Positions 1 to 64,000 of a stretch of 64,000 bases of DNA are shown here, in pieces (positions within the stretch are counted from its first letter, which is position 1; each line of letters begins with the position of its first letter). Source of the DNA: Actinobacteria bacterium HGW-Actinobacteria-2 (GTDB lineage: Bacteria; Actinomycetota; Actinomycetes; Propionibacteriales; Propionibacteriaceae); assembly GCA_002841335.1 (NCBI GenBank), contig PHEY01000002.1:310001-374000 (forward strand), given 5' to 3'. The translations under genes and the position numbers were made by a program. The notes under the pieces are model-generated. The model had not been told where the DNA came from. It saw only the letters and a program-made list of their open reading frames with translations, and did no database searches.

Positions 1-706
1 AGGCCAGGTGGTGCCCGAAGCGCAGTGCGACGCGGGCGTTCATCAGGCTGGCGAAACGGTCAGAAACCGCGGCATCGGCGAACTTCAGCAGCCGCTGGCC
101 ACGGTGCAGGACGGTGACCTGGGTACCGAAGGCGGCGAAGATGTGGGCGAACTCGGCCGCGATCGCGCCTCCGCCGACGATGATCAGCGACTTCGGCAGC
201 TCGGCCAGCCGCATGATCGAATCGGAGGTGTGCACACGCTCGGCCACGGTCGGATCGTCCAGCCCGGTCACTTCCGGGACGAACGGGCGCGATCCCGCGG
301 CGATCACGAAACGGTCAGCGGTGAACTCCCGCGAAGCGACCTTGAGCTTCTTGGGTCCGATGAAGCGCGCCCGCTCTCTGATCAGGGTCACATTCGGCTG
401 AGCCAATCGGTAGGCCTGCTCGCTCTCGGCCACCGGGTCGATCCGTCCGAAGATCCGATCACGCAGCCGCGGCCAATCGACATTCACCCCGCCGACGTCG
501 ACCCCCAGATCGCCGGCGTGCCGGGCCAACTGGGCCAGGTCGGCGGGGTAGACGAACATCTTGGTGGGAATGCAGCCCACGTTGAGGCAGGTCCCGCCGA
601 ACCACTTCTGGCCGTCCACGAGCGCCACTCGCCAGTCGGCGAATCGCTTGGTGATGATCGCATTGCCGGCTCCGGAGCCGATCACACACAGGTCGAAGTC
701 AGCCAT
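1..706 (-). CDS. mtr: Mycothione reductase, N-terminal part (cut by window edge)
   Basis: FAD- and NADPH-dependent disulfide reductase that returns oxidised mycothiol to its thiol form in the cytoplasm. About 235 residues are visible, starting at the ATG at 706. They open with a Rossmann FAD motif (CVIGSGAGN), followed by the redox-active disulfide motif GGTCLNVGCIPTKMF around residues 37-51. A second dinucleotide fold (IIVGGGAIAAEFAH) lies near residue 175. The CIPTKMFVYPADLA extension after the disulfide is typical of mycothione reductase rather than lipoamide dehydrogenase. The frame is open to base 1, so the dimerisation domain is outside the window. It lies downstream of the histidine phosphatase gene on the same strand, with a 59-bp gap. 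Confidence 0.88.
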   Translation of the reverse strand, partial: MADFDLCVIGSGAGNAIITKRFADWRVALVDGQKWFGGTCLNVGCIPTKMFVYPADLAQLARHAGDLGVDVGGVNVDWPRLRDRIFGRIDPVAESEQAYRLAQPNVTLIRERARFIGPKKLKVASREFTADRFVIAAGSRPFVPEVTGLDDPTVAERVHTSDSIMRLAELPKSLIIVGGGAIAAEFAHIFAAFGTQVTVLHRGQRLLKFADAAVSDRFASLMNARVALRFGHHLA

Positions 707-765
707 GGATCAATACTTCCACGCGACAGGTGGGGGCGCGCCAGAGGTCGAGCCGAAGTGCGCAA

Positions 766-1413
766 TCAGGCGCCGGGACGGAACCGCTTCTTCTTCGGCG
801 GCACCAGGTCGCCGGCCGGTTCGGCATAGGACACCCCGACCAGTTCGTCTCCGTCGAAGGTGAACGTGGTCACGCTGGCCAGCCGGGTCTCGCGCTTGCG
901 CGGATCGTGGACGAGCGGACGTCCCTCGGCCCAGCTGCGGGCCATCCAGATCGGCAGTTCGTGGGCGACGATCAGCGCCTCGCCATCGACGGCGTGTTCG
1001 GCGGCATCGGCCAGCGCGGCGCGCATCCGCGCCACGATCGACGGGTACGGCTCGCCCCAGCTGGGACGCAGCGGGTTGCGCAACTGCCACCAGCTCGACG
1101 GCTTGAGCAACAGCTGGTTGTACTTCCCGAACGACTTGCCCTCGAACGCGTTGGCGGCCTCGATCACCCGTTCGTCGATGTTGACCGTCAGCTCCGGGTG
1201 GCCGGCGGCGATCGGCGCCATGGTCTCTTGCGCCCGCTGCAGCGGCGAGCTCACCAGGTGCACCAGCGGCGCGTCGGCGAAGTACTCCCCCAGCCGCTCG
1301 GCCATCTGCTTGCCGAGGTCGGACAGCCCGAAGCCCGGCAGCCGTCCGTACAGCACGGCGTCAGGGTTGTAGACCTGTCCGTGTCGGACCAGGTGAACGA
1401 TTCTGGGTGCCAT
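766..1413 (-). CDS. Histidine phosphatase family protein (phosphoglycerate-mutase fold)
   Basis: Predicted phosphatase of about 215 residues. The N-terminal LVRHGQV motif carries the phospho-accepting histidine, and SSPLQRAQET and VAHELPI supply the other expected active-site segments. The substrate cannot be told from sequence; cobalamin-pathway phosphatase CobC and generic broad-range phosphatases share this fold. I chose the ATG at 1413 because AGGAG lies about five bases before it; a TTG one codon upstream is also in frame. A basic tail (PPKKKRFRPGA) ends the protein. The next gene on the strand is mycothione reductase. Confidence 0.8.
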   Translation of the reverse strand: MAPRIVHLVRHGQVYNPDAVLYGRLPGFGLSDLGKQMAERLGEYFADAPLVHLVSSPLQRAQETMAPIAAGHPELTVNIDERVIEAANAFEGKSFGKYNQLLLKPSSWWQLRNPLRPSWGEPYPSIVARMRAALADAAEHAVDGEALIVAHELPIWMARSWAEGRPLVHDPRKRETRLASVTTFTFDGDELVGVSYAEPAGDLVPPKKKRFRPGA

Positions 1414-1446
1414 CAACGCTCCTGTGCTCGCCGTGGGTAGCCCACA

Positions 1447-1475
1447 ACGACGTTCCCGCGAGACGGGAACGTCGT
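1447..1475 (-). terminator. Stem-loop terminator after bS22
   Basis: Perfect 12-bp inverted repeat (ACGACGTTCCCG) with a five-base loop. It sits 52 bases past the bS22 stop and before the phosphatase start. There is no clear T-run. Confidence 0.7.
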
Positions 1476-1527
1476 CGGTGAGATTGCGCTACCGGTGGTC
1501 ATGATCAGGCCGGTAGCCGATGGCGGC

Positions 1528-1629
1528 TTACTTGCCGGCGCGACGGCGCTGGATGCGCGTGCGCTTCAGCAGCTTGCGGTGCTTCTTCTTCGCCATCCGC
1601 TTACGGCGCTTCTTGATGACCGAACCCAC
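1528..1629 (-). CDS. Small ribosomal subunit protein bS22 (AURKAIP1/COX24-type, 33 aa)
   Basis: A 33-residue, extremely basic protein beginning [19 protein letters not shown] and ending RRRAGK. Nearly half its residues are Lys or Arg. It matches the small protein seen in mycobacterial ribosome structures and named bS22, which binds 16S rRNA near the decoding region; this assignment rests on family knowledge. It starts with GTG at 1629 with AGAGG eight bases upstream. It lies 139 bp downstream of an excisionase-like gene and proC, the same order as Rv0500-Rv0500A-Rv0500B in M. tuberculosis. It is so short that automated gene calls often miss it. Confidence 0.85.
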
Positions 1630-1767
1630 TGGCAGGACCTCTTTCGATTCCACCTCGAACGAGGTGGCACGTTTCGTTGGTTCACGGCTGCTCGGCAGCC
1701 CTGACGAATCCGGCTGGCCAATCCAGCCGACGCACGATCTTACTTCACCCGGACCCGCAGGCCGAAA

Positions 1768-1971
1768 TCAACCGGCCTGGTAGAACGCACCGCGCAGGTA
1801 AGCGTTCACCGCGTGCTCCGGAACACGGAAGTTGCGACCGAAGCGAACCGCTTCCAGGTCACCGGAGTGGATCAGTCGGTAGACCGACATTCGGGAGACC
1901 CGCAACGCCGCCGCGACCTCGGCCACCTTCAGAAACTTCACGTTTCCCAAGCTGGTGACCGAATCGTTCAT
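1768..1971 (-). CDS. Excisionase/BldC-like helix-turn-helix protein
   Basis: A 67-residue protein that is almost entirely a MerR-like winged helix of the excisionase family. The helix-turn-helix is around residues 14-35 (LKVAEVAAALRVSRMSVYRL), followed by a wing (VRFGRNFRVPEHAV). It presumably binds DNA. I started at the ATG at 1971, preceded by GGAGAAGG. Its place between proC and bS22 is conserved in actinobacteria (Rv0500A position). Related proteins such as BldC act in development in Streptomyces, but no target is evident here. It is not part of a prophage in this window. Confidence 0.8.
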   Translation of the reverse strand: MNDSVTSLGNVKFLKVAEVAAALRVSRMSVYRLIHSGDLEAVRFGRNFRVPEHAVNAYLRGAFYQAG

Positions 1972-2131
1972 GGCTGACCGCCTTCTCCCACACGCCCACC
2001 GCCATGGTGGGGGTACTCGTCCAACGATAGTGGCACCCATGGGGTGGTTGTGAACACTCGTCTCGAACTATCGCCCAACTGTGCAGAATCGTTATCCAGG
2101 CGTGCAGGCACATCCCGACCGACAACCCCGA

Positions 2132-4821
<2,690 letters not shown>

Positions 4822-4825
<4 letters not shown>

Positions 4826-5634
4826 GCCGATGCCCCTTCTTGGCCCAGGTGACGTCGTGCGAACGTCAGGGTGCGCGTCAACGTCGCCGTCCGCTGGTCC
4901 TGATTCAGGCCGCGGGTGCTGACCTCGGCCACCACCTGCCCCAGAAACCCGGACGCGGTCAGTGCGGCGAGCACGTCGGCGGCGTTCTGGTCGCCATCGC
5001 CGGGGACCAGGTGCTCGTCGCTGGCCCCGCCGAGCCCGTCGGTGAGATGGACGTGCGCCAACCGTTCACCCCACTGATGAACCAACGCAAGCGAGGACAA
5101 TCGTGCGATCGAGGCGTGCGACAGGTCGAGGGTGAGGTGGTCACAGTCCAGGAGCGCCGAATCCCAACTGGGGGCATAGGCCCGGATTTCACCACCACCG
5201 GGACCACGCCAGGGGTACATGTTCTCCACGGCGAAGATCAATCCGGTCTCGGCCGCCAACCGACGAATACCGGTGGTGAACTCGGCGGCGTAGCTGCGCT
5301 GCCAACGAAACGGCGGATGCACCACGACCACGTCGGCGCCCAGCCGCAGCGCCGCCTCACCGGCCCGCTTGAGCTTCTCCCACGGGTCGGTACCCCACAC
5401 CGCCTGGGTGAGCAGCAGGGTTGGGGCGTGCACCGCTCGCACGGGCACCTGGTGGTAAGCGGACAGCTCGACCAACGCGTCCACGTCGGCTGAGATCGAG
5501 TCCATACCGACCATGATCTCGACGCCGTCATAGGCCAGCCGCGACGCCATCACGAAGGCGGCGCTGGTCGGCTCGGGATACACCGAGGACGACGACAGCA
5601 CCACCGGCGTTGGCCTGCGTTCGGGGCTGTTCAC
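4822..5634 (-). CDS. Sugar phosphate isomerase/epimerase family (AP-endonuclease-2 TIM barrel)
   Basis: A 270-residue TIM-barrel protein. Visible metal-binding-type segments include YDGVEIMVG, VRAVHAP, VVVHPPF, FAVENMYPW, TLDLSHASIA and LAHVHLTDG, in the order expected for xylose isomerase/endonuclease IV-like proteins. The reaction is not identifiable. It starts with GTG at 5634 and is coupled to the CPBP gene. A homologous gene lies near proC in mycobacteria (Rv0498 region), which supports an old conserved neighbourhood rather than a recent arrival. Confidence 0.78.
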
Positions 5635-5735
5635 GGCTCCATCGTAGGCGGGCCACCGCGGGCATCATGGCGTGGTTGACGCCTGAACTCCGCCTCGATT
5701 TCGCGGACGGGGCAGGCTGCGGCAAGAATGTGGTC

Positions 5736-6371
5736 ATGCATGTCGATCATCTGACCTTCGCCGTCGGCCCCAAAGGGCTGAAGGCGGAGGCGAAGCGGCT
5801 TGGCGAACTCCTTGGCGAGAAGTTCCGCGACGGCGGTTTCCACCCCCGCTTCGGCACCACCAATAGCATTCTTCCGCTCGCGGATGACCGTTACATCGAG
5901 GTCGTCGCGGTGCTTGAGCACCCGGCCGCCGAGAAGGCCGCCTTCGGCCAAGCTGTTCGCGCTCGCTCCGAAATGGGCGGTGGCTGGATGGGCTGGGTGG
6001 TGTCGGTCGACGATCTGTCCGCCTATGAGCAGCGCCTCGATCGGCAGGCGGTCTACGGCTCGCGGCATTTCCCCGACGGTCGACTCCTGGAGTGGGAGCA
6101 ACTCGGCGTGCGCGGCCTGCTCACTGATCCGCAACTGCCCTATTTCATCAAATGGAACTCCGACCACTCGGTGCTGCCGAAGGCGCTGCCCGGGACGATC
6201 AAGCTGGTCCAGGTCGAGATCGCCGGCACCCGGGATCGGGTCGAGGAGTGGCTGGGCATCTGCCTGGACGATGTGTTCGACGGCGTGGAGTTCATCTTCA
6301 CCTCACCCAATGGCCAGCCCGGCATCGAGGCGGCCACCTTCGAGACCAAGAAGGGTCTCGTCCGCCTCTGA
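5736..6371 (+). CDS. VOC family (glyoxalase-like) protein
   Basis: A 211-residue protein with the start ATG at 5736. It begins MHVDHLTFAVGPKG, a typical first strand of a vicinal-oxygen-chelate domain with the metal-ligand histidine, and contains GFHPRFGTTNSILPL and RYIEVVAV segments. A second half (about residues 130-211) has weaker similarity and may be a second VOC half-barrel. Function is unknown. It stands alone on the plus strand, divergent from the isomerase gene, and ends 36 bases before radA. Confidence 0.7.
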   Translation: MHVDHLTFAVGPKGLKAEAKRLGELLGEKFRDGGFHPRFGTTNSILPLADDRYIEVVAVLEHPAAEKAAFGQAVRARSEMGGGWMGWVVSVDDLSAYEQRLDRQAVYGSRHFPDGRLLEWEQLGVRGLLTDPQLPYFIKWNSDHSVLPKALPGTIKLVQVEIAGTRDRVEEWLGICLDDVFDGVEFIFTSPNGQPGIEAATFETKKGLVRL

Positions 6372-6407
6372 CACGCGTTGTCAGTCCCGACGGTTAGCGT
6401 CGGGAGC

Positions 6408-7811
6408 ATGGCAAAAGCGGCGAGTCTGTATCAGTGTTCCGAATGCGGGTGGACGACCCCGCGCTGGGTTGGCCGCTGCGGCGAATGCCAAGCCTGGGGA
6501 AGTGTCGCCGAGTCCACCAGCGGACGCTTGCGCGTTGCGGCCACCGTCCCGGCGGCCCCGGCCATTCCGATCAGCCAGGTCAGGATCGACCAAGCGCGCG
6601 CGGTGGCGACCGGGCTCAGCGAACTTGATCGGGTTCTCGGCGACGGCCTCACCCCTGGCGCCGTCGTCCTGCTCGCCGGGGAACCGGGGGTAGGCAAGTC
6701 CACCTTGCTGTTGGAGGTGGCGGCCGGTTGGGCTCGCGCGGGTCGGCGCACCTTGTACGTGTCGGCGGAGGAGTCCGCCGCGCAGGTGCGGCTACGCGCC
6801 GAGCGCACCGGTGCGGTCCACGACTCACTGTTCCTGGCCGCCGAGTCCGATCTCGCGGTGGTGCTCGGTCAGATCGAGCAGCTCTCCCCCGACCTGCTGG
6901 TTCTCGATTCGGTTCAAACAGTCGCGGCACCGGGCACCGACGGCGTGCCGGGTGGGGTCACCCAGGTGCGCGAGGTCACCGCCGCTCTGGTCCGGGTGGC
7001 CAAGCAGCGGGCGCTGCCGGTGATGCTGATCGGCCACGTCACCAAGGAAGGTGCCGTAGCCGGTCCCCGCACGTTGGAGCATCTGGTCGATGTGGTGCTC
7101 AGCTTCGAGGGCGAGCCGCACTCGGGCTTTCGGCTGCTGCGGGCCAGCAAGAACCGTTTCGGCCCGGCCGACGAGGTCGGCTGTTTCGAGCTGACCGAAG
7201 GCGGCATCCGCGAGGTCTCCGATCCGAGCGGTTTGTTCACGTCCCTGCACGAGGAGCCGGCGGCCGGGACCTGTCTGACGGTGTCGCTGGCCGGACGACG
7301 TCCGCTGTTGACCGAGATTCAGGCGCTGGTGGCACCCAGTGCCGCACCGGTGCCGCGTCGGGTCACCTCAGGGCTGGACGGATCTCGACTGTCGATGATC
7401 CTGGCCGTGCTGCAGCGCCGGGCCGGGGTGAAGCTGCACACCGCAGAGGTGTACGCCTCGACCGTGGGCGGAATGCGAGTCGCCGATCCCGGAGCCGATC
7501 TGGCCACCGCCATCGCGGTGGCCTCAGCCGCCTACGACCAGTCCTTCGTTCGACCGGTGATCGCGCTGGGCGAAGTGGGGCTGTCCGGCGAACTGCGCCC
7601 GGTCCCCGGGGTGGCTCGCCGCCTGGCCGAGGCCGGACGGTTGGGCTTCCAGCTCGCGCTGGTGCCGGCCGGATGCGGCGTCCAGGTCCCGGGGCTACGG
7701 GTGATCGAGGTAGTCAGCCTGGCCAACGCCCTGCAGGTGCTCGGCGTGCGCAAGCGTTCCGGTGATCGACACTCCTCCGGGCCTCAGCTGACCGTGGTCG
7801 AAGCCGGCTAG
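6408..7811 (+). CDS. radA: DNA repair protein RadA
   Basis: RecA-like ATPase that promotes branch migration in recombinational repair. It has 467 residues. The N-terminal zinc finger has cysteines at residues 10, 13, 24 and 27 (CSECG...CGEC). Walker A is GEPGVGKST at 91-99, the RadA-specific KNRFG motif follows (ASKNRFGPADEVG), and the C-terminus has a Lon-like domain (ALGEVGLSGELRPV). I chose ATG at 6408 so the protein starts directly before the zinc finger; GGGAG lies just two bases upstream, an imperfect site. Its stop overlaps the stop of the convergent gene. Confidence 0.95.
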   Translation: MAKAASLYQCSECGWTTPRWVGRCGECQAWGSVAESTSGRLRVAATVPAAPAIPISQVRIDQARAVATGLSELDRVLGDGLTPGAVVLLAGEPGVGKSTLLLEVAAGWARAGRRTLYVSAEESAAQVRLRAERTGAVHDSLFLAAESDLAVVLGQIEQLSPDLLVLDSVQTVAAPGTDGVPGGVTQVREVTAALVRVAKQRALPVMLIGHVTKEGAVAGPRTLEHLVDVVLSFEGEPHSGFRLLRASKNRFGPADEVGCFELTEGGIREVSDPSGLFTSLHEEPAAGTCLTVSLAGRRPLLTEIQALVAPSAAPVPRRVTSGLDGSRLSMILAVLQRRAGVKLHTAEVYASTVGGMRVADPGADLATAIAVASAAYDQSFVRPVIALGEVGLSGELRPVPGVARRLAEAGRLGFQLALVPAGCGVQVPGLRVIEVVSLANALQVLGVRKRSGDRHSSGPQLTVVEAG

Positions 7812-8461
7812 TTCGCCGAGACCAGCATCACCAGACGCGCCGGCTCAGACCCGGTGAAGGTGGCCTTGGCCACATAGGTGCCGGCGGAGACAGTCGCCTT
7901 CGTGGTCTTGCAGCCGCCGGTCGAGCGCACTCCGGGCCACTTCAGTTCGAACACGTACGCCTGCTGCGCGGCCAGGGTCGTCGTCTTGGTCGGCACCCAG
8001 GCCGGGCAGTCCGCGGTGGACCAGATGCGGTCCTTGCCGCTGGTCACCGCCACCGCCACGTTGCTTGCCGCCACCGCCAGCACACAGGGCTCCGCAGCAG
8101 TGTTGGTGAGTGACACCTTGAACACCTGCGCACTTCCCTGGGCGAGCTTCTTGAACCCCGCCAATCCGGTGCGCACCGAGAGCGGGTCACAGGCCTGCGG
8201 TGGTGCCGGAGTCGCCGGTGCCGAGGACGCCGGTGGGCCGGTCACGATCGACGGGGTCGACACCGGGGTCGCCAACCCGCTGACCGCGCTACCGACCGGG
8301 CTCGGCGCCGGACTGGCCTGGGGTTCCGACTTCGGCCACCCCACCCACACCGCAGCGACCAATCCGATGAGCACCACGAGCACCGCGCCGAGCACTAATG
8401 CCCGTCGCCGCCAGTACACCTGTGGCTCCTGGGGACCCGTGGGATGCATGATCGAACCCAT
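7808..8461 (-). CDS. Membrane-anchored, proline-rich extracytoplasmic protein of unknown function
   Basis: A 217-residue protein. A short basic N-terminus precedes one transmembrane segment (about residues 21-43, ending VWVGW). A Ser/Pro/Ala-rich linker (about 45-88) follows, then a secreted domain of about 125 residues with four cysteines that could form two disulfides. The domain resembles the beta-sandwich DUF4232-type actinobacterial proteins, but only in general composition. The start could be ATG at 8461 or the ATG four codons in (MHPTG) at 8449. It is tail-to-tail with radA, sharing a four-base stop overlap. Confidence 0.6.
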   Translation of the reverse strand: MGSIMHPTGPQEPQVYWRRRALVLGAVLVVLIGLVAAVWVGWPKSEPQASPAPSPVGSAVSGLATPVSTPSIVTGPPASSAPATPAPPQACDPLSVRTGLAGFKKLAQGSAQVFKVSLTNTAAEPCVLAVAASNVAVAVTSGKDRIWSTADCPAWVPTKTTTLAAQQAYVFELKWPGVRSTGGCKTTKATVSAGTYVAKATFTGSEPARLVMLVSAN

Positions 8462-8672
8462 GACTTCAGGCTAAAACGCCCAGTCGGAGGCCTGGGCACA
8501 CCACGCCGCACGCCCTGACCAAGCCGACGCCCGGCACCTGCTCATCGGGCCGCCCGATAGTGGCCAATCCCCTCCGGCCAGGGGGTACTCCGCTGTGGTC
8601 CAGGGCTTCCCCTGATACCCCGGTGGCCACCACCCGGTAGCGTTGAGGCGAACACATCACGATGAGGTAGCT

Positions 8673-9434
8673 ATGAGCGATTCCACCGCGACCCCGGCCG
8701 ACCGGCCCGATGCCAGCACGACTTCGGCGCCCGCTGGACCGTCGCAGTACACCCAGCCGGTGGTTCCACCCCTGCCTGACGCCGCTGCCGCCAGCACTGT
8801 GGAGCCGGCACCGTCCACCAGGTCGGAGCAGCCCTACAGCCTGGACCTGGAACCCACCGAGATCGATCCGTTCCGCAGCCGGGGCGGCGACTACCCGGAG
8901 TTCAGCTACGCCGACCAGACCTACACCCAGCCGATTCCTGATCCGGTCGACCCCAATCCGTTCCCCGCGCCCAGCAACTACGTCCAGCCGACGGTGCCCA
9001 GTCAGCCGCTCCCCACGGCAGTGGCCGACCTGTCGGTCGCCGAGCCGACCGGCATCGTCAATGAGGGTCCCGCCGCGACATCCGGCGCGCCCGCGGTGTA
9101 TCAGTCCTACCCGGCGCCGGCACCGGTGAGCGACCCGATTCGCTACGACTACGGGTACGCCGCCCAACCGACGGTCGACCACCCCAACGCCCTGCCGTCG
9201 CTGCTGCTGGGGATCGGCAGCCTGGTGATCTTCGGCCCGCTGGGCATCGTCGGGCTGATCCTGGCCCAGAAGGGACGCCGCGACGTGGCAGCCAACCCCG
9301 GTCAATGGACCAGCGGCGGCACGCTGACCGCAGGGTTCATCCTCAGCCTCATCGGCACCATCCTGACCGGCCTGGCCCTGCTGTTCGTGGTCGGAATGAT
9401 CCTGGTCATGATGGTGGCGGCCGCGAGCTCCTAG
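8673..9434 (+). CDS. DUF4190 domain membrane protein with long proline-rich N-terminus
   Basis: A 253-residue protein with GAGG five bases before the ATG at 8673. Residues 1 to about 165 are low-complexity and rich in Pro, Thr, Ser and Ala, with several YTQP/YVQP-like segments. The C-terminal 85 residues contain two hydrophobic helices around a GPLGIVGLILAQKGRRD loop, the DUF4190 pattern. It is probably an envelope-associated protein. It is monocistronic: a strong stem-loop follows the stop, and clpC converges from the other side. Confidence 0.65.
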   Translation: MSDSTATPADRPDASTTSAPAGPSQYTQPVVPPLPDAAAASTVEPAPSTRSEQPYSLDLEPTEIDPFRSRGGDYPEFSYADQTYTQPIPDPVDPNPFPAPSNYVQPTVPSQPLPTAVADLSVAEPTGIVNEGPAATSGAPAVYQSYPAPAPVSDPIRYDYGYAAQPTVDHPNALPSLLLGIGSLVIFGPLGIVGLILAQKGRRDVAANPGQWTSGGTLTAGFILSLIGTILTGLALLFVVGMILVMMVAAASS

Positions 9435-9442
9435 CCAGAAAC

Positions 9443-9479
9443 GACGAGGGCCCCGGACATCATGTCCGGGGCCCTCGTC
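9443..9479. terminator. Bidirectional terminator between DUF4190 gene and clpC
   Basis: Perfect 16-bp inverted repeat (GACGAGGGCCCCGGAC) with a five-base loop ATCAT, eight bases after the plus-strand stop and six bases before the minus-strand clpC stop. It should terminate both transcripts. Confidence 0.85.
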
Positions 9480-9485
9480 ACATCA

Positions 9486-11987
9486 TCAGGAACTCTGGCC
9501 GAGTTCAGCGGTCGGCAGGTCAGGGACCGCCGCCTTCGGGGTGCCCGTGAAGGTGAACGCGTGCTCGCTGCCTTCGGGGGCGACATCGACCACGATGATC
9601 TCGCCGGGGTGGATCTCGGAGAACAGGATCTTCTCGGCGAGCATGTCCTCGATGTCGCGCTGGATGGCCCGTCGCAACGGACGCGCACCCAGGACCGGGT
9701 CGAAGCCACGCTTGGCGATCAGAGCCTTGGCCGCCGAGGTCAACTCGATGCCCATGTCACGATCCCGCAGCCGCACCTCGATCTCGGCGATCATCAGATC
9801 GACGATCCGCTCGATATCGGTGGTGGTGAGCTGATGGAAGACGACGATCTCGTCGACGCGGTTCAGGAACTCCGGACGGAAGTGCTGCTTGAGCTCGTCG
9901 GAGACCTTCGCCTTCATCTTCTCGTAGCTGCCCACCTCGTCGGAGTTCTGGCTGAAGCCGAGGTTGACCGACTTGGAGATGTCGCGGGTGCCAAGGTTGG
10001 TGGTCATCACGATCACCGTGTTCTTGAAGTCCACCACGCGACCCTGGGCGTCGGTGAGACGACCCTCGTCGAGGATCTGCAACAGCGAGTTGAAGATGTC
10101 CGGATGTGCCTTCTCGATCTCGTCGAAGAGCACCACGCTGAACGGCTTGCGGCGCACCTTCTCGGTGAGCTGTCCGCCTTCTTCGTAGCCGACGTAGCCA
10201 GGAGGTGACCCGAACATCCGCGATGCGGTGTGCTTCTCGGAGTACTCGCTCATGTCGAGGGTGATCAGCGCATCCTCGTCACCGAACAGGAACTCGGTCA
10301 GCGCCTTGGTCAGCTCGGTCTTGCCGACACCGGACGGGCCGGCGAAGATGAACGAACCGCTGGGGCGCTTGGGATCCTTCAGACCGGCGCGGGTGCGTCG
10401 AATCGAACGAGACAGCGCCTTCACCGCATCATGCTGACCGATGTAGCGCTTGCCGATCTCCTCTTCCATCTTCAGCAGACGCGAGGACTCTTCCTCGGTG
10501 AGCTTGAACACCGGAATGCCGGTGGCACTGGACAGCACATCAGCGATGGCTTCCTCGTCCACTTCAGCAGGAATGTCCTGATCGCCAACCTTCCAGGCTT
10601 CTTCCTTCTCGCTGCGCGCGATGGTGAGCTTGCGCTCGTCGTCCCGCAGTCGAGCAGCAACCTCGAAGTCCTGGGCGTCGATAGCGGCTTCCTTCTGCAA
10701 CCGGACAGCCGCGATCTTCTCGTCGAACTCGCGCAGGTCCGGCGGTGCCGTCATGCGCCGAATCCGCAGCCGAGCACCGGCTTCATCGATCAGGTCGATC
10801 GCCTTGTCCGGCAGGAACCGATCGGAGATGTAGCGAGCGGCCATCTGCGCAGCGGCAGTCAGCGCACCGTCGGTGATGGTGATGCGGTGATGGGCCTCGT
10901 AGCGATCCCGCAAGCCACGCAAGATATCGATGGTCAATGCAATCGACGGCTCGGCAACCTGGATGGGCTGGAACCGCCGCTCCAAAGCCGCATCCTTCTC
11001 GATGTGCTTGCGGTATTCGTCCAAGGTGGTCGCACCGATGGTTTGCAGCTCACCGCGCGCCAGCATCGGTTTGAGAATCGACGCAGCATCAATCGCGCCT
11101 TCGGCAGCACCGGCACCGACGAGGGTGTGGATCTCGTCGATGAAGAGCACGACGTCACCGCGGGTCTTGATTTCCTTCAGCACCTTCTTCAGGCGCTCCT
11201 CGAAATCACCGCGATAACGCGAACCGGCGACCAACGCACCGAGGTCGAGGGTGTAGATCTGCTTTTCCCGCAGAGTCTCGGGGACATCGCCGCGAACGAT
11301 CGCCTGACTCAGGCCCTCGACCACTGCGGTCTTGCCGACGCCGGGCTCACCGATCAGCACGGGGTTGTTCTTCGTGCGTCGCGACAACACCGTCATCACG
11401 CGCTCGATTTCCTTCTCGCGGCCGATCACCGGATCGAGCTTGTTCTCCCGGGCAGCCTGGGTGAGGTTGCGGCCGAACTGATCAAGAATGGTCGCCGCGG
11501 ACGCCGCAGGGCCCGTCTCGGGGGCACCGGAGGTCGCGGCTTCCTTGCCCTGATAGCCGGAAAGCATCTGCAGGACGGTGCTGCGCACTCGATTGAGGTC
11601 GGCGCCCAACTTGATCAACACCTGAGCAGCAACGCCTTCGCCCTCACGGATGAGGCCGAGCAGAATGTGCTCGGTACCGATGTAGGGGTGATTGATCTGG
11701 AGGGCCTCGCGCATCGAGAACTCCAGCACCTTCTTGGCGCGCGGCGTGAAGGGAATATGCCCGGTCGGAGCCTGCTGGCCCTGCCCGATGATCTCCTCGA
11801 CCTGCTCGCGGACGGCCTCCAGGGTCACTCCGAGTGACTCGAGAGCCTTTGCAGCGACTCCCTCACCCTCATGAATCAGCCCCAGCAGAAGATGCTCGGT
11901 GCCGATGTAGTTGTGGTTGAGCATGCGGGCTTCGTCCTGGGCGAGCACAATCACCCGGCGGGCCCGGTCGGTGAACCGATCAAACAT
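9486..11987 (-). CDS. clpC: ATP-dependent Clp protease ATP-binding subunit ClpC
   Basis: Hsp100 unfoldase that feeds substrates to the ClpP protease. The 833-residue protein has two Clp_N repeats (about 1-145), AAA+ domain 1 with Walker A GEPGVGKT at 213-220, a UVR/coiled-coil middle domain ([20 protein letters not shown]), and AAA+ domain 2 with GPSGVGKT near residue 550. ATG at 11987 has AAGGAG eight bases before it and gives the canonical [11 protein letters not shown] start. An upstream extension of 20 codons has no homology. The transcript ends at the stem-loop 9443-9479. The lsr2-clpC order is widespread in actinobacteria. Confidence 0.97.
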
Positions 11988-12098
11988 GCGTGGGACTCCT
12001 TCGACGAGCTGCGGCACTCCCGCGACACGGACCAGGAGGCAGTGCAACGGGTTCTAACAGCTTAGTCAACGCCAGCCGCGATCGAAGGAATCCCGTGT

Positions 12099-12132
12099 TC
12101 GCCCCCGGCTCAATTCCTCGAGCCGGGGGCGA
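12099..12132 (-). terminator. Stem-loop after lsr2
   Basis: 13-bp perfect inverted repeat (TCGCCCCCGGCTC) with an eight-base loop, 11 bases past the lsr2 stop. It lacks a T-run, as is common in GC-rich actinobacteria. It separates lsr2 from the clpC promoter region. Confidence 0.75.
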
Positions 12133-12143
12133 GGGGTTGCAGC

Positions 12144-12470
12144 TCAGCTGTGTGCGCGCTCGTAGGCCTCGCGCACCTCGGCCGACACGCGGCCACGGCT
12201 GGAGACCTGCATGCCCTGGGCGATCGCCCACGCACGGATTTCGGTGGCGGCGGTTCCACCGGACTTGCGACGTCCCGTGCCGGAACGACGGGCGCTGCGG
12301 TCGCGCTCGCCGGCGGCGATGAACGGTGCGAAAGCGTCACGCAGCTTGCGGGCATTCGCGGCTGACAGATCGATCGAGTAAGCAATGCCATCCAGGGCGA
12401 AGGAGACGGTTTCGTCTGCTGCGCTTCCGTCGATGTCGTCGGTGTGGATGACTTGAACCCGCTTGGCCAT
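12144..12470 (-). CDS. lsr2: Nucleoid-associated protein Lsr2
   Basis: Small DNA-bridging protein that coats AT-rich and foreign DNA and silences it. The 108 residues show the N-terminal dimerisation strand region (MAKRVQVIHTDDIDGSAADETV), a basic linker (RSGTGRRKSGG) and the C-terminal DNA-binding domain with the AT-hook-like RGR core (SSRGRVSAEVREAYERAH). The start ATG has GAAAGGA upstream. It precedes clpC, separated by a terminator. The upstream region is the AT-richest intergenic stretch nearby, consistent with autoregulation, which I infer rather than see. Confidence 0.95.
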   Translation of the reverse strand: MAKRVQVIHTDDIDGSAADETVSFALDGIAYSIDLSAANARKLRDAFAPFIAAGERDRSARRSGTGRRKSGGTAATEIRAWAIAQGMQVSSRGRVSAEVREAYERAHS

Positions 12471-12775
12471 GTCGGTCCTTTCGATTCGGCTACCAAGGTT
12501 GGCAGCATTTTCGGCTCCCCATTGCGTATGGAAGCATATACCTCATACGGGCATTCGCAAGCCACTTCGACGAATGTGGATTGAGCCACATCAGTTGCGC
12601 TTCCGATCGGTCCAGTAACGCGCTCGATAACCCCAGTTGGCGAGTACGCCGTTCACCAAATTCGCCCCGGCAATGCGGCCCCGTTTGATAAGTAGTTTTG
12701 CACCAAAGCACATCATGGACACGGCTCCGGGGGCAAGTGTGCGCTTCGAGTTACAGCGAACAATGTTCTGGAAAA
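12471..12775. other. Relatively AT-rich upstream region of lsr2
   Basis: No gene is supported here. It lies between the lsr2 start and the terminator of the next gene. It contains AT-richer patches (for example around 12520-12550 and 12685-12715, including GATAAGTAGTTTTGCACC) that stand out from the surrounding GC-rich sequence, and presumably holds the lsr2 promoter. Confidence 0.4.
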
Positions 12776-12810
12776 CAGATACACCCGGCTCCGAGAGCCG
12801 GGTGTATCTG
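12776..12810 (-). terminator. Intrinsic terminator of the coiled-coil membrane protein gene
   Basis: 16-bp perfect stem (CAGATACACCCGGCTC) with a three-base loop, followed on the minus strand by TTTTCC, six bases past the stop codon at 12817. This is a classic rho-independent terminator, rare in so GC-rich a window. Confidence 0.88.
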
Positions 12811-12816
12811 GTGAGG

Positions 12817-13443
12817 TCAGGCGTGCTTGCGCTGCTCGACTTGGGTAATGGGTGGATTGATCAGGCGTTCGATCTGAACGACCGTTGGGAAGCCGTCCTC
12901 AGTCCACAAATCCTGTGCTGCGGTCTCCATGAGTTCACGCACCGGCAGTGGCACAACCTCGTCGTCGAGGGCGTCCTGGACGGCATGAAGGCCTTCCCGG
13001 ACGAGGGCGAGTTCTTTCGTTCGCTGATTGAGCTCGAACTGCAATGCCACCTTGTCTCCACGCAGCTGAGCTGCTTCAAGAGACACGGTGGCCGCCTCCG
13101 AGCGGACCTGGTTGAGATGATGGACAAGTTCTCCATTGCGGGCACTCAACAGCTTGACCACTCCCAGGTGCCGGCGAGTTGCATCCTGCATCAACTCAGA
13201 AGCACGGCGGGCGTCGTCACGCAGTTGGGCTTGTAGCGTCGTTCGGGTGGCTTTCACTTCACGCCAGGCGAAATAGCTGGCGAGTACACCACCGGCAACT
13301 GCCAATACCAGACCGGTGGGCAACATCCAGGACCCACCGATTCCGGCGACAATGGCAGCAAGTGCCGAACCGAGCAACGAGAGCCGCATGATGCGGCGGC
13401 GCGGGGAAGGAATCGCTTTCCTCGAGGCGGCTACGGGTAACAC
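12817..13443 (-). CDS. Two-TM membrane protein with cytoplasmic coiled coil, unknown function
   Basis: A protein of about 208 residues. Two hydrophobic segments (LSLLGSALAAIVAGIGGSWML and PTGLVLAVAGGVLASYFAW) follow a basic N-terminus. They are followed by a long helical, probably coiled-coil stretch (about residues 60-160) rich in Glu, Leu, Arg and Gln, and a short acidic-to-basic tail. I do not recognise the family. I propose the GTG at 13443, which starts 11 bases after the upstream stop and keeps the basic flank; ATG at 13389 is the alternative. Neither has a good ribosome site. Confidence 0.55.
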   Translation of the reverse strand: MLPVAASRKAIPSPRRRIMRLSLLGSALAAIVAGIGGSWMLPTGLVLAVAGGVLASYFAWREVKATRTTLQAQLRDDARRASELMQDATRRHLGVVKLLSARNGELVHHLNQVRSEAATVSLEAAQLRGDKVALQFELNQRTKELALVREGLHAVQDALDDEVVPLPVRELMETAAQDLWTEDGFPTVVQIERLINPPITQVEQRKHA

Positions 13444-13453
13444 GTCGCAGAGT

Positions 13454-13972
13454 CTAGCCCGGCGAGGTTGGACTTCCCGGCAGCGATGACGGCGTGGCGT
13501 CCCCGTGCGGGGGACCGGGAATTCTGCAGGAACGCTGCAATAACGCACCGGCAATCGCCAACAGGATGCTGGCCAGCACAGTCAGCCCGACGATGATCAC
13601 GCGCGCAGAGAGCAGTTCGACCCCGGCTCGTCCGACCAAATAGCCGATCATCGCGGCATATCCGCCGGCCAAGGCCGCACCCACCAATAGCGTCGCTTTG
13701 CCCAGGACGAGCAGGCGCACCGCCCGGGGGGCCGCGATGATTTCCCGCTCGACCTGCAGGCGGCGATAGGTCGACCACGCCAGAAAGCCGACAGCGAGCG
13801 CCAACACCGCGATCAGCGCCGAACCGACCAGCGGCGGCGACGGCAGCGACCATCCCATCACGTCCGGAATGGCGCAGCTGAGCCAGCCGAGCCCGATTCC
13901 GGCAAGGGTGGCGGCGACAACGGCCTGCCACCCGGTCGGCCGGACGCTCGGGTGCGCCTCAGGCTCCGGCAT
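13454..13972 (-). CDS. DUF3180 membrane protein
   Basis: A 172-residue membrane protein with four hydrophobic segments: two near residues 17-35 and 45-65, and two near 90-115 and 122-145. It matches the DUF3180 position directly after folK in actinobacteria (Rv3605c). The start ATG at 13972 overlaps the folK stop (TGATG); a GTG one codon upstream is possible. Role unknown, but the conserved coupling to folate genes suggests co-expression. It ends with a Pro/Ser/Gly-rich tail. Confidence 0.75.
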   Translation of the reverse strand: MPEPEAHPSVRPTGWQAVVAATLAGIGLGWLSCAIPDVMGWSLPSPPLVGSALIAVLALAVGFLAWSTYRRLQVEREIIAAPRAVRLLVLGKATLLVGAALAGGYAAMIGYLVGRAGVELLSARVIIVGLTVLASILLAIAGALLQRSCRIPGPPHGDATPSSLPGSPTSPG

Positions 13973-14514
13973 CACTCCACCCGCAAGTCCTCGCGGCGTC
14001 GCACACCGCTACTGCCGACGCCCTGGGCCAAATCCGCCACCCGGCCATGACCGGCGAGTTCGGCATCCGGGTCGATCTCGGCCCAGGGGATCAGCACGAA
14101 GCCGCGTTCATGGGCCCGCGGGTGGGGCAGGGTGAGGAAGTCGTTGTCGATCCGCCGGTCGTCCACGGCGATCAGGTCGACGTCCACGGTGCGAGGCCCG
14201 CCGTCGATCACCCGGACCCGGTCGAACGCGTCCTCGATCGCCAGCGCCCGCTCCAGCATCACCGTGGACGCCAGCGACGACCGCGTCGTGACCACCAGAT
14301 TCAGGAAGTCGGGCTGATCGACGAAACCGACCGGAGTGGTCTCGTACACCGAGGAGATCGCGGTGACCGTCAGCCCGGGCGTCGAGCGGAGGAGATTGAC
14401 CGCTCCCTGCAGGTACTCGTGGCGATCGCCGAGGTTGGAGCCCAGTGAGAACACCGCTGTGCGCAGCGGCGTCATGCCAGACAGACCATCGATGTCCAAG
14501 TAGTCCTCACCCAT
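13972..14514 (-). CDS. folK: 2-amino-4-hydroxy-6-hydroxymethyldihydropteridine pyrophosphokinase
   Basis: Transfers pyrophosphate from ATP to 6-hydroxymethyl-dihydropterin in folate synthesis. 180 residues. Signature segments are SLGSNLGDR, the ETTPVGFVDQPDFLNLVV substrate strand, and GGPRTVDVDLIAVD followed by LPHPRAHERGFVL. The ATG at 14514 overlaps the end of folB by eight bases, and the stop overlaps the DUF3180 start, so the three are translationally chained. The N-terminal extension before the SLGSN motif (about 20 residues) is longer than usual; an internal start at MTPLRTAVF is possible. Confidence 0.93.
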   Translation of the reverse strand: MGEDYLDIDGLSGMTPLRTAVFSLGSNLGDRHEYLQGAVNLLRSTPGLTVTAISSVYETTPVGFVDQPDFLNLVVTTRSSLASTVMLERALAIEDAFDRVRVIDGGPRTVDVDLIAVDDRRIDNDFLTLPHPRAHERGFVLIPWAEIDPDAELAGHGRVADLAQGVGSSGVRRREDLRVE

Positions 14515-14875
14515 GCACGTTCCTCCGCGAGATCGTGACGCTCACATCGGCCACCGGGACCGGTAGCGGAGCCTCAGGCTTGTGGACGGTCACCTCGACC
14601 GCCTCGATTCTGGCGTCTGCGAGGCAGGTTGCCGCTACCCGCTCCGCCAGAGTCTCAATCAGGTCCACCGATCCGGCACGGGCGGTCTCCGCGATCGCGG
14701 AGGCCAGTACCGAGTAGTCGACGGTGGTGGCCAGGTCGTCGCTGTCGTCCCGCGGGCGCAGGCTGGCTTCGACGTCGATCAGGAACGGCTGGGGCCGCAG
14801 CTTTTCCTCGGGATAGACGCCATGGGCAGCCTCGATCCTCAAACCGGTGATCCGAATGCGGTCCGCGGGTGCCAT
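14507..14875 (-). CDS. folB: Dihydroneopterin aldolase
   Basis: Cleaves dihydroneopterin to 6-hydroxymethyl-dihydropterin, the step before FolK. 122 residues. Features are RIRITGLRIEAAHGVYPEEK with the conserved tyrosine/glutamate region, DYSVLASAIAE, the catalytic-site segment LIETLAERVAATCL, and VTVHKPEAPLPV with the conserved lysine. The ATG at 14875 is set by a strong AAGGAGG seven bases upstream. It ends inside folK. Confidence 0.93.
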   Translation of the reverse strand: MAPADRIRITGLRIEAAHGVYPEEKLRPQPFLIDVEASLRPRDDSDDLATTVDYSVLASAIAETARAGSVDLIETLAERVAATCLADARIEAVEVTVHKPEAPLPVPVADVSVTISRRNVHG

Positions 14876-14906
14876 CACATCGCCTCCTTGGCGAACCATA
14901 GCCGCC

Positions 14907-15734
14907 TCATCCGCGTTGCCACATCCCCCCGACCTTGATCGCGTCGAGTTGTGGACGCACCGTGTGGGTCCGCACTCCCCAAACTCCGGCGACGGCCAGC
15001 AGCGCGGTGAGCGCCACGGTGGCATCGTCGCGTTCCTTCGGCGGACGCAGCCCGTCGGCATCGGCCAGGAGTTCTCCGAGGAATCGCTTGCGCGAGGTTC
15101 CGACCAGCACCGGAAGGCCGAGGACGTCGAAGCGGTCCAGTCCCCGCAGCAACGCCCAGTTGTGGTCGACGGTCTTGGCGAACCCGAGACCGGGATCGAT
15201 CACCAGGCGGTCGCGGGTCACCCCGGCCGCCACGGCCGCGTCCACTCGTTCGGCGAGTTCCTCGATCACCTCGGCGACCACGTCGTCGTAGGTGGCGCGG
15301 GTTTGCATGTCCACCGAGTGCCCCCGCCAATGCATCGCCAGGTAGGCACAATCCAGGTCGGCCACCGCCGGCAGCATCTGCGAATCCGCCAGCCCACCGG
15401 AGACGTCGTTGACCAGGACGGCACCGGCCGCGACCGCTGCCTGGGCTACTTCGTGGCGGGTGGTGTCGACCGACACCGCGATCCCGGCCCGGCTGAGCCG
15501 TTCGATCACCGGGACGACGCGGGCCAGTTCGGCGTCCAGGTGCACCCGGCCGGCTCCCGGACGAGTGGACTCACCGCCCACGTCGACCAGGTCGGCCCCT
15601 TCGGCGGCGAGCTCGGTTCCGTGGACGACGGCGGCGTCCAGGTCGAGGAAGTCCCCACCGTCGGAGAACGAGTCCGGGGTCACGTTGAGCACCCCCATCA
15701 CCAGGGTGCGTCCGGGTTGCGGCAGTGAAGTCAC
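14907..15734 (-). CDS. folP: Dihydropteroate synthase
   Basis: Joins hydroxymethyl-dihydropterin pyrophosphate with p-aminobenzoate; the sulfonamide target. 275 residues with a GTG start at 15734. Conserved loops are all present: NVTPDSFSDGG, DVGGESTRPGA, the VSVDTTR strand, VNDVSGG, DPGLGFAK, and GTSRKRFLG with the substrate lysine and arginine, ending GVRTHTVRPQ. It begins 34 bases after the beta-helix gene's stop rather than directly after folE, the usual neighbour. Confidence 0.95.
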   Translation of the reverse strand: MTSLPQPGRTLVMGVLNVTPDSFSDGGDFLDLDAAVVHGTELAAEGADLVDVGGESTRPGAGRVHLDAELARVVPVIERLSRAGIAVSVDTTRHEVAQAAVAAGAVLVNDVSGGLADSQMLPAVADLDCAYLAMHWRGHSVDMQTRATYDDVVAEVIEELAERVDAAVAAGVTRDRLVIDPGLGFAKTVDHNWALLRGLDRFDVLGLPVLVGTSRKRFLGELLADADGLRPPKERDDATVALTALLAVAGVWGVRTHTVRPQLDAIKVGGMWQRG

Positions 15735-15768
15735 TCGCAGAGCCTAGCCAAGCTCGACGGTCTCGTCC

Positions 15769-16905
15769 TCAGCGCAGGGTGGACTTACTCACCTTCGGTT
15801 TGCCCTTGCCCAGGAAGAAGATTCCCGGATAGCCGCGGGTGTAGAACCGGTCACTGGGGTTGTTGATCAACTTCGACTTCTCGATGCGCAACGTGCCGGT
15901 GCGGTTGTTGGAGACGAAGAAGATCGCCCCGCCGCCCTCATTGGCGTGATTGTTCTTGATCACGGTGCCAGCGACGCGGATGGTGAACTTGTTGCCGTCG
16001 GCGTAGATCGCGCCACCGCTGCCGCCACCGGGCGTCCCGGAGCGCTTCGGGTTCGCGCCGTTGCCGACCGCAGCGTTGTCGGTGAACAAGCTGTTCAGCA
16101 CCGTCCAGGACACTCCGATGCTGCTCAGCGCACCACCATTGGAGCAGCTGCCACCCATGCCGGGCGCGCCACCGAAGGTGCTGTGGTTCACATACACCGG
16201 CCGGTTCTTGTACTGGCTGAGCACGCGGATCGCGGCACCACCGAGATCGGGGCCGGTGGTGTCGCACTTGTTGCGAACGAAGACAGAGTTGACCACCTTG
16301 AACTGACCGCCGCGGACGAAGATCGCACCGCCACCGCCACCTTCGGCCTTTTCACCGGTGGAGTTGCCGTCGGCGAAGGTCAGGTTCTGCACCACCAGCT
16401 TCGGGGTGGACTGGTTCTGGCAGTGGGTCGAGGTCCACACCTGCTTGGGGTCGCAGGTGTTCTGGTACAGAATCCGACGCTCGCCGCCGCCGCTCAGCGT
16501 CACCTTGTTGCCACCGTCGAGCACCAGCGACTTGTTGGTGTTGCGCACCTTGGCGGTCTGGGTCATCACGATGGTGATCGGGTCAGGGCCGCAGTTGAAG
16601 GTCACGATGCCGCCCTGTGCCACCGCCGCGACCACGGCATCGGAGGTGCAGCTGGCCGGGGTGCCGTCGCCGATCACCCGGGTGGGTTTGGTGGTCTTCA
16701 CGGCCTTGGCCGCTTTCGGCACCTTCGCCTTGCCGGACGGATTGCCCGCGGCGATTCCGAAGCTGTTCACCGCGGGGGTGACCAGGGTGGGCACGGTTGC
16801 GGGCTGGACGGACGGGGCGACGGCCACGCTGGGGGCAGCGCAGGCAGTCGAGGTGAGAGTGAGGGTGATCGCGGCCACCAGGATTCGCCGTACGGTACGC
16901 GTCAT
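15769..16905 (-). CDS. Secreted parallel beta-helix repeat protein
   Basis: A 378-residue protein with a clear signal peptide (RRILVAAITLTLTSTACAAP) and a low-complexity Val/Pro/Lys stretch to about residue 75. A right-handed beta-helix-like region (about 110-375) follows, with repeated GGAIF/GGAIY/GGAAI, NSVF/NSLF and VVQNLTFADG coils, as in the polymorphic-outer-membrane-protein and pectate-lyase-like folds. No catalytic residues can be assigned. Several cysteines may form disulfides. It is wedged between folE and folP, which are normally adjacent, on the same strand, so it is likely an insertion into the folate cluster. Confidence 0.7.
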   Translation of the reverse strand: MTRTVRRILVAAITLTLTSTACAAPSVAVAPSVQPATVPTLVTPAVNSFGIAAGNPSGKAKVPKAAKAVKTTKPTRVIGDGTPASCTSDAVVAAVAQGGIVTFNCGPDPITIVMTQTAKVRNTNKSLVLDGGNKVTLSGGGERRILYQNTCDPKQVWTSTHCQNQSTPKLVVQNLTFADGNSTGEKAEGGGGGAIFVRGGQFKVVNSVFVRNKCDTTGPDLGGAAIRVLSQYKNRPVYVNHSTFGGAPGMGGSCSNGGALSSIGVSWTVLNSLFTDNAAVGNGANPKRSGTPGGGSGGAIYADGNKFTIRVAGTVIKNNHANEGGGAIFFVSNNRTGTLRIEKSKLINNPSDRFYTRGYPGIFFLGKGKPKVSKSTLR

Positions 16906-16966
16906 GTGCCGACCCTAGTGCGCGCACCCCGGCGGCGAACAGGCCCCCCGGTACGGCCGGACGGGC

Positions 16967-17527
16967 TCAGCCGATGATCAGGCTCATCGCCTCCGCACGG
17001 GTGGCCGGGTTGGCCATCACCCCGCGCACCGCGCTGGTGACGGTCTTGGCGCCGGGTTTGCGAACCCCCCGCATGGTCATGCACAGGTGCTCGCATTCGA
17101 TCACCACGATCACGCCGCGGGCACCCAGATGCTCCACCAGCGCATCGGCGACCTGGGAGGTCAGCCGCTCCTGGACCTGCGGGCGTTTGGCGAACGCGTC
17201 CACCAGGCGGGCCAGCTTGCTCAGGCCGGTGATCTTTCCCTTGCTCGGGATGTAGCCCACATGAGCCACCCCGGTGAACGGCAGCAGGTGGTGTTCGCAG
17301 GTGCTCCACACTTCGATATCGCGCACCAGCACCATTTCGTCGTGGCCCAGGTCGAAGGTGGTGGCCAGCACTTCGGCCGGGTCGGCCTCCAGGCCGGTGA
17401 ACATCTCCGCGTACGCCCTGGCCACCCGGTTCGGGGTCTCGATCAGGCCGTCACGGGTGGGGTCTTCACCGATCGCGATCAGGATTTCTCGGACGGCTGC
17501 GGCGATGCGCTCTTGATCGACGGCCAC
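16967..17527 (-). CDS. folE: GTP cyclohydrolase I
   Basis: First enzyme of folate/pterin synthesis, converting GTP to dihydroneopterin triphosphate. 186 residues. Zinc-site motifs are [10 protein letters not shown] and the later [13 protein letters not shown]. The [22 protein letters not shown] helix and TSAVRG active-site segment are intact. The GTG start at 17527 lies three bases after the ftsH stop, so it is probably co-transcribed with ftsH. Confidence 0.96.
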
Positions 17528-17530
17528 GGC

Positions 17531-19591
17531 TCAGCCCTGGGGTGGAGTCGCGGGCGGACCGCCGATGCCCTGATCACCGGGCACCATCGGCGGGAAGGCC
17601 GGCGGCATCGGTTGCGGCGCGCCGGTCGGCAGCGGGTATCCCGGCGCGGCCGGCGCCAGGGCAGGCTCCGGCGGAGTCGGACGCTCCGGCGGGTCGACCG
17701 GTGGGATCTCGCTCGGCTTGCGGGTCTCCGAGCCGGTCCAGGCCGGACGCTTGGGCCAGCGCTTCAGCGGCTCGAAGATCTTGGCGACCTGCTCCTTGTC
17801 GAGGGTCTCCTTCTCGAACAACTGCCGCACCAGCTCGTCGAGCACATCACGGTTGGTGGTGAGCACGTCAAAGGCTTCTTGGTGCGCGGTCGAGATCAGC
17901 CGGGCCACCTCGGCGTCCACCTGTGCGGCGATCGCCTCGGAGTAGGTGCGCGAAGAGCTGCCGTAATCCATGCCCAGGAAGGGCTCCCGGTCACCAGCGC
18001 CGTAGCGCACCGCCCCGAGCGACTCGGTCATGCCGAACTCGGTGACCATGGCCCGGGCCAGCTTGGTGGCCTTCTCGATGTCGTTGCTGGCACCGGTGGT
18101 CGGGTCGTGGAAGACCAACTCCTCGGCGGCTCGTCCGCCCAGCATGTAGGCCAACTGGTCGAGCAGCTCGCCACGGGTCTGGGAGTACTTGTCGTCGTCG
18201 GGCATCACCATCGTGTAGCCCAGCGCCCGACCACGCGGCAGGATCGTCACTTTCTGCACCGGGTCGGTGCCCGGCATCGCCGCGGCCACCAGCGCGTGCC
18301 CGCCCTCGTGGTAGGCGGTGATCAGCAACTCGCGTTCGTTCATCACCCGGCTGCGCTTCTGTGGGCCGCCGATGACACGATCGATGGCTTCGTCCATTTG
18401 CGGCTTGCCGATGAAGCGCAGGTTCATCCGTGCGGTCAGCAGCGCGGCTTCGTTGAGCACATTGGCCAAGTCGGCGCCGGTGAAGCCCGGGGTGCGTTTG
18501 GCCACGGTGGCCAGGTCGACATCGGGAGCAATCGGCTTGTTCGCCGCGTGCACCCGCAGGATCTGCAGTCGGCCCTTCATGTCGGGCGCCTCGACCGGGA
18601 TCTGCCGGTCGAAACGGCCCGGACGCAGCAGCGCCGGGTCCAACACGTCGGGCCGGTTGGTGGCCGCGATCAGCACCACACCGCCGCGGACGTCGAAGCC
18701 GTCCATCTCGACCAGCAACTGGTTCAGGGTCTGTTCGCGCTCGTCGTGGCCGCCGCCCATACCGGCGCCGCGATGGCGTCCGACCGCGTCGATCTCGTCG
18801 ATGAACACGATCGCCGGAGCGGCTTCCTTGGCCTGTTCGAACAGGTCGCGCACTCGGGAGGCGCCGACGCCGACGAACATCTCCACGAAGTCCGAGCCCG
18901 AGATCGAGAAGAACGGCACGCCGGCCTCGCCGGCCACCGCGCGGGCCAGCAGCGTCTTGCCGGTGCCGGGCGGGCCGTACAGCAGCACACCCTTGGGGAT
19001 CTTGGCGCCGACCGCGGTGAACTTGGCGGGCTCGGAGAGGAACTCCTTGATCTCCTGCAGCTCCTCGATCGCCTCCTCGCAGCCGGCGACATCGGAGAAG
19101 GTGGTCTTGGGGGTGTCCTTGCTGGCCAGCTTGGCTTTCGACTTGCCGAAGCCGAGCACCCGATTGCCGCCGCCTTGGACGTTGTTGAGCATGATGAAGA
19201 ACAAGATGCCCAGGATCAGGAACGGCAGCACGCTGAACAGGAAGGTGCTCCAGAAGTTCGGCTGCGGCGGCTCACTGGTGTAGGTGTCCAGGGTGTGCGC
19301 GGCCATCCGCTGGTTGAGCCGATCGATGATCTGCTGGTTCTGCGGCGGGATCCAGGTGGACTTCACCTTCACCGCGGGGACGTCCTTGGTGGTCACCCTG
19401 ATGGTCTGGTCACCGTCGTTGATGATCACTTCCGCCAGCGGGGTGTCGGAGTTGATCAGCGCAACCACTTCAGAGGTCGGCTTGGCGACGAAGCCGTTGG
19501 CGTTGCTGTAGGCCTCGACAGCGATCGCGATACCCAAGAAGCCCAGGATGATCCAGAGGATCGGGGATCGCAGGATCCGGGAGAAGTTCAT
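17531..19591 (-). CDS. ftsH: ATP-dependent zinc metalloprotease FtsH
   Basis: Membrane-anchored AAA+ protease for quality control of membrane and soluble proteins. 686 residues. TM1 spans about 10-26 and TM2 about 116-136, flanking a roughly 90-residue outer domain. Walker A GPPGTGKT is at 206-213, Walker [10 protein letters not shown] at 261-269, the second region of homology is near 311-330, and the zinc site HEGGH is at 428-432. The C-terminal 80 residues are Pro/Gly-rich and disordered, as in other actinobacterial FtsH proteins. It is followed by folE and preceded by hpt. Confidence 0.97.
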
Positions 19592-19661
19592 GGTCAGCTT
19601 TCGTCGAACCGTTTGTCACGGGCTAGTAGGACGATACCGAACCCGACAACTCCCTTGCGGG

Positions 19662-20213
19662 TCAGCTGTAGACGTGAGGGGCGAGAATGCCCACATCCCG
19701 CAGGTTGCGGTAGCGGCCGGAGTAGTCCAGGCCGTACCCGACCACGAACTGGTTGGGCAGGTCGTAACCGACGTACTTCACGTCGACCTCGATCTTCATG
19801 GCATCCGGCTTGCGGAACATGGTCATGATCTCCAGGCTCGCCGGGTTGCGGGAAGCGAGGTTCTGCATCAGGTAGGTCAGGGTCAGACCGGTGTCGATGA
19901 TGTCCTCCACCACCAGCACGTGGCGTCCGACCAGGTCGGTGGACAGGTCCTTCAGGATCCGCACCACGCCCGACGAATGCGTGCCCATGCCGTAGGACGA
20001 CACCGCCATCCAGTCCATCGCGCAATCAATCGACAGAGCCCGCGACAGGTCGGCCATCACCATCACGGCACCGTTGAGCACCCCCACCAGCAGTGGGTTG
20101 GTTCCGGCGTAGTCACGATCGATCTCGGCGGCGATTTCGCCTAGCCGGGCAGCAATCTGATCGGAGGTGAAGAGCACTTCGGAGAGGTCGGCGGCAACAT
20201 CTAGAGCATCCAC
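19662..20213 (-). CDS. hpt: Hypoxanthine phosphoribosyltransferase
   Basis: Purine salvage enzyme converting hypoxanthine or guanine and PRPP to nucleotides. 183 residues. The PRPP-binding motif VLVVEDIIDTGLTL and the flexible-loop region SSYGMGTHSSG are clear, with VGYDLPNQFVVGYGLDY near the C-terminus binding the base. GTG start at 20213. The order ftsH-hpt-tilS is conserved in actinobacteria. Confidence 0.95.
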   Translation of the reverse strand: MDALDVAADLSEVLFTSDQIAARLGEIAAEIDRDYAGTNPLLVGVLNGAVMVMADLSRALSIDCAMDWMAVSSYGMGTHSSGVVRILKDLSTDLVGRHVLVVEDIIDTGLTLTYLMQNLASRNPASLEIMTMFRKPDAMKIEVDVKYVGYDLPNQFVVGYGLDYSGRYRNLRDVGILAPHVYS

Positions 20214-20244
20214 GCCCGCACCCTATCCTGATCAGCGGTCCGGC

Positions 20245-21192
20245 TCAGCCATGTACCGACACCAGAGCGGCACCCTCGCGGCGTACCCGCAGCCCGGGAA
20301 GTTCCACCCAGCGTTGCCCCCGCCAGGCCGTCACCAGAGCCGACACTGCGGCCAGGTGCCGCGCGGTGACCTCGCTCGCACCACGGTTGACCAGCCAAGC
20401 CCGCAGCACCCGGGAGCCGACGGCCGGAGCCAAGGCGGCCAACGCGACACAATCCAAACGCTCGGAGGCCGCAAGCTCCTGGTGCTCAGCGGCCAAGGCA
20501 TCGAGGAAGTCGGCATCAGTACGCAGCAGATCGGCCGAACGGGCCAACGCTTCGGCGATCCCTGGGCCGAGCTCAGCCTCCAGGACCGGCAACACCCGAG
20601 TACGCACCCGGACGCGGGTGAACCGGTCCTCACCGTTGTGCGGATCCGTCCACGGGTCCAACCCCCACTGTTCGCAGGCGTCCCTGGTCACCGTCCGGCG
20701 CAGTCCCAGCAGGGGACGACGGAACCGTCCGCGCGCCGGCGGCATTCCGGCGAGGGACCGCGGGCCCGAACCGCGAGCCAGACCGAGCAGTACCGTCTCG
20801 GCCTGATCGTCGAGGGTGTGGCCGAGCAGGATCAGCTCGGCGTCGGTGGTGGCGGCCTCCAAACCGGCGTAGCGGGCCGTTCGTGCGGCCGCCTCCCACC
20901 CGGTACCGGCAGCCTCAACCCTCACCGGCACCACCTCGGCCGACAACCGCAGGCGCTCGCTCAGCTGGGCGACGACGCCGACGGCGACCTCGGCCGATCC
21001 CGGTTGCAGGCCGTGGTCGATCACGATCGCCCGGACGTCCTGGTGACGTCGGCGTCCCACCTCGGCCGCGGCTGCGGCCAGGGCGAGGGAGTCCGGTCCG
21101 CCGGAGCAGGCGACCACCAATGGCTGGTCGGGCACCTCGGCGACCGCCTGGACGATCTGGAGCGCGGCCGGGCCGAGCGCACGACGGGCCAT
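20245..21192 (-). CDS. tilS: tRNA(Ile)-lysidine synthase
   Basis: Modifies the wobble cytidine of tRNA-Ile(CAU) to lysidine so it reads AUA. 315 residues. The N-terminal PP-loop ATPase motif VVACSGGPDSLAL is followed by IDHGLQPGS, LGHTLDDQAETVLL and the conserved RPLLGLRR, PWTDPHN and R-rich RVRVRTRVLPVL segments. ATG at 21192 starts eight bases after the metalloprotease gene stop; an upstream in-frame extension overlaps that gene and has no homology. Confidence 0.94.
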   Translation of the reverse strand: MARRALGPAALQIVQAVAEVPDQPLVVACSGGPDSLALAAAAAEVGRRRHQDVRAIVIDHGLQPGSAEVAVGVVAQLSERLRLSAEVVPVRVEAAGTGWEAAARTARYAGLEAATTDAELILLGHTLDDQAETVLLGLARGSGPRSLAGMPPARGRFRRPLLGLRRTVTRDACEQWGLDPWTDPHNGEDRFTRVRVRTRVLPVLEAELGPGIAEALARSADLLRTDADFLDALAAEHQELAASERLDCVALAALAPAVGSRVLRAWLVNRGASEVTARHLAAVSALVTAWRGQRWVELPGLRVRREGAALVSVHG

Positions 21193-21199
21193 AGCGGCC

Positions 21200-22174
21200 C
21201 TAGAGCCGGTGCAGCCAGCGCTGCGGGTCGTGGAGTTCGTCCAGGCTCGGCAGCATTCCGGGCGCGCTGAACGCCTGGTTGAGCGTGGGCACGTCGGCGG
21301 CATCGATGACCGCTCGGCAGAAGATCGCACCCTCGCGGTACTGGGCGTACTTCAGGTCGAAGCCGAACAGCTTCTGCGCCCAGGAGAACCAGCCACCGCC
21401 ACTGCGGCGCCGCTCGAACGCCGACCTGATCTGAGCGTAGGTGGGCACTACTTCGGTGCCGACCCGATCCATCATCACGTCGGCGTAGCCCTCCAGCAGC
21501 GACATCACTGCGGTGGCCGAGTCGAACGCGGCCCGCTGCTCCGGCGTTCCGATGATGTTGCGCCGGCCGGACTCGTCAGTGGCGCGCCAGCCGTACTTCA
21601 GCTCGTCGCCGTCCAGCAGTTCGCGGATCAGCCCGATCAGGTGGCCGCGCAGCCACGGGGCCTGGCCGAACTGCAGCCGATGAGTCTCCTCGTGCAGGCA
21701 CACCCACAGCCGGAAGTCGCGCGGGTTCGCGGCGAGTTCGCGTTCCACCCCGACCACATTGGGCGCAACCAGCAGCAGCCGGTTGGGCTCGTAGAAGGGG
21801 TCGAACTGACCCAGGATTCGGGTGGCGATCGCCGCGAAGACGACCCCCGCCTGACCGCCCAGAGCCTTCGCGCGAGCGCGCTCCCAGGGAGTTTCTGCCA
21901 CCTCGGCTTCGCCGGCGACGCCGCTGAGCAGAGCCGAGGCCGACTGGGTGCAAGCCTTCAACCAACTGGCCCGATCGACCACCAGCACCTTCGCCTCGGC
22001 AGCGATCGGAAGCTGGGTGACGGCCACGGCGTGCCCGGTGGCCTCGTCGGCGGCGCGGCGGAGATCCGCGACGAGTTCGGCGATTTCGTCGGGGCTCAGC
22101 TGCGGCCCGGCCGGGAGCACCATCGCTCCGGCGGTGACGGCGGCGTCCCAATCCACTGCGGGAAGTTGGTCCAT
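21200..22174 (-). CDS. Zinc-dependent metalloprotease (DUF2342-like, F420-associated family)
   Basis: A 324-residue protein of the actinobacterial family often labelled zinc-dependent metalloprotease or coenzyme F420 biosynthesis-associated protein. The zinc motif HEETHRLQF lies mid-protein, with the third-ligand glutamate in LLEGYADVMMDRV about 60 residues later. A C-terminal amphipathic region (GWFSWAQKLFGFDLKYAQYREG) follows. Its place between tilS and dacB matches Rv3626c. Substrate unknown; a link to F420 is only an annotation habit. Confidence 0.8.
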   Translation of the reverse strand: MDQLPAVDWDAAVTAGAMVLPAGPQLSPDEIAELVADLRRAADEATGHAVAVTQLPIAAEAKVLVVDRASWLKACTQSASALLSGVAGEAEVAETPWERARAKALGGQAGVVFAAIATRILGQFDPFYEPNRLLLVAPNVVGVERELAANPRDFRLWVCLHEETHRLQFGQAPWLRGHLIGLIRELLDGDELKYGWRATDESGRRNIIGTPEQRAAFDSATAVMSLLEGYADVMMDRVGTEVVPTYAQIRSAFERRRSGGGWFSWAQKLFGFDLKYAQYREGAIFCRAVIDAADVPTLNQAFSAPGMLPSLDELHDPQRWLHRL

Positions 22175-22232
22175 GGGCTCAGCTTAGGGGCGGACGCTAT
22201 GGGCGCTGCGGTGCCCGGCGTCGGTTTCGACG

Positions 22233-22302
22233 CGGCCACGGCGTGGCCGGCTCAACCAACGACGGGGGGTGGGCCACTGTGTGGTCCGCTCAACCGGTTG
22301 AG
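22233..22302 (-). repeat. Two tandem stem-loop units plus palindrome downstream of dacB
   Basis: Unit 1 (22233-22257) and unit 2 (22271-22295) share the layout GGCCAC-N3-GTGG(C/T)C then CTCAACC. Each has a seven-base-pair stem with a three-base loop. Unit 2 merges into a perfect 14-bp palindrome CTCAACCGGTTGAG (22289-22302) that ends one base before the dacB stop codon. It probably terminates dacB transcription and belongs to a dispersed family (see 52695). Confidence 0.65.
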
Positions 22303-22303
22303 G

Positions 22304-23659
22304 CTAGCGGCAGGCGCAGGTGATGGTCGCTGCGGCCGTCCGGTCGAGCCAGTTGTACAGCCGGGTGTAGCTGACCGGCTTGGCGGTGTTGGCCAGCTCG
22401 GCGAAAACCAGCTGGCGGCCGTCCGCGGTGGTCAGGTAGCCGACCAGTCCGGCCACACCCCGCAGAGTTCCGGTCTTGGCGTGGACGTTGTGCCGTCCGG
22501 CCTTCTCCGAGGGGTCGTTGAAGCGCTTGGACAAGGTGCCTGTCTCCCAGGCGACCGGAAGTCCGGCGATGACCGGCTGGTAGGCGGGGTCAGCGAGGGC
22601 GGTGCGCAACACCTTGGTCAGGGCGAGCGTGGTGAGCTTGTTGCCCGGCGCCAGACCGCTGCCGTCCAGAATCACCTGACCGTCGGCCCACAAACCGTGG
22701 GCGATCATCCAGGACCGAACGTTCGCGGCCGCACCAGCGAAGCTGCCCGCACCGCCGGCGGCCAACGCAGCGTGCCGAGACAGGGTCTCCGCGGCAACGT
22801 TGTCGCTGACCAGCATCGTGCGCTTGATGATCATGGCCAGACTCGCCGAGCTCACCGAGGCGAGTTCCGTGGCCTGCGCGGGCGCGGCCACCGATCCACG
22901 AAGCTTCACGGTGATGCCGGCCTTCTTCAGCCGGGCCGCGAATGCCTTGGTGGCCGTCACCGACGGTTTGGTCTGCGCCCGCCAGCCGGACTTGCCGGAG
23001 TTGATCTCCAACGCCGTCACCCGCGCTTCGGTGCTCTTCCACTTGGCTTTCCAGGAGGGGCTGAAGGTAGGACCGGAGAACAGCGAAGCGTCATAGCCGA
23101 GGGTGACCGCGGTGCGTCCGGACGCCTTGAGTGCCGCAACGGTGGCCGCCGCCAGCTTCTGCAGAGAGGCCGGCTTGTAGACCGAGGCGGACTTCTTGTC
23201 GGTGAGCAGCGGATCTCCCCCACCGACCAGGACGATCACGCCGGAGCCAGCGTCGACCACCTTCGTGGTGAAGCGATGCTCGGCGCCCAAAGTGTTGAGG
23301 GCCACGGTCGTGGTCAGCAGCTTCATCGTCGAGGCCGGGGTCAGCGGAGTGCTGCCCGCCCGATCGGTGAGCACGTCCCCGGCGGGCGTGGCGACCACCA
23401 CGGCCACCTTGTCGATCTTCTTGGTCGAGATCGTGGCCAGGCGGGCGGTCAACACCCCCGTTGCCGGCGCCGGAGCCGGTGCCGGCTCTGCGGTGCTCGG
23501 TGACGGGCTTGGCACGTCCATCGGCTGAGCCGAAGCAGGCACCGCACAGCCCACCAGCGTGGTGGCCAGGCTGGCGATGACCAGGGCGGCGGCGAAGCGG
23601 GTCGAATGGAGTCGAGTTCGTTTCACCCGGTCAGCTGACGATAGGCTCACGGTGTCCAT
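22304..23659 (-). CDS. dacB: D-alanyl-D-alanine carboxypeptidase/endopeptidase (PBP4/DacB type), lipoprotein
   Basis: Penicillin-binding protein that trims peptidoglycan peptides outside the membrane. 451 residues. The signal peptide ends in a lipobox LVGC with Cys38, suggesting lipid anchoring, then a Pro/Ala/Ser linker. Catalytic motifs are SxxK at Ser110-Lys113 (PASTMK), SDN at 285-287 and KTG at 395-397. The ATG at 23659 lies 33 bases from the divergent ppa start, so both promoters share a very short region. Confidence 0.93.
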
Positions 23660-23692
23660 AACAGTTCCATGATGGCAGAGAGGTCGCTCCCA

Positions 23693-24244
23693 ATGGATCA
23701 ACCCGCATTCATCCGTCCGACGATCCAGCCGAGCCTGCACTTCGATGTGACCATCGAAATCCCCAAGGGAACCAAGAACAAGTACGAGATGGACCACCAC
23801 ACGGGCCGCATCCGCTTGGATCGGACGTTGTTCACCTCCACGCAGTACCCCAATGACTACGGCTTCATCGAAGGTACCCTCGGCCAGGACGGCGATCCGC
23901 TGGACGCGATGGTGCTGATCCCGGAGCCGACCTTCCCCGGCGCGCTGGTGGAGTGCCGCGCGATCGGGATGTTCCGAATGACCGACGAGATGGGCGGCGA
24001 CGACAAGGTGTTGTGCATCCCGGTCGCCGATCAGCGGCAGAACCAGATCAAGGAACTGACCGACCTGCCCAACCTCACCCTGTTGGAGATCGAGCACTTC
24101 TTCAGCGTCTACAAGGACCTGGAGCCAGGCAAGTCGGTCGAGGGCGCGGTCTGGGTGGGCCACTCCGAAGCCGAGATGGAGATCCGGGCCAGCTGGGAGC
24201 GCGCCCGCGGCACGTCCTACGCCAACGAGTTCACCCGGGAGTAA
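23693..24244 (+). CDS. ppa: Inorganic pyrophosphatase
   Basis: Family I soluble pyrophosphatase, 183 residues. The signature DGDPLDAMV supplies metal-binding aspartates, with [15 protein letters not shown] and DDKVLCIPV segments. Start choice: ATG at 23693 gives MDQPAFIRP and has GAGAGG upstream; two ATGs at 23669 and 23672 are also in frame and would add eight or seven residues. The divergent ppa/dacB arrangement is conserved (Rv3627c/Rv3628). Confidence 0.95.
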
Positions 24245-24259
24245 TCCCCCACCCCCACC

Positions 24260-24769
24260 ATGGCGACCCGCGGCGAGCTGAAGCCTCATCGGCTGTATTT
24301 GCTTCGCCACGCGGACGCCGAGGGGGACCTGTACGGGTTGGGCGACACCTCTCGCGAGTTGAGTCGACTGGGACGGTCACAGGCGCGTGATGTCGGGGTC
24401 TTTCTGACCGACACCACCATCGACCTGGTGCTCTGCTCGAGTGCCACCCGCACCCGACAGACGGCGCAGCTCCTCAGCCTGCATGCACCGATTCGGCATC
24501 TGCCGCGGCTGTACAATGCCAATGCTCGTCAGGTCCTGGCCGAACTCACCGGGGTCGATGACGCCTGCCGCAATGTGCTGGTGGTCGGCCACGCTCCGGG
24601 GTTGCCGGGGTTGGCCTACCACCTTGCCGACGGCACGTCCGACGCGGCCGCGCTTTCGCGGGTTCGTCCGGTGTATCCCCCGGCCACGCTGGTGGGGTTG
24701 GAGTTCATCGGCGGCTGGTCCGACCTGAGCGAGGCCCGACTGTTCATGTCCCGCCTGGCGACGCCGTAG
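24260..24769 (+). CDS. SixA-like histidine phosphatase
   Basis: A 169-residue single-domain phosphatase. LYLLRHADAE carries the nucleophile histidine, CSSATRTRQTAQ the phosphate-binding arginine region and VLVVGHAPGLPGL the second histidine. The small size and RHADAE motif resemble SixA phosphohistidine phosphatases. It starts 15 bases after ppa and is probably co-transcribed. Its substrate is unknown. Confidence 0.8.
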   Translation: MATRGELKPHRLYLLRHADAEGDLYGLGDTSRELSRLGRSQARDVGVFLTDTTIDLVLCSSATRTRQTAQLLSLHAPIRHLPRLYNANARQVLAELTGVDDACRNVLVVGHAPGLPGLAYHLADGTSDAAALSRVRPVYPPATLVGLEFIGGWSDLSEARLFMSRLATP

Positions 24770-24884
24770 CCGCTGGTACCGGTGCGTGGCAGCGGCCCGC
24801 GGAGTAGGGTGCGGATTGAGCGACGATGGACCGCACATGCGGAATATTGCCTATCGCCGCAAGCGCAGTGGAATCGTCCACTGC

Positions 24885-24915
24885 TGGACTTACCTACTTA
24901 TACCCCATAGGGTAT
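24885..24915 (+). promoter_or_regulatory. Promoter and CsoR/CstR-type operator of the SQR gene
   Basis: A perfect half-site palindrome ATACCC-N4-GGGTAT occupies 24900-24915. It overlaps a candidate promoter with -35 TGGACT (24885-24890), a 17-base spacer and -10 TAGGGT (24908-24913). The same ATACCC-N4-GGGTAT sequence occurs at the thioredoxin-repressor promoter (27368-27383). Overlap with the -10 element predicts repression. Confidence 0.75.
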
Positions 24916-24952
24916 GGCCGCTGGCCGCCTCGCCAGCTGGAAGGAGCTCGCG

Positions 24953-26410
24953 ATGGCTGACGTGGTCATCCTCGGGGCCGGCATCGCCGGACATACCGCG
25001 GCACTACATCTACGGCGAATGCTCGGCCGCACCCACACGGTAACGGTCGTCTCGCCGAACGCAAACTGGAACTGGATCCCTTCGAACATCTGGGTAGGTG
25101 TCGGACGGATGGCCAAAGAACAGGTCGTCTTCCCCCTCGCCCCGATCTACCGACGCAAGGGCATTCAGCACCGCCAAGCCAAGGCGGTCGCGATCTACCC
25201 CGAAGGTGATGCCGACGACAGCCGTGGCGCGGTGGAAATCGAGTACACCGGCCAGAACAAGGCCGGACAGGTCGAGAAGATCCGCTACGACTATCTGGTC
25301 AACGCGACCGGCCCGAAGCTGAAGTTCGAAGCCACCGAGGGCCTCGGCCCCGACGCCGGCAACACCGTCTCGGTCTGCACCGCTGATCACGCCCGCGAGG
25401 CGTCACAGAAGCTGGCCGCCACGATCGCCAAGATGAAGGACGGCCAGCCGCAGACGCTGGTGGTCGGCACCGGTCACGGCACCTGCACCTGCGAGGGCGC
25501 GGCCTTCGAGTACACCTTCAACGTCGACCACGAACTGCGCGCCGCCGGCGTCCGGGACAAGGCCACGCTGTACTACCTCACCAACGAGGCCGCCCTGGGC
25601 GACTTCGGAGTGGGCGGCATGACCTTCAACCAGAACGGCTTCGAGACCAGCAGCGAGTTGTGGACCAGTTCGCTGTTCCGCGAGCGCGAGGTCAAGCCGA
25701 TCCTGGGCACCCACCCGCACAAGATCACCTCCGAGGTGATCACCTACGAGACCCTCGACGGCGAAATGCACGACCTGCCGTACGACTTCGCGATGCTGCT
25801 GCCGCCGTTCAGTGGTCACCCGATCAAGGCGTTCAACGCGGCCGGCGAAGACATCACCGACAAGGTGTTCGCACCCAGCGGCTTCATGAAGGTGGACGCG
25901 GACTACACCCCCAAGCCGTACGAGGAGTGGAGCGCCAAAGACTGGCCGCAGACCTACCAGTCGGTGGGCTACGACAACGTCTGGGCGGTCGGGATCGCGT
26001 TCGCGCCGCCGCACCAGATCTCCAAGCCGCGCAAGACCCCCAACGGCACCGTCATCGCCCCGGCCCCGCCGCGCACCGGCATGCCGTCCGGCATCATGGC
26101 CAAGGTCGTGGCCGGCACCATCGCCGACCGGATCAAGGTGGGTCCGAAGGCACATGCGCATCACGCGTCGATGACCGAGATGACCGCAGTGTGTGTCGCC
26201 TCGGCCGGCAACGGGCTGTTCGACGGTTCAGCCGCGGCCATGGTGATGAGCCCGGTGGTCCCGGACTACAACCGGTACCCGCTGGGTCGCGACATGAAGG
26301 AAACTCGTGGCGAGATCGGCCTGTTCGGTCACTGGACGAAGTACATCCTGCATTTCCTGTTCATCTACAAGGCCAAGGCCCTGCCGGGCTGGTCGCTGAT
26401 TCCGGAGTGA
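24953..26410 (+). CDS. Sulfide:quinone oxidoreductase-like flavoprotein
   Basis: FAD-dependent oxidoreductase of 485 residues that should oxidise sulfide to polysulfide or persulfide and pass electrons to quinone at the inner membrane face. The N-terminal FAD motif VILGAGIAGHTAA, the NATGPKL second motif, and redox-type cysteines (GTCTCEGAAFEY and TEMTAVCVA) are visible. The C-terminus has an amphipathic/hydrophobic stretch (HWTKYILHFLFIYKAKALPGW) for membrane attachment. ATG at 24953 has AAGGAG six bases upstream. The operator match and the adjacent CstR-like repressor support a sulfide role over NADH dehydrogenase. Cys positions should be checked against SQR types before assigning a subtype. 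Confidence 0.8.
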   Translation: MADVVILGAGIAGHTAALHLRRMLGRTHTVTVVSPNANWNWIPSNIWVGVGRMAKEQVVFPLAPIYRRKGIQHRQAKAVAIYPEGDADDSRGAVEIEYTGQNKAGQVEKIRYDYLVNATGPKLKFEATEGLGPDAGNTVSVCTADHAREASQKLAATIAKMKDGQPQTLVVGTGHGTCTCEGAAFEYTFNVDHELRAAGVRDKATLYYLTNEAALGDFGVGGMTFNQNGFETSSELWTSSLFREREVKPILGTHPHKITSEVITYETLDGEMHDLPYDFAMLLPPFSGHPIKAFNAAGEDITDKVFAPSGFMKVDADYTPKPYEEWSAKDWPQTYQSVGYDNVWAVGIAFAPPHQISKPRKTPNGTVIAPAPPRTGMPSGIMAKVVAGTIADRIKVGPKAHAHHASMTEMTAVCVASAGNGLFDGSAAAMVMSPVVPDYNRYPLGRDMKETRGEIGLFGHWTKYILHFLFIYKAKALPGWSLIPE

Positions 26411-26416
26411 TCGAAC

Positions 26417-26590
26417 ATGACTGAGCAAAACGTTCCCGCGGCTGCTGCGCAGCCCGTCTTCGACCTGAGCGGGGCTCCGATGCCCAACGTGCGGACCCTC
26501 CAGGCCCGCTACAACCCGTTCAGCCAGTTCTTCAAGCTGGTCGGCTTCATGCTCAACATCATGAAGCTGGTCATCCGAAGCGGTCACTGA
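26417..26590 (+). CDS. 57-residue protein downstream of SQR, unknown function
   Basis: A small protein starting MTEQNVPAAAAQ. The first 30 residues are polar and Pro/Ala-rich. The last 25 form a hydrophobic/amphipathic helix (FSQFFKLVGFMLNIMKLVIR) ending SGH. It begins only six bases after the SQR stop and ends right at a stem-loop terminator, so it is in the same transcript. The C-terminal helix resembles in character the membrane-binding end of the SQR itself. No family name is known to me; a membrane partner or anchor of SQR is a reasonable hypothesis. The ribosome site is weak, so coupling to SQR translation is likely. Confidence 0.7.
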   Translation: MTEQNVPAAAAQPVFDLSGAPMPNVRTLQARYNPFSQFFKLVGFMLNIMKLVIRSGH

Positions 26591-26598
26591 CCTCACCA

Positions 26599-26635
26599 AA
26601 ATGGGGCTCCCCGGTACACCCGGGGAGCCCCATTT
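26599..26635. terminator. Bidirectional terminator between SQR and repressor operons
   Basis: 16-bp perfect stem (AAATGGGGCTCCCCGG) with a five-base loop, eight bases after the small-protein stop and 12 bases before the minus-strand repressor stop. A-rich and T-rich flanks suit both directions. Confidence 0.88.
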
Positions 26636-26647
26636 GTCGTCTAGGGA

Positions 26648-26911
26648 TCAGGCCAGCGAAAGGAAGAGCTTCTCCAGCGTGGCGGTGTCGACCTCAGTGT
26701 CGCCGGTATCGTCCAACAAGCACTGCTTCAGACTGCCCGCGATCACCGCGAAGCCGGCCCGATCAAGGGCCTTGGACACCGCGGCCATCTGGGTGACGAC
26801 GTCGGTGCACTCGCGGCCTTCCTCGATCATGCGGATGATGCCACCAATCTGGCCCTGGGCACGCTTGAGCCGCTTCAGCACCGGCACCATGGCATCGGGG
26901 TCGAGTTGCAT
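26648..26911 (-). CDS. CsoR/CstR family repressor, probably persulfide-sensing
   Basis: An 87-residue DUF156 protein. The family helix MVPVLKRLKRAQGQIGGIIRMI is followed by Cys35 (GRECTDVV) and Cys64 (LKQCLLDD). In copper-sensing CsoR a histidine lies four residues before the second cysteine; here it is Ser60. That two-cysteine, no-histidine pattern fits CstR-like persulfide sensors. I chose ATG at 26911 (AGGGG upstream, family-typical MQLDPD start); an ATG at 26980 overlaps the thioredoxin stop (ATGA) and would give 110 residues. It should bind the two ATACCC-N4-GGGTAT sites and control both the SQR unit and its own operon. Confidence 0.82.
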   Translation of the reverse strand: MQLDPDAMVPVLKRLKRAQGQIGGIIRMIEEGRECTDVVTQMAAVSKALDRAGFAVIAGSLKQCLLDDTGDTEVDTATLEKLFLSLA

Positions 26912-26976
26912 GAATGCACCCCTTTCAGCTTCATAACTGAAGCCGATCCTACCGGTGTCGATGCCGTCGTCGCTGG

Positions 26977-27354
26977 TCATGATGAGGACTCGGCCTTCTC
27001 TTGCTCAGCGATCTCGGCGCGGATCTCGTCCATGTCGGCGGCGCGGACGGCGCCGATGAGCTCGTCCAAGGCCGAAGCAGGCAAAGCGCCCGGCTGAGCG
27101 AAGACCAGAATGCCCTCACGGAAGATCATCAGGGTGGGGATGGACATGATGCGCGCGGCCGAAGCCAGCTCACGCTCCGCCTCGGTGTCGACCTTGCCGA
27201 AGACCAGATCGGCGTGCTTCTCGGACGCTGCCTCATAGACCGGCGCGAACCCGACGCACGGACCGCACCAGTCGGCCCAGAAGTCGACCAGCACGATGTC
27301 GTTGTCTGCGATCGTCTTCTCGAAATCAGCGGCGGTCAGATTTGTGGTGGCCAT
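26977..27354 (-). CDS. Thioredoxin
   Basis: A 125-residue thioredoxin with the active site WCGPC at Cys30-Cys33, cis-proline segment SIPTLMIF and a C-terminal acidic helical extension. ATG at 27354 has AAAGGAG six bases upstream. It is the first gene of an operon with the CstR-like repressor and carries the operator in its promoter, so it probably reduces persulfides or protein disulfides formed during sulfide oxidation rather than serving as the main housekeeping thioredoxin. Confidence 0.9.
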   Translation of the reverse strand: MATTNLTAADFEKTIADNDIVLVDFWADWCGPCVGFAPVYEAASEKHADLVFGKVDTEAERELASAARIMSIPTLMIFREGILVFAQPGALPASALDELIGAVRAADMDEIRAEIAEQEKAESSS

Positions 27355-27364
27355 GCTTCTCCTT

Positions 27365-27394
27365 TCAATACCCCCCAGGGTATCACCTGGACAA
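27365..27394 (-). promoter_or_regulatory. Promoter and operator of the thioredoxin-repressor operon
   Basis: On the minus strand, -35 TTGTCC (27394-27389) and -10 TATTGA (27370-27365) are 18 bases apart. The palindrome ATACCC-N4-GGGTAT (27368-27383) lies in the spacer and touches the -10. It matches the SQR operator in both half-sites. The first base of the operator end overlaps the histidine kinase stop codon. Confidence 0.75.
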
Positions 27395-28732
27395 GCTGGA
27401 CGGCACCTCAACCCAGAAAGTCGAACCATGCCCGAGGACGGAGTCCACCCCGTAGGCACCCCCGTGGGCGTCGATGATAGCCGCCACGATGGCCAAGCCG
27501 AGCCCTGATCCAATCGGCCCAACAGCAGAGACCCGATAGAAGCGGTCGAAGACTCGCGCCAGGTCGTCGGGCGGAATTCCACGTCCCGAATCAGTCACCG
27601 CGATCCGCACCCGAGCGTCGCCGCCGGCGGCGAGGCTGATCGGAGCGCCGGCGGCGGAGTACTTCACCGCATTCTCGATCAGGGCGGTGATCGCCTGCCG
27701 CAGCCGGTCGCCGTCGGCCACGACCGTCCCCGGCCCGCTCACCTCGACCTGCACCGCGCGCCCTGGCTCGCGCACCCGCAAGTCGGCCGCCAGCTCGTTC
27801 AGCATCATCTCGATATCGATCGGTTGCATCTTCAGCGCGCTGCGATCACCGAGGTGGGCCAGATCGAGCAGGTCGGCCACGATGCGGTTCATCCGGGTCG
27901 CTTCGGCGTTGATCCGGCGCATGGCGTCGGCCACCGCCGCCTCGTCGGCCAGGCCACCGGCGGCATACAACGCCGAGTAGCCCTGCAAGGTGGTCAGCGG
28001 CGTGCGCAGCTCGTGGCCGGCGTCGGCGACGAAGCGCCGCAACTGCTCCTGGCCGTCGGCGGTCGTGGCCACCATGGCGTTGAAGGCCTGCCCCAGGCGT
28101 CCGGCCTCGGTCTCCGGGTCGGCCACCTCGACCTGGACGGCCTGCCGTCCGCCACTGGCGGTCACCCCGACCGCCGCCTCTGTCAGTCGGGCGATCGGAC
28201 GCAGCCCGTGGCGATCCACCCAGTAGGCGACCAAGCCCGCCGCAACGGCCACCAGCACCCAGGCCAACCCCAGGGCGATGGTCAGCCGCCGGGTCGCCTG
28301 TTCCACCGGCTCCATCGACACCGCCACCACCAGCGCGCGGCCCGCTTCGAGCGGGACCACCTCCACCCGGACACGCTCGAACCGGCCCCCGTTAGCGGCA
28401 CGAGTGACCGGCCCGGCATCGCGCTCGTTCCCCAGGAGCCGTGGGGTCAGTTGCGGATCGTCGATCGGCGCCACCACGGTGCGCAGTCGTCCGTCGGCAC
28501 GCAGGACGCCCACGTACGCCTCGCTGAGCAGGGTGGCTGCCGCGGCATTGCCGTCGTCGGCCTTGTTGGCCACCGCGAGCAGAGCCTTGGTATCACCGAC
28601 CAGCGAGGTGACCCGGGCGTCCAGCTGACCGAGGACATACTGCCGCTGCGCGAGCGCGACCACGAGGAAGGCCAGGCCGGTGATCACCAGCACCGAGATG
28701 CCGGCGAGCACCAGGCGGCGGCGCAATGTCAC
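27383..28732 (-). CDS. Two-component sensor histidine kinase
   Basis: A 449-residue membrane kinase. TM1 spans about 8-28, an extracytoplasmic loop of about 120 residues follows, and TM2 spans about 150-171. A HAMP domain follows, then the dimerisation/phosphoacceptor motif with His240 (DAGHELRTPLTTLQGY). The ATPase domain has N (LIENAVKYS), G1 (DSGRGIPPDD) and G2 (GSGLGLAIV) boxes. The GTG start overlaps the response-regulator stop (GTGA). The signal sensed is unknown; the neighbour operator belongs to the downstream thioredoxin operon and need not mean a link. Confidence 0.92.
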   Translation of the reverse strand: MTLRRRLVLAGISVLVITGLAFLVVALAQRQYVLGQLDARVTSLVGDTKALLAVANKADDGNAAAATLLSEAYVGVLRADGRLRTVVAPIDDPQLTPRLLGNERDAGPVTRAANGGRFERVRVEVVPLEAGRALVVAVSMEPVEQATRRLTIALGLAWVLVAVAAGLVAYWVDRHGLRPIARLTEAAVGVTASGGRQAVQVEVADPETEAGRLGQAFNAMVATTADGQEQLRRFVADAGHELRTPLTTLQGYSALYAAGGLADEAAVADAMRRINAEATRMNRIVADLLDLAHLGDRSALKMQPIDIEMMLNELAADLRVREPGRAVQVEVSGPGTVVADGDRLRQAITALIENAVKYSAAGAPISLAAGGDARVRIAVTDSGRGIPPDDLARVFDRFYRVSAVGPIGSGLGLAIVAAIIDAHGGAYGVDSVLGHGSTFWVEVPSSLSR

Positions 28733-29454
28733 GAAGGCTCCCGGACGCTGTAGCCGACCCCGCGGACGGTATGGATCAGTCTCGGTTCCACCGAGTCGAC
28801 CTTTCGGCGCAGATTGGAGATGAACGACTCGATGATGGCGGTTTCGCCGCCAAAGTCATAGGCCCACACCTGATCAAGGATCGCGCCGCGGGAGACCACT
28901 CGTCCGGCGCTGGCCATCAGGCACTCCAGCAGCCGGAACTCCGTCGCCGACAGGCTGAGCTCGCGCTCACCTCGCCACACCCGGTGGGCGTCGGCGTCCA
29001 GGATCAGGTCGGCGACCTGGTAGCGGGCCGGGGTGACGTCGTTGCCTGCCCGCCGCAGCGCTACCTTCACCCGGGCGACCAGTTCCTCCAGAGCGAACGG
29101 CTTGACCATGTAGTCGTCGCCACCGACGGTCAGCCCACGAACCCGATCGGACGTGGTGCCGCGGGCCGTCAAGAACAACACCGACGCGCGGCTGCCGGCG
29201 GCCCGCAGTCGCTTGAGCACCTCGTAGCCGTCCAGATCAGGCAGCTGGATGTCGAGCAGGATCACCTGCGGGTCGAAGCTGGCCGCCAGGCCGATGGCGT
29301 CAGCGCCGTTGGCCGCACTCGCCGTGCGGTAGCCGTGCAGTTTCAATGCCGAGGTGACCAGGAACGAGATGTTCTCTTCGTCATCGACCACGAGAATCTT
29401 CGGTGCGCCTTCCACGGCACAAAGATGCCAGTCGGAGCGGGTTTCGTCCGACAT
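28729..29454 (-). CDS. OmpR-family response regulator
   Basis: A 241-residue regulator. The receiver domain has acidic pocket VVDDEE and phospho-acceptor Asp68 (VILLDIQLPD), with the switch Lys in MVKPFALEE. A winged-helix DNA-binding domain occupies about residues 150-241 and ends with the typical VRGVGYSVREP. The ATG at 29454 is proposed; a GTG 13 codons in (VEGAPKILVV) is also plausible. It is the first gene of a pair with the kinase. Confidence 0.92.
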   Translation of the reverse strand: MSDETRSDWHLCAVEGAPKILVVDDEENISFLVTSALKLHGYRTASAANGADAIGLAASFDPQVILLDIQLPDLDGYEVLKRLRAAGSRASVLFLTARGTTSDRVRGLTVGGDDYMVKPFALEELVARVKVALRRAGNDVTPARYQVADLILDADAHRVWRGERELSLSATEFRLLECLMASAGRVVSRGAILDQVWAYDFGGETAIIESFISNLRRKVDSVEPRLIHTVRGVGYSVREPS

Positions 29455-29814
29455 CGCGCCCCAAACGTCCAGGGAACGTCCAGGTTTGGCTCGGACCAAC
29501 CTGGCCCATCGCCGCGGACACACCGCCGGGTTAGCGGGGTTATCAGCCGCCGCAGCGATGCTGCTGAGGCATACCGCCGACTTGTCGTGGTTATGAGGCC
29601 CGCGGGGGCGTCGATAACCACGGGATCTCGGCGGTGACAGCAGATCGCCCCGTTACCCCGCTTCCATAACCACGGCAACTCGGCGGTATGGGCGCTCGCG
29701 GCATCGCCGGGGGAGCGGTCCGCCCTGCGAACTGTTGGCGGATGAAGAAAGTGCCGCCAAACCTGGTGGACGGGCTCATCACGCTCCCGTGGCAGGGCTA
29801 TCCCACGCCCTGAG
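29455..29814. other. Intergenic region upstream of the response regulator, with inverted repeats
   Basis: No gene is supported. The stretch contains the three-copy inverted-repeat element at 29571-29689, described separately, and the presumed response-regulator promoter. Confidence 0.5.
29571..29689. repeat. 119-bp element with three copies of a 22-24-bp repeat (ACCGCC...GTGGTTAT)
   Basis: Copy 1 (29571-29594) reads ATACCGCC...GTGGTTAT. Copies 2 (29614-29635) and 3 (29666-29689) are its reverse complement (ATAACCACGG...GGCGGT). Copy 3 differs from the complement of copy 1 at two positions. The outer copies form terminal inverted repeats around about 70 bp. The layout parallels the element at 51113-51274. 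Confidence 0.7.
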
Positions 29815-29890
29815 TGGAGCCGCCTTGGGGAATCGAACCCCAGACCTACGCTTTACGAGAGCGTCGCTCTACCGACTGAGCTAAGGCGGC
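29815..29890 (-). tRNA. tRNA-Thr (anticodon CGT)
   Basis: Read on the minus strand, GCCGCCT pairs with AGGCGGC as acceptor stem. D-arm TAGCTCAGTCGGTAGAGC, anticodon stem ACGCT/AGCGT with loop CTCGTAA (anticodon CGT, reads ACG), and T-arm GGGGTTCGATTCCCC are all intact. A T discriminator and encoded CCA close the gene. Confidence 0.95.
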
Positions 29891-29921
29891 CTGATTCTGA
29901 CGAACCGAGGCACAACTATAG

Positions 29922-29937
29922 GGGCGCGGCCACGCCC
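29922..29937 (-). terminator. Possible short terminator after the hydrolase gene
   Basis: GC-rich hairpin GGGCG/CGCCC about 20 bases past the hydrolase stop. The stem is short, so support is modest. Confidence 0.35.
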
Positions 29938-29957
29938 TCAGCCAACCGAGCAGCCGA

Positions 29958-31547
29958 TCACTTGCAGACGGTGCCCTTGGCCGGCAGCGTGCCGGCCACC
30001 AGGTACTTCACCACGGCGGAATCGATGCAGGTCGAGTTGCCGCCGTAGCTGCCGTGGCCCTCGCCGTCGAAGATCAGCAGGCGCGCCGATGTCAGCTGCT
30101 TGGCCATCGACCGGGCGAACTCGACCGGTGTGGCGCTGTCGCCGGTGGCACCCACGACCAGGATCGGTGCGGCGTCCGGGCCGGTGAGGTGCAGCTTCAG
30201 GTACTCACCCTGCGGCACTCCCCACAGCGAGCAGGTGTAGCCCGGCCCGAAGTATTTGCCGAAGATGGGTGCCTTCTTCTGGTCGTCGGCCCAGGTCTGA
30301 TCGGCGTCCAGGACGCCCTTCTCCTTGGTTTCGGAGCAGCTGATCGCCGGGAAGGCGTAAAACATGGTGTCGTAGTGGCCGCTCTGGTCGCGGAAGTTGA
30401 GCTGATCGGCGGCGTAGAGCAGGTTCGTCCCGTTACCGGCGATGGTGCGCTGGATGATCGCGCTCAGCGCCGGGTAGACCTCTTTGCCGCTGTACAGGGC
30501 GGTGGCCACCCCGGTCACCGCCAGGCTCTGGGTGAGGGTGCGGTTGCCCACCTTCAGCGGATTGGTCTCCAGCTTGTCGAACAGTCCGGTGACCGCAGCC
30601 AGCACTGCTGTCTTGGTCTCACCCAGCCCGCAGCGAGTCTCGGCGCACCAGGACGCGAAGTTGCCGAGCGCCAGGTCGAAGCCCTGGGCCTGGATCACGC
30701 TCTCGTCGTCGGTGATGTTGACCGCCGAGTCCAACACCAGGTGGCCGGTGTTCTTGCCGAAGACCTGGGCATAGGTGGCACCGATCTGGGTTCCGTAGGA
30801 GTAGCCCAGGAAGTTCAGCTTCTTGGCGCCGAACAACTGGCGCAGCAGGTCGAGATCGCGCACGGTGTCGACGGTGCCGATGTGGCTCAGCAGGTCGCCG
30901 TTGCGCTCCCAGCAGGACCGCGAGAAGTTCAACGACGCCTCGACCAGGGCGACTCGCTCGGCGTCGTTGTCGGGGCTGCTGTCGAGGTTCAGCAGGGCGT
31001 CGGTGTCGGCGTCGCTCAGGCATCGCACCGGGGTCGACTGCCCGGCACCCCGCGGGTCCCAGCCGACGATGTCGTACTGCTCCAAGCCCTCGGTGTCGAA
31101 GTTGGGCACCAGTTCGACCCCTGAACCGCCCGGGCCGCCGGGATTGATGAACAGCGGCCCCAGATGCGGCGTCTTGGTGGCCTTGTGCACCCGCAAGGCC
31201 AGGGTCACCGCCCGGGAGGCCGGATCGGCGTAATCCAGCGGTGCCAGCACCGTCGCGCACTGGTCACCGTCGCAGTCCTTCCAGGTGGGCTCCTGGGCCA
31301 CGTAGGGCGCCAGATCGCCGCCCGGCAGCCCGGCGACCAGACCGGGCACCGTCGGCGAAACCGCGGGGAAGGTGCGTCGATCCACGCCGTCGGCGGGGAC
31401 AGCGGAGACCGGGACGTCCCCGACCATCACACTGGTCGCAGAACCGCCGGGAGTAGAGGTCGAACCGGGCGCGGGGACACAGCCGCTGATCAGGACAACG
31501 ACGGCGGCAGCAATCGCCAGCGGCTTCAGGATGGATGGCACGGTCAC
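29958..31547 (-). CDS. Secreted alpha/beta hydrolase, tripeptidyl-aminopeptidase (SlpD/TAP) type, lipoprotein
   Basis: A 529-residue exported hydrolase. The signal peptide ends in lipobox LISGC. The alpha/beta-hydrolase core has oxyanion segment LFINPGGPGGSG, nucleophile elbow GYSYGT (serine), and C-terminal TAP-like domain with VVGATGDSATPVEFA (Asp) and GEGHGSYGG (His). The family removes tripeptides from protein N-termini outside the cell, as in Streptomyces Tap/SlpD/SlpE. Six or more cysteines suggest disulfides. GTG start at 31547; a second GTG two codons on is possible. Monocistronic, next to tRNA-Thr. Confidence 0.88.
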   Translation of the reverse strand: MTVPSILKPLAIAAAVVVLISGCVPAPGSTSTPGGSATSVMVGDVPVSAVPADGVDRRTFPAVSPTVPGLVAGLPGGDLAPYVAQEPTWKDCDGDQCATVLAPLDYADPASRAVTLALRVHKATKTPHLGPLFINPGGPGGSGVELVPNFDTEGLEQYDIVGWDPRGAGQSTPVRCLSDADTDALLNLDSSPDNDAERVALVEASLNFSRSCWERNGDLLSHIGTVDTVRDLDLLRQLFGAKKLNFLGYSYGTQIGATYAQVFGKNTGHLVLDSAVNITDDESVIQAQGFDLALGNFASWCAETRCGLGETKTAVLAAVTGLFDKLETNPLKVGNRTLTQSLAVTGVATALYSGKEVYPALSAIIQRTIAGNGTNLLYAADQLNFRDQSGHYDTMFYAFPAISCSETKEKGVLDADQTWADDQKKAPIFGKYFGPGYTCSLWGVPQGEYLKLHLTGPDAAPILVVGATGDSATPVEFARSMAKQLTSARLLIFDGEGHGSYGGNSTCIDSAVVKYLVAGTLPAKGTVCK

Positions 31548-31567
31548 AGCGTAACGGCGGAAACCAG

Positions 31568-31604
31568 TCCGCCCCGGACGGCGTGGGTACGCGTCCGGGG
31601 CGGA
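31568..31604 (-). terminator. Terminator of the DoxX gene
   Basis: 13-bp perfect inverted repeat TCCGCCCCGGACG with an 11-base loop, 12 bases after the stop codon on the minus strand. Confidence 0.8.
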
Positions 31605-31616
31605 TCGTGGTTGTTG

Positions 31617-33482
31617 TCAGCGAATCGCGCGGGCGGCCTTGTCGCGGGCACGGGCGGCCCGCAGGCTGTGGTCGATGCTCCAGCCACCGGCACCGGTGAA
31701 CATCAACAGGATCCCGACCGCGGCCATCAGCAGCTGGCCTTCGCCGAGGATGCCGAACTGGGCAGAGTCCAGAATGCCGAAGGTGCCCCAGTAGACCAGG
31801 GCCACCGAGCCGGCACCGATCAGGAACGCGCCGAAGGCGGAGAACCTGGTGGCCAGGCCCAGCACCATCGAGACCGCGATCAGCAGCGATGCCACCCCGA
31901 TCACCAGAGCCATCAGGGCCGGGCTCGGCAGGATGGTGTGCTCAGCAAGGAACTTCTGCGCCTGAACGGGGTTCAGCAGCATCTGGGCGCCATGGACGCC
32001 AAAGATCGCCGCCATCACCAGTCGCAGCAGGAACAGGCCGAGGGACGGACCGAACTTGTCTGTGCTCGGCGGCGCCTTCACCGGGGCGGCGGCACGCTCC
32101 GGAGCGGGAGTCGCCTCCGCCACCGCAGCCGCCTCACCGACCGGCGCAACCGCCGTCAGCGCGGCCGCACTGGCATCACGACGGGCAGCTCGCTCGGCAG
32201 CCAGCCGACGCTCCTCCTCGCTGACCGCTGCCGCAGCAGCGGCCTCGGCGGCCTGCGGCCGGAAGATGTCACCGTTGTCGACCAGGGTCTGCTCGCCCGC
32301 CTGTGGTTCACCCCATGCCGGAGCCACCTGAGTGACTTCCTCAACCGCAGCCGGCGCGGGGGCCGGCGGGAAGATGCTGGACGGCGGGGGTACCGGCAAA
32401 CCGGCCGCGGCGACCGGAGCGGGCTCCTCGGCAACCGGCTCTGGCTCGTCCACGCTCTCGGTGACCGGCTCGGGCTCAGCGATCGGCTCCGGTGCGGGCG
32501 GCGGAGCGGCCCACGCCGGCACACTCGGCAAGGCCAGGCCGGACGGGAGGACCACGTCCTCGGGCTCCGGGGTGGGAGCCACCTCGGCAGGCACTTCGTC
32601 AGCAACGTCGGCCTCAGCCGGCTCGGCGACAGCCGAGTCCTCAGCGGGGCTGGCCTGCTCGGTGGCGACTACCTCGGGCTCGACGGCGGCTTCCACAGAC
32701 TCGACGGGCGCTTCGGCGACCGGCTCTGCGCTCTCGGCCGACTGGTCCTCGACTGCGGCGGCCTCGACCTGCTCGACCTCGACCGGTGCCGGTGCATCAG
32801 CAGGATCACCCCAGGTGGCCGGGGCGGCTTCTTCGACCGGGGCCGCGGCCTCGATGGGCTCTGCCGCAGCAGCTTCCTCGACCGGTACAGCCTCTTCGAC
32901 GGGTGAGGCCTCTTCGGCCGGAACAGGAGTCTCGATCGGGTCACCCCAGGACGTCGGCGCAGCCGCCTCGACCGGAGCCTCCTCGACGGGGGCGGCCTCC
33001 TCGACCGAAGCCGGGGCCTCAACCGGGTCACCCCAGGATGTCGGCGCAGCCGCCTCAGCGGGCGCAGCCGCCTCCACCGGAGCAGCTTCGACCGGAGCCG
33101 GGGCCTCAACCGGGTCACCCCAGGACGTCGGCGCAGCCGCCTCAGCGGGCGCAGCCGCCTCCACCGGAGCAGCTTCGACCGGAGCCGCGGCCTCGACCGG
33201 GGCACCCCACGGTGCCGGCGCAGCCGCCTCGACGGGCGCATCCTCCACCACCGGAGCGGCTTCGACGGGAGCCGGGGTCATGATCGGAGCGGCCGGCGGG
33301 GCCGGAGGCATGGGCATACCCGGGACCGGAGGCATCGGCGGCACGGCACCGGTGACCGGCGCGGGCGGCGGCGGATAGGCATGCGGGGCGGCCGGAGGCT
33401 GCGGCCAGGCAGCCGGCGGCGGTGCCGGAATCGTCGGAATGCCCTCAGGCTGAGGGAACTCAGGCTCGCGCGGTTCGGTCAC
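31617..33482 (-). CDS. DoxX-family membrane protein with long repetitive Pro/Ala/Glu N-terminus
   Basis: A 621-residue protein. The C-terminal 150 residues are a DoxX-type four-helix membrane domain (LGLFLLRLVMAAIFGVHGAQ... through GILLMFTGAGGWSIDH). Everything before it (about 470 residues) is low-complexity: a Pro-rich start, then imperfect repeats built on TSWGDPVEAPAPVEAAPVEAA, then acidic Glu/Pro/Val runs and a short charged helix (SEEERRLAAERAARRD). Typical DoxX proteins are 130-180 residues, so this is a large fusion or extension. Start GTG at 33482 with AAAGGA upstream. DoxX partners act in thiosulfate/sulfoxide or redox membrane complexes in some species; the role here is unknown. 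Confidence 0.8.
   Translation of the reverse strand: MTEPREPEFPQPEGIPTIPAPPPAAWPQPPAAPHAYPPPPAPVTGAVPPMPPVPGMPMPPAPPAAPIMTPAPVEAAPVVEDAPVEAAAPAPWGAPVEAAAPVEAAPVEAAAPAEAAAPTSWGDPVEAPAPVEAAPVEAAAPAEAAAPTSWGDPVEAPASVEEAAPVEEAPVEAAAPTSWGDPIETPVPAEEASPVEEAVPVEEAAAAEPIEAAAPVEEAAPATWGDPADAPAPVEVEQVEAAAVEDQSAESAEPVAEAPVESVEAAVEPEVVATEQASPAEDSAVAEPAEADVADEVPAEVAPTPEPEDVVLPSGLALPSVPAWAAPPPAPEPIAEPEPVTESVDEPEPVAEEPAPVAAAGLPVPPPSSIFPPAPAPAAVEEVTQVAPAWGEPQAGEQTLVDNGDIFRPQAAEAAAAAAVSEEERRLAAERAARRDASAAALTAVAPVGEAAAVAEATPAPERAAAPVKAPPSTDKFGPSLGLFLLRLVMAAIFGVHGAQMLLNPVQAQKFLAEHTILPSPALMALVIGVASLLIAVSMVLGLATRFSAFGAFLIGAGSVALVYWGTFGILDSAQFGILGEGQLLMAAVGILLMFTGAGGWSIDHSLRAARARDKAARAIR
33010..33270 (-). repeat. 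87-bp tandem repeat inside the DoxX gene
   Basis: Three units of 87 bp begin at 33010, 33097 and 33184. The first two differ at about one base; the third is more diverged. Each encodes 29 residues (WGDPVEAPAPVEAAPVEAA then APAEAAAPTS). Looser copies continue toward 32800. Confidence 0.85.
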
Positions 33483-33680
33483 GGGGAAGTCCTTTCGTGC
33501 AAAGCTCGTCAGCTAATGCTGTCACTGACGTACGTGAGGGACGCTCAGCGACACGATATCTGCGCGGTCGGGATCTGGCTCCCCTCGGCGTTCAGGATCG
33601 CCACGAGCCACGGCGCAACCGTCCAGCACGGGTTGAGATGCACGGCCCGTCCCACCCGATCGGCGGCGTACAAGGCGACG

Positions 33681-34871
33681 TCAGGCCACGCCACCCAGAC
33701 TGATCAGCAGGGCTTCCATCGCCAGCGTCGGCGCCACATTCGCCGCCAGCGCCTCCCGGCAGACCAGGATCGCATCCAGGCAGCCGATGCTCTGCTCGGC
33801 GGTGGAGTCCGAGGCGATCCGCTCGACCTGATCGATCTGCTCGGCGTTGATCAGCGGACGGCCCGCACCGGTCTGCACGATCAGCACGTCGCGGTAGAAC
33901 GAGGTCAGGTCGGTGAGCACCCGATCGAGGGAGTCGCGCTGCAGGCGCTTTCCGCGAGCCTTCTGCTGCTCCTCCAGGTCCCGCATCGCCGCTTGGGCGT
34001 TGCGGGCCTTCACCGACGGCGTGCCCATCCCGAGCGCCTCGGCCAGCGCTGCCCGCTCGGTCGAGTCCAGCTCGGCGGTGATCGCGGCCGCATCAGCCTT
34101 CGCGGCCTCGACCAACTGTTCGGCGGCGTGCAGACAGGCGCCCAGACTGGTCAGCCGCGTAGGCAGCCTGAGGATGTCATCGCGGCGCTGCCGGGCGTCC
34201 TCGCTCCGCGCCAGCACTCGGGCGCGTCCGATGTGCCCCTGCGCCACCCGGGCCGCAGAGGCGGCGGTCACCGGATCAATCCGATCGCGTCGCTGCAGCA
34301 GTTCGGTGATCGCCACATCAGTCGGCGTGGCCAGCTCCACCCGGCGACAGCGCGACCGTACGGTCGCGACCAGATCGTCGGCCGTCGGCGCGCACAGCAG
34401 CCACACCGTCCGCGGTGCCGGTTCCTCGATGCTCTTCAGCAGCGCATCCGCGCCGCGCTCGGTGACTCGATCCGCGTCCTCCACGACCAACACCTGGAAG
34501 GGGCTCAGCGTCGGCGCCATCGCCGCCCGCCGGATCAGCTCCCGCACCTCGTCCACGCCGATACTCAGCTGCTCGGTGCGCACCAAGGTGACGTCAGGAT
34601 GGGCCCCGGAAAGCACGGTGACGCAGGTGTTGCATTCCCCGCAGCCGCCACTGGGGCATTGCAGCGCCGCGGCGAACGCCCGCGCCGCATTCGAACGCCC
34701 TGACCCCGGCGGACCGGTGAACAACCACGCGTGGGTCATCGCGCGGGTGTTGCCACCCTCGAAGCGAGCCTGGACGGCCCGGCGCAGCACCTCGACGACC
34801 TTGCCCTGGCCGATCAGGTCGGTCCAGACGCCGGAGAGGGTTTCGCTGGTCACGGTCTCAGCCTGCCTCAC
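33681..34871 (-). CDS. holB: DNA polymerase III subunit delta'
   Basis: Clamp-loader subunit that helps load the sliding clamp. 396 residues. The P-loop is GPPGSGRSN with arginine in place of the Walker lysine, as expected for delta' subunits that do not hydrolyse ATP. A four-cysteine zinc module follows (CPSGGCGECNTC), with Walker B-like VLVVEDADR and SRC (RSRCRR) motif. Start GTG at 34871 overlaps the tmk stop (GTGA); a GTG six codons in is possible. It forms a unit with tmk and topA, as in other actinobacteria. Confidence 0.93.
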   Translation of the reverse strand: MRQAETVTSETLSGVWTDLIGQGKVVEVLRRAVQARFEGGNTRAMTHAWLFTGPPGSGRSNAARAFAAALQCPSGGCGECNTCVTVLSGAHPDVTLVRTEQLSIGVDEVRELIRRAAMAPTLSPFQVLVVEDADRVTERGADALLKSIEEPAPRTVWLLCAPTADDLVATVRSRCRRVELATPTDVAITELLQRRDRIDPVTAASAARVAQGHIGRARVLARSEDARQRRDDILRLPTRLTSLGACLHAAEQLVEAAKADAAAITAELDSTERAALAEALGMGTPSVKARNAQAAMRDLEEQQKARGKRLQRDSLDRVLTDLTSFYRDVLIVQTGAGRPLINAEQIDQVERIASDSTAEQSIGCLDAILVCREALAANVAPTLAMEALLISLGGVA

Positions 34872-35500
34872 GGGGCTGACACCAGCGCCGCAACCCGGTC
34901 GCGCACCGCACCGGCGATGCTCGCTACCGAATCCCGTGCCGGCAGGACGAGGTAATGCTCGGCGTCGCGGGCAGCCAGATCGAGGAAGAACTGACGAGCC
35001 CGCTGATGCAACTGCTCCCCGGCCCCTTCGAGCCGATCCTTGTCGGCGATCGAGGCCACCCCCTGATCGGGGTCGAGGTCGAGCACCACGGTCAGGTCGG
35101 GCAACAGGTCCGTGGTCGCCCAGCGGGCGATCTGCTCGACCCGATCGACGTCGAGGTCCCGACCCGCTCCCTGGTAGGCCAGCATCGAGTCGACATAGCG
35201 GTCACTGATCACCACCGCGCCGCGGCGCAGTGCAGGCAACACCAGCTCGTAGAGGTGTTGGGCCTTGTCAGCGGCATACATCAAGGCTTCGGCGCGCGGC
35301 GACACGTCCCCCCACTTGGGGTTCAGCACCAGATCGCGCAGCACGGCCCCCAACTCGGTGCCGCCCGGTTCGAAGGTGAGCACGACCTCACGTCCCTGCC
35401 CGGCCAGCCACTCGGCGAGCAGTTTGGTCTGGGTGGACTTGCCCACCCCGTCGCCGCCTTCAAAGACGATGAAGATGCCCTCACTCACGGGGCCAACCAT
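34868..35500 (-). CDS. tmk: Thymidylate kinase
   Basis: Phosphorylates dTMP to dTDP. 210 residues. P-loop FEGGDGVGKST, dTMP-binding EPGGT, and DRYVDSMLAYQG are intact. ATG at 35500 gives an N-terminus slightly longer than usual; GTG four codons in (VSEGIF) is an alternative. It lies 14 bases after topA and overlaps holB. Confidence 0.94.
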   Translation of the reverse strand: MVGPVSEGIFIVFEGGDGVGKSTQTKLLAEWLAGQGREVVLTFEPGGTELGAVLRDLVLNPKWGDVSPRAEALMYAADKAQHLYELVLPALRRGAVVISDRYVDSMLAYQGAGRDLDVDRVEQIARWATTDLLPDLTVVLDLDPDQGVASIADKDRLEGAGEQLHQRARQFFLDLAARDAEHYLVLPARDSVASIAGAVRDRVAALVSAP

Positions 35501-35514
35501 AGCGAGGGACGCCG

Positions 35515-38172
35515 CTACTTCTTGGCGGTCCGCTTGGTCGCCGGACGCCGCGTGGTCTTCTTCGGCGCCGGACCCTTGGCTCGCTTCTCGGCCAGCAGCT
35601 CAGCGGCCCGCTCCAAGGTGATCTCTTCGACCGAATCGGTGCGGCGCAAGGTGGCGTTGGTCTCCCCGTCGGTGACGTAGGGACCGAAACGGCCGTCCTT
35701 GACCACCACCGGCTTGCCGCTGGCCGGGTCATCACCCAGCTCCTTCAACGGCCCGGCCGCCGACGAAGCTCCCCGTCCCCGAGTCTTCGGCTGGGCGTAG
35801 ATCGCTTCGGCCTCTGCCAGCGTGATCGTGAAGATCTGGTCCTCGCTGGTCAGCGAACGCGAATCGGTGCCCTTCTTCAGGTACGGGCCGTAGCGGCCGT
35901 TCTGAGCGGTGATCTCGACGCCTTCTGCGTCGGAGCCGACCACTCGCGGCAGGCTGAGCAGCTTCAGCGCATCGTCCAAGGTGACGGTGTCCAGGCTCAT
36001 CGAGGCGAACAGCGAACCGGTCCGCGGCTTGGCCGACTTCGGCGCATCCTCACCCAACACCTCGGTGACGTAGGGGCCGTAGCGGCCGTCCTTGGCCACG
36101 ATCATCCGACCGGTGGCCGGATCGGCACCGATCTCGCGATCCCCACCTGCCGGGGTGGCCAGCAGTTCCTTGGCCAGCTCGAGAGTCAGCGCGTCCGGGG
36201 CCAGGTCGGGATCGACATTGGCCCGGTTGCCGTCGGGATCCTCCACATAGGTGCCGTACCGGCCCACCCGGACGTCGATGCCGTCACCGAGGGCGAAGGT
36301 CGACAGCTTGCGAGCGTCGATCTCGCCCAACTCACTGACCAGGCGCTGCAGACCGGGCTGGTCGTCGCCGAAGTAGAAGTCCTTCAGCACCGACGCCCGC
36401 GCGGCCTTGCCGCCGGCGATCTCGTCGAGGGTCTCCTCCATGCCGGCGGTGAAGTCGTAGTCGACCAGGGTCGCGAAATGCTCCTCCAGCAACCGGGTCA
36501 CCGCGAACGCCAACCAGGTCGGCACCAACGCGGAGCCCTGCTTGTGCACGTAGTCACGGGCGGTGATGGTGCGGATGATCGCCGCATAGGTGGACGGGCG
36601 GCCGATCTCCAGCTCCTCCAGCTTCGCCACCAGGCTCGGCTCGGTGTAGCGGGCCGGCGGACGCGTCTGGTGACCCTCGGCGCTGACCTTCTCGGCCTCC
36701 AGCCGGGCACCGGACGCCAGTTGCGGCAAGCGCGCCTGCTCGTCGTCGCTCTCGGCGTCGTCCTCGACCGACTCCACGTAGGCCTTCAAGAAGCCCAGGA
36801 AGCTGATCGTCCGGCCCGAGGCACTGAAGGTCGCCCGACCCGACTCGACCACCTCACCGGTGGCGGCGTCGGTGGCGGCGAAGCGGTCGGCCAAGGTGGC
36901 GCCGATCTTCACCGTCACGGTCTCGCCGACCGCGTCGGCCATCTGGGAAGCGATCGTCCGCTTCCAGACCAGTTCGTAGAGCCGACGCTGATCGCCACTG
37001 AGCCCGGTCTGCTCCGGGGTGCGGAAGGTCTCACCGGCCGGACGGATCGCCTCGTGCGCCTCTTGGGCGTTCTTGACCTTGGAGGTGTAGACCCGCGGCT
37101 TCTCCGGCAGGTACTTCCCGCCGAACAGCTGCTTGACCTGCTCACGGGCGGCATTCACCGCCGTGGTGGACAAGTTCACCGAGTCGGTACGCATATAGGT
37201 GATGAAGCCGCGCTCGTAGAGCTCCTGGGCCACGCTCATCGTGCGCTGGGCGCTGAAGCCGAGCTTGCGTCCGGCTTCCTGCTGCAGCGTGGTGGTGCGG
37301 AACGGCGGGTAGGGCCGACGGGTGTAGGCCTTGGCCTCCACCCCGGACACCGCATAGCTGGCTACACCGAGTGCCTCGGCCAAGGCAGTGGCCTGGTCGA
37401 GATCGAGTTGCAGCAAGCCGCTGCCCACCAGGGTGCCGACCGAGTCGAAATCCCGGCCGGTGGCGATGCGCCGCGAGTCGAAGGTGACCAGCTTGGCGCT
37501 GAACGTCCGCGGGGTGGCATCCTCGCCGGCGTCCAGGACGGCGGTGATGTCGGCATAGCCGGCAGCGCGGAAGGCCATCCGCTCGCGCTCCCGGTCGACT
37601 ACCAAACGGGTGGCCACCGACTGCACACGGCCGGCCGACAGCTTCGGCATGACCTTCTTCCACAGCACCGGCGAGACCTCGTAGCCGTACAGGCGGTCGA
37701 GGATCCGGCGGGTCTCCTGGGCGTCGACCAAGTCGTGGTCGAGTTCGCGGGTGTTCTCCACCGCGGCCAGGATCGCTTCTGGCGTGATCTCGTGGAACAC
37801 CATCCGCTTGACCGGAATCTTCGGCTTCAACTCGTCGAGCAGATGCCAGGCGATGGCCTCCCCCTCGCGGTCCTCATCAGTAGCCAGGTAGAGCTCGTCG
37901 GCGTCCTTGAGCTTTGCCTTGAGGTCGCGGATGGTGGCCTTCTTATCGGCGGCCACCACATAGAGCGGCTCGAAATCGGCCTCGATATTGACGCCGGTGC
38001 GGGCCCACTTCTCACCCTTGTATTTGGCCGGCACCTCGGCCGCCCCGGTGGGGAGGTCGCGGACATGCCCACGGCTGGACTCCACCACATAGCCCGCACC
38101 GAGGAACTTGCCCAGGCTGACGGCTTTGGTGGGAGACTCCACGATCACGAGTCTGCGAATGGCGTTGGGCAC
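35515..38172 (-). CDS. topA: DNA topoisomerase I
   Basis: Type IA topoisomerase relaxing negative supercoils. 885 residues. N-terminal Toprim (IVESPTKA, and DEDREGEAI at about 100-107), catalytic Tyr326 in FITYMRTDS, and a long C-terminus with repeated GRYGPYV-type motifs instead of zinc fingers, ending in a Lys/Arg-rich tail (TRRPATKRTAKK). The GTG at 38172 is preferred: AGGAAG lies six bases before it, whereas a TTG upstream at 38196 lacks a site. First gene of the topA-tmk-holB unit. Confidence 0.96.
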   Translation of the reverse strand: MPNAIRRLVIVESPTKAVSLGKFLGAGYVVESSRGHVRDLPTGAAEVPAKYKGEKWARTGVNIEADFEPLYVVAADKKATIRDLKAKLKDADELYLATDEDREGEAIAWHLLDELKPKIPVKRMVFHEITPEAILAAVENTRELDHDLVDAQETRRILDRLYGYEVSPVLWKKVMPKLSAGRVQSVATRLVVDRERERMAFRAAGYADITAVLDAGEDATPRTFSAKLVTFDSRRIATGRDFDSVGTLVGSGLLQLDLDQATALAEALGVASYAVSGVEAKAYTRRPYPPFRTTTLQQEAGRKLGFSAQRTMSVAQELYERGFITYMRTDSVNLSTTAVNAAREQVKQLFGGKYLPEKPRVYTSKVKNAQEAHEAIRPAGETFRTPEQTGLSGDQRRLYELVWKRTIASQMADAVGETVTVKIGATLADRFAATDAATGEVVESGRATFSASGRTISFLGFLKAYVESVEDDAESDDEQARLPQLASGARLEAEKVSAEGHQTRPPARYTEPSLVAKLEELEIGRPSTYAAIIRTITARDYVHKQGSALVPTWLAFAVTRLLEEHFATLVDYDFTAGMEETLDEIAGGKAARASVLKDFYFGDDQPGLQRLVSELGEIDARKLSTFALGDGIDVRVGRYGTYVEDPDGNRANVDPDLAPDALTLELAKELLATPAGGDREIGADPATGRMIVAKDGRYGPYVTEVLGEDAPKSAKPRTGSLFASMSLDTVTLDDALKLLSLPRVVGSDAEGVEITAQNGRYGPYLKKGTDSRSLTSEDQIFTITLAEAEAIYAQPKTRGRGASSAAGPLKELGDDPASGKPVVVKDGRFGPYVTDGETNATLRRTDSVEEITLERAAELLAEKRAKGPAPKKTTRRPATKRTAKK

Positions 38173-38236
38173 GGGTGACTTCCTGGTCTCGAACAACTGC
38201 GATTACGGGGCGATCGAGGCCACACTCTAGCCCGCT

Positions 38237-38269
38237 CGCGTTCGGTGAATGCTAACCCCTCCGAACGCG
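38237..38269 (-). terminator. Stem-loop after the HtrA-like protease gene
   Basis: Nine-base-pair stem CGCGTTCGG/CCGAACGCG with a 15-base loop, six bases past the protease stop codon and before topA. Confidence 0.55.
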
Positions 38270-38274
38270 GGCCC

Positions 38275-39702
38275 TCAGTTCACTGGGCTGGATCCCGCAG
38301 TAACGGTGGCATGCATGGTCACCTTCTTGGCCGTGATCCACCAGATCGTGACCTGCTGTCCGGGCTCGATCGCACGGATCACATTGGCCACATTCATCTG
38401 ATCGGTGATCGTGGTGTCGCCGATCCGAGTCAGCCGACTTCCCGGGGTGATACCCGCCTTCTCGGCCGGCCCACCGGCAACCACCGACTCCACCGTGGCG
38501 CCACCGACGCCGGTGTAGCTGGCATCAGCCACCCGCACCCCGAGGTAACCGGCCGGGCCCACCCGGACGGTGCCGGCGTCCTGGCCGGTCTCGATCTGAT
38601 CGACGATGGCCACCGCGGTGGCGATCGGAATGGCGTAGCTGGCGTGCTCCTTGGTGGAACCCGCGGTGGTCATGCCCAACACCTCGTTCTCGGCGTCGAA
38701 CATCGGCCCGCCCGAATCGCCGGGAACGGCCCCGGCGTTGGTGGCGACCAGGCCGTTGAGGTCCTCGGAGTTACCCCAAGGCGAATCCGAACTCACCGTC
38801 AGCGGCTGATCGGTGCCGGTGACTGTGCCCGGTGCCTTCACCAGTTTCATTCCGCCGTTGGCGTTGCCGACAGCGGCGACAGCGTCCCCGACGGCGACCG
38901 CGTCGTCGTCCAAGGTCACCGTGGCCAGTCCGGAGGCGTTCTTGAGCTGGAGCAGGGCGACGTCCCTGGTCTGGTCGAAGCCCAGCACGGTCGCCGAATA
39001 CGTGTCGCCACTAGCGGCGATAGTGGCAGCCACCTTCGTGGTGCCGGCGACGACGTGGTAGTTGGTGAGCACCTTGCCGTCAGGTGTGAGCACCATGCCG
39101 GTACCGAAGGCGGTGCCGCCAGCGGTCTCGGCTTCGATCAGCACGACGCCGCGAGACTGCTCGGCAGTGACCCCCTTGGAGGTCGTGGTGGGCCTGGTCG
39201 GCGACGCCTGTGGCACCGTCGGTGCGGTACGGCTCGGCTCCGGCGCGGCGCCCAGCCAGCCACCGGCGAAGGTGTAGCCGGCCACTCCCAGCGCGAAGGC
39301 CAGCACCGCGGCGACCATCACCAACCCCCAGCGGCCGTTCTTCTTCGGCGGCTCGACCGGCGCGGTCACCGGCGGGTAGGACGTCCAGCTGCTGTTGGGC
39401 GGCGGGTAGGCGCCGTAGGGCTGGCCCGGCGCCGGATAGGTCGGCGGATACGACGGCGGCGGCGGGAACCAGCCGGTCGGCGCGCCGGTGTTGGCGGCGG
39501 CGCCACCCCCGGCACTCAACGACGGGTAGACCGGCGCCGAGTACGGCTGGATCGGCGGCAGCGGCAGGGTGGGATCGGCTCCGAGAGCCGGATCGGTGGC
39601 CGCAGGCTGCGGCTCGGTGGGCTGGTGGATCCAGATGGGTTCCGCCGACGGTTGGGTGTTGCCGGGATCACCCGCACCCGCGGGGGTGTTTTCCTCGGCC
39701 AT
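38275..39702 (-). CDS. Membrane-anchored HtrA/DegP-like serine protease with PDZ domain
   Basis: A 475-residue protease. A Pro/Tyr-rich cytoplasmic N-terminus of about 120 residues precedes a single TM (about 125-147), placing the protease outside the membrane. Catalytic triad: His216 (TNYHVV), Asp247 (TRDVALLQL) and Ser330 (PGDSGGP). A PDZ domain occupies about 385-470 (GYLGVRVAD...GITPGSRLTRIGD). ATG at 39702 has AAGGAG six bases upstream. It should process or degrade misfolded envelope proteins. A 369-bp region separates it from the upstream methyltransferase. Confidence 0.9.
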   Translation of the reverse strand: MAEENTPAGAGDPGNTQPSAEPIWIHQPTEPQPAATDPALGADPTLPLPPIQPYSAPVYPSLSAGGGAAANTGAPTGWFPPPPSYPPTYPAPGQPYGAYPPPNSSWTSYPPVTAPVEPPKKNGRWGLVMVAAVLAFALGVAGYTFAGGWLGAAPEPSRTAPTVPQASPTRPTTTSKGVTAEQSRGVVLIEAETAGGTAFGTGMVLTPDGKVLTNYHVVAGTTKVAATIAASGDTYSATVLGFDQTRDVALLQLKNASGLATVTLDDDAVAVGDAVAAVGNANGGMKLVKAPGTVTGTDQPLTVSSDSPWGNSEDLNGLVATNAGAVPGDSGGPMFDAENEVLGMTTAGSTKEHASYAIPIATAVAIVDQIETGQDAGTVRVGPAGYLGVRVADASYTGVGGATVESVVAGGPAEKAGITPGSRLTRIGDTTITDQMNVANVIRAIEPGQQVTIWWITAKKVTMHATVTAGSSPVN

Positions 39703-40071
39703 GTCTTGCTCCTTCATCACGCCTTCAGTGAAGGTCGCGAATCCATGCTCCTGCTGTCGGCAACCTGTGAACTCTGTGAGCACCACCGATTGGCGACACC
39801 CAGCCTACGCACCCATCAGTAACGCCCGGATCGCTGACAGTAATCCTCCTCCTGCGGCAGCGCTCCAACCGTCCTACCGCCCCCTCGCGCCCGCCCCCTC
39901 CACATCGGGGGCTCGCCTTCAGGGGGGCCCTCAACCACCAACCCGGGCGCTCGACGACCGGCGCGAGCGCGGGACGACGCCGGCGAGCCACCCCGTCCAC
40001 ACCCACAGCTCGCCTACAAGGGGCCCTCAGCCACCGACGCGAGTGATGGACGACGAGGACGAGGGCGGGGA
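39703..40071. other. Intergenic region with an imperfect 97-bp direct duplication
   Basis: No gene is supported. It should carry the protease promoter near 39720-39800. From about 39895, a 97-bp segment is followed by a diverged second copy (from about 39992) that runs into the 3' end of the methyltransferase gene. Shared blocks include CTCGCCT, GGGGCCCTCA, CCACC and GACGACG. Confidence 0.45.
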
Positions 40072-41553
40072 TCACGCGGGCAGCAGGTAGCCCTCGGCGA
40101 TCAGGCGGCGCACCTGCGGCAGCAGTTCGTCGCGCAGCGCGTCCGGGTCGACCTCGAGAATGGCGGCCACGGCGTCCAGCAAGGTGCCCAGCGCCAGGTC
40201 GCCGTCGCAGGCTCCGGCCACCGCGGCCAGCGCCGTTCCCGGTTCCACCGCACGTCCGAAGCCGTACTGCTGACGGAAGACCAGATGCTGCGGGTCGGCC
40301 GCGCCGGGACGTCCGAGGGTCTCCTGGAGGACGCCGTCGTGAAGACGCCAGAAGCCGGCCAACAGCTCGTCCTCGGGCAAACGGGCGGGCTCGATGGCGT
40401 CGAAGAAGTCGGCGAACGCCGCGGCCACCGGCTGGTGAACCGCGTGCGGCCATTCCTCGAAGCGCCGCTCGGGCACGGCCCGTCCGGACTTGCGGACGGC
40501 CAGCCAGCCCATGCCGACCGACTCGATTCCCAGACCCGCGAAGTAGTCCAGCCATTCGGCATAGCGGCGCTGATAGTCGTCCGACCCGGACAGACCAGCA
40601 TCGGTCAGCCACAGTTCGACGTACTCGAAGGGGTCGAGCACCTCACGCTGCAACACCAGCGCGTCGCACCCGTCCGGAATCCACTCGGCCAAGCGTTCGC
40701 CCCACGCCCGCTCGGTGATCGCCCAGTTGCCCAGCACGATCAGCGTGCCGCCGGGGTTGAGCCGATCGGCGGCCTCGCTGACCACCCGCCGCATCAACCC
40801 GTCGCCGATCTCGACGCCCTCGCGATAGATCAGGCCAGAGCTGTCCGGCGGCGTCATCACATACGGCGGGTTGGTGACGATCAGATCGAAGGCGTCGTCG
40901 GCGACCGGTTCGTACAGCGAGCCGAGCCGCAGGTCGGCGTCCACCCCGGCCAGACCGAGAGTGATTCGGGCCAGTTGGAGGGCGCGGGGATTCAGGTCGG
41001 TGGCCACGATCCGGCGACAGTGGGCGGCCAGATGCAGAGCCTGAATGCCGCAGCCGGTGCCCAGGTCGAGGGCGCTGACCACGCCGTCACGCGGGATCAG
41101 CTGGGCCAGGGTCGTCGAAGCCGGCGATGCGCCCAGGACGAAGTCCGGACGCGGTCGGCCGACGCGTCCGTCCAGCGGGGTGGGGTCGGCGCAGATCCAG
41201 CCGGAGAAGGACTCATCGCCGTAGGGCTTGAGTTCGACCGCCGCGCGGTAGTCGTCGCCGTCGGTGACCAGCAGTTGGGCAGCGAGCAGCTCGTCGACAC
41301 CCGAATGCAGCGCCCGCACGCGCGTTTGGGCGACCGGCAGACCCAGCAGCCACAGCCGGGTCAAGTCAGCTTGCGCGTCGCTGCGTCCGGCCAGCGCCCG
41401 GACGACCGGCACACTGCTGTTGCGGACCAGACCGTTGAGTGCGGACTCCCCCAGTCGGCTGGTGAGGGCCTCCAAGGTGTAGGCACCGGCGAGCAGGTCG
41501 GCACGCAGGGCAACGATCGCCTCATCGGTCAGCGGCTGTAGTTCGGCGTTCAT
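40072..41553 (-). CDS. SAM-dependent methyltransferase with N-terminal extension (HemK/RlmG-like)
   Basis: A 493-residue protein. An N-terminal domain of about 130 residues (helical, with winged-helix-like segments) precedes a class I methyltransferase core: LDLGTGCGIQALHLA (SAM motif), ATDLNPRALQLA and the target motif TNPPYVM, typical of enzymes acting on planar amide or exocyclic amine groups (N5-glutamine or N6-adenine/N2-guanine). A C-terminal domain of about 150 residues is specific to actinobacterial homologues. The target is not known. ATG at 41553. Confidence 0.82.
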   Translation of the reverse strand: MNAELQPLTDEAIVALRADLLAGAYTLEALTSRLGESALNGLVRNSSVPVVRALAGRSDAQADLTRLWLLGLPVAQTRVRALHSGVDELLAAQLLVTDGDDYRAAVELKPYGDESFSGWICADPTPLDGRVGRPRPDFVLGASPASTTLAQLIPRDGVVSALDLGTGCGIQALHLAAHCRRIVATDLNPRALQLARITLGLAGVDADLRLGSLYEPVADDAFDLIVTNPPYVMTPPDSSGLIYREGVEIGDGLMRRVVSEAADRLNPGGTLIVLGNWAITERAWGERLAEWIPDGCDALVLQREVLDPFEYVELWLTDAGLSGSDDYQRRYAEWLDYFAGLGIESVGMGWLAVRKSGRAVPERRFEEWPHAVHQPVAAAFADFFDAIEPARLPEDELLAGFWRLHDGVLQETLGRPGAADPQHLVFRQQYGFGRAVEPGTALAAVAGACDGDLALGTLLDAVAAILEVDPDALRDELLPQVRRLIAEGYLLPA

Positions 41554-41786
41554 GCCCCCAGCCTGTCATGTCCGAAGCGACCCTCACGACCGCCTCCCGG
41601 GGCGCCCGTCCCTGGTTCGATCGGGTGCGGTCCGGGGGCGCGCTCCGGTGCCGGCGAGCCCGGCCAACAGCGGACGCCGCACAGACACCCACCCGACACC
41701 TTGTGGGCACGCGGGGGTAACCGCTTTCCGCTGTTGCTCGCCGTGGGCGTGGTGGAACACTTTTCTGGTCATCGAAGGGATAGTCC

Positions 41787-42908
41787 ATGCGCATCGTGGC
41801 TGTTGGGGCGTCGGGTAATGCCGGCACTGCGATCGCTCGTCTGCTCGCGCCGTCGCTCACTGCCGAGGACCAGTTGGTGCTCGCTGGGCGGGACGCCTCC
41901 CGGCTGGATCGCGTGCGCTCAGAGCTGACCACTTCGGCGGAGGTGACCACCAGCATTGTCGACATCACCGACATCGGTCGCTTCGCCGAAGTGGTCGCCG
42001 GTGCCGACCTGGTCATCACCACGGCCGGCCGTCCGGACCTGGTCGGAGCGCTGGGCCGGGTCGTCCTGGACGCCGGGGCCGACTGGTTCGACACGATGCT
42101 CTCCACGCCGACCAAACTGAGCGCCTTGCGAGCCCTGGAGCCGGACATCGCCGCGGCCGGACGCTGCTTCATCACCGATGGCGGCTTCCACCCCGGCATT
42201 CCGGCGGCGCTGGTGCGTTGGGCCGGAGATCAACTCGACGAACTGGTCGAAGCCGACGTGGTCGCCGGGCTGAAAGTCGATTGGATGGCCGACTCGGTGG
42301 CCGACTCGACGATCGAGGAGATGCTCGGGGAGTTCAGCGACTTCAAGATGGTCAGCTTCATTGATGGTGAGCACCGCGCCGTCCGCTGGACCGAATGCCC
42401 CACCGTCGAGTTCGACCAGCCGATCGGCCGGCAGGTGGTGGTGCCGATGCCGTTGGCCGAAATGGACGACCTGCCCAAGCGCTTTCCCAGTCTGCGCCGC
42501 TGTGGGTTCTACATCTCCGGCTTCGGCCCGAAGATGGATTACCTGATGCTGCCGCTGCTGATGGTGATGGCCAAGATTCCCTTGCTGCATCGCGCGACCG
42601 TCCGGTTGACCCGGTGGTCGATGGGCCATTTGGCAAGCACCCCGCCGCCGCACCTTCTTGAGGTGCGCACCGCCGCCCGCGGCACCCGCGCCGGACGGCC
42701 GGCGTTGGCGAACGCGAAGATCAGCGGCGCGGACAGCTACCTGCTGACCGCCGCACCGGCGGTGGCCTGCCTGCGCCGGGTCCTCGATGGCAGCATCCGC
42801 ACTCCCGGACTGCACCTGCAGGCCGACCTGGTCGACCCCGGTCCTTTCCTGCACGACCTGGCCGGGCTCGGCGTGAGCGTGGAGACCTCGCTGTCGCCGG
42901 TGCACTGA
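41787..42908 (+). CDS. Saccharopine dehydrogenase-like NAD(P)-binding protein
   Basis: A 373-residue protein. The Rossmann motif VAVGASGNAGTAIARL is followed by ADLVITTAGRP and CFITDGGFHPGIPAALVRWA, the pattern of saccharopine reductase-like enzymes. The middle region (LMLPLLMVMAKIPLL) is hydrophobic and may contact membrane or lipid, as in trans-acting enoyl reductases. Substrate unknown. ATG at 41787 has GAAGGGA upstream. Monocistronic; the following helicase is about 60 bases away on the same strand. Confidence 0.78.
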   Translation: MRIVAVGASGNAGTAIARLLAPSLTAEDQLVLAGRDASRLDRVRSELTTSAEVTTSIVDITDIGRFAEVVAGADLVITTAGRPDLVGALGRVVLDAGADWFDTMLSTPTKLSALRALEPDIAAAGRCFITDGGFHPGIPAALVRWAGDQLDELVEADVVAGLKVDWMADSVADSTIEEMLGEFSDFKMVSFIDGEHRAVRWTECPTVEFDQPIGRQVVVPMPLAEMDDLPKRFPSLRRCGFYISGFGPKMDYLMLPLLMVMAKIPLLHRATVRLTRWSMGHLASTPPPHLLEVRTAARGTRAGRPALANAKISGADSYLLTAAPAVACLRRVLDGSIRTPGLHLQADLVDPGPFLHDLAGLGVSVETSLSPVH

Positions 42909-42965
42909 TTCTCCGACGCTGGGCCGACCGCACACTTGTCGCTGCGGCATGGCAGGCTGATCGGC

Positions 42966-45209
42966 GTGGCACTTCCGGAATGGCTGGACGGTGATCAGCG
43001 GGTTCGCTACCGGCATCACCGTCCGTCGGTCGACGGCGTCACCGCACCGTTCCCCGACTGGGTGAGCGAGCCGGTCCGCGCGGGCTTGGCCCGGGTGGGG
43101 ATCACTCAGCCGTGGCAGCACCAAGTGCTCGCCGCCGAGGCGGCTTTCTCCGGGCGTCATGTCGCCTTGGCCACCGGCACCGCATCCGGCAAAAGCCTGG
43201 CGTACCTGCTGCCCGTGCTGGCGGCCGGGGTGGACGGCCAGGTCGGCGTCGAGGTCGATCGCGGCCCGCTCGGCCTGGATCGCGGGCACACCGCGCTCTA
43301 TCTGGCCCCCACCAAGGCGCTGGCCCACGACCAGTTGCGCGCCTGTCGGGCGCTGGGAATCGAGGGTTGGCGTCCGGTTGCCGTGGACGGAGACTCCGAC
43401 CAGGCCGAGCGCCGGTTCGTCCGCGACTTCGGCCAGTTCGTGCTGACCAACCCCGACCTGCTGCACCACTCGATCCTGCCGTCCCACCAGCGGTGGAGCC
43501 GGCTGCTGGGCACCTTGCGTTATGTCGTGATCGACGAAGCCCACCGCTATCGGGGCACGTTCGGTGCTCACGTGGCCAATGTGTTGCGCCGATTGCGGCG
43601 GCTGGCCCGTCACTACGGGGCCGACCCGATCTTCGTCAGTGCGTCGGCCACCGTCAGCGGGGCCGGGGAGTTGCTGGAACGACTGGCCGGAGTGAGCGAC
43701 GTACTGGAGGTGGCCACCGACACCTCGGCACGTGCCGGTCTGGACTTCGCCATCTGGCAGCCCGAGGGCGACCCGCATCATGAGGCCGCCGAGTTGATGG
43801 CTCGGTTGGTCGGCGAGGGGCGGCAGACGCTCACCTTCACCACCTCTCGCGTGCAGGCTGAGCTGGTCGCGGTCCGCAGCCAGCGCATCCTCGGCTCGTC
43901 GGCTTCGGTGCGTTCCTACCGGGGTGGTTACCTGGCCGAGGACCGCCGCGAGCTGGAAGCCGGGCTGCAGTCCGGCACCCTGCGCGGAGTGGCCTGCACC
44001 AATGCTCTCGAGCTCGGCGTGGACATATCCGGGGTCGACGCGGTGATCAGCTGCGGCTTCCCCGGGACGGTCGCGGCGCTGTGGCAGCAGGCCGGACGAG
44101 CCGGACGATCCGGCACCGACGCCGTCGCCGTCCTGGTGGCCCGGCCCGATCCCCTGGACGCCTACCTCAGCGAACACCCCGAACTGATCTTCAACGCCAC
44201 GGTGGAGCGGACGGTGCTGCACCCGGACAACCCCCGGGTGCAGGCATTGCATGTGGCTGCCGCAGCGCAGGAGTTGCCGGTCACCGAGGCTGATGGTCAG
44301 TGGTTCGGCAGCGAACTGGGTGCCGCACTCGAGCGGCTCACCGCCGCCGGCTACCTGCGTCGCCGGGCGAACGGCTGGTACTGGGCACGTCCGGACCGGG
44401 CCGTCGACTCGATCGATTTGCGCACCGCTGGTGGACACAGCGTCGAGGTGGTCGAGCAGACCACCGGTCGGGTGATCGGTCAGCTCGATCCCAGCGCGGC
44501 CGACCGCAGCGTCCATGTGGGCGCGATCTACCTGCATCAAGGTGACCAGTGGTTGGTGACCGACTACGCACCCGAGGAGCACACCGCTTTGGTGCGGCCC
44601 GCCCGCGAGGGCTATTTCACCCAGGCGACGGCCGAGTCCGACATCGCGATCCGCCAGGTATTGGCTTCGCGTCGGCTGGGACGGGCGGAGGTCAGCTTCG
44701 GCAACATCGAGCTGTCCGGCCAGGTGACCGGCTTCCTGCGCCGGGACGAGGCCACCGGCGCGGTCTGGGACTCCAGTCCGTTGGACCTGCCCCGCCACAG
44801 CCTGAACACCCAAGCGGTCTGGTACACCGTCGGGGCCAGCGCTCTGACCGGCTTCGACCCTCGCGATCTGCCCGGCGCGGCGCATGCCGCCGAGCACACC
44901 GCTATCGGGCTGTTGCCCGCGTTCGCCCCGTGTGATCGCTGGGACATCGGCGGACTGTCGACCACCTTGCATCCCGACACGGGTCAGTTGACCGTCTTCG
45001 TCCACGATGGCGCGGCCGGCGGGGCCGGCTTCGCCGACCGCGGCTACCAGGTGATCGAGACCTGGCTGAGGGCCACCTTGGACCGGTTGCGCAGTTGCCC
45101 GTGCGAGCAGGGCTGCCCGGCGTGCGTGGTCTCGCCCAAGTGCGGCAACGGCAATCACCCGCTGGACAAGGCCGCGGCCGCCCGCCTGCTGGAGCTCATC
45201 GTCGACTGA
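42966..45209 (+). CDS. DEAD/DEAH-box helicase with DUF1998 Cys cluster (MrfA/Lhr-like)
   Basis: A 747-residue superfamily 2 helicase. Walker A ATGTASGKS at about 69-77, DEAH box (VVIDEAHRYRG), SASAT motif III, and helicase-C motifs QQAGRAGRSGTDAV are present. The C-terminal DUF1998-like region carries CPCEQGCPACVVSPKCGNGN, a four-plus-cysteine metal site. Homologues (MrfA, Rv3649) are 3'-to-5' helicases used in repair of DNA crosslinks such as mitomycin C adducts. GTG at 42966 is preferred over an upstream TTG; neither has a clear ribosome site. Confidence 0.88.
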   Translation: MALPEWLDGDQRVRYRHHRPSVDGVTAPFPDWVSEPVRAGLARVGITQPWQHQVLAAEAAFSGRHVALATGTASGKSLAYLLPVLAAGVDGQVGVEVDRGPLGLDRGHTALYLAPTKALAHDQLRACRALGIEGWRPVAVDGDSDQAERRFVRDFGQFVLTNPDLLHHSILPSHQRWSRLLGTLRYVVIDEAHRYRGTFGAHVANVLRRLRRLARHYGADPIFVSASATVSGAGELLERLAGVSDVLEVATDTSARAGLDFAIWQPEGDPHHEAAELMARLVGEGRQTLTFTTSRVQAELVAVRSQRILGSSASVRSYRGGYLAEDRRELEAGLQSGTLRGVACTNALELGVDISGVDAVISCGFPGTVAALWQQAGRAGRSGTDAVAVLVARPDPLDAYLSEHPELIFNATVERTVLHPDNPRVQALHVAAAAQELPVTEADGQWFGSELGAALERLTAAGYLRRRANGWYWARPDRAVDSIDLRTAGGHSVEVVEQTTGRVIGQLDPSAADRSVHVGAIYLHQGDQWLVTDYAPEEHTALVRPAREGYFTQATAESDIAIRQVLASRRLGRAEVSFGNIELSGQVTGFLRRDEATGAVWDSSPLDLPRHSLNTQAVWYTVGASALTGFDPRDLPGAAHAAEHTAIGLLPAFAPCDRWDIGGLSTTLHPDTGQLTVFVHDGAAGGAGFADRGYQVIETWLRATLDRLRSCPCEQGCPACVVSPKCGNGNHPLDKAAAARLLELIVD

Positions 45210-45223
45210 GTGGTCCATCTCGA

Positions 45224-45607
45224 TCAGCTCGGCGCCAGATGCCCGGCCACCGCGGTGGCGCTCACCGTGATCGGCCAGCCGACCGGCCCGCTCAGGTGGC
45301 GCCGTACGGTCACCGCCACGGCGTAGTCGATCGCATCGCCGGCCACCGTGCAGCCGGTGACCTCCACCTGGTTGTCGGTCGCGATCGCTGCGGCGGCGGC
45401 GCAGGCATCACCACCATCGCGATAGGCCGCGGCGGCCGAGAGTGCGACCAGGTCAGCAGCACCGGACGTCGCGTGCTGAGCGGTGCTGTAGCCGCCCACC
45501 ATGACCCCCACCAGGGCGAGGGCCGCGAGCATCAGCACGACACCGATCACCAGCACGGTGCCGGCTCCGCGTTCGTCGCGCCGTGGTGGACGGGTGCCGG
45601 TGCTCAT
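45224..45607 (-). CDS. Rv3654c-like TadE/TadG-type pseudopilin-like secretory protein
   Basis: A 127-residue protein. An Arg-rich N-terminus (RPPRRDERGAGT) is followed by one hydrophobic helix (VLVIGVVLMLAALALVGVMV) and a small outer domain with two cysteines. The Glu-Arg-Gly-Ala start before the helix is the usual TadE/TadG pattern. ATG at 45607 overlaps the stop of the upstream TadE gene (ATGA). Last gene of the pilus cluster, 14 bases from the convergent helicase. Confidence 0.75.
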   Translation of the reverse strand: MSTGTRPPRRDERGAGTVLVIGVVLMLAALALVGVMVGGYSTAQHATSGAADLVALSAAAAYRDGGDACAAAAAIATDNQVEVTGCTVAGDAIDYAVAVTVRRHLSGPVGWPITVSATAVAGHLAPS

Positions 45608-45993
45608 GTCGGCTCCGCGATCACGCTGGCCTCCGCGTGGAGCGGAATGCTCGGCAACCACTCAGCCCAAGGCCGGGCCGCGAGATCGACCACGACCACG
45701 ACACGTCCGTCCTCGCGGCGGGTGGTCACCTCGGCTCCTCGGGGCCGCTGGGACAGGATCTTGGCCACCGCCGCGGCATCGCCGCGCGCCTCCTGTCGGG
45801 CCACTCCCGTCGCCAGGTCGTGGCAGGCACCCCACAGCATCACGACCGACAGCACCCAGGCGATCAGCACCAGCGCGGCGGCAGCGCCCACACTGGCCAG
45901 CGCTAGCTCGACGGTCACCATTCCGCTCGCCGACCGGCGAGTTGGCCGGTGGTCGACCGGGTGCCCCCGATCGACCACCACCAGGTTTCTCAC
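45604..45993 (-). CDS. TadE-family pilus assembly protein (Rv3655c-like)
   Basis: A 129-residue protein starting at a GTG (45993) that overlaps the stop of the DUF4244 pilin gene. The motif GMVTVELALASVG leads into one transmembrane helix, including the conserved Glu after the processing-like Gly. A basic outer segment follows. TadE/F/G pseudopilins assist Flp pilus assembly. Coupled at both ends. Confidence 0.8.
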   Translation of the reverse strand: MRNLVVVDRGHPVDHRPTRRSASGMVTVELALASVGAAAALVLIAWVLSVVMLWGACHDLATGVARQEARGDAAAVAKILSQRPRGAEVTTRREDGRVVVVVDLAARPWAEWLPSIPLHAEASVIAEPT

Positions 45994-46190
45994 GAGCCGG
46001 TCAGGATCGACTTGATGATGTTGAACAGCGCCTCGATCAACGCCTTGATCAGGTTCTGGAACCACGGCTGGTCGATGATGCTGATCCCCACGCCGATGGC
46101 GGTGGCCACGGCCACCGAACCCACCGCGTACTCGGCCGTGGTCATGCCCCGCTGATTGCGACGAATCTTCGCCAAGAGCCTGCTTGCCAT
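45990..46190 (-). CDS. DUF4244 Flp-type pilin (Rv3656c-like)
   Basis: A 66-residue protein. The N-terminal leader RRNQRGMTTAEYAVGS fits a prepilin site: cleavage after Gly15 leaves Met-Thr-Thr-Ala-Glu with Glu at mature position 5. A hydrophobic helix follows, then a second amphipathic segment (FQNLIKALIEALFNIIKSIL). It is likely the major pilin. GGAGAAG precedes the ATG at 46190. A 133-bp gap separates it from the tadC gene and probably carries an extra promoter, allowing more pilin than assembly proteins. Confidence 0.85.
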   Translation of the reverse strand: MASRLLAKIRRNQRGMTTAEYAVGSVAVATAIGVGISIIDQPWFQNLIKALIEALFNIIKSILTGS

Positions 46191-46306
46191 AACTTCTCCT
46201 CTCCGGATGCGCCCGCTGCGGACACACCTGCACCTTGGGCAAGACGCCGGTGATCAGGTCAGCGACTCGGCAGGTTGTGGATGGTCTCGGCCCTCAGCTC
46301 GAATGC

Positions 46307-46315
46307 TGTGGACAA
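46307..46315 (-). promoter_or_regulatory. DnaA-box-like sequence TTGTCCACA
   Basis: Exact match on the minus strand to the actinobacterial DnaA consensus, in the gap between tadC and the pilin gene. No cluster of boxes accompanies it. Confidence 0.35.
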
Positions 46316-46323
46316 CGGTGGAC

Positions 46324-47052
46324 TCAGCCGAAGAGGTTCGCGATGAAGCCGCCGATGACCGGCACCAGCCCCAGCAGGACGAACGCCGGCAGGAAACACA
46401 ACATCAGCGGCATCACCGAATGCACGCCCACGCGTCGGGCGCGCACCTCGACGGCAGCGGCCGCCACTCGCCGGGCCTCGGCACCCAACTCCGCGATCCG
46501 CTGGGTCAGCGCGACCCCGGTGGCCGCGCCGCGGCTCAACTCCCGCCCGAAAGCCACCAGTGGCGGGTGCACGGCCAACTCACCCCACACCCGCGCCTCA
46601 TCGATCCCCAGAGCGATCTTGGCCAGCGCCTCGTCCAGTTCCTCGGTGAGCGGGCAACGCAAAGAGGAGGTGACCGCTGCTGTCGCTGACGGCAGCGGCA
46701 GGCCTGCCTGCAGGCAGCTCACCAGCAGGTCGCAGACCTGCGGAAGATCCGCGGTGAAGCTCGCCCGGCGCCGTTCTTCGCCGGCGTCGAGGAGACGCCC
46801 CAACACGACGAAGCTGGCCACGGCAGCCCCCACACCTGCCAGGATCGCAATCCATCCCAGCCCAGCGGCAGCGAAGCTCACCGCCGCTCCGGTAGCCAAC
46901 GCCGATCCGATCCGGCGCCACCGCGCCGCCACTGCTACCTGACTCTCACTGGGTTCAGAGCGTGCTCGCAGACGCGCGGCCGGAGCCGGCCACCACGCCA
47001 GGATCGCCAACCCCGCCGATGCTGCCGAGACCAGCACCCACCCGGGGTTCAT
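46324..47052 (-). CDS. tadC: Type II/IV secretion system F-domain protein, TadC-like
   Basis: A 242-residue membrane protein with T2SSF features: an N-terminal TM pair, a cytoplasmic helical bundle (ADLPQVCDLLVSCLQAGLPLPSA) and C-terminal TMs (VMPLMLCFLPAFVLLGLVPVIGGF). ATG at 47052 overlaps the tadB stop (ATGA). Acts as inner-membrane platform with the TadB-like protein, driven by the TadA ATPase. Confidence 0.82.
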   Translation of the reverse strand: MNPGWVLVSAASAGLAILAWWPAPAARLRARSEPSESQVAVAARWRRIGSALATGAAVSFAAAGLGWIAILAGVGAAVASFVVLGRLLDAGEERRRASFTADLPQVCDLLVSCLQAGLPLPSATAAVTSSLRCPLTEELDEALAKIALGIDEARVWGELAVHPPLVAFGRELSRGAATGVALTQRIAELGAEARRVAAAAVEVRARRVGVHSVMPLMLCFLPAFVLLGLVPVIGGFIANLFG

Positions 47053-47846
47053 CCGGTCACCGTCGAGATCCGCTCGATCCACCAGACCCCGGCGCAGGCC
47101 AACCCCACCCCGGCGACCAGGCAGCCCTGCCCGATGACCGTGGCCAACAGGAAGTGCAGCGGATCGCCGCCGATCGCATACCCCAGCCCGATCCCGGCCA
47201 GCGGCAGGACGGCCAGCACGCGCCCGGACGCCCGCGGCGCGGACAGCTCCGCAGCCACCGTCCGGGCCACCTGCTGCTGAGCACTCAGCCGTTCGGTCAG
47301 GGCGTCGAGAGTGGCAGTCAGCGATGCGCCGGTGCGCTCGGCCACTTCCCAGGCCACTGCCAGATCGGCCAGCCCGCGGCCGCCGGGCCGATCACTGAGG
47401 CGGCGCAGGGCCGCCGGAATCGAGCCGCCGACCTGCTGGGCCGAGACCGCCTCGGCCAGAATCGGCGCATCGGTGGCGGCCAGGCGCACGGCCAACGCCG
47501 GCACGTGCCCCACCCGCAGTAGTCCGGCCAGCAGACGGCAGGCGTCCACCACTTCGCTGGCGCGGCGGTCGACCTCACGCTGACGGCGGTGGTTGCGCCA
47601 CAACCCCGCAGCCGTGGCTGCCACCAGGCCCACCGACACTCCCGCCGCCAGCCCAGCCGCACCCCAACCGAACCAGCCCCCCACGGCCAGCAGCGGTGGC
47701 GCCAACCACTCCGGTCGCCACCGGCGCCATTTCGACCGCGGGGAGGCCTCGGGTAGCGGACGCAGCCGCGCCAGCCGGGCGCGCGCGGACGGCGCGCTGC
47801 CCACGATCATCGCGGCCATCAGCAGCAGAGCCACCAACCAGCTCAT
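47049..47846 (-). CDS. tadB: Type II/IV secretion system F-domain protein, TadB-like
   Basis: A 265-residue protein with an N-terminal TM, a pair of hydrophobic segments near 50-85, a helical T2SSF domain (VVDACRLLAGLLRVGHVPALA; VAWEVAERTGASLTATLDAL) and C-terminal TMs. ATG at 47846 overlaps the tadA stop. Partner of the TadC-like protein. Confidence 0.8.
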   Translation of the reverse strand: MSWLVALLLMAAMIVGSAPSARARLARLRPLPEASPRSKWRRWRPEWLAPPLLAVGGWFGWGAAGLAAGVSVGLVAATAAGLWRNHRRQREVDRRASEVVDACRLLAGLLRVGHVPALAVRLAATDAPILAEAVSAQQVGGSIPAALRRLSDRPGGRGLADLAVAWEVAERTGASLTATLDALTERLSAQQQVARTVAAELSAPRASGRVLAVLPLAGIGLGYAIGGDPLHFLLATVIGQGCLVAGVGLACAGVWWIERISTVTG

Positions 47847-48988
47847 CGCTGCGCCCACTCGCGCAGCGTCGCCTCACCCGGGCCGGCATGCTCGCCGCCG
47901 TCAAGCTCGCAGCGCCAGGCCGGGATGGTGCGACACACTCCCGTGTCGTCGGCGGCCAACAGGCGGATCTCCTCCAGCCAGCGTCGTCCGTCCGGCAGCC
48001 GACGCACGTGGATCAGCACCGGTGCGGCCGCGCCGAGCTGGGCGTGCAGGGCCGCGCGTGACCAGCCGCCGAGTGCAGCCAGCGCCTCCAATCGAGCCGG
48101 GACATCGGCAGCGGAGTTGGCGTGGACGGTGCCGCAGCCGCCCTCGTGGCCGGTGTTGAAGGCCATCAACAGGTCGGTCAGTTCGGCACCGCGCACCTCA
48201 CCGACCACCAATCGGTCCGGCCGCATTCGCAAGGCCTGGCGCACCAGGTCGGTCAGTGTGATCGCCCCGACCCCCTCGACATTGGCCGGACGAGACTCCA
48301 TCCGCAGGCAGTGCGGGTGATGAGGATTGAGCTCCCGGGAGTCCTCGACGATCACGATCCGCTCCGAGGCGGGCACCAGCGCCAGCAGCGCAGCCAACAA
48401 AGTGGTCTTGCCCGAGCCGGTGCCGCCGGAGACCAGGAATGGCCGACGGCTATCGACCAGCCCAGCCAGTAATGCTGCGGTCGTCTCACTCACGCTGCCC
48501 GCGGCCACCCAATCGTCCAAGGTCAATCGGGCCCGGTTGGGCACGCGCAGCGAGATGCAGGTTCCGGTGTCGGTGACGCAGCCGAGCGCCGCATGCACCC
48601 GCACACCGCTGGCCAGCCGGGCATCGACGAAGGGGGAGGAGTCGTCCAGCCGTCGCGATACTGACGCGGCCAGCCGCACGGCCAGTCGCCGCACCTCGTC
48701 TTCGCCGTCGAAGCCCACCTCGGTCGGCTCCAGGCCGTTGCCGCGGTCGATGAACACCTGGCTAGGGCCGTTGACCAGCACATCGGTCACACCGGGGAGG
48801 TGAAGCAGCGGGTCCAGCGCCCCGGCGCCGACACTGTCGCGCCGCAGCCGAGCCACGGAGTCGCGGACGCCGGCATCGCTGACCAGCAGCCCCAGGCTGC
48901 GCAGGGCGGATCCCACCTCCACCGGCCCCGGCTGCTGGGACCGGCGGGCCAACCGTTCGCGCACCGCGTCGAGAGTCGCCTCATCCAT
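47843..48988 (-). CDS. tadA: TadA/CpaF-family pilus assembly ATPase
   Basis: A 381-residue secretion ATPase. N-terminal domain 1-150, Walker A SGGTGSGKTT at about 187-196, Asp box region VIVEDSRELNP, and His box TGHEGGCGTVHANS are all intact. ATG at 48988 overlaps the ssd stop by eight bases. Powers pilus assembly through the TadB/TadC platform. Confidence 0.93.
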   Translation of the reverse strand: MDEATLDAVRERLARRSQQPGPVEVGSALRSLGLLVSDAGVRDSVARLRRDSVGAGALDPLLHLPGVTDVLVNGPSQVFIDRGNGLEPTEVGFDGEDEVRRLAVRLAASVSRRLDDSSPFVDARLASGVRVHAALGCVTDTGTCISLRVPNRARLTLDDWVAAGSVSETTAALLAGLVDSRRPFLVSGGTGSGKTTLLAALLALVPASERIVIVEDSRELNPHHPHCLRMESRPANVEGVGAITLTDLVRQALRMRPDRLVVGEVRGAELTDLLMAFNTGHEGGCGTVHANSAADVPARLEALAALGGWSRAALHAQLGAAAPVLIHVRRLPDGRRWLEEIRLLAADDTGVCRTIPAWRCELDGGEHAGPGEATLREWAQR

Positions 48989-50033
48989 CCGCGACCCCTG
49001 CCTGCAGCCGAGCCACCAGGGCGGTGACCGCCCGGCGGTAGCGCCGCCGCGATCCCCGCGCCGGCGGCTCACCCCGCTCGGCCGCGGCGACCAGGCCCGG
49101 CTCATCGGGCAACTCGGCGACCACCGGACGCCCCAGCGCCTCACCGACCAAGGAGGCAGCCAGCGACCCTCGTCCGCGCCGCACCACCAGCTCGGCCCGC
49201 TCGGCATCGGTGGACGCCAACAGCTCCCGAGCCGCTGCCACCCCGCGGACGGTGGCCGCGACCACCACGAGTTGGCGCGTCGAGAGCCGCAGCGACTCCC
49301 GCGCGCCGAGCCCCCCGGATCGGCCCGGGTCGAGCACCACCATCGAATGCCAGGCGCGCAGTGAACCGACGATCGCGGCCAACGGCTCCCGGGCCAGGTC
49401 GAGTTCGCTCCCCCGCGCCATCGAGACCACCGAGACCCCGTCGACCACCGGCAGGTAGCTGCGCAGATCGCCCAGGTGCCCGGCGGCGGCGTTGAGCCGA
49501 GGCCAGCGCCAGCCCTGCACCCGTTCGGCGCCCAACAGCAGGTCGATGCCTCCCCCTAGCGGATCGGCATCGACCAGCGCCGCCCCGGACGGGCTCCGAG
49601 CGGCGCTCAACTGAGCCAGGGCCGCGGCGAGGGTGGAGGCACCAACACCTCCCGAGCCGCCGAGCACGGCCACCACGGGTGCCCGCGTCCGACTACTCCC
49701 CTCACCGAGGACCGCGCCCAGCCAGGCGGCCCCCTCCGGCAGCGGGATGACCCGTGCCGCCAGCGGCGCCGACCAGGCCGAGAGCAGGTCGGTGCGCTGA
49801 CCGACCAGGAAGACATCCTCCCGGTGCGGCAGTGCCCGAGCCGCTACCTTCTCGGCCAGATCGTCGGCGACGATCACCGTCGCAGCCGTCCGCCACGGAC
49901 CGGCGAGCCGCTCGGGCTCGACGATCACCTCGGCTTCCAACTCCTGGGCGGTCACCGCGGCCAGGATCGAATCCTGGGTATCACCCGGTGCCGCCACCAC
50001 CAGAACCGGTCGCGCCGGGCTCAGCTGTGCCAT
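48981..50033 (-). CDS. ssd: Septum-site-determining protein Ssd (CpaE/ParA-like)
   Basis: A 350-residue protein. An N-terminal receiver-like domain of about 115 residues precedes a MinD/ParA-type domain with a deviant P-loop (VLGGSGGVGAST, 122-134), in which the usual KGGxGKT lysines are replaced. DADPLGGGIDLLLG and VVLDPG segments follow. In M. tuberculosis the homologue (Rv3660c) affects septum formation; in Caulobacter CpaE localises the pilus. It heads the operon; all downstream genes to tadB overlap. Confidence 0.85.
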   Translation of the reverse strand: MAQLSPARPVLVVAAPGDTQDSILAAVTAQELEAEVIVEPERLAGPWRTAATVIVADDLAEKVAARALPHREDVFLVGQRTDLLSAWSAPLAARVIPLPEGAAWLGAVLGEGSSRTRAPVVAVLGGSGGVGASTLAAALAQLSAARSPSGAALVDADPLGGGIDLLLGAERVQGWRWPRLNAAAGHLGDLRSYLPVVDGVSVVSMARGSELDLAREPLAAIVGSLRAWHSMVVLDPGRSGGLGARESLRLSTRQLVVVAATVRGVAAARELLASTDAERAELVVRRGRGSLAASLVGEALGRPVVAELPDEPGLVAAAERGEPPARGSRRRYRRAVTALVARLQAGVADG

Positions 50034-50083
50034 GCCTACACCTTCGGCAGGCGAAGGGCCGTTGGTTCACCTCAGCACGAGGC

Positions 50084-50109
50084 TGTGGATAGCGATTCGG
50101 GTTATCCAC
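50084..50109. promoter_or_regulatory. Pair of inverted DnaA-box-like sites upstream of ssd
   Basis: TGTGGATAG (50084-50092) and TTATCCACC (50102-50110) form an inverted pair, each one mismatch from TTATCCACA. They lie between the ssd start and the SDR stop codon, which is part of the second site. Confidence 0.35.
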
Positions 50110-50929
50110 CGACCAGGTCGGCCGATACCTCCCACAAGCGGCGGGCCAGTTCGGCGTCATCGGCCAATGGCCACGTCTTCGCCACGCGGCGCTTCTCGTA
50201 GTAGCTGCCCGGACTCCAGTCCGAGCCCGGAACCCCTTCGGCCAACCAGACCAGCTGGTCGGCGCCCCGGGTAGGGGTGGTCATCGTCTTGGCGGCCAGC
50301 GACGAGCGGTACACCCAGCGGGTGAACCCCGGCGCCGAGTTGGCGAAGTTGGAGCCGACTACCCCGGGATGGAAGGCAGCTGCGTTCACGCCTTGGTCGC
50401 CATAGCGACGGTGCAGCTCGCGGGTGAACAAGACATTCGCCAGCTTTCCGCCGCCGTAGGCCAGGTGCGCCTGGTAGCGCCGCTCGGAGTCAAGGTCACC
50501 AATGTCAAGGCGGGCGAACAGCCGCGCCGCCACACTGGAAGTCTGAATCACCGACGCCTTCGAGGCGACCAGCTTGTCCATCAGCAAGGTGGTCAGCAGG
50601 AACCCACCCAGGTGGTTCACCTGGAAGGTGAGTTCATGGCCGTCCTCGGTGAGGGTGCGGGTGGCGCCCATCAGGCCCCCGGCGTTGTTGGCCAACACGT
50701 CGATACGGGGGTAGGCGGCGTCCAACTCGGCGGCGAGGCGGCGGACGTCGGCCAGCCGGCTGTAGTCGGCCACGTGGTGGGGCACACCCAGGGCTTCGGC
50801 CACGGCGGCGGTCTTCTGTGGTGAGCGGCCCACCACCACGACCTTCTCGCCTGCCTCGACCAGCAGTCGCGCAGCAGCCGCCCCGACGCCATCACTGGCG
50901 CCGGTGATCACGATCGTTCGTCCCGGCAT
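50102..50929 (-). CDS. Short-chain dehydrogenase/reductase
   Basis: A 275-residue SDR. NADP-binding TGASDGVG, LANNAGG, catalytic Ser in IQTSSVAA and YxxxK as HLAYGGGKLAN (Tyr-Gly-Gly-Gly-Lys) are present. It resembles retinol-dehydrogenase/WW-domain-like reductases. ATG at 50929 has a strong AAGGAGG. Substrate unknown. Longer open frames upstream have no codon support. Confidence 0.85.
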   Translation of the reverse strand: MPGRTIVITGASDGVGAAAARLLVEAGEKVVVVGRSPQKTAAVAEALGVPHHVADYSRLADVRRLAAELDAAYPRIDVLANNAGGLMGATRTLTEDGHELTFQVNHLGGFLLTTLLMDKLVASKASVIQTSSVAARLFARLDIGDLDSERRYQAHLAYGGGKLANVLFTRELHRRYGDQGVNAAAFHPGVVGSNFANSAPGFTRWVYRSSLAAKTMTTPTRGADQLVWLAEGVPGSDWSPGSYYEKRRVAKTWPLADDAELARRLWEVSADLVGG

Positions 50930-51364
50930 CACACCTCCTTGTTCACCCAGGACGCTACTCCGTCGGCCACCTCGAACGCGCCGGGTTGACGCGTCCATCT
51001 TTCGAGGGCCGGTGCGGACCGCTGCGGGGGTGCGCTTCCCCGTGCGCTGGCTGGGCACGGAGATCACGGCGCGACACGACGCGGCCGCAGACCGCGTCGC
51101 CAGAGCCCTCGATGCCACCTGATGGTGGTTATCAGCCCCCAGCATTCGAGCCTTCAAGGTTGGTGCCACCTCGTGGTGGTTATGGAGGGCCGCAGGAGGG
51201 TCTATTTCGACCATCAAGTAGCACGCCCCCCGGACGGGGTGCGGGGAAGGGCTGATAACCACCATCAGGTGGCAGCAGGAGACTTGACGGCCAGGGCGCC
51301 GGTGAACACACCCGTCCGGCCCCTGATCCCGCCGGTCACAACCGGTCGCACCTACCATCTCAAT
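50930..51364. other. Divergent intergenic region containing an inverted-repeat element
   Basis: No gene is supported in this 435-bp gap between the SDR and the methyltransferase starts. It holds the 162-bp repeat element 51113-51274 and must contain both promoters. Confidence 0.5.
51113..51274. repeat. 162-bp MITE-like element with 26-bp perfect terminal inverted repeats
   Basis: The left arm (51113-51138) begins TGCCACC and ends TTATCAGCCC; the right arm (51249-51274) is its exact reverse complement. A third, direct copy (51164-51183) matches the first 20 bases of the left arm at 18 positions. Each copy contains a small palindrome CCACC-N4-GGTGG followed by TTAT. No open reading frame or clear target duplication is visible. 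Confidence 0.75.
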
Positions 51365-52114
51365 ATGACTTCTCGCAGCGGCTTTCCGTCCGCGGCCGAC
51401 GACTGGCTGGTGCCGTCGACGGCTGCGCGGGTGCTCGCTGTCGGCCAAGGCAGCGCCTCGATGGCCGCTCGACTTCACGCCGCCGGCCATCGGGTCACCC
51501 TGATCGAAGATCAACTGGACGAGCTGGTGGCCATCCGCAACCGCTACCCCGCCCTCGAACTGGTCGCCGCCTCCGCCGAGGGTCTGCCCTTCCAACCGTG
51601 CAGCTTCGAGGCGGTGGTCATCGCCCAGGGCATGCACCTGTTGGCTCCCGGGCTGGCGTTGGCCGAGTTCGCCCGCGTGCTGACCTCCGGCGGATGCCTC
51701 AGCCTCGCCTACATCACCCGCGACGACAGCGTGCCGTGGGTGCGCCGACTGGCGGCGGTCCTGCAGACCTACGATCCGGAGCTGATGACGTCTGGCCAGG
51801 TGGAGTCGGTGGACGCGCTCGCGGCCAATCCGTACTTCCCCGAGGTGGCCGAACGTAGCTTCCGAATGTGGGTGCCGATCACCCGCCAAGGCATGCTGAC
51901 GATGGTGTCGTCCGCGCCGCGTCTGGCCGGACTGGATCCGTCCGAGGCCCGGCCATTGCTGGACGCGGTCGGCGCGATCTATGACTCCTCGGCCAAGCCG
52001 CCGGAACCGTTGACCTTGCCGTACGCGGTGCAGTGCTGGCGGGCCGAGGTCGACCACAGCGAGTTCACCAGCGAGTTGGACCTGGCTGCCGACGGCCTGC
52101 AGATCCTGCTGTGA
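51365..52114 (+). CDS. Class I SAM-dependent methyltransferase
   Basis: A 249-residue protein. VLAVGQGSASMAARLHAAGHRVTLIED is the SAM-binding strand and acidic residue, EGLPFQPCSFEAVVIAQGMHLL resembles the post-II motif, and LAEFARVLTSGGCLSLAY is post-III. This matches small UbiE/Methyltransf_11 type enzymes, though the glycine loop is GQGSAS rather than GxGxG. Target unknown. ATG at 51365; no clear ribosome site, possibly leaderless. Confidence 0.75.
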   Translation: MTSRSGFPSAADDWLVPSTAARVLAVGQGSASMAARLHAAGHRVTLIEDQLDELVAIRNRYPALELVAASAEGLPFQPCSFEAVVIAQGMHLLAPGLALAEFARVLTSGGCLSLAYITRDDSVPWVRRLAAVLQTYDPELMTSGQVESVDALAANPYFPEVAERSFRMWVPITRQGMLTMVSSAPRLAGLDPSEARPLLDAVGAIYDSSAKPPEPLTLPYAVQCWRAEVDHSEFTSELDLAADGLQILL

Positions 52115-52160
52115 ACCGGCCCGAGCGGCCTATGCTGGGGACAGGTTCGAAGGGAGCGCC

Positions 52161-52634
52161 ATGGCTGAGCCGAGCGATATCGCCGAGGTGATCAAAGCCG
52201 TCCAGGACGACATCACCACCATCGTCCGCGGTGAGGTCGCTCTGGTGGCCGACGAGATCAAGGGCGAAGCGGCCAAGGCTGGCATCATCGCCGGGCTGTT
52301 CGGCGGCGCCGGATATGTGGCCATCAGCGCGATCGCGGTGCTGTTCAGCGCCTTCGCCTTCGCCTGGTCGATCGGCTATCAGGCGTGGTTCGGGCTGGGC
52401 ATCCTGCCGGCGTTGTTCTGGGGCTTCCTCACCATGGGCGTGTTGATGCTCCTGATCGCGGGCCTGTTGGGTCTGCTCGGCAGTCGCGCCCCCAAGCCGG
52501 GTGCACCGACGCGCAGCATCGAGGATGCCAAGGAGCAGATCGCCTTCGTGAAGGAGACCATCTCTCAGGCCAGCGCGGACGCCGCCGCCCAGCCGATCCT
52601 GGCGCCGCGGACGAAACAGCCCGAACTCGGCTGA
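52161..52634 (+). CDS. Holin-X-like (DUF1469) phage-holin family membrane protein
   Basis: A 157-residue protein. An amphipathic N-terminal helix (AEVIKAVQDDITTIVRGEVALVADEIK) precedes two hydrophobic segments (about 42-67 and 75-108), then a charged C-terminal helix. This is the putative actinobacterial Holin-X layout; despite the name these are chromosomal membrane proteins and no phage genes are nearby. AAGGGAG precedes the ATG at 52161. Confidence 0.78.
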   Translation: MAEPSDIAEVIKAVQDDITTIVRGEVALVADEIKGEAAKAGIIAGLFGGAGYVAISAIAVLFSAFAFAWSIGYQAWFGLGILPALFWGFLTMGVLMLLIAGLLGLLGSRAPKPGAPTRSIEDAKEQIAFVKETISQASADAAAQPILAPRTKQPELG

Positions 52635-52694
52635 CCAGGCTTCGTCCGCGCAGCCCGTTGCACGGCACCAGACTTCACCACGCCGCTTCGGCCT

Positions 52695-52709
52695 GCTCAA
52701 CCAACGACG
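52695..52709. repeat. Dispersed 15-bp repeat GCTCAACCAACGACG
   Basis: Exact 15-bp match to 22250-22264, in the intergenic gap between the Holin-X gene and the convergent Nudix gene. Here it is flanked by CTTCG/CGAAG arms. Confidence 0.5.
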
Positions 52710-52739
52710 CGAAGTAACTCAGCCGACCCCAACCGGCAC

Positions 52740-53411
52740 TCAGAGCCGCTCACTGCGGAAGCGAGCCGGAACCTCACTGAACCGGTCGCGATCCCAGACG
52801 CGCGTCCATCCGAGCAGGGTGAACAGCCCGTCCAGCAGATAGGCGGTGAAGCCCCACACGTATAGCTCGCCGATCCAGAAACCGGGGCCGTTGAAGCCGC
52901 CGCGAAGCTGCCACGTGTCGCGATTGGCCGGGTCGAGCAGGGCCGCCACCGGCACAGTATGGACGTCGGCGAGTTCGCCCACATCGACCACCTGCAACCC
53001 CCGCGGATAGTGCCACCAGCCGACCACCGGGGTGACGTCGAAACCGCTGCGGCGAATGTGGGCCGAGGGCAGGATGCCCAACACGGTGACTTCCTCGGGC
53101 GGCACGCCGACTTCCTCTTCGGCTTCCCGAAGGGCGGCCTGCACCGCGTCGACGTCGTCCGGTTCGATGCCGCCGCCGGGGAAGGCCAGCTGGCCGGCGT
53201 GGTGGCGCAGGTCGGGCCGCTTCTCCACCAGGACGAGATCGAGCCCCTTGGTGCCGGGGCACAGCAGGATCAGCACCGCAGCCGGACGTCCGCCCCCCGG
53301 GCGTCGGGCGCCAGAGATGAAGTCCAGGGCGTCCGGACGCGACAGCGCAGCCGCTGCCCCGAGCAGTTCGTCGGGGACGGGGATCGACATCGGCGACTCC
53401 GGGACGGTCAT
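52740..53411 (-). CDS. Nudix hydrolase, CoA pyrophosphatase type
   Basis: A 223-residue Nudix protein. The Nudix box spans GGGIEPDDVDAVQAALREAE-EEVG, with the CoA-pyrophosphatase-like spacing and an upstream LVEKRPDLRHHAGQLAFPGG segment typical of the NUDT7/YeaB group (LxxxR...HxGQxxFPGG). It should cleave CoA to phosphopantetheine and adenosine 3',5'-bisphosphate. ATG at 53411 overlaps the nth stop (ATGA). The pairing with nth is conserved (Rv3672c-Rv3674c region). Confidence 0.88.
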   Translation of the reverse strand: MTVPESPMSIPVPDELLGAAAALSRPDALDFISGARRPGGGRPAAVLILLCPGTKGLDLVLVEKRPDLRHHAGQLAFPGGGIEPDDVDAVQAALREAEEEVGVPPEEVTVLGILPSAHIRRSGFDVTPVVGWWHYPRGLQVVDVGELADVHTVPVAALLDPANRDTWQLRGGFNGPGFWIGELYVWGFTAYLLDGLFTLLGWTRVWDRDRFSEVPARFRSERL

Positions 53412-54103
53412 CCGCGCGGCTCCCGGACCAGCCCGGCCGCGATCTTGGCATCGGTCGGCCCCTCACCGAAGGCCGGGCACAGCGCGGATACCGGGCACGC
53501 GCCACACGCCGGACGACGGGCGTGGCAACGGCGGCGTCCGTGCCAGATCACCCGGTGATTGAGGGTGTTCCAGTCCTTGCGATCGAACAGTGCGCCGACC
53601 TCGGTCTCGATGACGGCGGGGTCGGTGGCGCTCGTCCAGCCGAAGCGGCGCGACAGCCGGATGAAGTGGGTGTCGGTGGTGATCGCCGGCACTCCGAACG
53701 CGTCGGACAGCACCACGTTGGCGGTTTTGCGGCCCACTCCCGGCAGCCTGACCAGGTCGTCCAGGCGGCCGGGGACGGTGCCCCCGAAGTCGGCGACCAC
53801 CGCGGCACTCAGACGCAGCAGCGAGTCGGTCTTGGCGCGGAAGAAGCCGGTGGGCCGGATCAGCTCCTCCAACTCGGCACGGTCGGCCGCAGCCAGCGCG
53901 GACGGGTCGGGGTAGGCAGCGAACAGCGCCGGGGTGACCGTGTTCACCCGCCGGTCGGTCGACTGCGCCGACAACACCGTGGCCACCAGCAACTGCCAGG
54001 CGTCGGTGTGGTCGAGTTCGCAATGCGCCTCGGGGTAGGTGTCGCCGAGCAGCCGGTGGATCTTACCGGCTCGGCGCACCAGGGCGGCGCGGTCGGCGTC
54101 CAT
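53408..54103 (-). CDS. nth: Endonuclease III
   Basis: Base-excision repair DNA glycosylase/AP lyase for oxidised pyrimidines. 231 residues. The helix-hairpin-helix RLPGVGRKTANVV carries catalytic Lys126, with Asp144 in TTDTHFIRL. The C-terminal [4Fe-4S] ligands are Cys193, Cys200, Cys203 and Cys209. ATG at 54103 overlaps the RidA stop (TGATG); the long in-frame extension upstream is antisense-like and unsupported. Confidence 0.95.
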   Translation of the reverse strand: MDADRAALVRRAGKIHRLLGDTYPEAHCELDHTDAWQLLVATVLSAQSTDRRVNTVTPALFAAYPDPSALAAADRAELEELIRPTGFFRAKTDSLLRLSAAVVADFGGTVPGRLDDLVRLPGVGRKTANVVLSDAFGVPAITTDTHFIRLSRRFGWTSATDPAVIETEVGALFDRKDWNTLNHRVIWHGRRRCHARRPACGACPVSALCPAFGEGPTDAKIAAGLVREPRG

Positions 54104-54576
54104 CAGTCCTCGGCGATCTCGGCGATCAGCTCGACCTCCACCGGGCTGCCCAGCGGCAGGACGGCCACCCCCACAGCGCTGCGGGCATGGACGCCAGCCG
54201 CGCCGAAGACCTCCTGGAGCAGCAGGGATGCGCCGTTGGCGACAGCGGGCTGGCCGGTGAAGTCGGGTGCACTGGCGACGAAGACGACCACCTTGACGAT
54301 CTTGGCCAGCCGATCCACGCCACCGGCGACCGATGCCGCGGCGGCGATCGCGTTCAGCGCGGCCGTCCGGCACAGCTGGGTGGCCTGCTCGGCGGTCACG
54401 TCGTCACCGACCTTGCCGGTGGCTACCAGGGTGCCGTCGACGAACGGCAGCTGCCCGGCGGTGTAGACGAGGTTGCCGGTTCGCAGGGCCGGGACGTAGG
54501 CCGCAGCCGGGGCCGGCACGCTCGGCAGGCTGAGGCCGAGTTCGGTCAGCCGCGCCGACGCGGTGGACTCACTCAT
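54103..54576 (-). CDS. RidA family protein (reactive intermediate deaminase)
   Basis: A 157-residue member of the RidA/YjgF/RutC family, longer than the canonical 128. Segments LVYTAGQLPF, LNAIAAAASVAGGVDRLAKIVKVVVFV and ARSAVGVAVLPLGSPVEVELIAEI match; the catalytic arginine of RidA proper (ARxxV) is present as ARSAVGV. It probably deaminates enamine/imine intermediates, or is a related paralogue. ATG at 54576 overlaps the DUF4177 gene by eight bases. Confidence 0.85.
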   Translation of the reverse strand: MSESTASARLTELGLSLPSVPAPAAAYVPALRTGNLVYTAGQLPFVDGTLVATGKVGDDVTAEQATQLCRTAALNAIAAAASVAGGVDRLAKIVKVVVFVASAPDFTGQPAVANGASLLLQEVFGAAGVHARSAVGVAVLPLGSPVEVELIAEIAED

Positions 54577-54730
54577 TGGGCACCGGTCGCTTCAAGTAGG
54601 CCACCAGATTGTCGGCATTGGGTCCGGGCACGACCTGGACCAGCTCCCAGCCTTCGGAACCCCAGTTGTCGAGGATCTGCTTGGTGACATGCACCAGCAG
54701 CGGCACCGTCACGTACTCCCATTTCGTCAT
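54569..54730 (-). CDS. DUF4177 family small protein (53 aa)
   Basis: A 53-residue protein beginning MTKWEYVTVPLLVHVTKQIL, with NWGSEGWELVQVVP in the middle and YLKRP near the end. WEY...GWELV is the DUF4177 signature. It overlaps RidA by eight bases (ATGAGTGA) and is the first gene of the DUF4177-RidA-nth-Nudix chain; the same pair exists as Rv3678A-Rv3678c. Function unknown. Confidence 0.85.
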   Translation of the reverse strand: MTKWEYVTVPLLVHVTKQILDNWGSEGWELVQVVPGPNADNLVAYLKRPVPNE

Positions 54731-54847
54731 GGGCCAACCCTAAGCGCTTCCGGGCGCGCGAGGACGTCTCGTGGACGGGTAAGGAAGTGCTGATCGACGC
54801 GATGTGGCCGGGGCGCGCCGCCAACACGAAGAAGGATCAGGGGCGAC

Positions 54848-55126
54848 TCAGGCGAGGTAGGTGCGCGGCTTGGGGCACAGCAGCGACGTCCACGAGGTGA
54901 TGTCGGTGCGCTGGCGCAGCAATTGACGACGCTCGCGTTCGGTCATTCCGCCCCACACACCCCACTCGATGCGGTTGTCCAGGGCTTCGGCCAAGCACTC
55001 ACTGCGTACTGGGCAACCGGCGCACACCGTCCGGGCCCGCTTCTGCTCGGCGCCGTCGGGGAACAACTCATCTTGCAGACCGCGACACTTGGCGAGGAGG
55101 GTCCAGTCATCAGTTTGGAGCGTCAT
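54848..55126 (-). CDS. WhiB-family iron-sulfur regulator, WhiB4-like
   Basis: A 92-residue Wbl protein. Four cluster-ligand cysteines are at 14, 35, 38 and 44 (KCRG...VCAGCPVRSEC). The GVWGGMTERERR turn and a basic C-terminal tail bind DNA or sigma factor. ATG at 55126. Position next to ponA2 and Rv3683-like genes matches whiB4 (Rv3681c), a redox- and NO-responsive regulator; the orthology is inferred from context. Confidence 0.88.
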   Translation of the reverse strand: MTLQTDDWTLLAKCRGLQDELFPDGAEQKRARTVCAGCPVRSECLAEALDNRIEWGVWGGMTERERRQLLRQRTDITSWTSLLCPKPRTYLA

Positions 55127-55353
55127 TGCTCTCAACTTTCTCTTGTGGGGTGCCGGTTGGGAGAACCACGTACTCCCGCCCTGCGCGTGCAAGGCTAATC
55201 GGCGCCTCGTGGCGGGCGCTAGTGGTGAGGTTGCGACCTACCCGCTTACCTACCCCATCCGGTATCGGGGACGGGGTCGGACGCGGCCCGCGCACCCACG
55301 GCGTCCGGGTGCCGCTGGAGAGCCGTTCGGTGCCGTGACGTAGGCTTAGGGCC

Positions 55354-57717
55354 ATGCTCTTGGGCAAACGCCTCTATTCGTTGTTCATGTTTCTCGCGCT
55401 GTCGATTCTCAGCGGCGTACTCGTCGCAGGATTGATGATGCCCGCGTTCGGTATGGCTGCGGATTCCGCACGGTCCGCGGTCACCGGCAGCAACGACCTG
55501 CCCACGGAGCTGGAGGCGCCGCCGCAGTGGCAGCGCTCGGTGCTGTTGGACGGCGACGGCAAGCCGATGGCCTACTTCTACGACCAGAACCGCATCTATG
55601 TCGGCCTGGCGCAGATCTCGGACAACATGAAGAAGGCGCAGGTCGGCATCGAGGATCACCGCTTCTACGAGCATGGTGCTCTCGACCTGACCGGCACACT
55701 GCGCGCGCTGGTCAGCACCAGCCAGGGCAACACTCAGGGCGGGTCGAGCTTGACCCAGCAGTACGTCCGGATGGTGCTCATCGACAAGGCCGAGGCCAGT
55801 GGCGACAAGGCGGCTCAGATGGCTGCCAAGGAAAACACCATCGCCCGCAAGATCCGCGAATTGCGCTATGCGATTTCTGTGGAGAAGAAGTTCTCCAAGG
55901 ATCAGATTCTCGAGTTCTACCTCAACATGGCCTATTACGGTGACGGCGCCTACGGCGTCGAGGCCGCCGCGAAGCATTACTTCGGCGTGTCGGCCAAGGA
56001 TCTCGATCTGGCCCAGTCAGCGATGCTGGCCGGCCTGGTCCGCAACCCGAACTCGAACCCGGCACGGTCGGAGGCGGCCGCGATCAGCCGTCGCAACGAC
56101 GTCCTCGATCGCCTGGCTTCGCTGAACGTCATCACCCCCGCGGACGCCGCGGCTGCCAAGGCAGTCCCGTTCGACCGGACGAAGATCAACAACCAGCGCC
56201 CCGGCTGCGCGAACTCCACCTTCCCGTTCGTGTGTGAGTACGCGCTGCAGACGCTCATTCAGCTCACCCCCAGCTTGGGCGCCACCAAGCAGGAACGGCT
56301 CCAGCGGGTCTACCGGGGTGGCCTGACCATCAAGACTCAGATCGACCCGACCGCGCAGAAGATCGCCCAGAACAAGATCAAGAAGATGATCTCGGCCAAG
56401 GATCCGGTGAAGGCCGTGATCGTGATGATCGAGCCGAAGACCGGTCTGATCCGAGCGATGGCGCAGAACCGCCAAGAGATGGGCACCGGCAAGGGGCAGA
56501 CGTACTACAACTACGCCGTCGGTAAGGACATGGGTGGCTCGGACGGCGTCCAAGGCGGTTCGACGTTCAAGATGTTTGTTGCCGCCGCCGCGTTGTCGAA
56601 CGGGTTCGGTGCCCGGACCAGTTACCAGGTGCCGTTCGAGAAGGACTGGAAGGGTGAGACCTTCACCAACTGCACCGGACCGTTCGTCCAAGGCGGCAAG
56701 TGGCGCGTGACCGGTAGCCGAAGTGAGGTCGGCACCTTCGACATGTGGCGTGGCACGGCCATGTCGGTGAACAACTACTTCGCCGCGTTGGAGCAATCGG
56801 TCGGCATGTGCCCGGTGGTGAACATGGCCGTCAACCTGGGCCTGAAGTCCGCCATCGGCGAGGACATCGTCAAGAAGTACCAGTGGTACCCGTCATTCAC
56901 CCTGGGCGCGGTGGAGGTCACTCCGCTGTCGCTGGTGAATGCCTACGCCACGATGGCGAACCGTGGCGTGCGGTGCGATCCGGTGATCCTGAAGTCGATC
57001 ACCGCCGCGGACGGGACGTCGCTGGCGGTGCCGTCGGCCAAGTGCACCCAGGTGATCCAGGCCGGCTACGCCGACGCGATCAACAAGATCTTCCAGGGTC
57101 CGATCTACAACGGCACCCTGACGGGCGCGCAGATCCCGGGCTACCGCCTGGCGGGCAAGACCGGAACGGTGCCGGACAACAAGGCGGCCTGGGCGATCGC
57201 CTACACCCCCGATCTGGCGGTCGGCGCGGTGATCAGCTACGACAACAGCCCGGTGAAGTCGATCAAGAAGTTCTGGAAGGCACACCCCGGCTATCTGGGT
57301 GGCATCAAGCTGCCGTATTCGCACACCTGGCTCACCGGCTATGGCTCCGACGCGGGTCGCAAGCTGTTGCGTCCGGCGATGGCAGCGGCGCTGGCTGACA
57401 TGAAGGAACACACCCAATTCACCGAGCCGACGGCGTCGGTGCTGGCTGGTGACTCGGTGGCCGTCCCGAGTTGCGCGGGGCTGGGGCCGGGTAGCTGCCG
57501 GGCTCGACTGACCGCGGCCGGCTTCGCCACCTACACCAAGAACGTGTTCTCCGACACGGTGCCGGCCGGTGGCCTGGTGGGCACCACCTTCAGCGGGCAG
57601 GCACCGAAGGGCAGCTCGATCGGCGTGTTGATCTCAAAGGGTCCCAAGCCGGCAGCTCCGACCCCGCCCGGGTCGCCGCCGGCGACACAGCCGGCTCTAC
57701 CGCCGGGGAAGAAGTAG
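55354..57717 (+). CDS. ponA2: Bifunctional penicillin-binding protein (PonA2-like)
   Basis: Class A PBP with glycosyltransferase and transpeptidase domains. 787 residues. One TM (about 10-32), glycosyltransferase motif EDHRFYEHGALD with catalytic Glu100, GGSSLTQQYVR, and transpeptidase motifs SxxK at Ser403-Lys406, SVN at 471-473 and KTGT at 602-605. A C-terminal PASTA-like segment (about 690-760) ends in a Pro-rich tail. ATG at 55354; the whiB gene is divergent, with a 227-bp shared region. Confidence 0.95.
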   Translation: MLLGKRLYSLFMFLALSILSGVLVAGLMMPAFGMAADSARSAVTGSNDLPTELEAPPQWQRSVLLDGDGKPMAYFYDQNRIYVGLAQISDNMKKAQVGIEDHRFYEHGALDLTGTLRALVSTSQGNTQGGSSLTQQYVRMVLIDKAEASGDKAAQMAAKENTIARKIRELRYAISVEKKFSKDQILEFYLNMAYYGDGAYGVEAAAKHYFGVSAKDLDLAQSAMLAGLVRNPNSNPARSEAAAISRRNDVLDRLASLNVITPADAAAAKAVPFDRTKINNQRPGCANSTFPFVCEYALQTLIQLTPSLGATKQERLQRVYRGGLTIKTQIDPTAQKIAQNKIKKMISAKDPVKAVIVMIEPKTGLIRAMAQNRQEMGTGKGQTYYNYAVGKDMGGSDGVQGGSTFKMFVAAAALSNGFGARTSYQVPFEKDWKGETFTNCTGPFVQGGKWRVTGSRSEVGTFDMWRGTAMSVNNYFAALEQSVGMCPVVNMAVNLGLKSAIGEDIVKKYQWYPSFTLGAVEVTPLSLVNAYATMANRGVRCDPVILKSITAADGTSLAVPSAKCTQVIQAGYADAINKIFQGPIYNGTLTGAQIPGYRLAGKTGTVPDNKAAWAIAYTPDLAVGAVISYDNSPVKSIKKFWKAHPGYLGGIKLPYSHTWLTGYGSDAGRKLLRPAMAAALADMKEHTQFTEPTASVLAGDSVAVPSCAGLGPGSCRARLTAAGFATYTKNVFSDTVPAGGLVGTTFSGQAPKGSSIGVLISKGPKPAAPTPPGSPPATQPALPPGKK

Positions 57718-57719
57718 CC

Positions 57720-58628
57720 GTGGCATCACGCCTGGTCAAGGCACTGGCCTGGACGGCTGCTGCTTGCGTGGCCTACGGGGTGTTCGTCGAGTCGCGCTCG
57801 TTCCGGGTGCGTCGGGTTCGGCTGGACGTCCTGCCGCCGGGTTCGCCGTCGCTGCGCGTCCTGCACCTGTCGGACGCCCACCTGCTGACCCGTCAGCGCT
57901 CGAAGCTGAAGTTCATCTCGGCCTTGGCCGGGCTGGAGCCGGATCTGGTGGTGAACACCGGGGACAACCTGTCCGAGGCCGAGGCGTTGGAGCCGCTGGT
58001 GACCGGGCTCGGGCGGCTGCTGGATGTGCCCGGGGTGTTCGTGTTCGGTTCCAACGACTACGCCGGTCCGCGGCCGCTCAACCCGCTGGGCTACCTGGTC
58101 TCTGACACCGGTGGCGAGGGCGTCCACGCCGATCGCGAGAAGTTGCCGACCGAGGATCTGCGCGATGCGTTTGTCTCGCGCGGTTGGCACGACCTGAACG
58201 GGAAGCGCGCCTCGATCGAGTTGCGCGGGGTGAAGCTGGAGTTCCGCGGCACCGATGACGCCCATCTGGAGATGGACGACTACGCCGCAGTGGCCGGACC
58301 GCCGGCGCCGGATGCGGCGGTGTCGATCGGCGTGACGCACGCGCCGTACCTGCGGGTGCTGAACGCGATGACCGATGACGGCGTGGAACTGATCTTCGCC
58401 GGCCACACGCACGGCGGCCAGGTGTGCGTCCCAGGCTGGGGTGCGCTGGTCACCAACTGCGATCTGCCGACCGATCAGGCCAAGGGCGCCAGCGTCCACA
58501 CCACGGCCCACGGCAGCTCGTGGCTGCACGTTTCGGCCGGTTTCGGGACGTCCCCGTACGCCCCGTATCGCTTCGCGTGCCCGCCGGAAGTGACCCTGCT
58601 GACGTTGCGCGCGGTCTCGAATGGCTGA
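57720..58628 (+). CDS. Metallophosphoesterase
   Basis: A 302-residue enzyme (Rv3683-like) with an N-terminal hydrophobic segment. Calcineurin-like motifs in order: HLSDAHL, NTGDNLS, FGSNDYAG, THAPYL and FAGHTHGGQV, providing two metal sites. GTG at 57720 is two bases after the ponA2 stop, so translation is probably coupled. The ponA2-metallophosphoesterase pair is conserved in actinobacteria. Natural substrate unknown. Confidence 0.88.
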   Translation: MASRLVKALAWTAAACVAYGVFVESRSFRVRRVRLDVLPPGSPSLRVLHLSDAHLLTRQRSKLKFISALAGLEPDLVVNTGDNLSEAEALEPLVTGLGRLLDVPGVFVFGSNDYAGPRPLNPLGYLVSDTGGEGVHADREKLPTEDLRDAFVSRGWHDLNGKRASIELRGVKLEFRGTDDAHLEMDDYAAVAGPPAPDAAVSIGVTHAPYLRVLNAMTDDGVELIFAGHTHGGQVCVPGWGALVTNCDLPTDQAKGASVHTTAHGSSWLHVSAGFGTSPYAPYRFACPPEVTLLTLRAVSNG

Positions 58629-58681
58629 GGTGCTCCACTTGGGCTAAACTGCCACTCGGCCCTGACGAGTTCAGGGTCGTT

Positions 58682-58758
<77 letters not shown>

Positions 58759-58763
58759 ACTTC

Positions 58764-58795
58764 GAGGGCTGTGGGAGCTTGCTTCCGCAGCCCTC
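58764..58795 (+). terminator. Terminator after tRNA-Pro
   Basis: Stem GAGGGCTG...CAGCCCTC extended with a further GGGAG/CTTCC pairing (two G-T pairs), five bases after the tRNA end. Confidence 0.75.
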
Positions 58796-59053
58796 AACTG
58801 TTTGGCCGCAGAGCCATCAGAGCGCCGCCCCAGCCCACAAGAAGACTGGTCTGTGCCCTCGCCGGTGGACGGGCGTCCAGGCCCTCCCGGGCTCTCGTCG
58901 TCACGCTCGATCAATGAGACCGACAGGCTCAGGAAATTCCTCGCCGCGTCGGCGTAACCAAGTTGGTGAATTGTGCGGTACCTCAGGTGAGGGGATCATC
59001 CCGGGCGCCTATCCGCCAATAGGCGCCCGCCCCCCTGACCCCAGGGATCAACG
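58796..59053. other. Intergenic region with a stem-loop upstream of the TadE/TadG pair
   Basis: No gene supported. A perfect 10-bp stem-loop GGGCGCCTAT-CCGCCA-ATAGGCGCCC lies at 59003-59028, about 25 bases before the TadE start; it could be a leader structure or a terminator for reads from upstream. The region follows a tRNA 3' end, a common integration site, but I see no attachment-site repeat of the tRNA end. Confidence 0.45.
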
Positions 59054-59446
59054 ATGCCGAACCGACGGAGCGAACGCGGCGCCGAGGCCGTAGAGTTCGC
59101 GCTGCTCGTGCCACTGCTGATGCTTCTCCTGCTCGGCATCATGGAGTTCGCGTTGGCTTTCGTCGCTCAGGCGTCTCTGGCGGGCGCTGCTCGGCTGGGC
59201 GTACGCAACTATGTGATCAACTACGACAGCCCTGGCGCTGAGGCCAACGCGATCGCCTTGGCGACGGCAGCGACCCCCGTGCCTGCCAACGTCGCCTCAG
59301 CGGCGTTCTCCAACCCTTGCGCCCCGTCGAAGACGACCACCCTCACCATCACCTACCGGTATCAAACGATGACAGGCATCTTCGACGGGATCCTTGGCGG
59401 CCAGATCACCGTCACCGGGGTCGGGAGCATGCAATGCGGTGGCTAA
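59054..59446 (+). CDS. TadE-family pseudopilin-like protein
   Basis: A 130-residue protein beginning MPNRRSERGAEAVEFALLVP, an exact TadE-type start with Glu at mature +5 relative to the Gly. One transmembrane helix (about 15-36) is followed by an outer domain with one pair of cysteines (Cys107-like and CGG end). It is separate from the main Tad cluster and overlaps the next gene by 13 bases. Confidence 0.85.
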   Translation: MPNRRSERGAEAVEFALLVPLLMLLLLGIMEFALAFVAQASLAGAARLGVRNYVINYDSPGAEANAIALATAATPVPANVASAAFSNPCAPSKTTTLTITYRYQTMTGIFDGILGGQITVTGVGSMQCGG

Positions 59447-60363
59447 GGAATCTCCGTCGACGCGAACGCGGAGCGACCGCGGTGTTTGTCGGACTCAGCA
59501 TGACGCTCCTCCTCGGCTTCGGGGCCGCTGCGATCGATCTGGCTGGCGCCTACTCCGACCAGCAGCAACTCCAGAACGGCGCCGATGCCGCAGCGCTAGC
59601 GATCGCCAAGTCATGCGCCTACGGAGACTGCGAAGACAGCTCTGACTACTACGCCAAGGCCAACAAGCTCGACGGCAACGCCACCGGAACAGTCGTCGGC
59701 TCGATGGGTCCGGCATCGGTCACCGTGGAGTCCTCCACGGTGCGAGAGAACTGGTTCGGGCCGGTGATCGGCTTCCCGACGACGGGCCTGCACGCGCGTG
59801 CGCAGGCCAAATGGGGTTGGCCGTCCGGCGGTGCGACCCTGCCGCTCACCGTCTCGTGGTGTGCCTTCTACTCCGCCACCGGCGGCTGGGACGATCAGGG
59901 CCAGCCCCTCAGCGACGAGGAGTCGATCATTTACATGATCGAGCACAGCTGTACCCCACCGGCTCACAACGAGGTGCCCGGCGGCTTCGGCTGGCTGCAG
60001 GGAATCAACTGCTCTGCCACGGTCGTGGCCGGAGTGTGGGTGATGAGTGACCCCGGCAACGATGGCTCCACCTCCTGCCGGGACTTCGACTGGACCACCC
60101 TGCAGAACAAGACGGTGTTGGTGCCGATCTTTGACGACGCCGTCGGCACCGGGAGCAACGCGATGTTCAAGGTCAAGGGTCTAGCCGCGTTCACCATCAC
60201 CGGGTACTGCTTCTCGCCCGAGGCTAAGTGGAATGTCACCAAGTGCCCGGCCGACAAGCAGCTCAAAGGTCACTTCAGCAACTACGTCGACCTCAGCGGC
60301 GCCTACCAGATCGACCCCAACGCAACCCACTTCGGCGTGCCAGTGGTGAAGCTCACCGCCTGA
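59434..60363 (+). CDS. TadG-family pilus assembly-like secreted protein
   Basis: A 309-residue protein. The basic N-terminus RNLRRRERGATAVFVGLSM leads into one TM helix (TadG/Flp-type), then DLAGAYSDQQQLQNGADAAALA, the conserved TadG segment. A large outer domain of about 240 residues contains several cysteines (CAYGDCED, WCAFYS, CTPP, INCSA) that could form disulfides. ATG at 59434 lies inside the TadE gene. No assembly ATPase lies beside this pair, so it may use the cluster at 45-50 kb. Confidence 0.82.
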   Translation: MRWLRNLRRRERGATAVFVGLSMTLLLGFGAAAIDLAGAYSDQQQLQNGADAAALAIAKSCAYGDCEDSSDYYAKANKLDGNATGTVVGSMGPASVTVESSTVRENWFGPVIGFPTTGLHARAQAKWGWPSGGATLPLTVSWCAFYSATGGWDDQGQPLSDEESIIYMIEHSCTPPAHNEVPGGFGWLQGINCSATVVAGVWVMSDPGNDGSTSCRDFDWTTLQNKTVLVPIFDDAVGTGSNAMFKVKGLAAFTITGYCFSPEAKWNVTKCPADKQLKGHFSNYVDLSGAYQIDPNATHFGVPVVKLTA

Positions 60364-60386
60364 CCTCGGCGAGGACGTCCAGCGGG

Positions 60387-60405
60387 GCGAGCACCCCCAG
60401 CTCGC
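60387..60405. terminator. Possible bidirectional terminator between TadG and TetR genes
   Basis: Six-bp stem GCGAGC/GCTCGC with a seven-base loop in the 45-bp gap between convergent genes. Confidence 0.4.
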
Positions 60406-60408
60406 GAT

Positions 60409-60999
60409 CTACTCCGGCTGGCGCTTCTTGGCAAAGCTCTGGAGGACGGAGTCGCGGACCAGCGACCAGTCGGCCCACAGGTCGCATCGTTCGGGATGCA
60501 TCATCCACCGCGCCCGGACCCCGTCGAAGAGCACTTCGGCAACCGCCTCGACTTGTTCGGGGTTCTCGTAGTCCCGCTCGATCAGGGGCCGAAATGTGTC
60601 CATAGCGCGCTGGCTCTGTCCGGAGAAGTGTCCGTGGGCCGGGTGGTCAGGGTTTCGCGCCTCGGCCTCCAACGCATCGAAATTCCTGGTCACCTCACCC
60701 TTGTCCGCGTAGTAGCGGGCGGCAGCGTCCAACAGCGAGACCAGAGTGAGGTCCGGCCCGGCCGTCGCCAGAGCCGAGGCCAGAATCGCGGCTTGATCCT
60801 TCTCCTCCCGGTCGCGCAAGACGGCCTCCAGGAGGCTCTTCAGGTCAGGGAAATGATGCATCAGCCCCGGGGCAGACATGCCGCATCGGCGAGCCAGACT
60901 CCGCAGACTCAGCGATCGAGGGCCCTCGGTGCCGATCATCTCCTGGGCAATCTCGATGATCTCTGTGCGACGCGCATCGACGCTCAATCGCCGCCTCAT
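60409..60999 (-). CDS. TetR/AcrR-family transcriptional regulator
   Basis: A 196-residue regulator. The N-terminal helix-turn-helix region is RRTEIIEIAQEMIGTEGPRS then LRSLARRCGMSAPGLMHHFPDLKSLLEAV, the TetR pattern, with a C-terminal ligand-binding bundle. ATG at 60999 has GGAGAG seven bases upstream; an ATG at 61041 would add 14 residues. A palindrome at 61119-61140 may be its operator. The ligand and targets are unknown; the divergent YwaF-type gene is the obvious candidate. Confidence 0.85.
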   Translation of the reverse strand: MRRRLSVDARRTEIIEIAQEMIGTEGPRSLSLRSLARRCGMSAPGLMHHFPDLKSLLEAVLRDREEKDQAAILASALATAGPDLTLVSLLDAAARYYADKGEVTRNFDALEAEARNPDHPAHGHFSGQSQRAMDTFRPLIERDYENPEQVEAVAEVLFDGVRARWMMHPERCDLWADWSLVRDSVLQSFAKKRQPE

Positions 61000-61402
61000 C
61001 GGGCCGCTCTCCGACGCGCCTGTCTCCACCGCGCCAAGCATACGACCCGCCCTTTCCCAGCCCGGCAAGCAAGGGGCAGCGCGGCCCATCGTCTTCGCGT
61101 GCCACAGTTGCATCTCCACTATCTGGCAGTTGTAAGATAGCGCCACCTCGTTCGTCTGGAGTCCCAGCTCCACCCAGTACACCGGGATCTGCCTCCGCGA
61201 CAGTGATCGGGGTAGGTCTGACCTTGGCCTGATAGTCGTGGCGGCGATTCAGGAGCCAGGACGTCTTACCCAGACGCCCCCCAGGGTCAGGCCAAAGCAC
61301 TGTCACGGCACCTACTCTCCGAGCGCCAATCCCGCAACCCGCCTTCCCTGAGCGGCACAATGAGCGCGTGGACCTCTGCGCAGCTCTCCTTGGCGAACCA
61401 CG
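61000..61402. other. Divergent intergenic region between TetR and YwaF-type genes
   Basis: 403 bp without a supported gene. Holds the TetR-type palindrome at 61119-61140. The stretch 61180-61330 has some coding-like minus-strand codons but no start, ribosome site or recognisable product. Confidence 0.45.
61119..61140. promoter_or_regulatory. Candidate TetR-type operator CTATCT-N10-AGATAG
   Basis: Perfect six-base arms around a ten-base spacer, about 80-120 bp upstream of the TetR start. It is AT-richer than its surroundings and of the length expected for a TetR-dimer site. Confidence 0.5.
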
Positions 61403-62173
61403 ATGACGTGGACCTGGGACTACTTCTTCGTCCCACAGAACCAGCCGACACCACCGGAGGCCGGGTTCGGGATGTTCTCCGCGATCCACCTCGCGGTTCT
61501 GGCGATCCTCGCCGTCGGCATCGCCGTCCTGGTCATGGCCTACAAACGCGCGGATGCCGCCCACCGCCGCACCATGCGCAGCGTCGTCGGCTGGACGGTG
61601 CTGCTGCTCGAAGTGGCCCGGCAGGCGGCCACCATCGCTACCGGGCACTACACCCCCGACATCCTGCCGCTACACATCTGCGCGATCGCCACCGCGTCGA
61701 TCTTCATCGACTCCCAATGGCCCAACCGCTGGACCGGTGACTTCCTCTACGCCCTGGGCTGGTGGGGCGCTCTGGCCGCCGATCTGTTCCCCGACTGGAC
61801 GACCCGTCCGATCCTGAACGTGTTCACCTGGCAGAGCTTTCTCATCCACGCACTGATCTTCGGCTACGTGCTGATGCGCCTGGTCGGACGCGATCTGGTT
61901 CCCGACGTCCGCAACCTGCCCCGGGTGACCATCATGATGGCCGTCCTCGGCGGCATCGGCGCGGCCGCCAACGCTGTGTGGGGCACGAACTTCTGGTTCC
62001 TCAACGCCGGCGCGCCCGGCTCACCGCTGGAGGGCATCCACACTCTCGCCGGCCCGTTCTACGTGCCGGTGTTGATCGTCCTGCTCGCCATCGTCTGGAC
62101 GCTGATGTACCTGCCCTGGGAACTGGCCCGTCGCCGGGCTAGCCGCCGTAGCGCAGCAGCAGGTACGGCGTAG
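61403..62173 (+). CDS. YwaF/TIGR02206-family membrane protein
   Basis: A 256-residue protein with seven hydrophobic segments. The family-typical FSAIHLAVLAIL start and LPLHICAIATASIF segment are present, along with ALGWWGALAADLFPD and conserved tryptophans. Function unknown. It overlaps the 3' end of the convergent ion transporter by 35 bp, so mRNA 3' ends may pair. No ribosome site is visible before the ATG; leaderless expression is possible. Confidence 0.8.
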   Translation: MTWTWDYFFVPQNQPTPPEAGFGMFSAIHLAVLAILAVGIAVLVMAYKRADAAHRRTMRSVVGWTVLLLEVARQAATIATGHYTPDILPLHICAIATASIFIDSQWPNRWTGDFLYALGWWGALAADLFPDWTTRPILNVFTWQSFLIHALIFGYVLMRLVGRDLVPDVRNLPRVTIMMAVLGGIGAAANAVWGTNFWFLNAGAPGSPLEGIHTLAGPFYVPVLIVLLAIVWTLMYLPWELARRRASRRSAAAGTA

Positions 62174-63419
62174 CGATTAGCAAGGTCACCAGCGCGACCA
62201 CCGCGCCGTAGCGGGTGAACTCCCAGAACGAGATCTCGTGGCCCTCACGTTTGGCGATGCCGGTCACCACCACGTTCGCGCTGGCGCCGATCGCGGTGGC
62301 ATTGCCGCCCAGGTCAGCGCCCAACACCAGCGCCCACCACAGGCCTTGATTGCCGGCGAACGGACCTGAGGCGGTCAGCTCCGACACGATCGGCGCCATC
62401 GTGGCCACGAACGGGATGTTGTCCACGATCGCCGACAGCACTGCCGAGCCCCACAACAGCAGCATCATCGCGGCGGGCACGTTGCTTCCGGTGGCGGCCA
62501 CCAACGCATCGGCCATCTGTCCGATCACGCCGGTCTTCACCAATGACCCCACCAGCACGAACAGCCCGGCGAAGAACAGCAGGGTCTCCCACTCCACATC
62601 CACCAGGTACGAGCGACCCGGCAGCCCACTCACCGCGATCAGCAGCCCGGCGCCGAGCAGCGCCACCAGGGACGGCTCGAGATGCAGCACGCCGTGGAGA
62701 GTGAACCCCACCAGCACCAAGCCCAGCACGATCAGGCTGCGGATCAGCAGCGGACGATTGGTGATCGCCTCCCTCTCGTCCAGAGCCATCACCTCGGCCA
62801 CCCGCGCCGGGTCGGCCACGAAGTCCTTGGCGAAGAGCACCCGCGACAGTGCCACGAAGACGATCAACATCACCACCACGATCGGGCCGAGGTTGATCAG
62901 GAAGTCGTTGAAGCCCAGACCCGACTTGCTGGCCACGATCAGGTTGGGCGGATCACCGACCAGCGTGGCCGTCCCACCGATGTTGGACGCCAGCGCCTCC
63001 GCGATCAGGTAGGGCACCGGACGAACCCCGATGCGCTCGGTGACCACCAGGGTGACCGGCGCGACCAGCAGCACCGTGGTCACATTGTCCAGGCCCGCCG
63101 AGGCCACCGCGGTGATCACGCTGAGCAGCGCCAGCACCCGGAACGGCTTGCCTTTGGCCTTCTTCGCCGCCCAGATCGCCACGTACTCGAACACGCCGGT
63201 GAGCTTGAGGATCCCGACGATCACCATCATCCCGAACAGCAGGAAGATGACGTTCCAGTCGATACCGGTCTCTTTGGAGAAGAACGCATCGTCGGCGTTC
63301 ATCGCTCCCACCGCCACGACCACCCCGGCGCCGACCAAAGCGGCCGCGACCCGGTTCACCTTTTCGGTGGCGATCAGCAGGTAGACCACCGTGAACACCC
63401 CGATAGCAACCCACGTCAT
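62139..63419 (-). CDS. ArsB/NhaD-type ion transporter (SLC13-like permease)
   Basis: A 426-residue membrane protein with about eleven hydrophobic segments in two repeat halves. Motifs SNIGGTATLVGDPPNLIVAS in the first half and LGADLGGNATAIGASANVVVTG in the second match the NhaD/ArsB clade (Na+/H+ antiporters and arsenite pumps). The substrate cannot be fixed from sequence; no ars genes are nearby. ATG at 63419 has no good ribosome site of its own and overlaps the stop of a 16-codon upstream ORF (ATGA). Confidence 0.88.
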   Translation of the reverse strand: MTWVAIGVFTVVYLLIATEKVNRVAAALVGAGVVVAVGAMNADDAFFSKETGIDWNVIFLLFGMMVIVGILKLTGVFEYVAIWAAKKAKGKPFRVLALLSVITAVASAGLDNVTTVLLVAPVTLVVTERIGVRPVPYLIAEALASNIGGTATLVGDPPNLIVASKSGLGFNDFLINLGPIVVVMLIVFVALSRVLFAKDFVADPARVAEVMALDEREAITNRPLLIRSLIVLGLVLVGFTLHGVLHLEPSLVALLGAGLLIAVSGLPGRSYLVDVEWETLLFFAGLFVLVGSLVKTGVIGQMADALVAATGSNVPAAMMLLLWGSAVLSAIVDNIPFVATMAPIVSELTASGPFAGNQGLWWALVLGADLGGNATAIGASANVVVTGIAKREGHEISFWEFTRYGAVVALVTLLIATPYLLLRYGG

Positions 63420-63466
63420 CGGGTGGTCACCAGCGTCCTGGCGGCAATGAGGTTCGTGGCGGGCAT
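63416..63466 (-). CDS. 16-residue leader peptide ORF translationally coupled to the ion transporter
   Basis: Encodes MPATNLIAARTLVTTR and stops in an ATGA overlap with the transporter start. It has a strong GAGGAG five bases before its ATG, whereas the transporter has none, so the transporter is probably translated by coupling. The function of the peptide is unknown; it could be a simple coupling device or a regulated leader. Confidence 0.65.
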   Translation of the reverse strand: MPATNLIAARTLVTTR

Positions 63467-63550
63467 CGCTCTCCTCGACGGTTGGACCGTCCGCGCGACG
63501 CGCAGGATCAGCCGTCGACCAGGCTTCCCGACACTCCAGGCAGGATCCTA
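63467..63550 (-). promoter_or_regulatory. Structured 5' leader and -10 element of the ion transporter gene
   Basis: Minus-strand -10 TAGGAT at 63550-63545 predicts a transcript start near 63538 and a leader of about 120 nt before the transporter. The leader contains conserved-looking GGGAAGCCTGGTCGACGG, GCGCGTCGCGCG and hairpin GACGGT-CCA-ACCGTC directly before the uORF ribosome site. The layout suggests a cis-regulatory RNA. Confidence 0.5.
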
Positions 63551-63580
63551 TCGCTCACCGGCGGGCCCGCAGGCTCCCAC

Positions 63581-64000
63581 TCAGCTCACAGCGAGCTCCG
63601 GACGTCTGCGGAGCGCCACCACCCCCGCAACCAGCAGCACGGCCATGCTGACCGTGGTGACGCCGATCACCAGCGGGTAGGCGCCGTCGAAGCCGGTGAC
63701 CGAGGTGTGCTTGATCACGATGCCGAGGTAGGCCCACACCAGCACCAGCCCGTAGGCCACATCACGGTTGCGCACCACCACGGTGGTTCCGATCACCGCA
63801 CCGACCGCGATGATCACCGCGGCCCAGGTTGCGTCCGCGATGCCGAAGCCGTTCCAGTCGATGCTCACCAGCCACACGGTGATGTTGGCGATGGTGGCCA
63901 CGGTCAGCCAGCCGAAGTAGACGCTGAACGGCAGCCGGACGAACCAGCGATCCCGTCCGGTGACCGCGGCGGTCTTGATCGTGGTCACGATCGCGATCAG
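63581..64000 (-). CDS. TspO/MBR-like (tryptophan-rich sensory) membrane protein, C-terminal part
   Basis: The frame is open to the window end; 139 residues are visible, with four to five transmembrane segments. RLPFSVYFGWLTVATIANITVWL and GLVLVWAYLGIVIKH resemble the actinobacterial TspO-like proteins of about 250-270 residues. A GTG at 63988 could be read as a start, but the sequence before it (LIAIVTTIKTAAV) is hydrophobic and looks like the end of another helix, so the N-terminus is probably outside the window. Confidence 0.6.
   Translation of the reverse strand: MIAIVTTIKTAAVTGRDRWFVRLPFSVYFGWLTVATIANITVWLVSIDWNGFGIADATWAAVIIAVGAVIGTTVVVRNRDVAYGLVLVWAYLGIVIKHTSVTGFDGAYPLVIGVTTVSMAVLLVAGVVALRRRPELAVS

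Follow-up and report, generated by a model that had tools for sequence, protein, structure and literature searches.

How are two repressors of one family kept to their own genes? Persulfide sensors and copper sensors of the CsoR family both use cysteines and coexist in many of the genomes examined here, which makes the separation of their regulons a real question. It is raised by a locus within a 64,000-nucleotide stretch of an actinobacterial genome (the window, G+C 67.7%), in which predicted genes of sulfide oxidation and thiol reduction surround a repressor with two cysteines.

The repressor and its neighbours

Two operons converge in the window (Table 1): one encodes a predicted sulfide:quinone oxidoreductase (SQR) and a 57-aa protein, the other a thioredoxin and the repressor. 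Each is preceded by an ATACCC-N4-GGGTAT operator, exact and at the position given in the original prediction, 38 bp from the SQR start and 14 bp from the thioredoxin start. At up to two mismatches the window holds three matches against 0.50 expected, a number reached by one of 100 shuffles. Overlap of the operators with the core promoter is plausible from the sequence; by eye, the GGGTAT 3' half is continuous with TATxxT in three of the six operator promoters described below, and a sigma-70 promoter scan found nothing.

Table 1. Positions of the operators, genes and inverted repeat within the window.
Feature	Position	Strand	Basis
N4 operator ATACCC-CATA-GGGTAT, SQR promoter	24900..24915	none	exact match ATACCCCATAGGGTAT; one of six exact genomic sites
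Predicted SQR, 485 aa	24953..26410	+	phmmer to 3hyv; Pfam Pyr_redox_2
Small protein, 57 aa, directly 3' of SQR	26417..26590	+	conserved beside SQR
G+C-rich inverted repeat between the converging operons	26603..26632	none	by eye
CsoR-family (CstR-type) repressor, 110 or 87 aa	26648..26980	-	PF02583, 81.8 bits (cut-off 22.8)
Thioredoxin, 125 aa, WCGPC	26977..27354	-	PF00085, 86.5 bits; TIGR01068, 97.1 bits (cut-off 96.8)
N4 operator ATACCC-CCCA-GGGTAT, thioredoxin-repressor promoter	27368..27383	none	exact match ATACCCCCCAGGGTAT

The predicted SQR matches sulfide-quinone reductase 3hyv (phmmer, E 7.8e-36). Its residues C142, C180 and C414 align with cysteines of solved SQR that we take to be the redox cysteines, and the assignment follows from this likeness and alignment. 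A different flavoprotein that does not oxidize sulfide would fit the NCBIfam SQR_III score, which lies far below the cut-off (52 against 525 bits), but with the phmmer match and the three aligned cysteines this is extremely improbable. The 57-aa partner has no family match in Pfam or NCBIfam at E 0.001. A match to it is present in 19 of the 22 loci with an SQR match (several of which overlap, so that there are fewer genomes than loci), with a start between -6 and 13 nt relative to the SQR stop; the three loci without it are L230, L275 and L284. Nine aligned sequences share 14 invariant columns, and the protein belongs to a conserved family. The inverted repeat that follows is a possible transcription end; a terminator scan did not list it and found nothing else.

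The thioredoxin stop overlaps the start of the repressor reading frame, which may begin at that overlapping ATG (110 aa) or at a Met at 26911 (87 aa). The cysteines are C58 and C87 in the longer reading and C35 and C64, as originally numbered, if the internal Met24 is the start. The serine predicted in place of the copper-ligand His is present as Ser83 of the 110-aa reading, four residues before the second cysteine at the His position of copper-type members, and Glu occupies the place before the first cysteine where His-type members have Tyr. The protein thus combines membership of the CsoR/DUF156 family with two conserved cysteines and no copper His, as in CstR. It lacks the Cys-His-Cys site of a copper CsoR, and also the company of copper efflux genes.

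Six operons behind exact operators

The genome (2.92 Mb in 14 contigs, 98.6% complete) contains six exact ATACCC-N4-GGGTAT sites and none of the reversed control pattern (row G000), as found by the search that the original prediction had proposed as a check. Besides the two window operons, the sites precede a 163-aa membrane protein with GCPVCNK (L007), CcdA with a TlpA-rhodanese (L008), a CoA-disulfide reductase with a rhodanese domain (L009), and a 52-aa CxxC protein with a rhodanese lipoprotein (L010). The window therefore holds only two of six operators: it had been wrongly called a complete regulon, and the proposed closed module of four genes was too small, being part of this larger set. 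All six sites lie 10-69 bp ahead of sulfur or redox genes or of unnamed cysteine-rich genes. Control of sulfide and persulfide enzymes, as expected of a CstR, is read from site position. Together with the missing copper His and Tyr, the six positions make the predicted CstR-like control of sulfur genes well supported at the level of sequence.

At up to two mismatches the genome has 22 sites against 15 for the control, which is not above chance, and weak sites are therefore left uncounted. Of the three one-mismatch sites, C6:27428 and C8:184593, without a convincing target, were set aside. The third, C9:91250, also uncounted, is a possible weak operator about 90 bp ahead of paired genes for a thioredoxin reductase and a thioredoxin. 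No CstB-type gene occurs among the genes behind the six sites, judged by what we take to be the CstB-type architecture. A type III persulfide dioxygenase (PDO) query has no match in the genome at E 1e-5; transfer and reduction, in place of oxidation, may therefore be the route by which sulfane sulfur is removed. Among the six other members of the genus in a draw of 97 genomes of the taxonomic family, two have no exact N4 site; in the remaining four, 16 of 17 exact N4 sites precede the same gene families as here, and the seventeenth (G008, L316/L270) is near an ArsR-type gene.

Only one further CsoR-family gene was found in the genome, a C-H-C paralogue on contig 12 beside a heavy-metal P-type ATPase gene with an HMA domain. 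Its promoter carries ATACCC-CCCAA-GGGTAT: the half-sites are identical and the spacer is N5. An alternative reading makes the sulfur genes bystanders: the window repressor might be a copper CsoR despite the loss of its His, or might respond to a different metal or to formaldehyde. Its nearest solved sequence, 7mq1, is labelled copper-sensing CsoR (the 7mq1-3 entries are presumably a streptococcal persulfide sensor), and its best NCBIfam match is copper RicR, at 46 bits against a cut-off of 175. However, Ser and Glu replace the His and Tyr of all 134 His-type members among the matches listed in the survey below, the C-H-C paralogue is the one that adjoins the P-type ATPase gene, and the genes behind all six sites speak against bystanders. 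This reading is very unlikely, and a copper-only explanation was rejected on the repressor residues and target genes.

Operator spacing and repressor class

A survey of spacer against repressor class covered the taxonomic family (97 genomes), the phylum (119 genomes), the Viridibacillus order of Bacillota (61 genomes) and named genome contigs (78 loci), taking the best 30 or fewer loci per search and 60 fetched loci. Class was assigned from the residue that stands four positions ahead of the second cysteine. The 350 bp upstream of each gene were searched in the same way for every spacer from 0 to 14, with TAC/GTA required and at least 10 of 12 half-site letters. The matches listed contain 276 distinct CsoR-family members (Table 2).

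Table 2. Operator spacers upstream of CsoR-family members, by class, among the matches listed.
Set	Class (members)	N4	N5	No site	Other spacer only
Total, 276	His (134)	1	84	48	1
Total, 276	non-His (142)	99	3	40	1
First set, 190	His (78)	1	44	32	
First set, 190	non-His (112)	76	2	34	
Bacillota order	His (51)	0	39	12	
Bacillota order	non-His (27, all Asn)	23	0	4	
Mixed genomes	His (5)		1	4	
Mixed genomes	non-His (3)		1	2	

Each spacer other than N4 and N5 occurs 0-3 times among the matches listed in the first set, and six Bacillota His members among those listed have an additional spacer-10 match, always beside an N5 site. Four exceptions to the rule appear among the matches listed: L136 (His, N4), L024 (non-His, N5), L160 (non-His, both spacers) and L332 (Tyr for His, N5). 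Some non-His members have no site because the gene is second in its operon, as in the window. Clustering the matches listed at 70% identity gives 29 non-His groups with N4 and one with N5, and 17 His groups with N5 and none with N4; three groups contain both spacers. In the first set, almost all His members listed from outside Actinobacteria, clostridial ones included, lack a site; the rule covers Actinobacteria and one Bacillota order. The classes differ in many alignment columns besides the His; among the matches listed, Tyr precedes the first cysteine in 134 of 134 His types, and Asp or Glu in 129 of the 140 non-His types that have both cysteines.

Genome-wide site counts and target genes split as the repressor classes do. 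The 97 family genomes contain 203 exact N4 sites (control 1) and 133 exact N5 sites (control 2). A CstR-like protein (E<1e-14) is encoded in 65 of them, and 58 of these contain N4 sites, against 2 of the remaining 32 (Fisher 4e-16). A copper-type CsoR is encoded in 80, of which 59 contain N5 sites, against 1 of the other 17 (Fisher 2e-7). Both P values are too small, because the genomes are related and do not count as independent observations. An exact N4 site is missing from seven of the 65 genomes that encode a CstR-like protein. The 32 lacking such a protein total 2 N4 and 38 N5 sites, and the 17 lacking a copper-type CsoR total one N5 site.

Target genes were counted by tblastn (E 1e-4, start within 1200 bp of the site), because the gene finder missed small genes, even the 163-aa one. 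The set consists of pattern-fetched loci and the sites of the genome outside the window; a larger one (151 N4 and 57 N5 sites) was discarded, as many of its loci had been chosen for carrying CsoR-family genes. Near the 80 N4 sites, which lean on eight picked genomes (four genus relatives and four other site-rich ones) and may each have several targets, homologues of the following were found: CoA-disulfide reductase (CoADR) 23, 52-aa CxxC protein 22, CstR 10, thioredoxin 9, rhodanese lipoprotein 7, SQR 6, GCPVCNK protein 6, CcdA 2, TlpA-rhodanese 2, and none 19. The 31 N5 sites, counted in the same way, gave CopA 15, CsoR 9, rhodanese 1 and none 15. Pfam searches at 18 of the 19 N4 sites without a homologue yielded six likely sulfur genes (three metallo-beta-lactamase-rhodanese fusions, a cysteine synthase-like PALP enzyme, a glutaredoxin, and a Pyr_redox_2 flavoprotein with a weak sulfide-dehydrogenase match). 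Among the remaining candidates are prephenate dehydratase, NuoC, AHSA1, CAP-domain, ABC transporter, ArsR and unnamed proteins, several of them with no evident role in sulfur metabolism. Ten of the 15 corresponding N5 sites gave a P-type ATPase, a cation efflux protein and three DUF4396 proteins, and also amylase, lipase, SLAC1 and PPK2 genes and one gene without a match.

On a tree of the 276 proteins, built from a short alignment and with weak support on the largest non-His group, Fitch parsimony counts about four changes between His and non-His and about three between N4 and N5. The correlation therefore goes back to a small number of deeply conserved events and not to repeated convergence. 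It may then be that both paralogues bind both operator types and that the split is inherited history with no role in specificity, a reading that agrees with Lu et al., who pooled copper CsoR and RicR sites with persulfide promoter fragments in one motif search and called them highly similar, according to the passages surveyed (PMC7533328). Against this, four of the 276 members listed, drawn from two phyla, depart from the split, while the bases of the spacer vary, and genomes lacking one repressor class are nearly devoid of its spacer. A shared binding specificity is rather unlikely; the correlation is no proof that the repressor reads the spacer itself, which we infer. It is moderately probable that a one-base-pair difference in operator spacing is a physical code separating copper from persulfide signalling in the CsoR family in at least two phyla, N5 for the His class and N4 for the non-His class. 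Spacer length alone would then assign the 57-aa SQR partner, the 52-aa CxxC protein, the GCPVCNK membrane protein and DUF4396 to sulfur or copper.

Known systems and a proposed circuit

The systems compared here are described as in the passages surveyed of each source. One close counterpart is ScCsoR of Streptomyces coelicolor, a sulfane-sulfur sensor (Cys37/Cys66) which, like the window repressor, is a two-cysteine CsoR-like protein; it represses its own and sulfur genes from a 16-bp operator and is released by sulfane sulfur (PMC7533328). Its operator, ATACCn6GGTAT, is the N4 site in other notation; the authors note its close resemblance to the sites of copper CsoR and RicR (PMC7533328). Its targets are a persulfide dioxygenase, a rhodanese and a sulfite transporter (PMC7533328), whereas here six operons include SQR, thioredoxin, CoA-disulfide reductase, CcdA/TlpA and others. 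The copper CsoR of Streptomyces lividans has a stated N5 spacer, TAC-X9-GTA, and copZA targets (PMC3902906); it shares the ATACCC/GGGTAT half-sites with the window, but its spacer and copper sensing match the C-H-C paralogue and not the window repressor. The one-base difference already follows from these two published sites side by side. In Staphylococcus aureus, CstR is likewise a persulfide sensor with SQR among its targets and a separate copper paralogue, CsoR, which is unresponsive to sulfide, so that the two have separate signals; the cst genes likely form a single operon, against six here (PMC5480029). CstR of Enterococcus faecalis controls a CoA-persulfide reductase (CoAPR) with a C-terminal rhodanese domain; the surveyed passages do not mention SQR (PMC9405070), whereas here both SQR and a CoA-disulfide reductase-rhodanese are behind N4 sites. 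Bacillus licheniformis YrkD is a CstR-like sulfane-sulfur sensor (PMC9918477), and a different site is described for Thermus thermophilus TTHA1953, a regulator of Sox genes (PMC10318464). The spacer rule is not stated in the titles, abstract openings and passages surveyed, a scope without Grossoehme 2011, Luebke 2014 and Fakhoury 2021, which are the likeliest to discuss it.

Very probably, a CstR-type persulfide sensor represses the six operons via ATACCC-N4-GGGTAT, with copper crosstalk avoided by the N4/N5 spacer. SQR or another source would raise cellular persulfide or polysulfide, which would modify the cysteine pair so that the repressor leaves the DNA. SQR, thioredoxin, CoA-disulfide reductase-rhodanese, CcdA/TlpA-rhodanese, the rhodanese lipoprotein, three unnamed proteins and the repressor itself would then be derepressed. 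Rhodaneses would pass persulfide on, and CoA-disulfide reductase and thioredoxin-type proteins would reduce it until repression returns, while one base pair of spacer would prevent crosstalk with the copper paralogue despite identical half-sites. The sites, the genes, the class of the repressor and the correlation of spacer with class and target genes are observed here, whereas we infer the effector, repressor release, which way sulfur flows and what thioredoxin does; release by persulfide is the published mechanism of CstR and ScCsoR, in the passages surveyed.

With this locus the CstR kind gains a further member, one that includes unnamed small proteins, and the spacer rule is apparently general and easily tested, directly so with a few oligonucleotides. 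If true, it would allow the sensing class of a CsoR-family operator to be read from DNA and would place three unnamed protein families under persulfide control.

Small proteins without family models

Homologues of a cysteine-rich protein of 52 aa, with the pattern MC..V.C..CGKTTWAGCGQH...VP..QWC.GH, lie behind 22 of the 80 N4 sites (ATACCC-N4-GGGTAT), making this protein the second most frequent target in that set. Homologues of a membrane protein of 163 aa carrying the motif GCPVCNK follow six of the 80; neither protein has a match in Pfam or NCBIfam. A third protein, of ~406 aa, has no match in Pfam, and in one of its two loci (L268) its gene is preceded by two tandem N4 sites.

The 57-aa protein (consensus ...DLSKAPMPNVKTL...RFVxFNLRIMRMVIKGGH) is likewise without any family model. 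SQR directly precedes it in 19 of the 22 examined loci with an SQR match, and it is perhaps a partner of SQR at the membrane or the quinone site.

Positions of the proteins and sites described (L, locus examined)
Feature	Location
57-aa protein, directly 3' of SQR	window 26417-26590
52-aa cysteine-rich protein	L010:7939-8094
163-aa membrane protein, motif GCPVCNK	L007:8043-8531
~406-aa protein behind N4 sites	L234:1553-2773; L268:241-1458
N4-like site with one mismatch, ATACCGGTGGGGGTAT, own genome	L014:6251-6266
N4 site before ccdA	L008:8026-8041

N5 sites and exceptions to the spacer rule

His repressors pair with N5 and non-His repressors with N4, a pattern broken most clearly in two genomes: in G056 (L024) an N5 site precedes a non-His repressor gene although the genome has no exact N4 site, and in G058 (L136) an N4 site precedes a His repressor gene.

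In three genomes, a DUF4396 protein is encoded directly downstream of an N5 (copper-type) site (L246, L247, L258), a position that suggests a copper role for these proteins.

Further sites in the genome of the window

A thioredoxin reductase-thioredoxin pair lies ~90 bp downstream of the one-mismatch site. On its other side, the N4 site before ccdA precedes a divergent two-component system, and the next gene after that system encodes a multicopper oxidase: a possible link between sulfur and copper.
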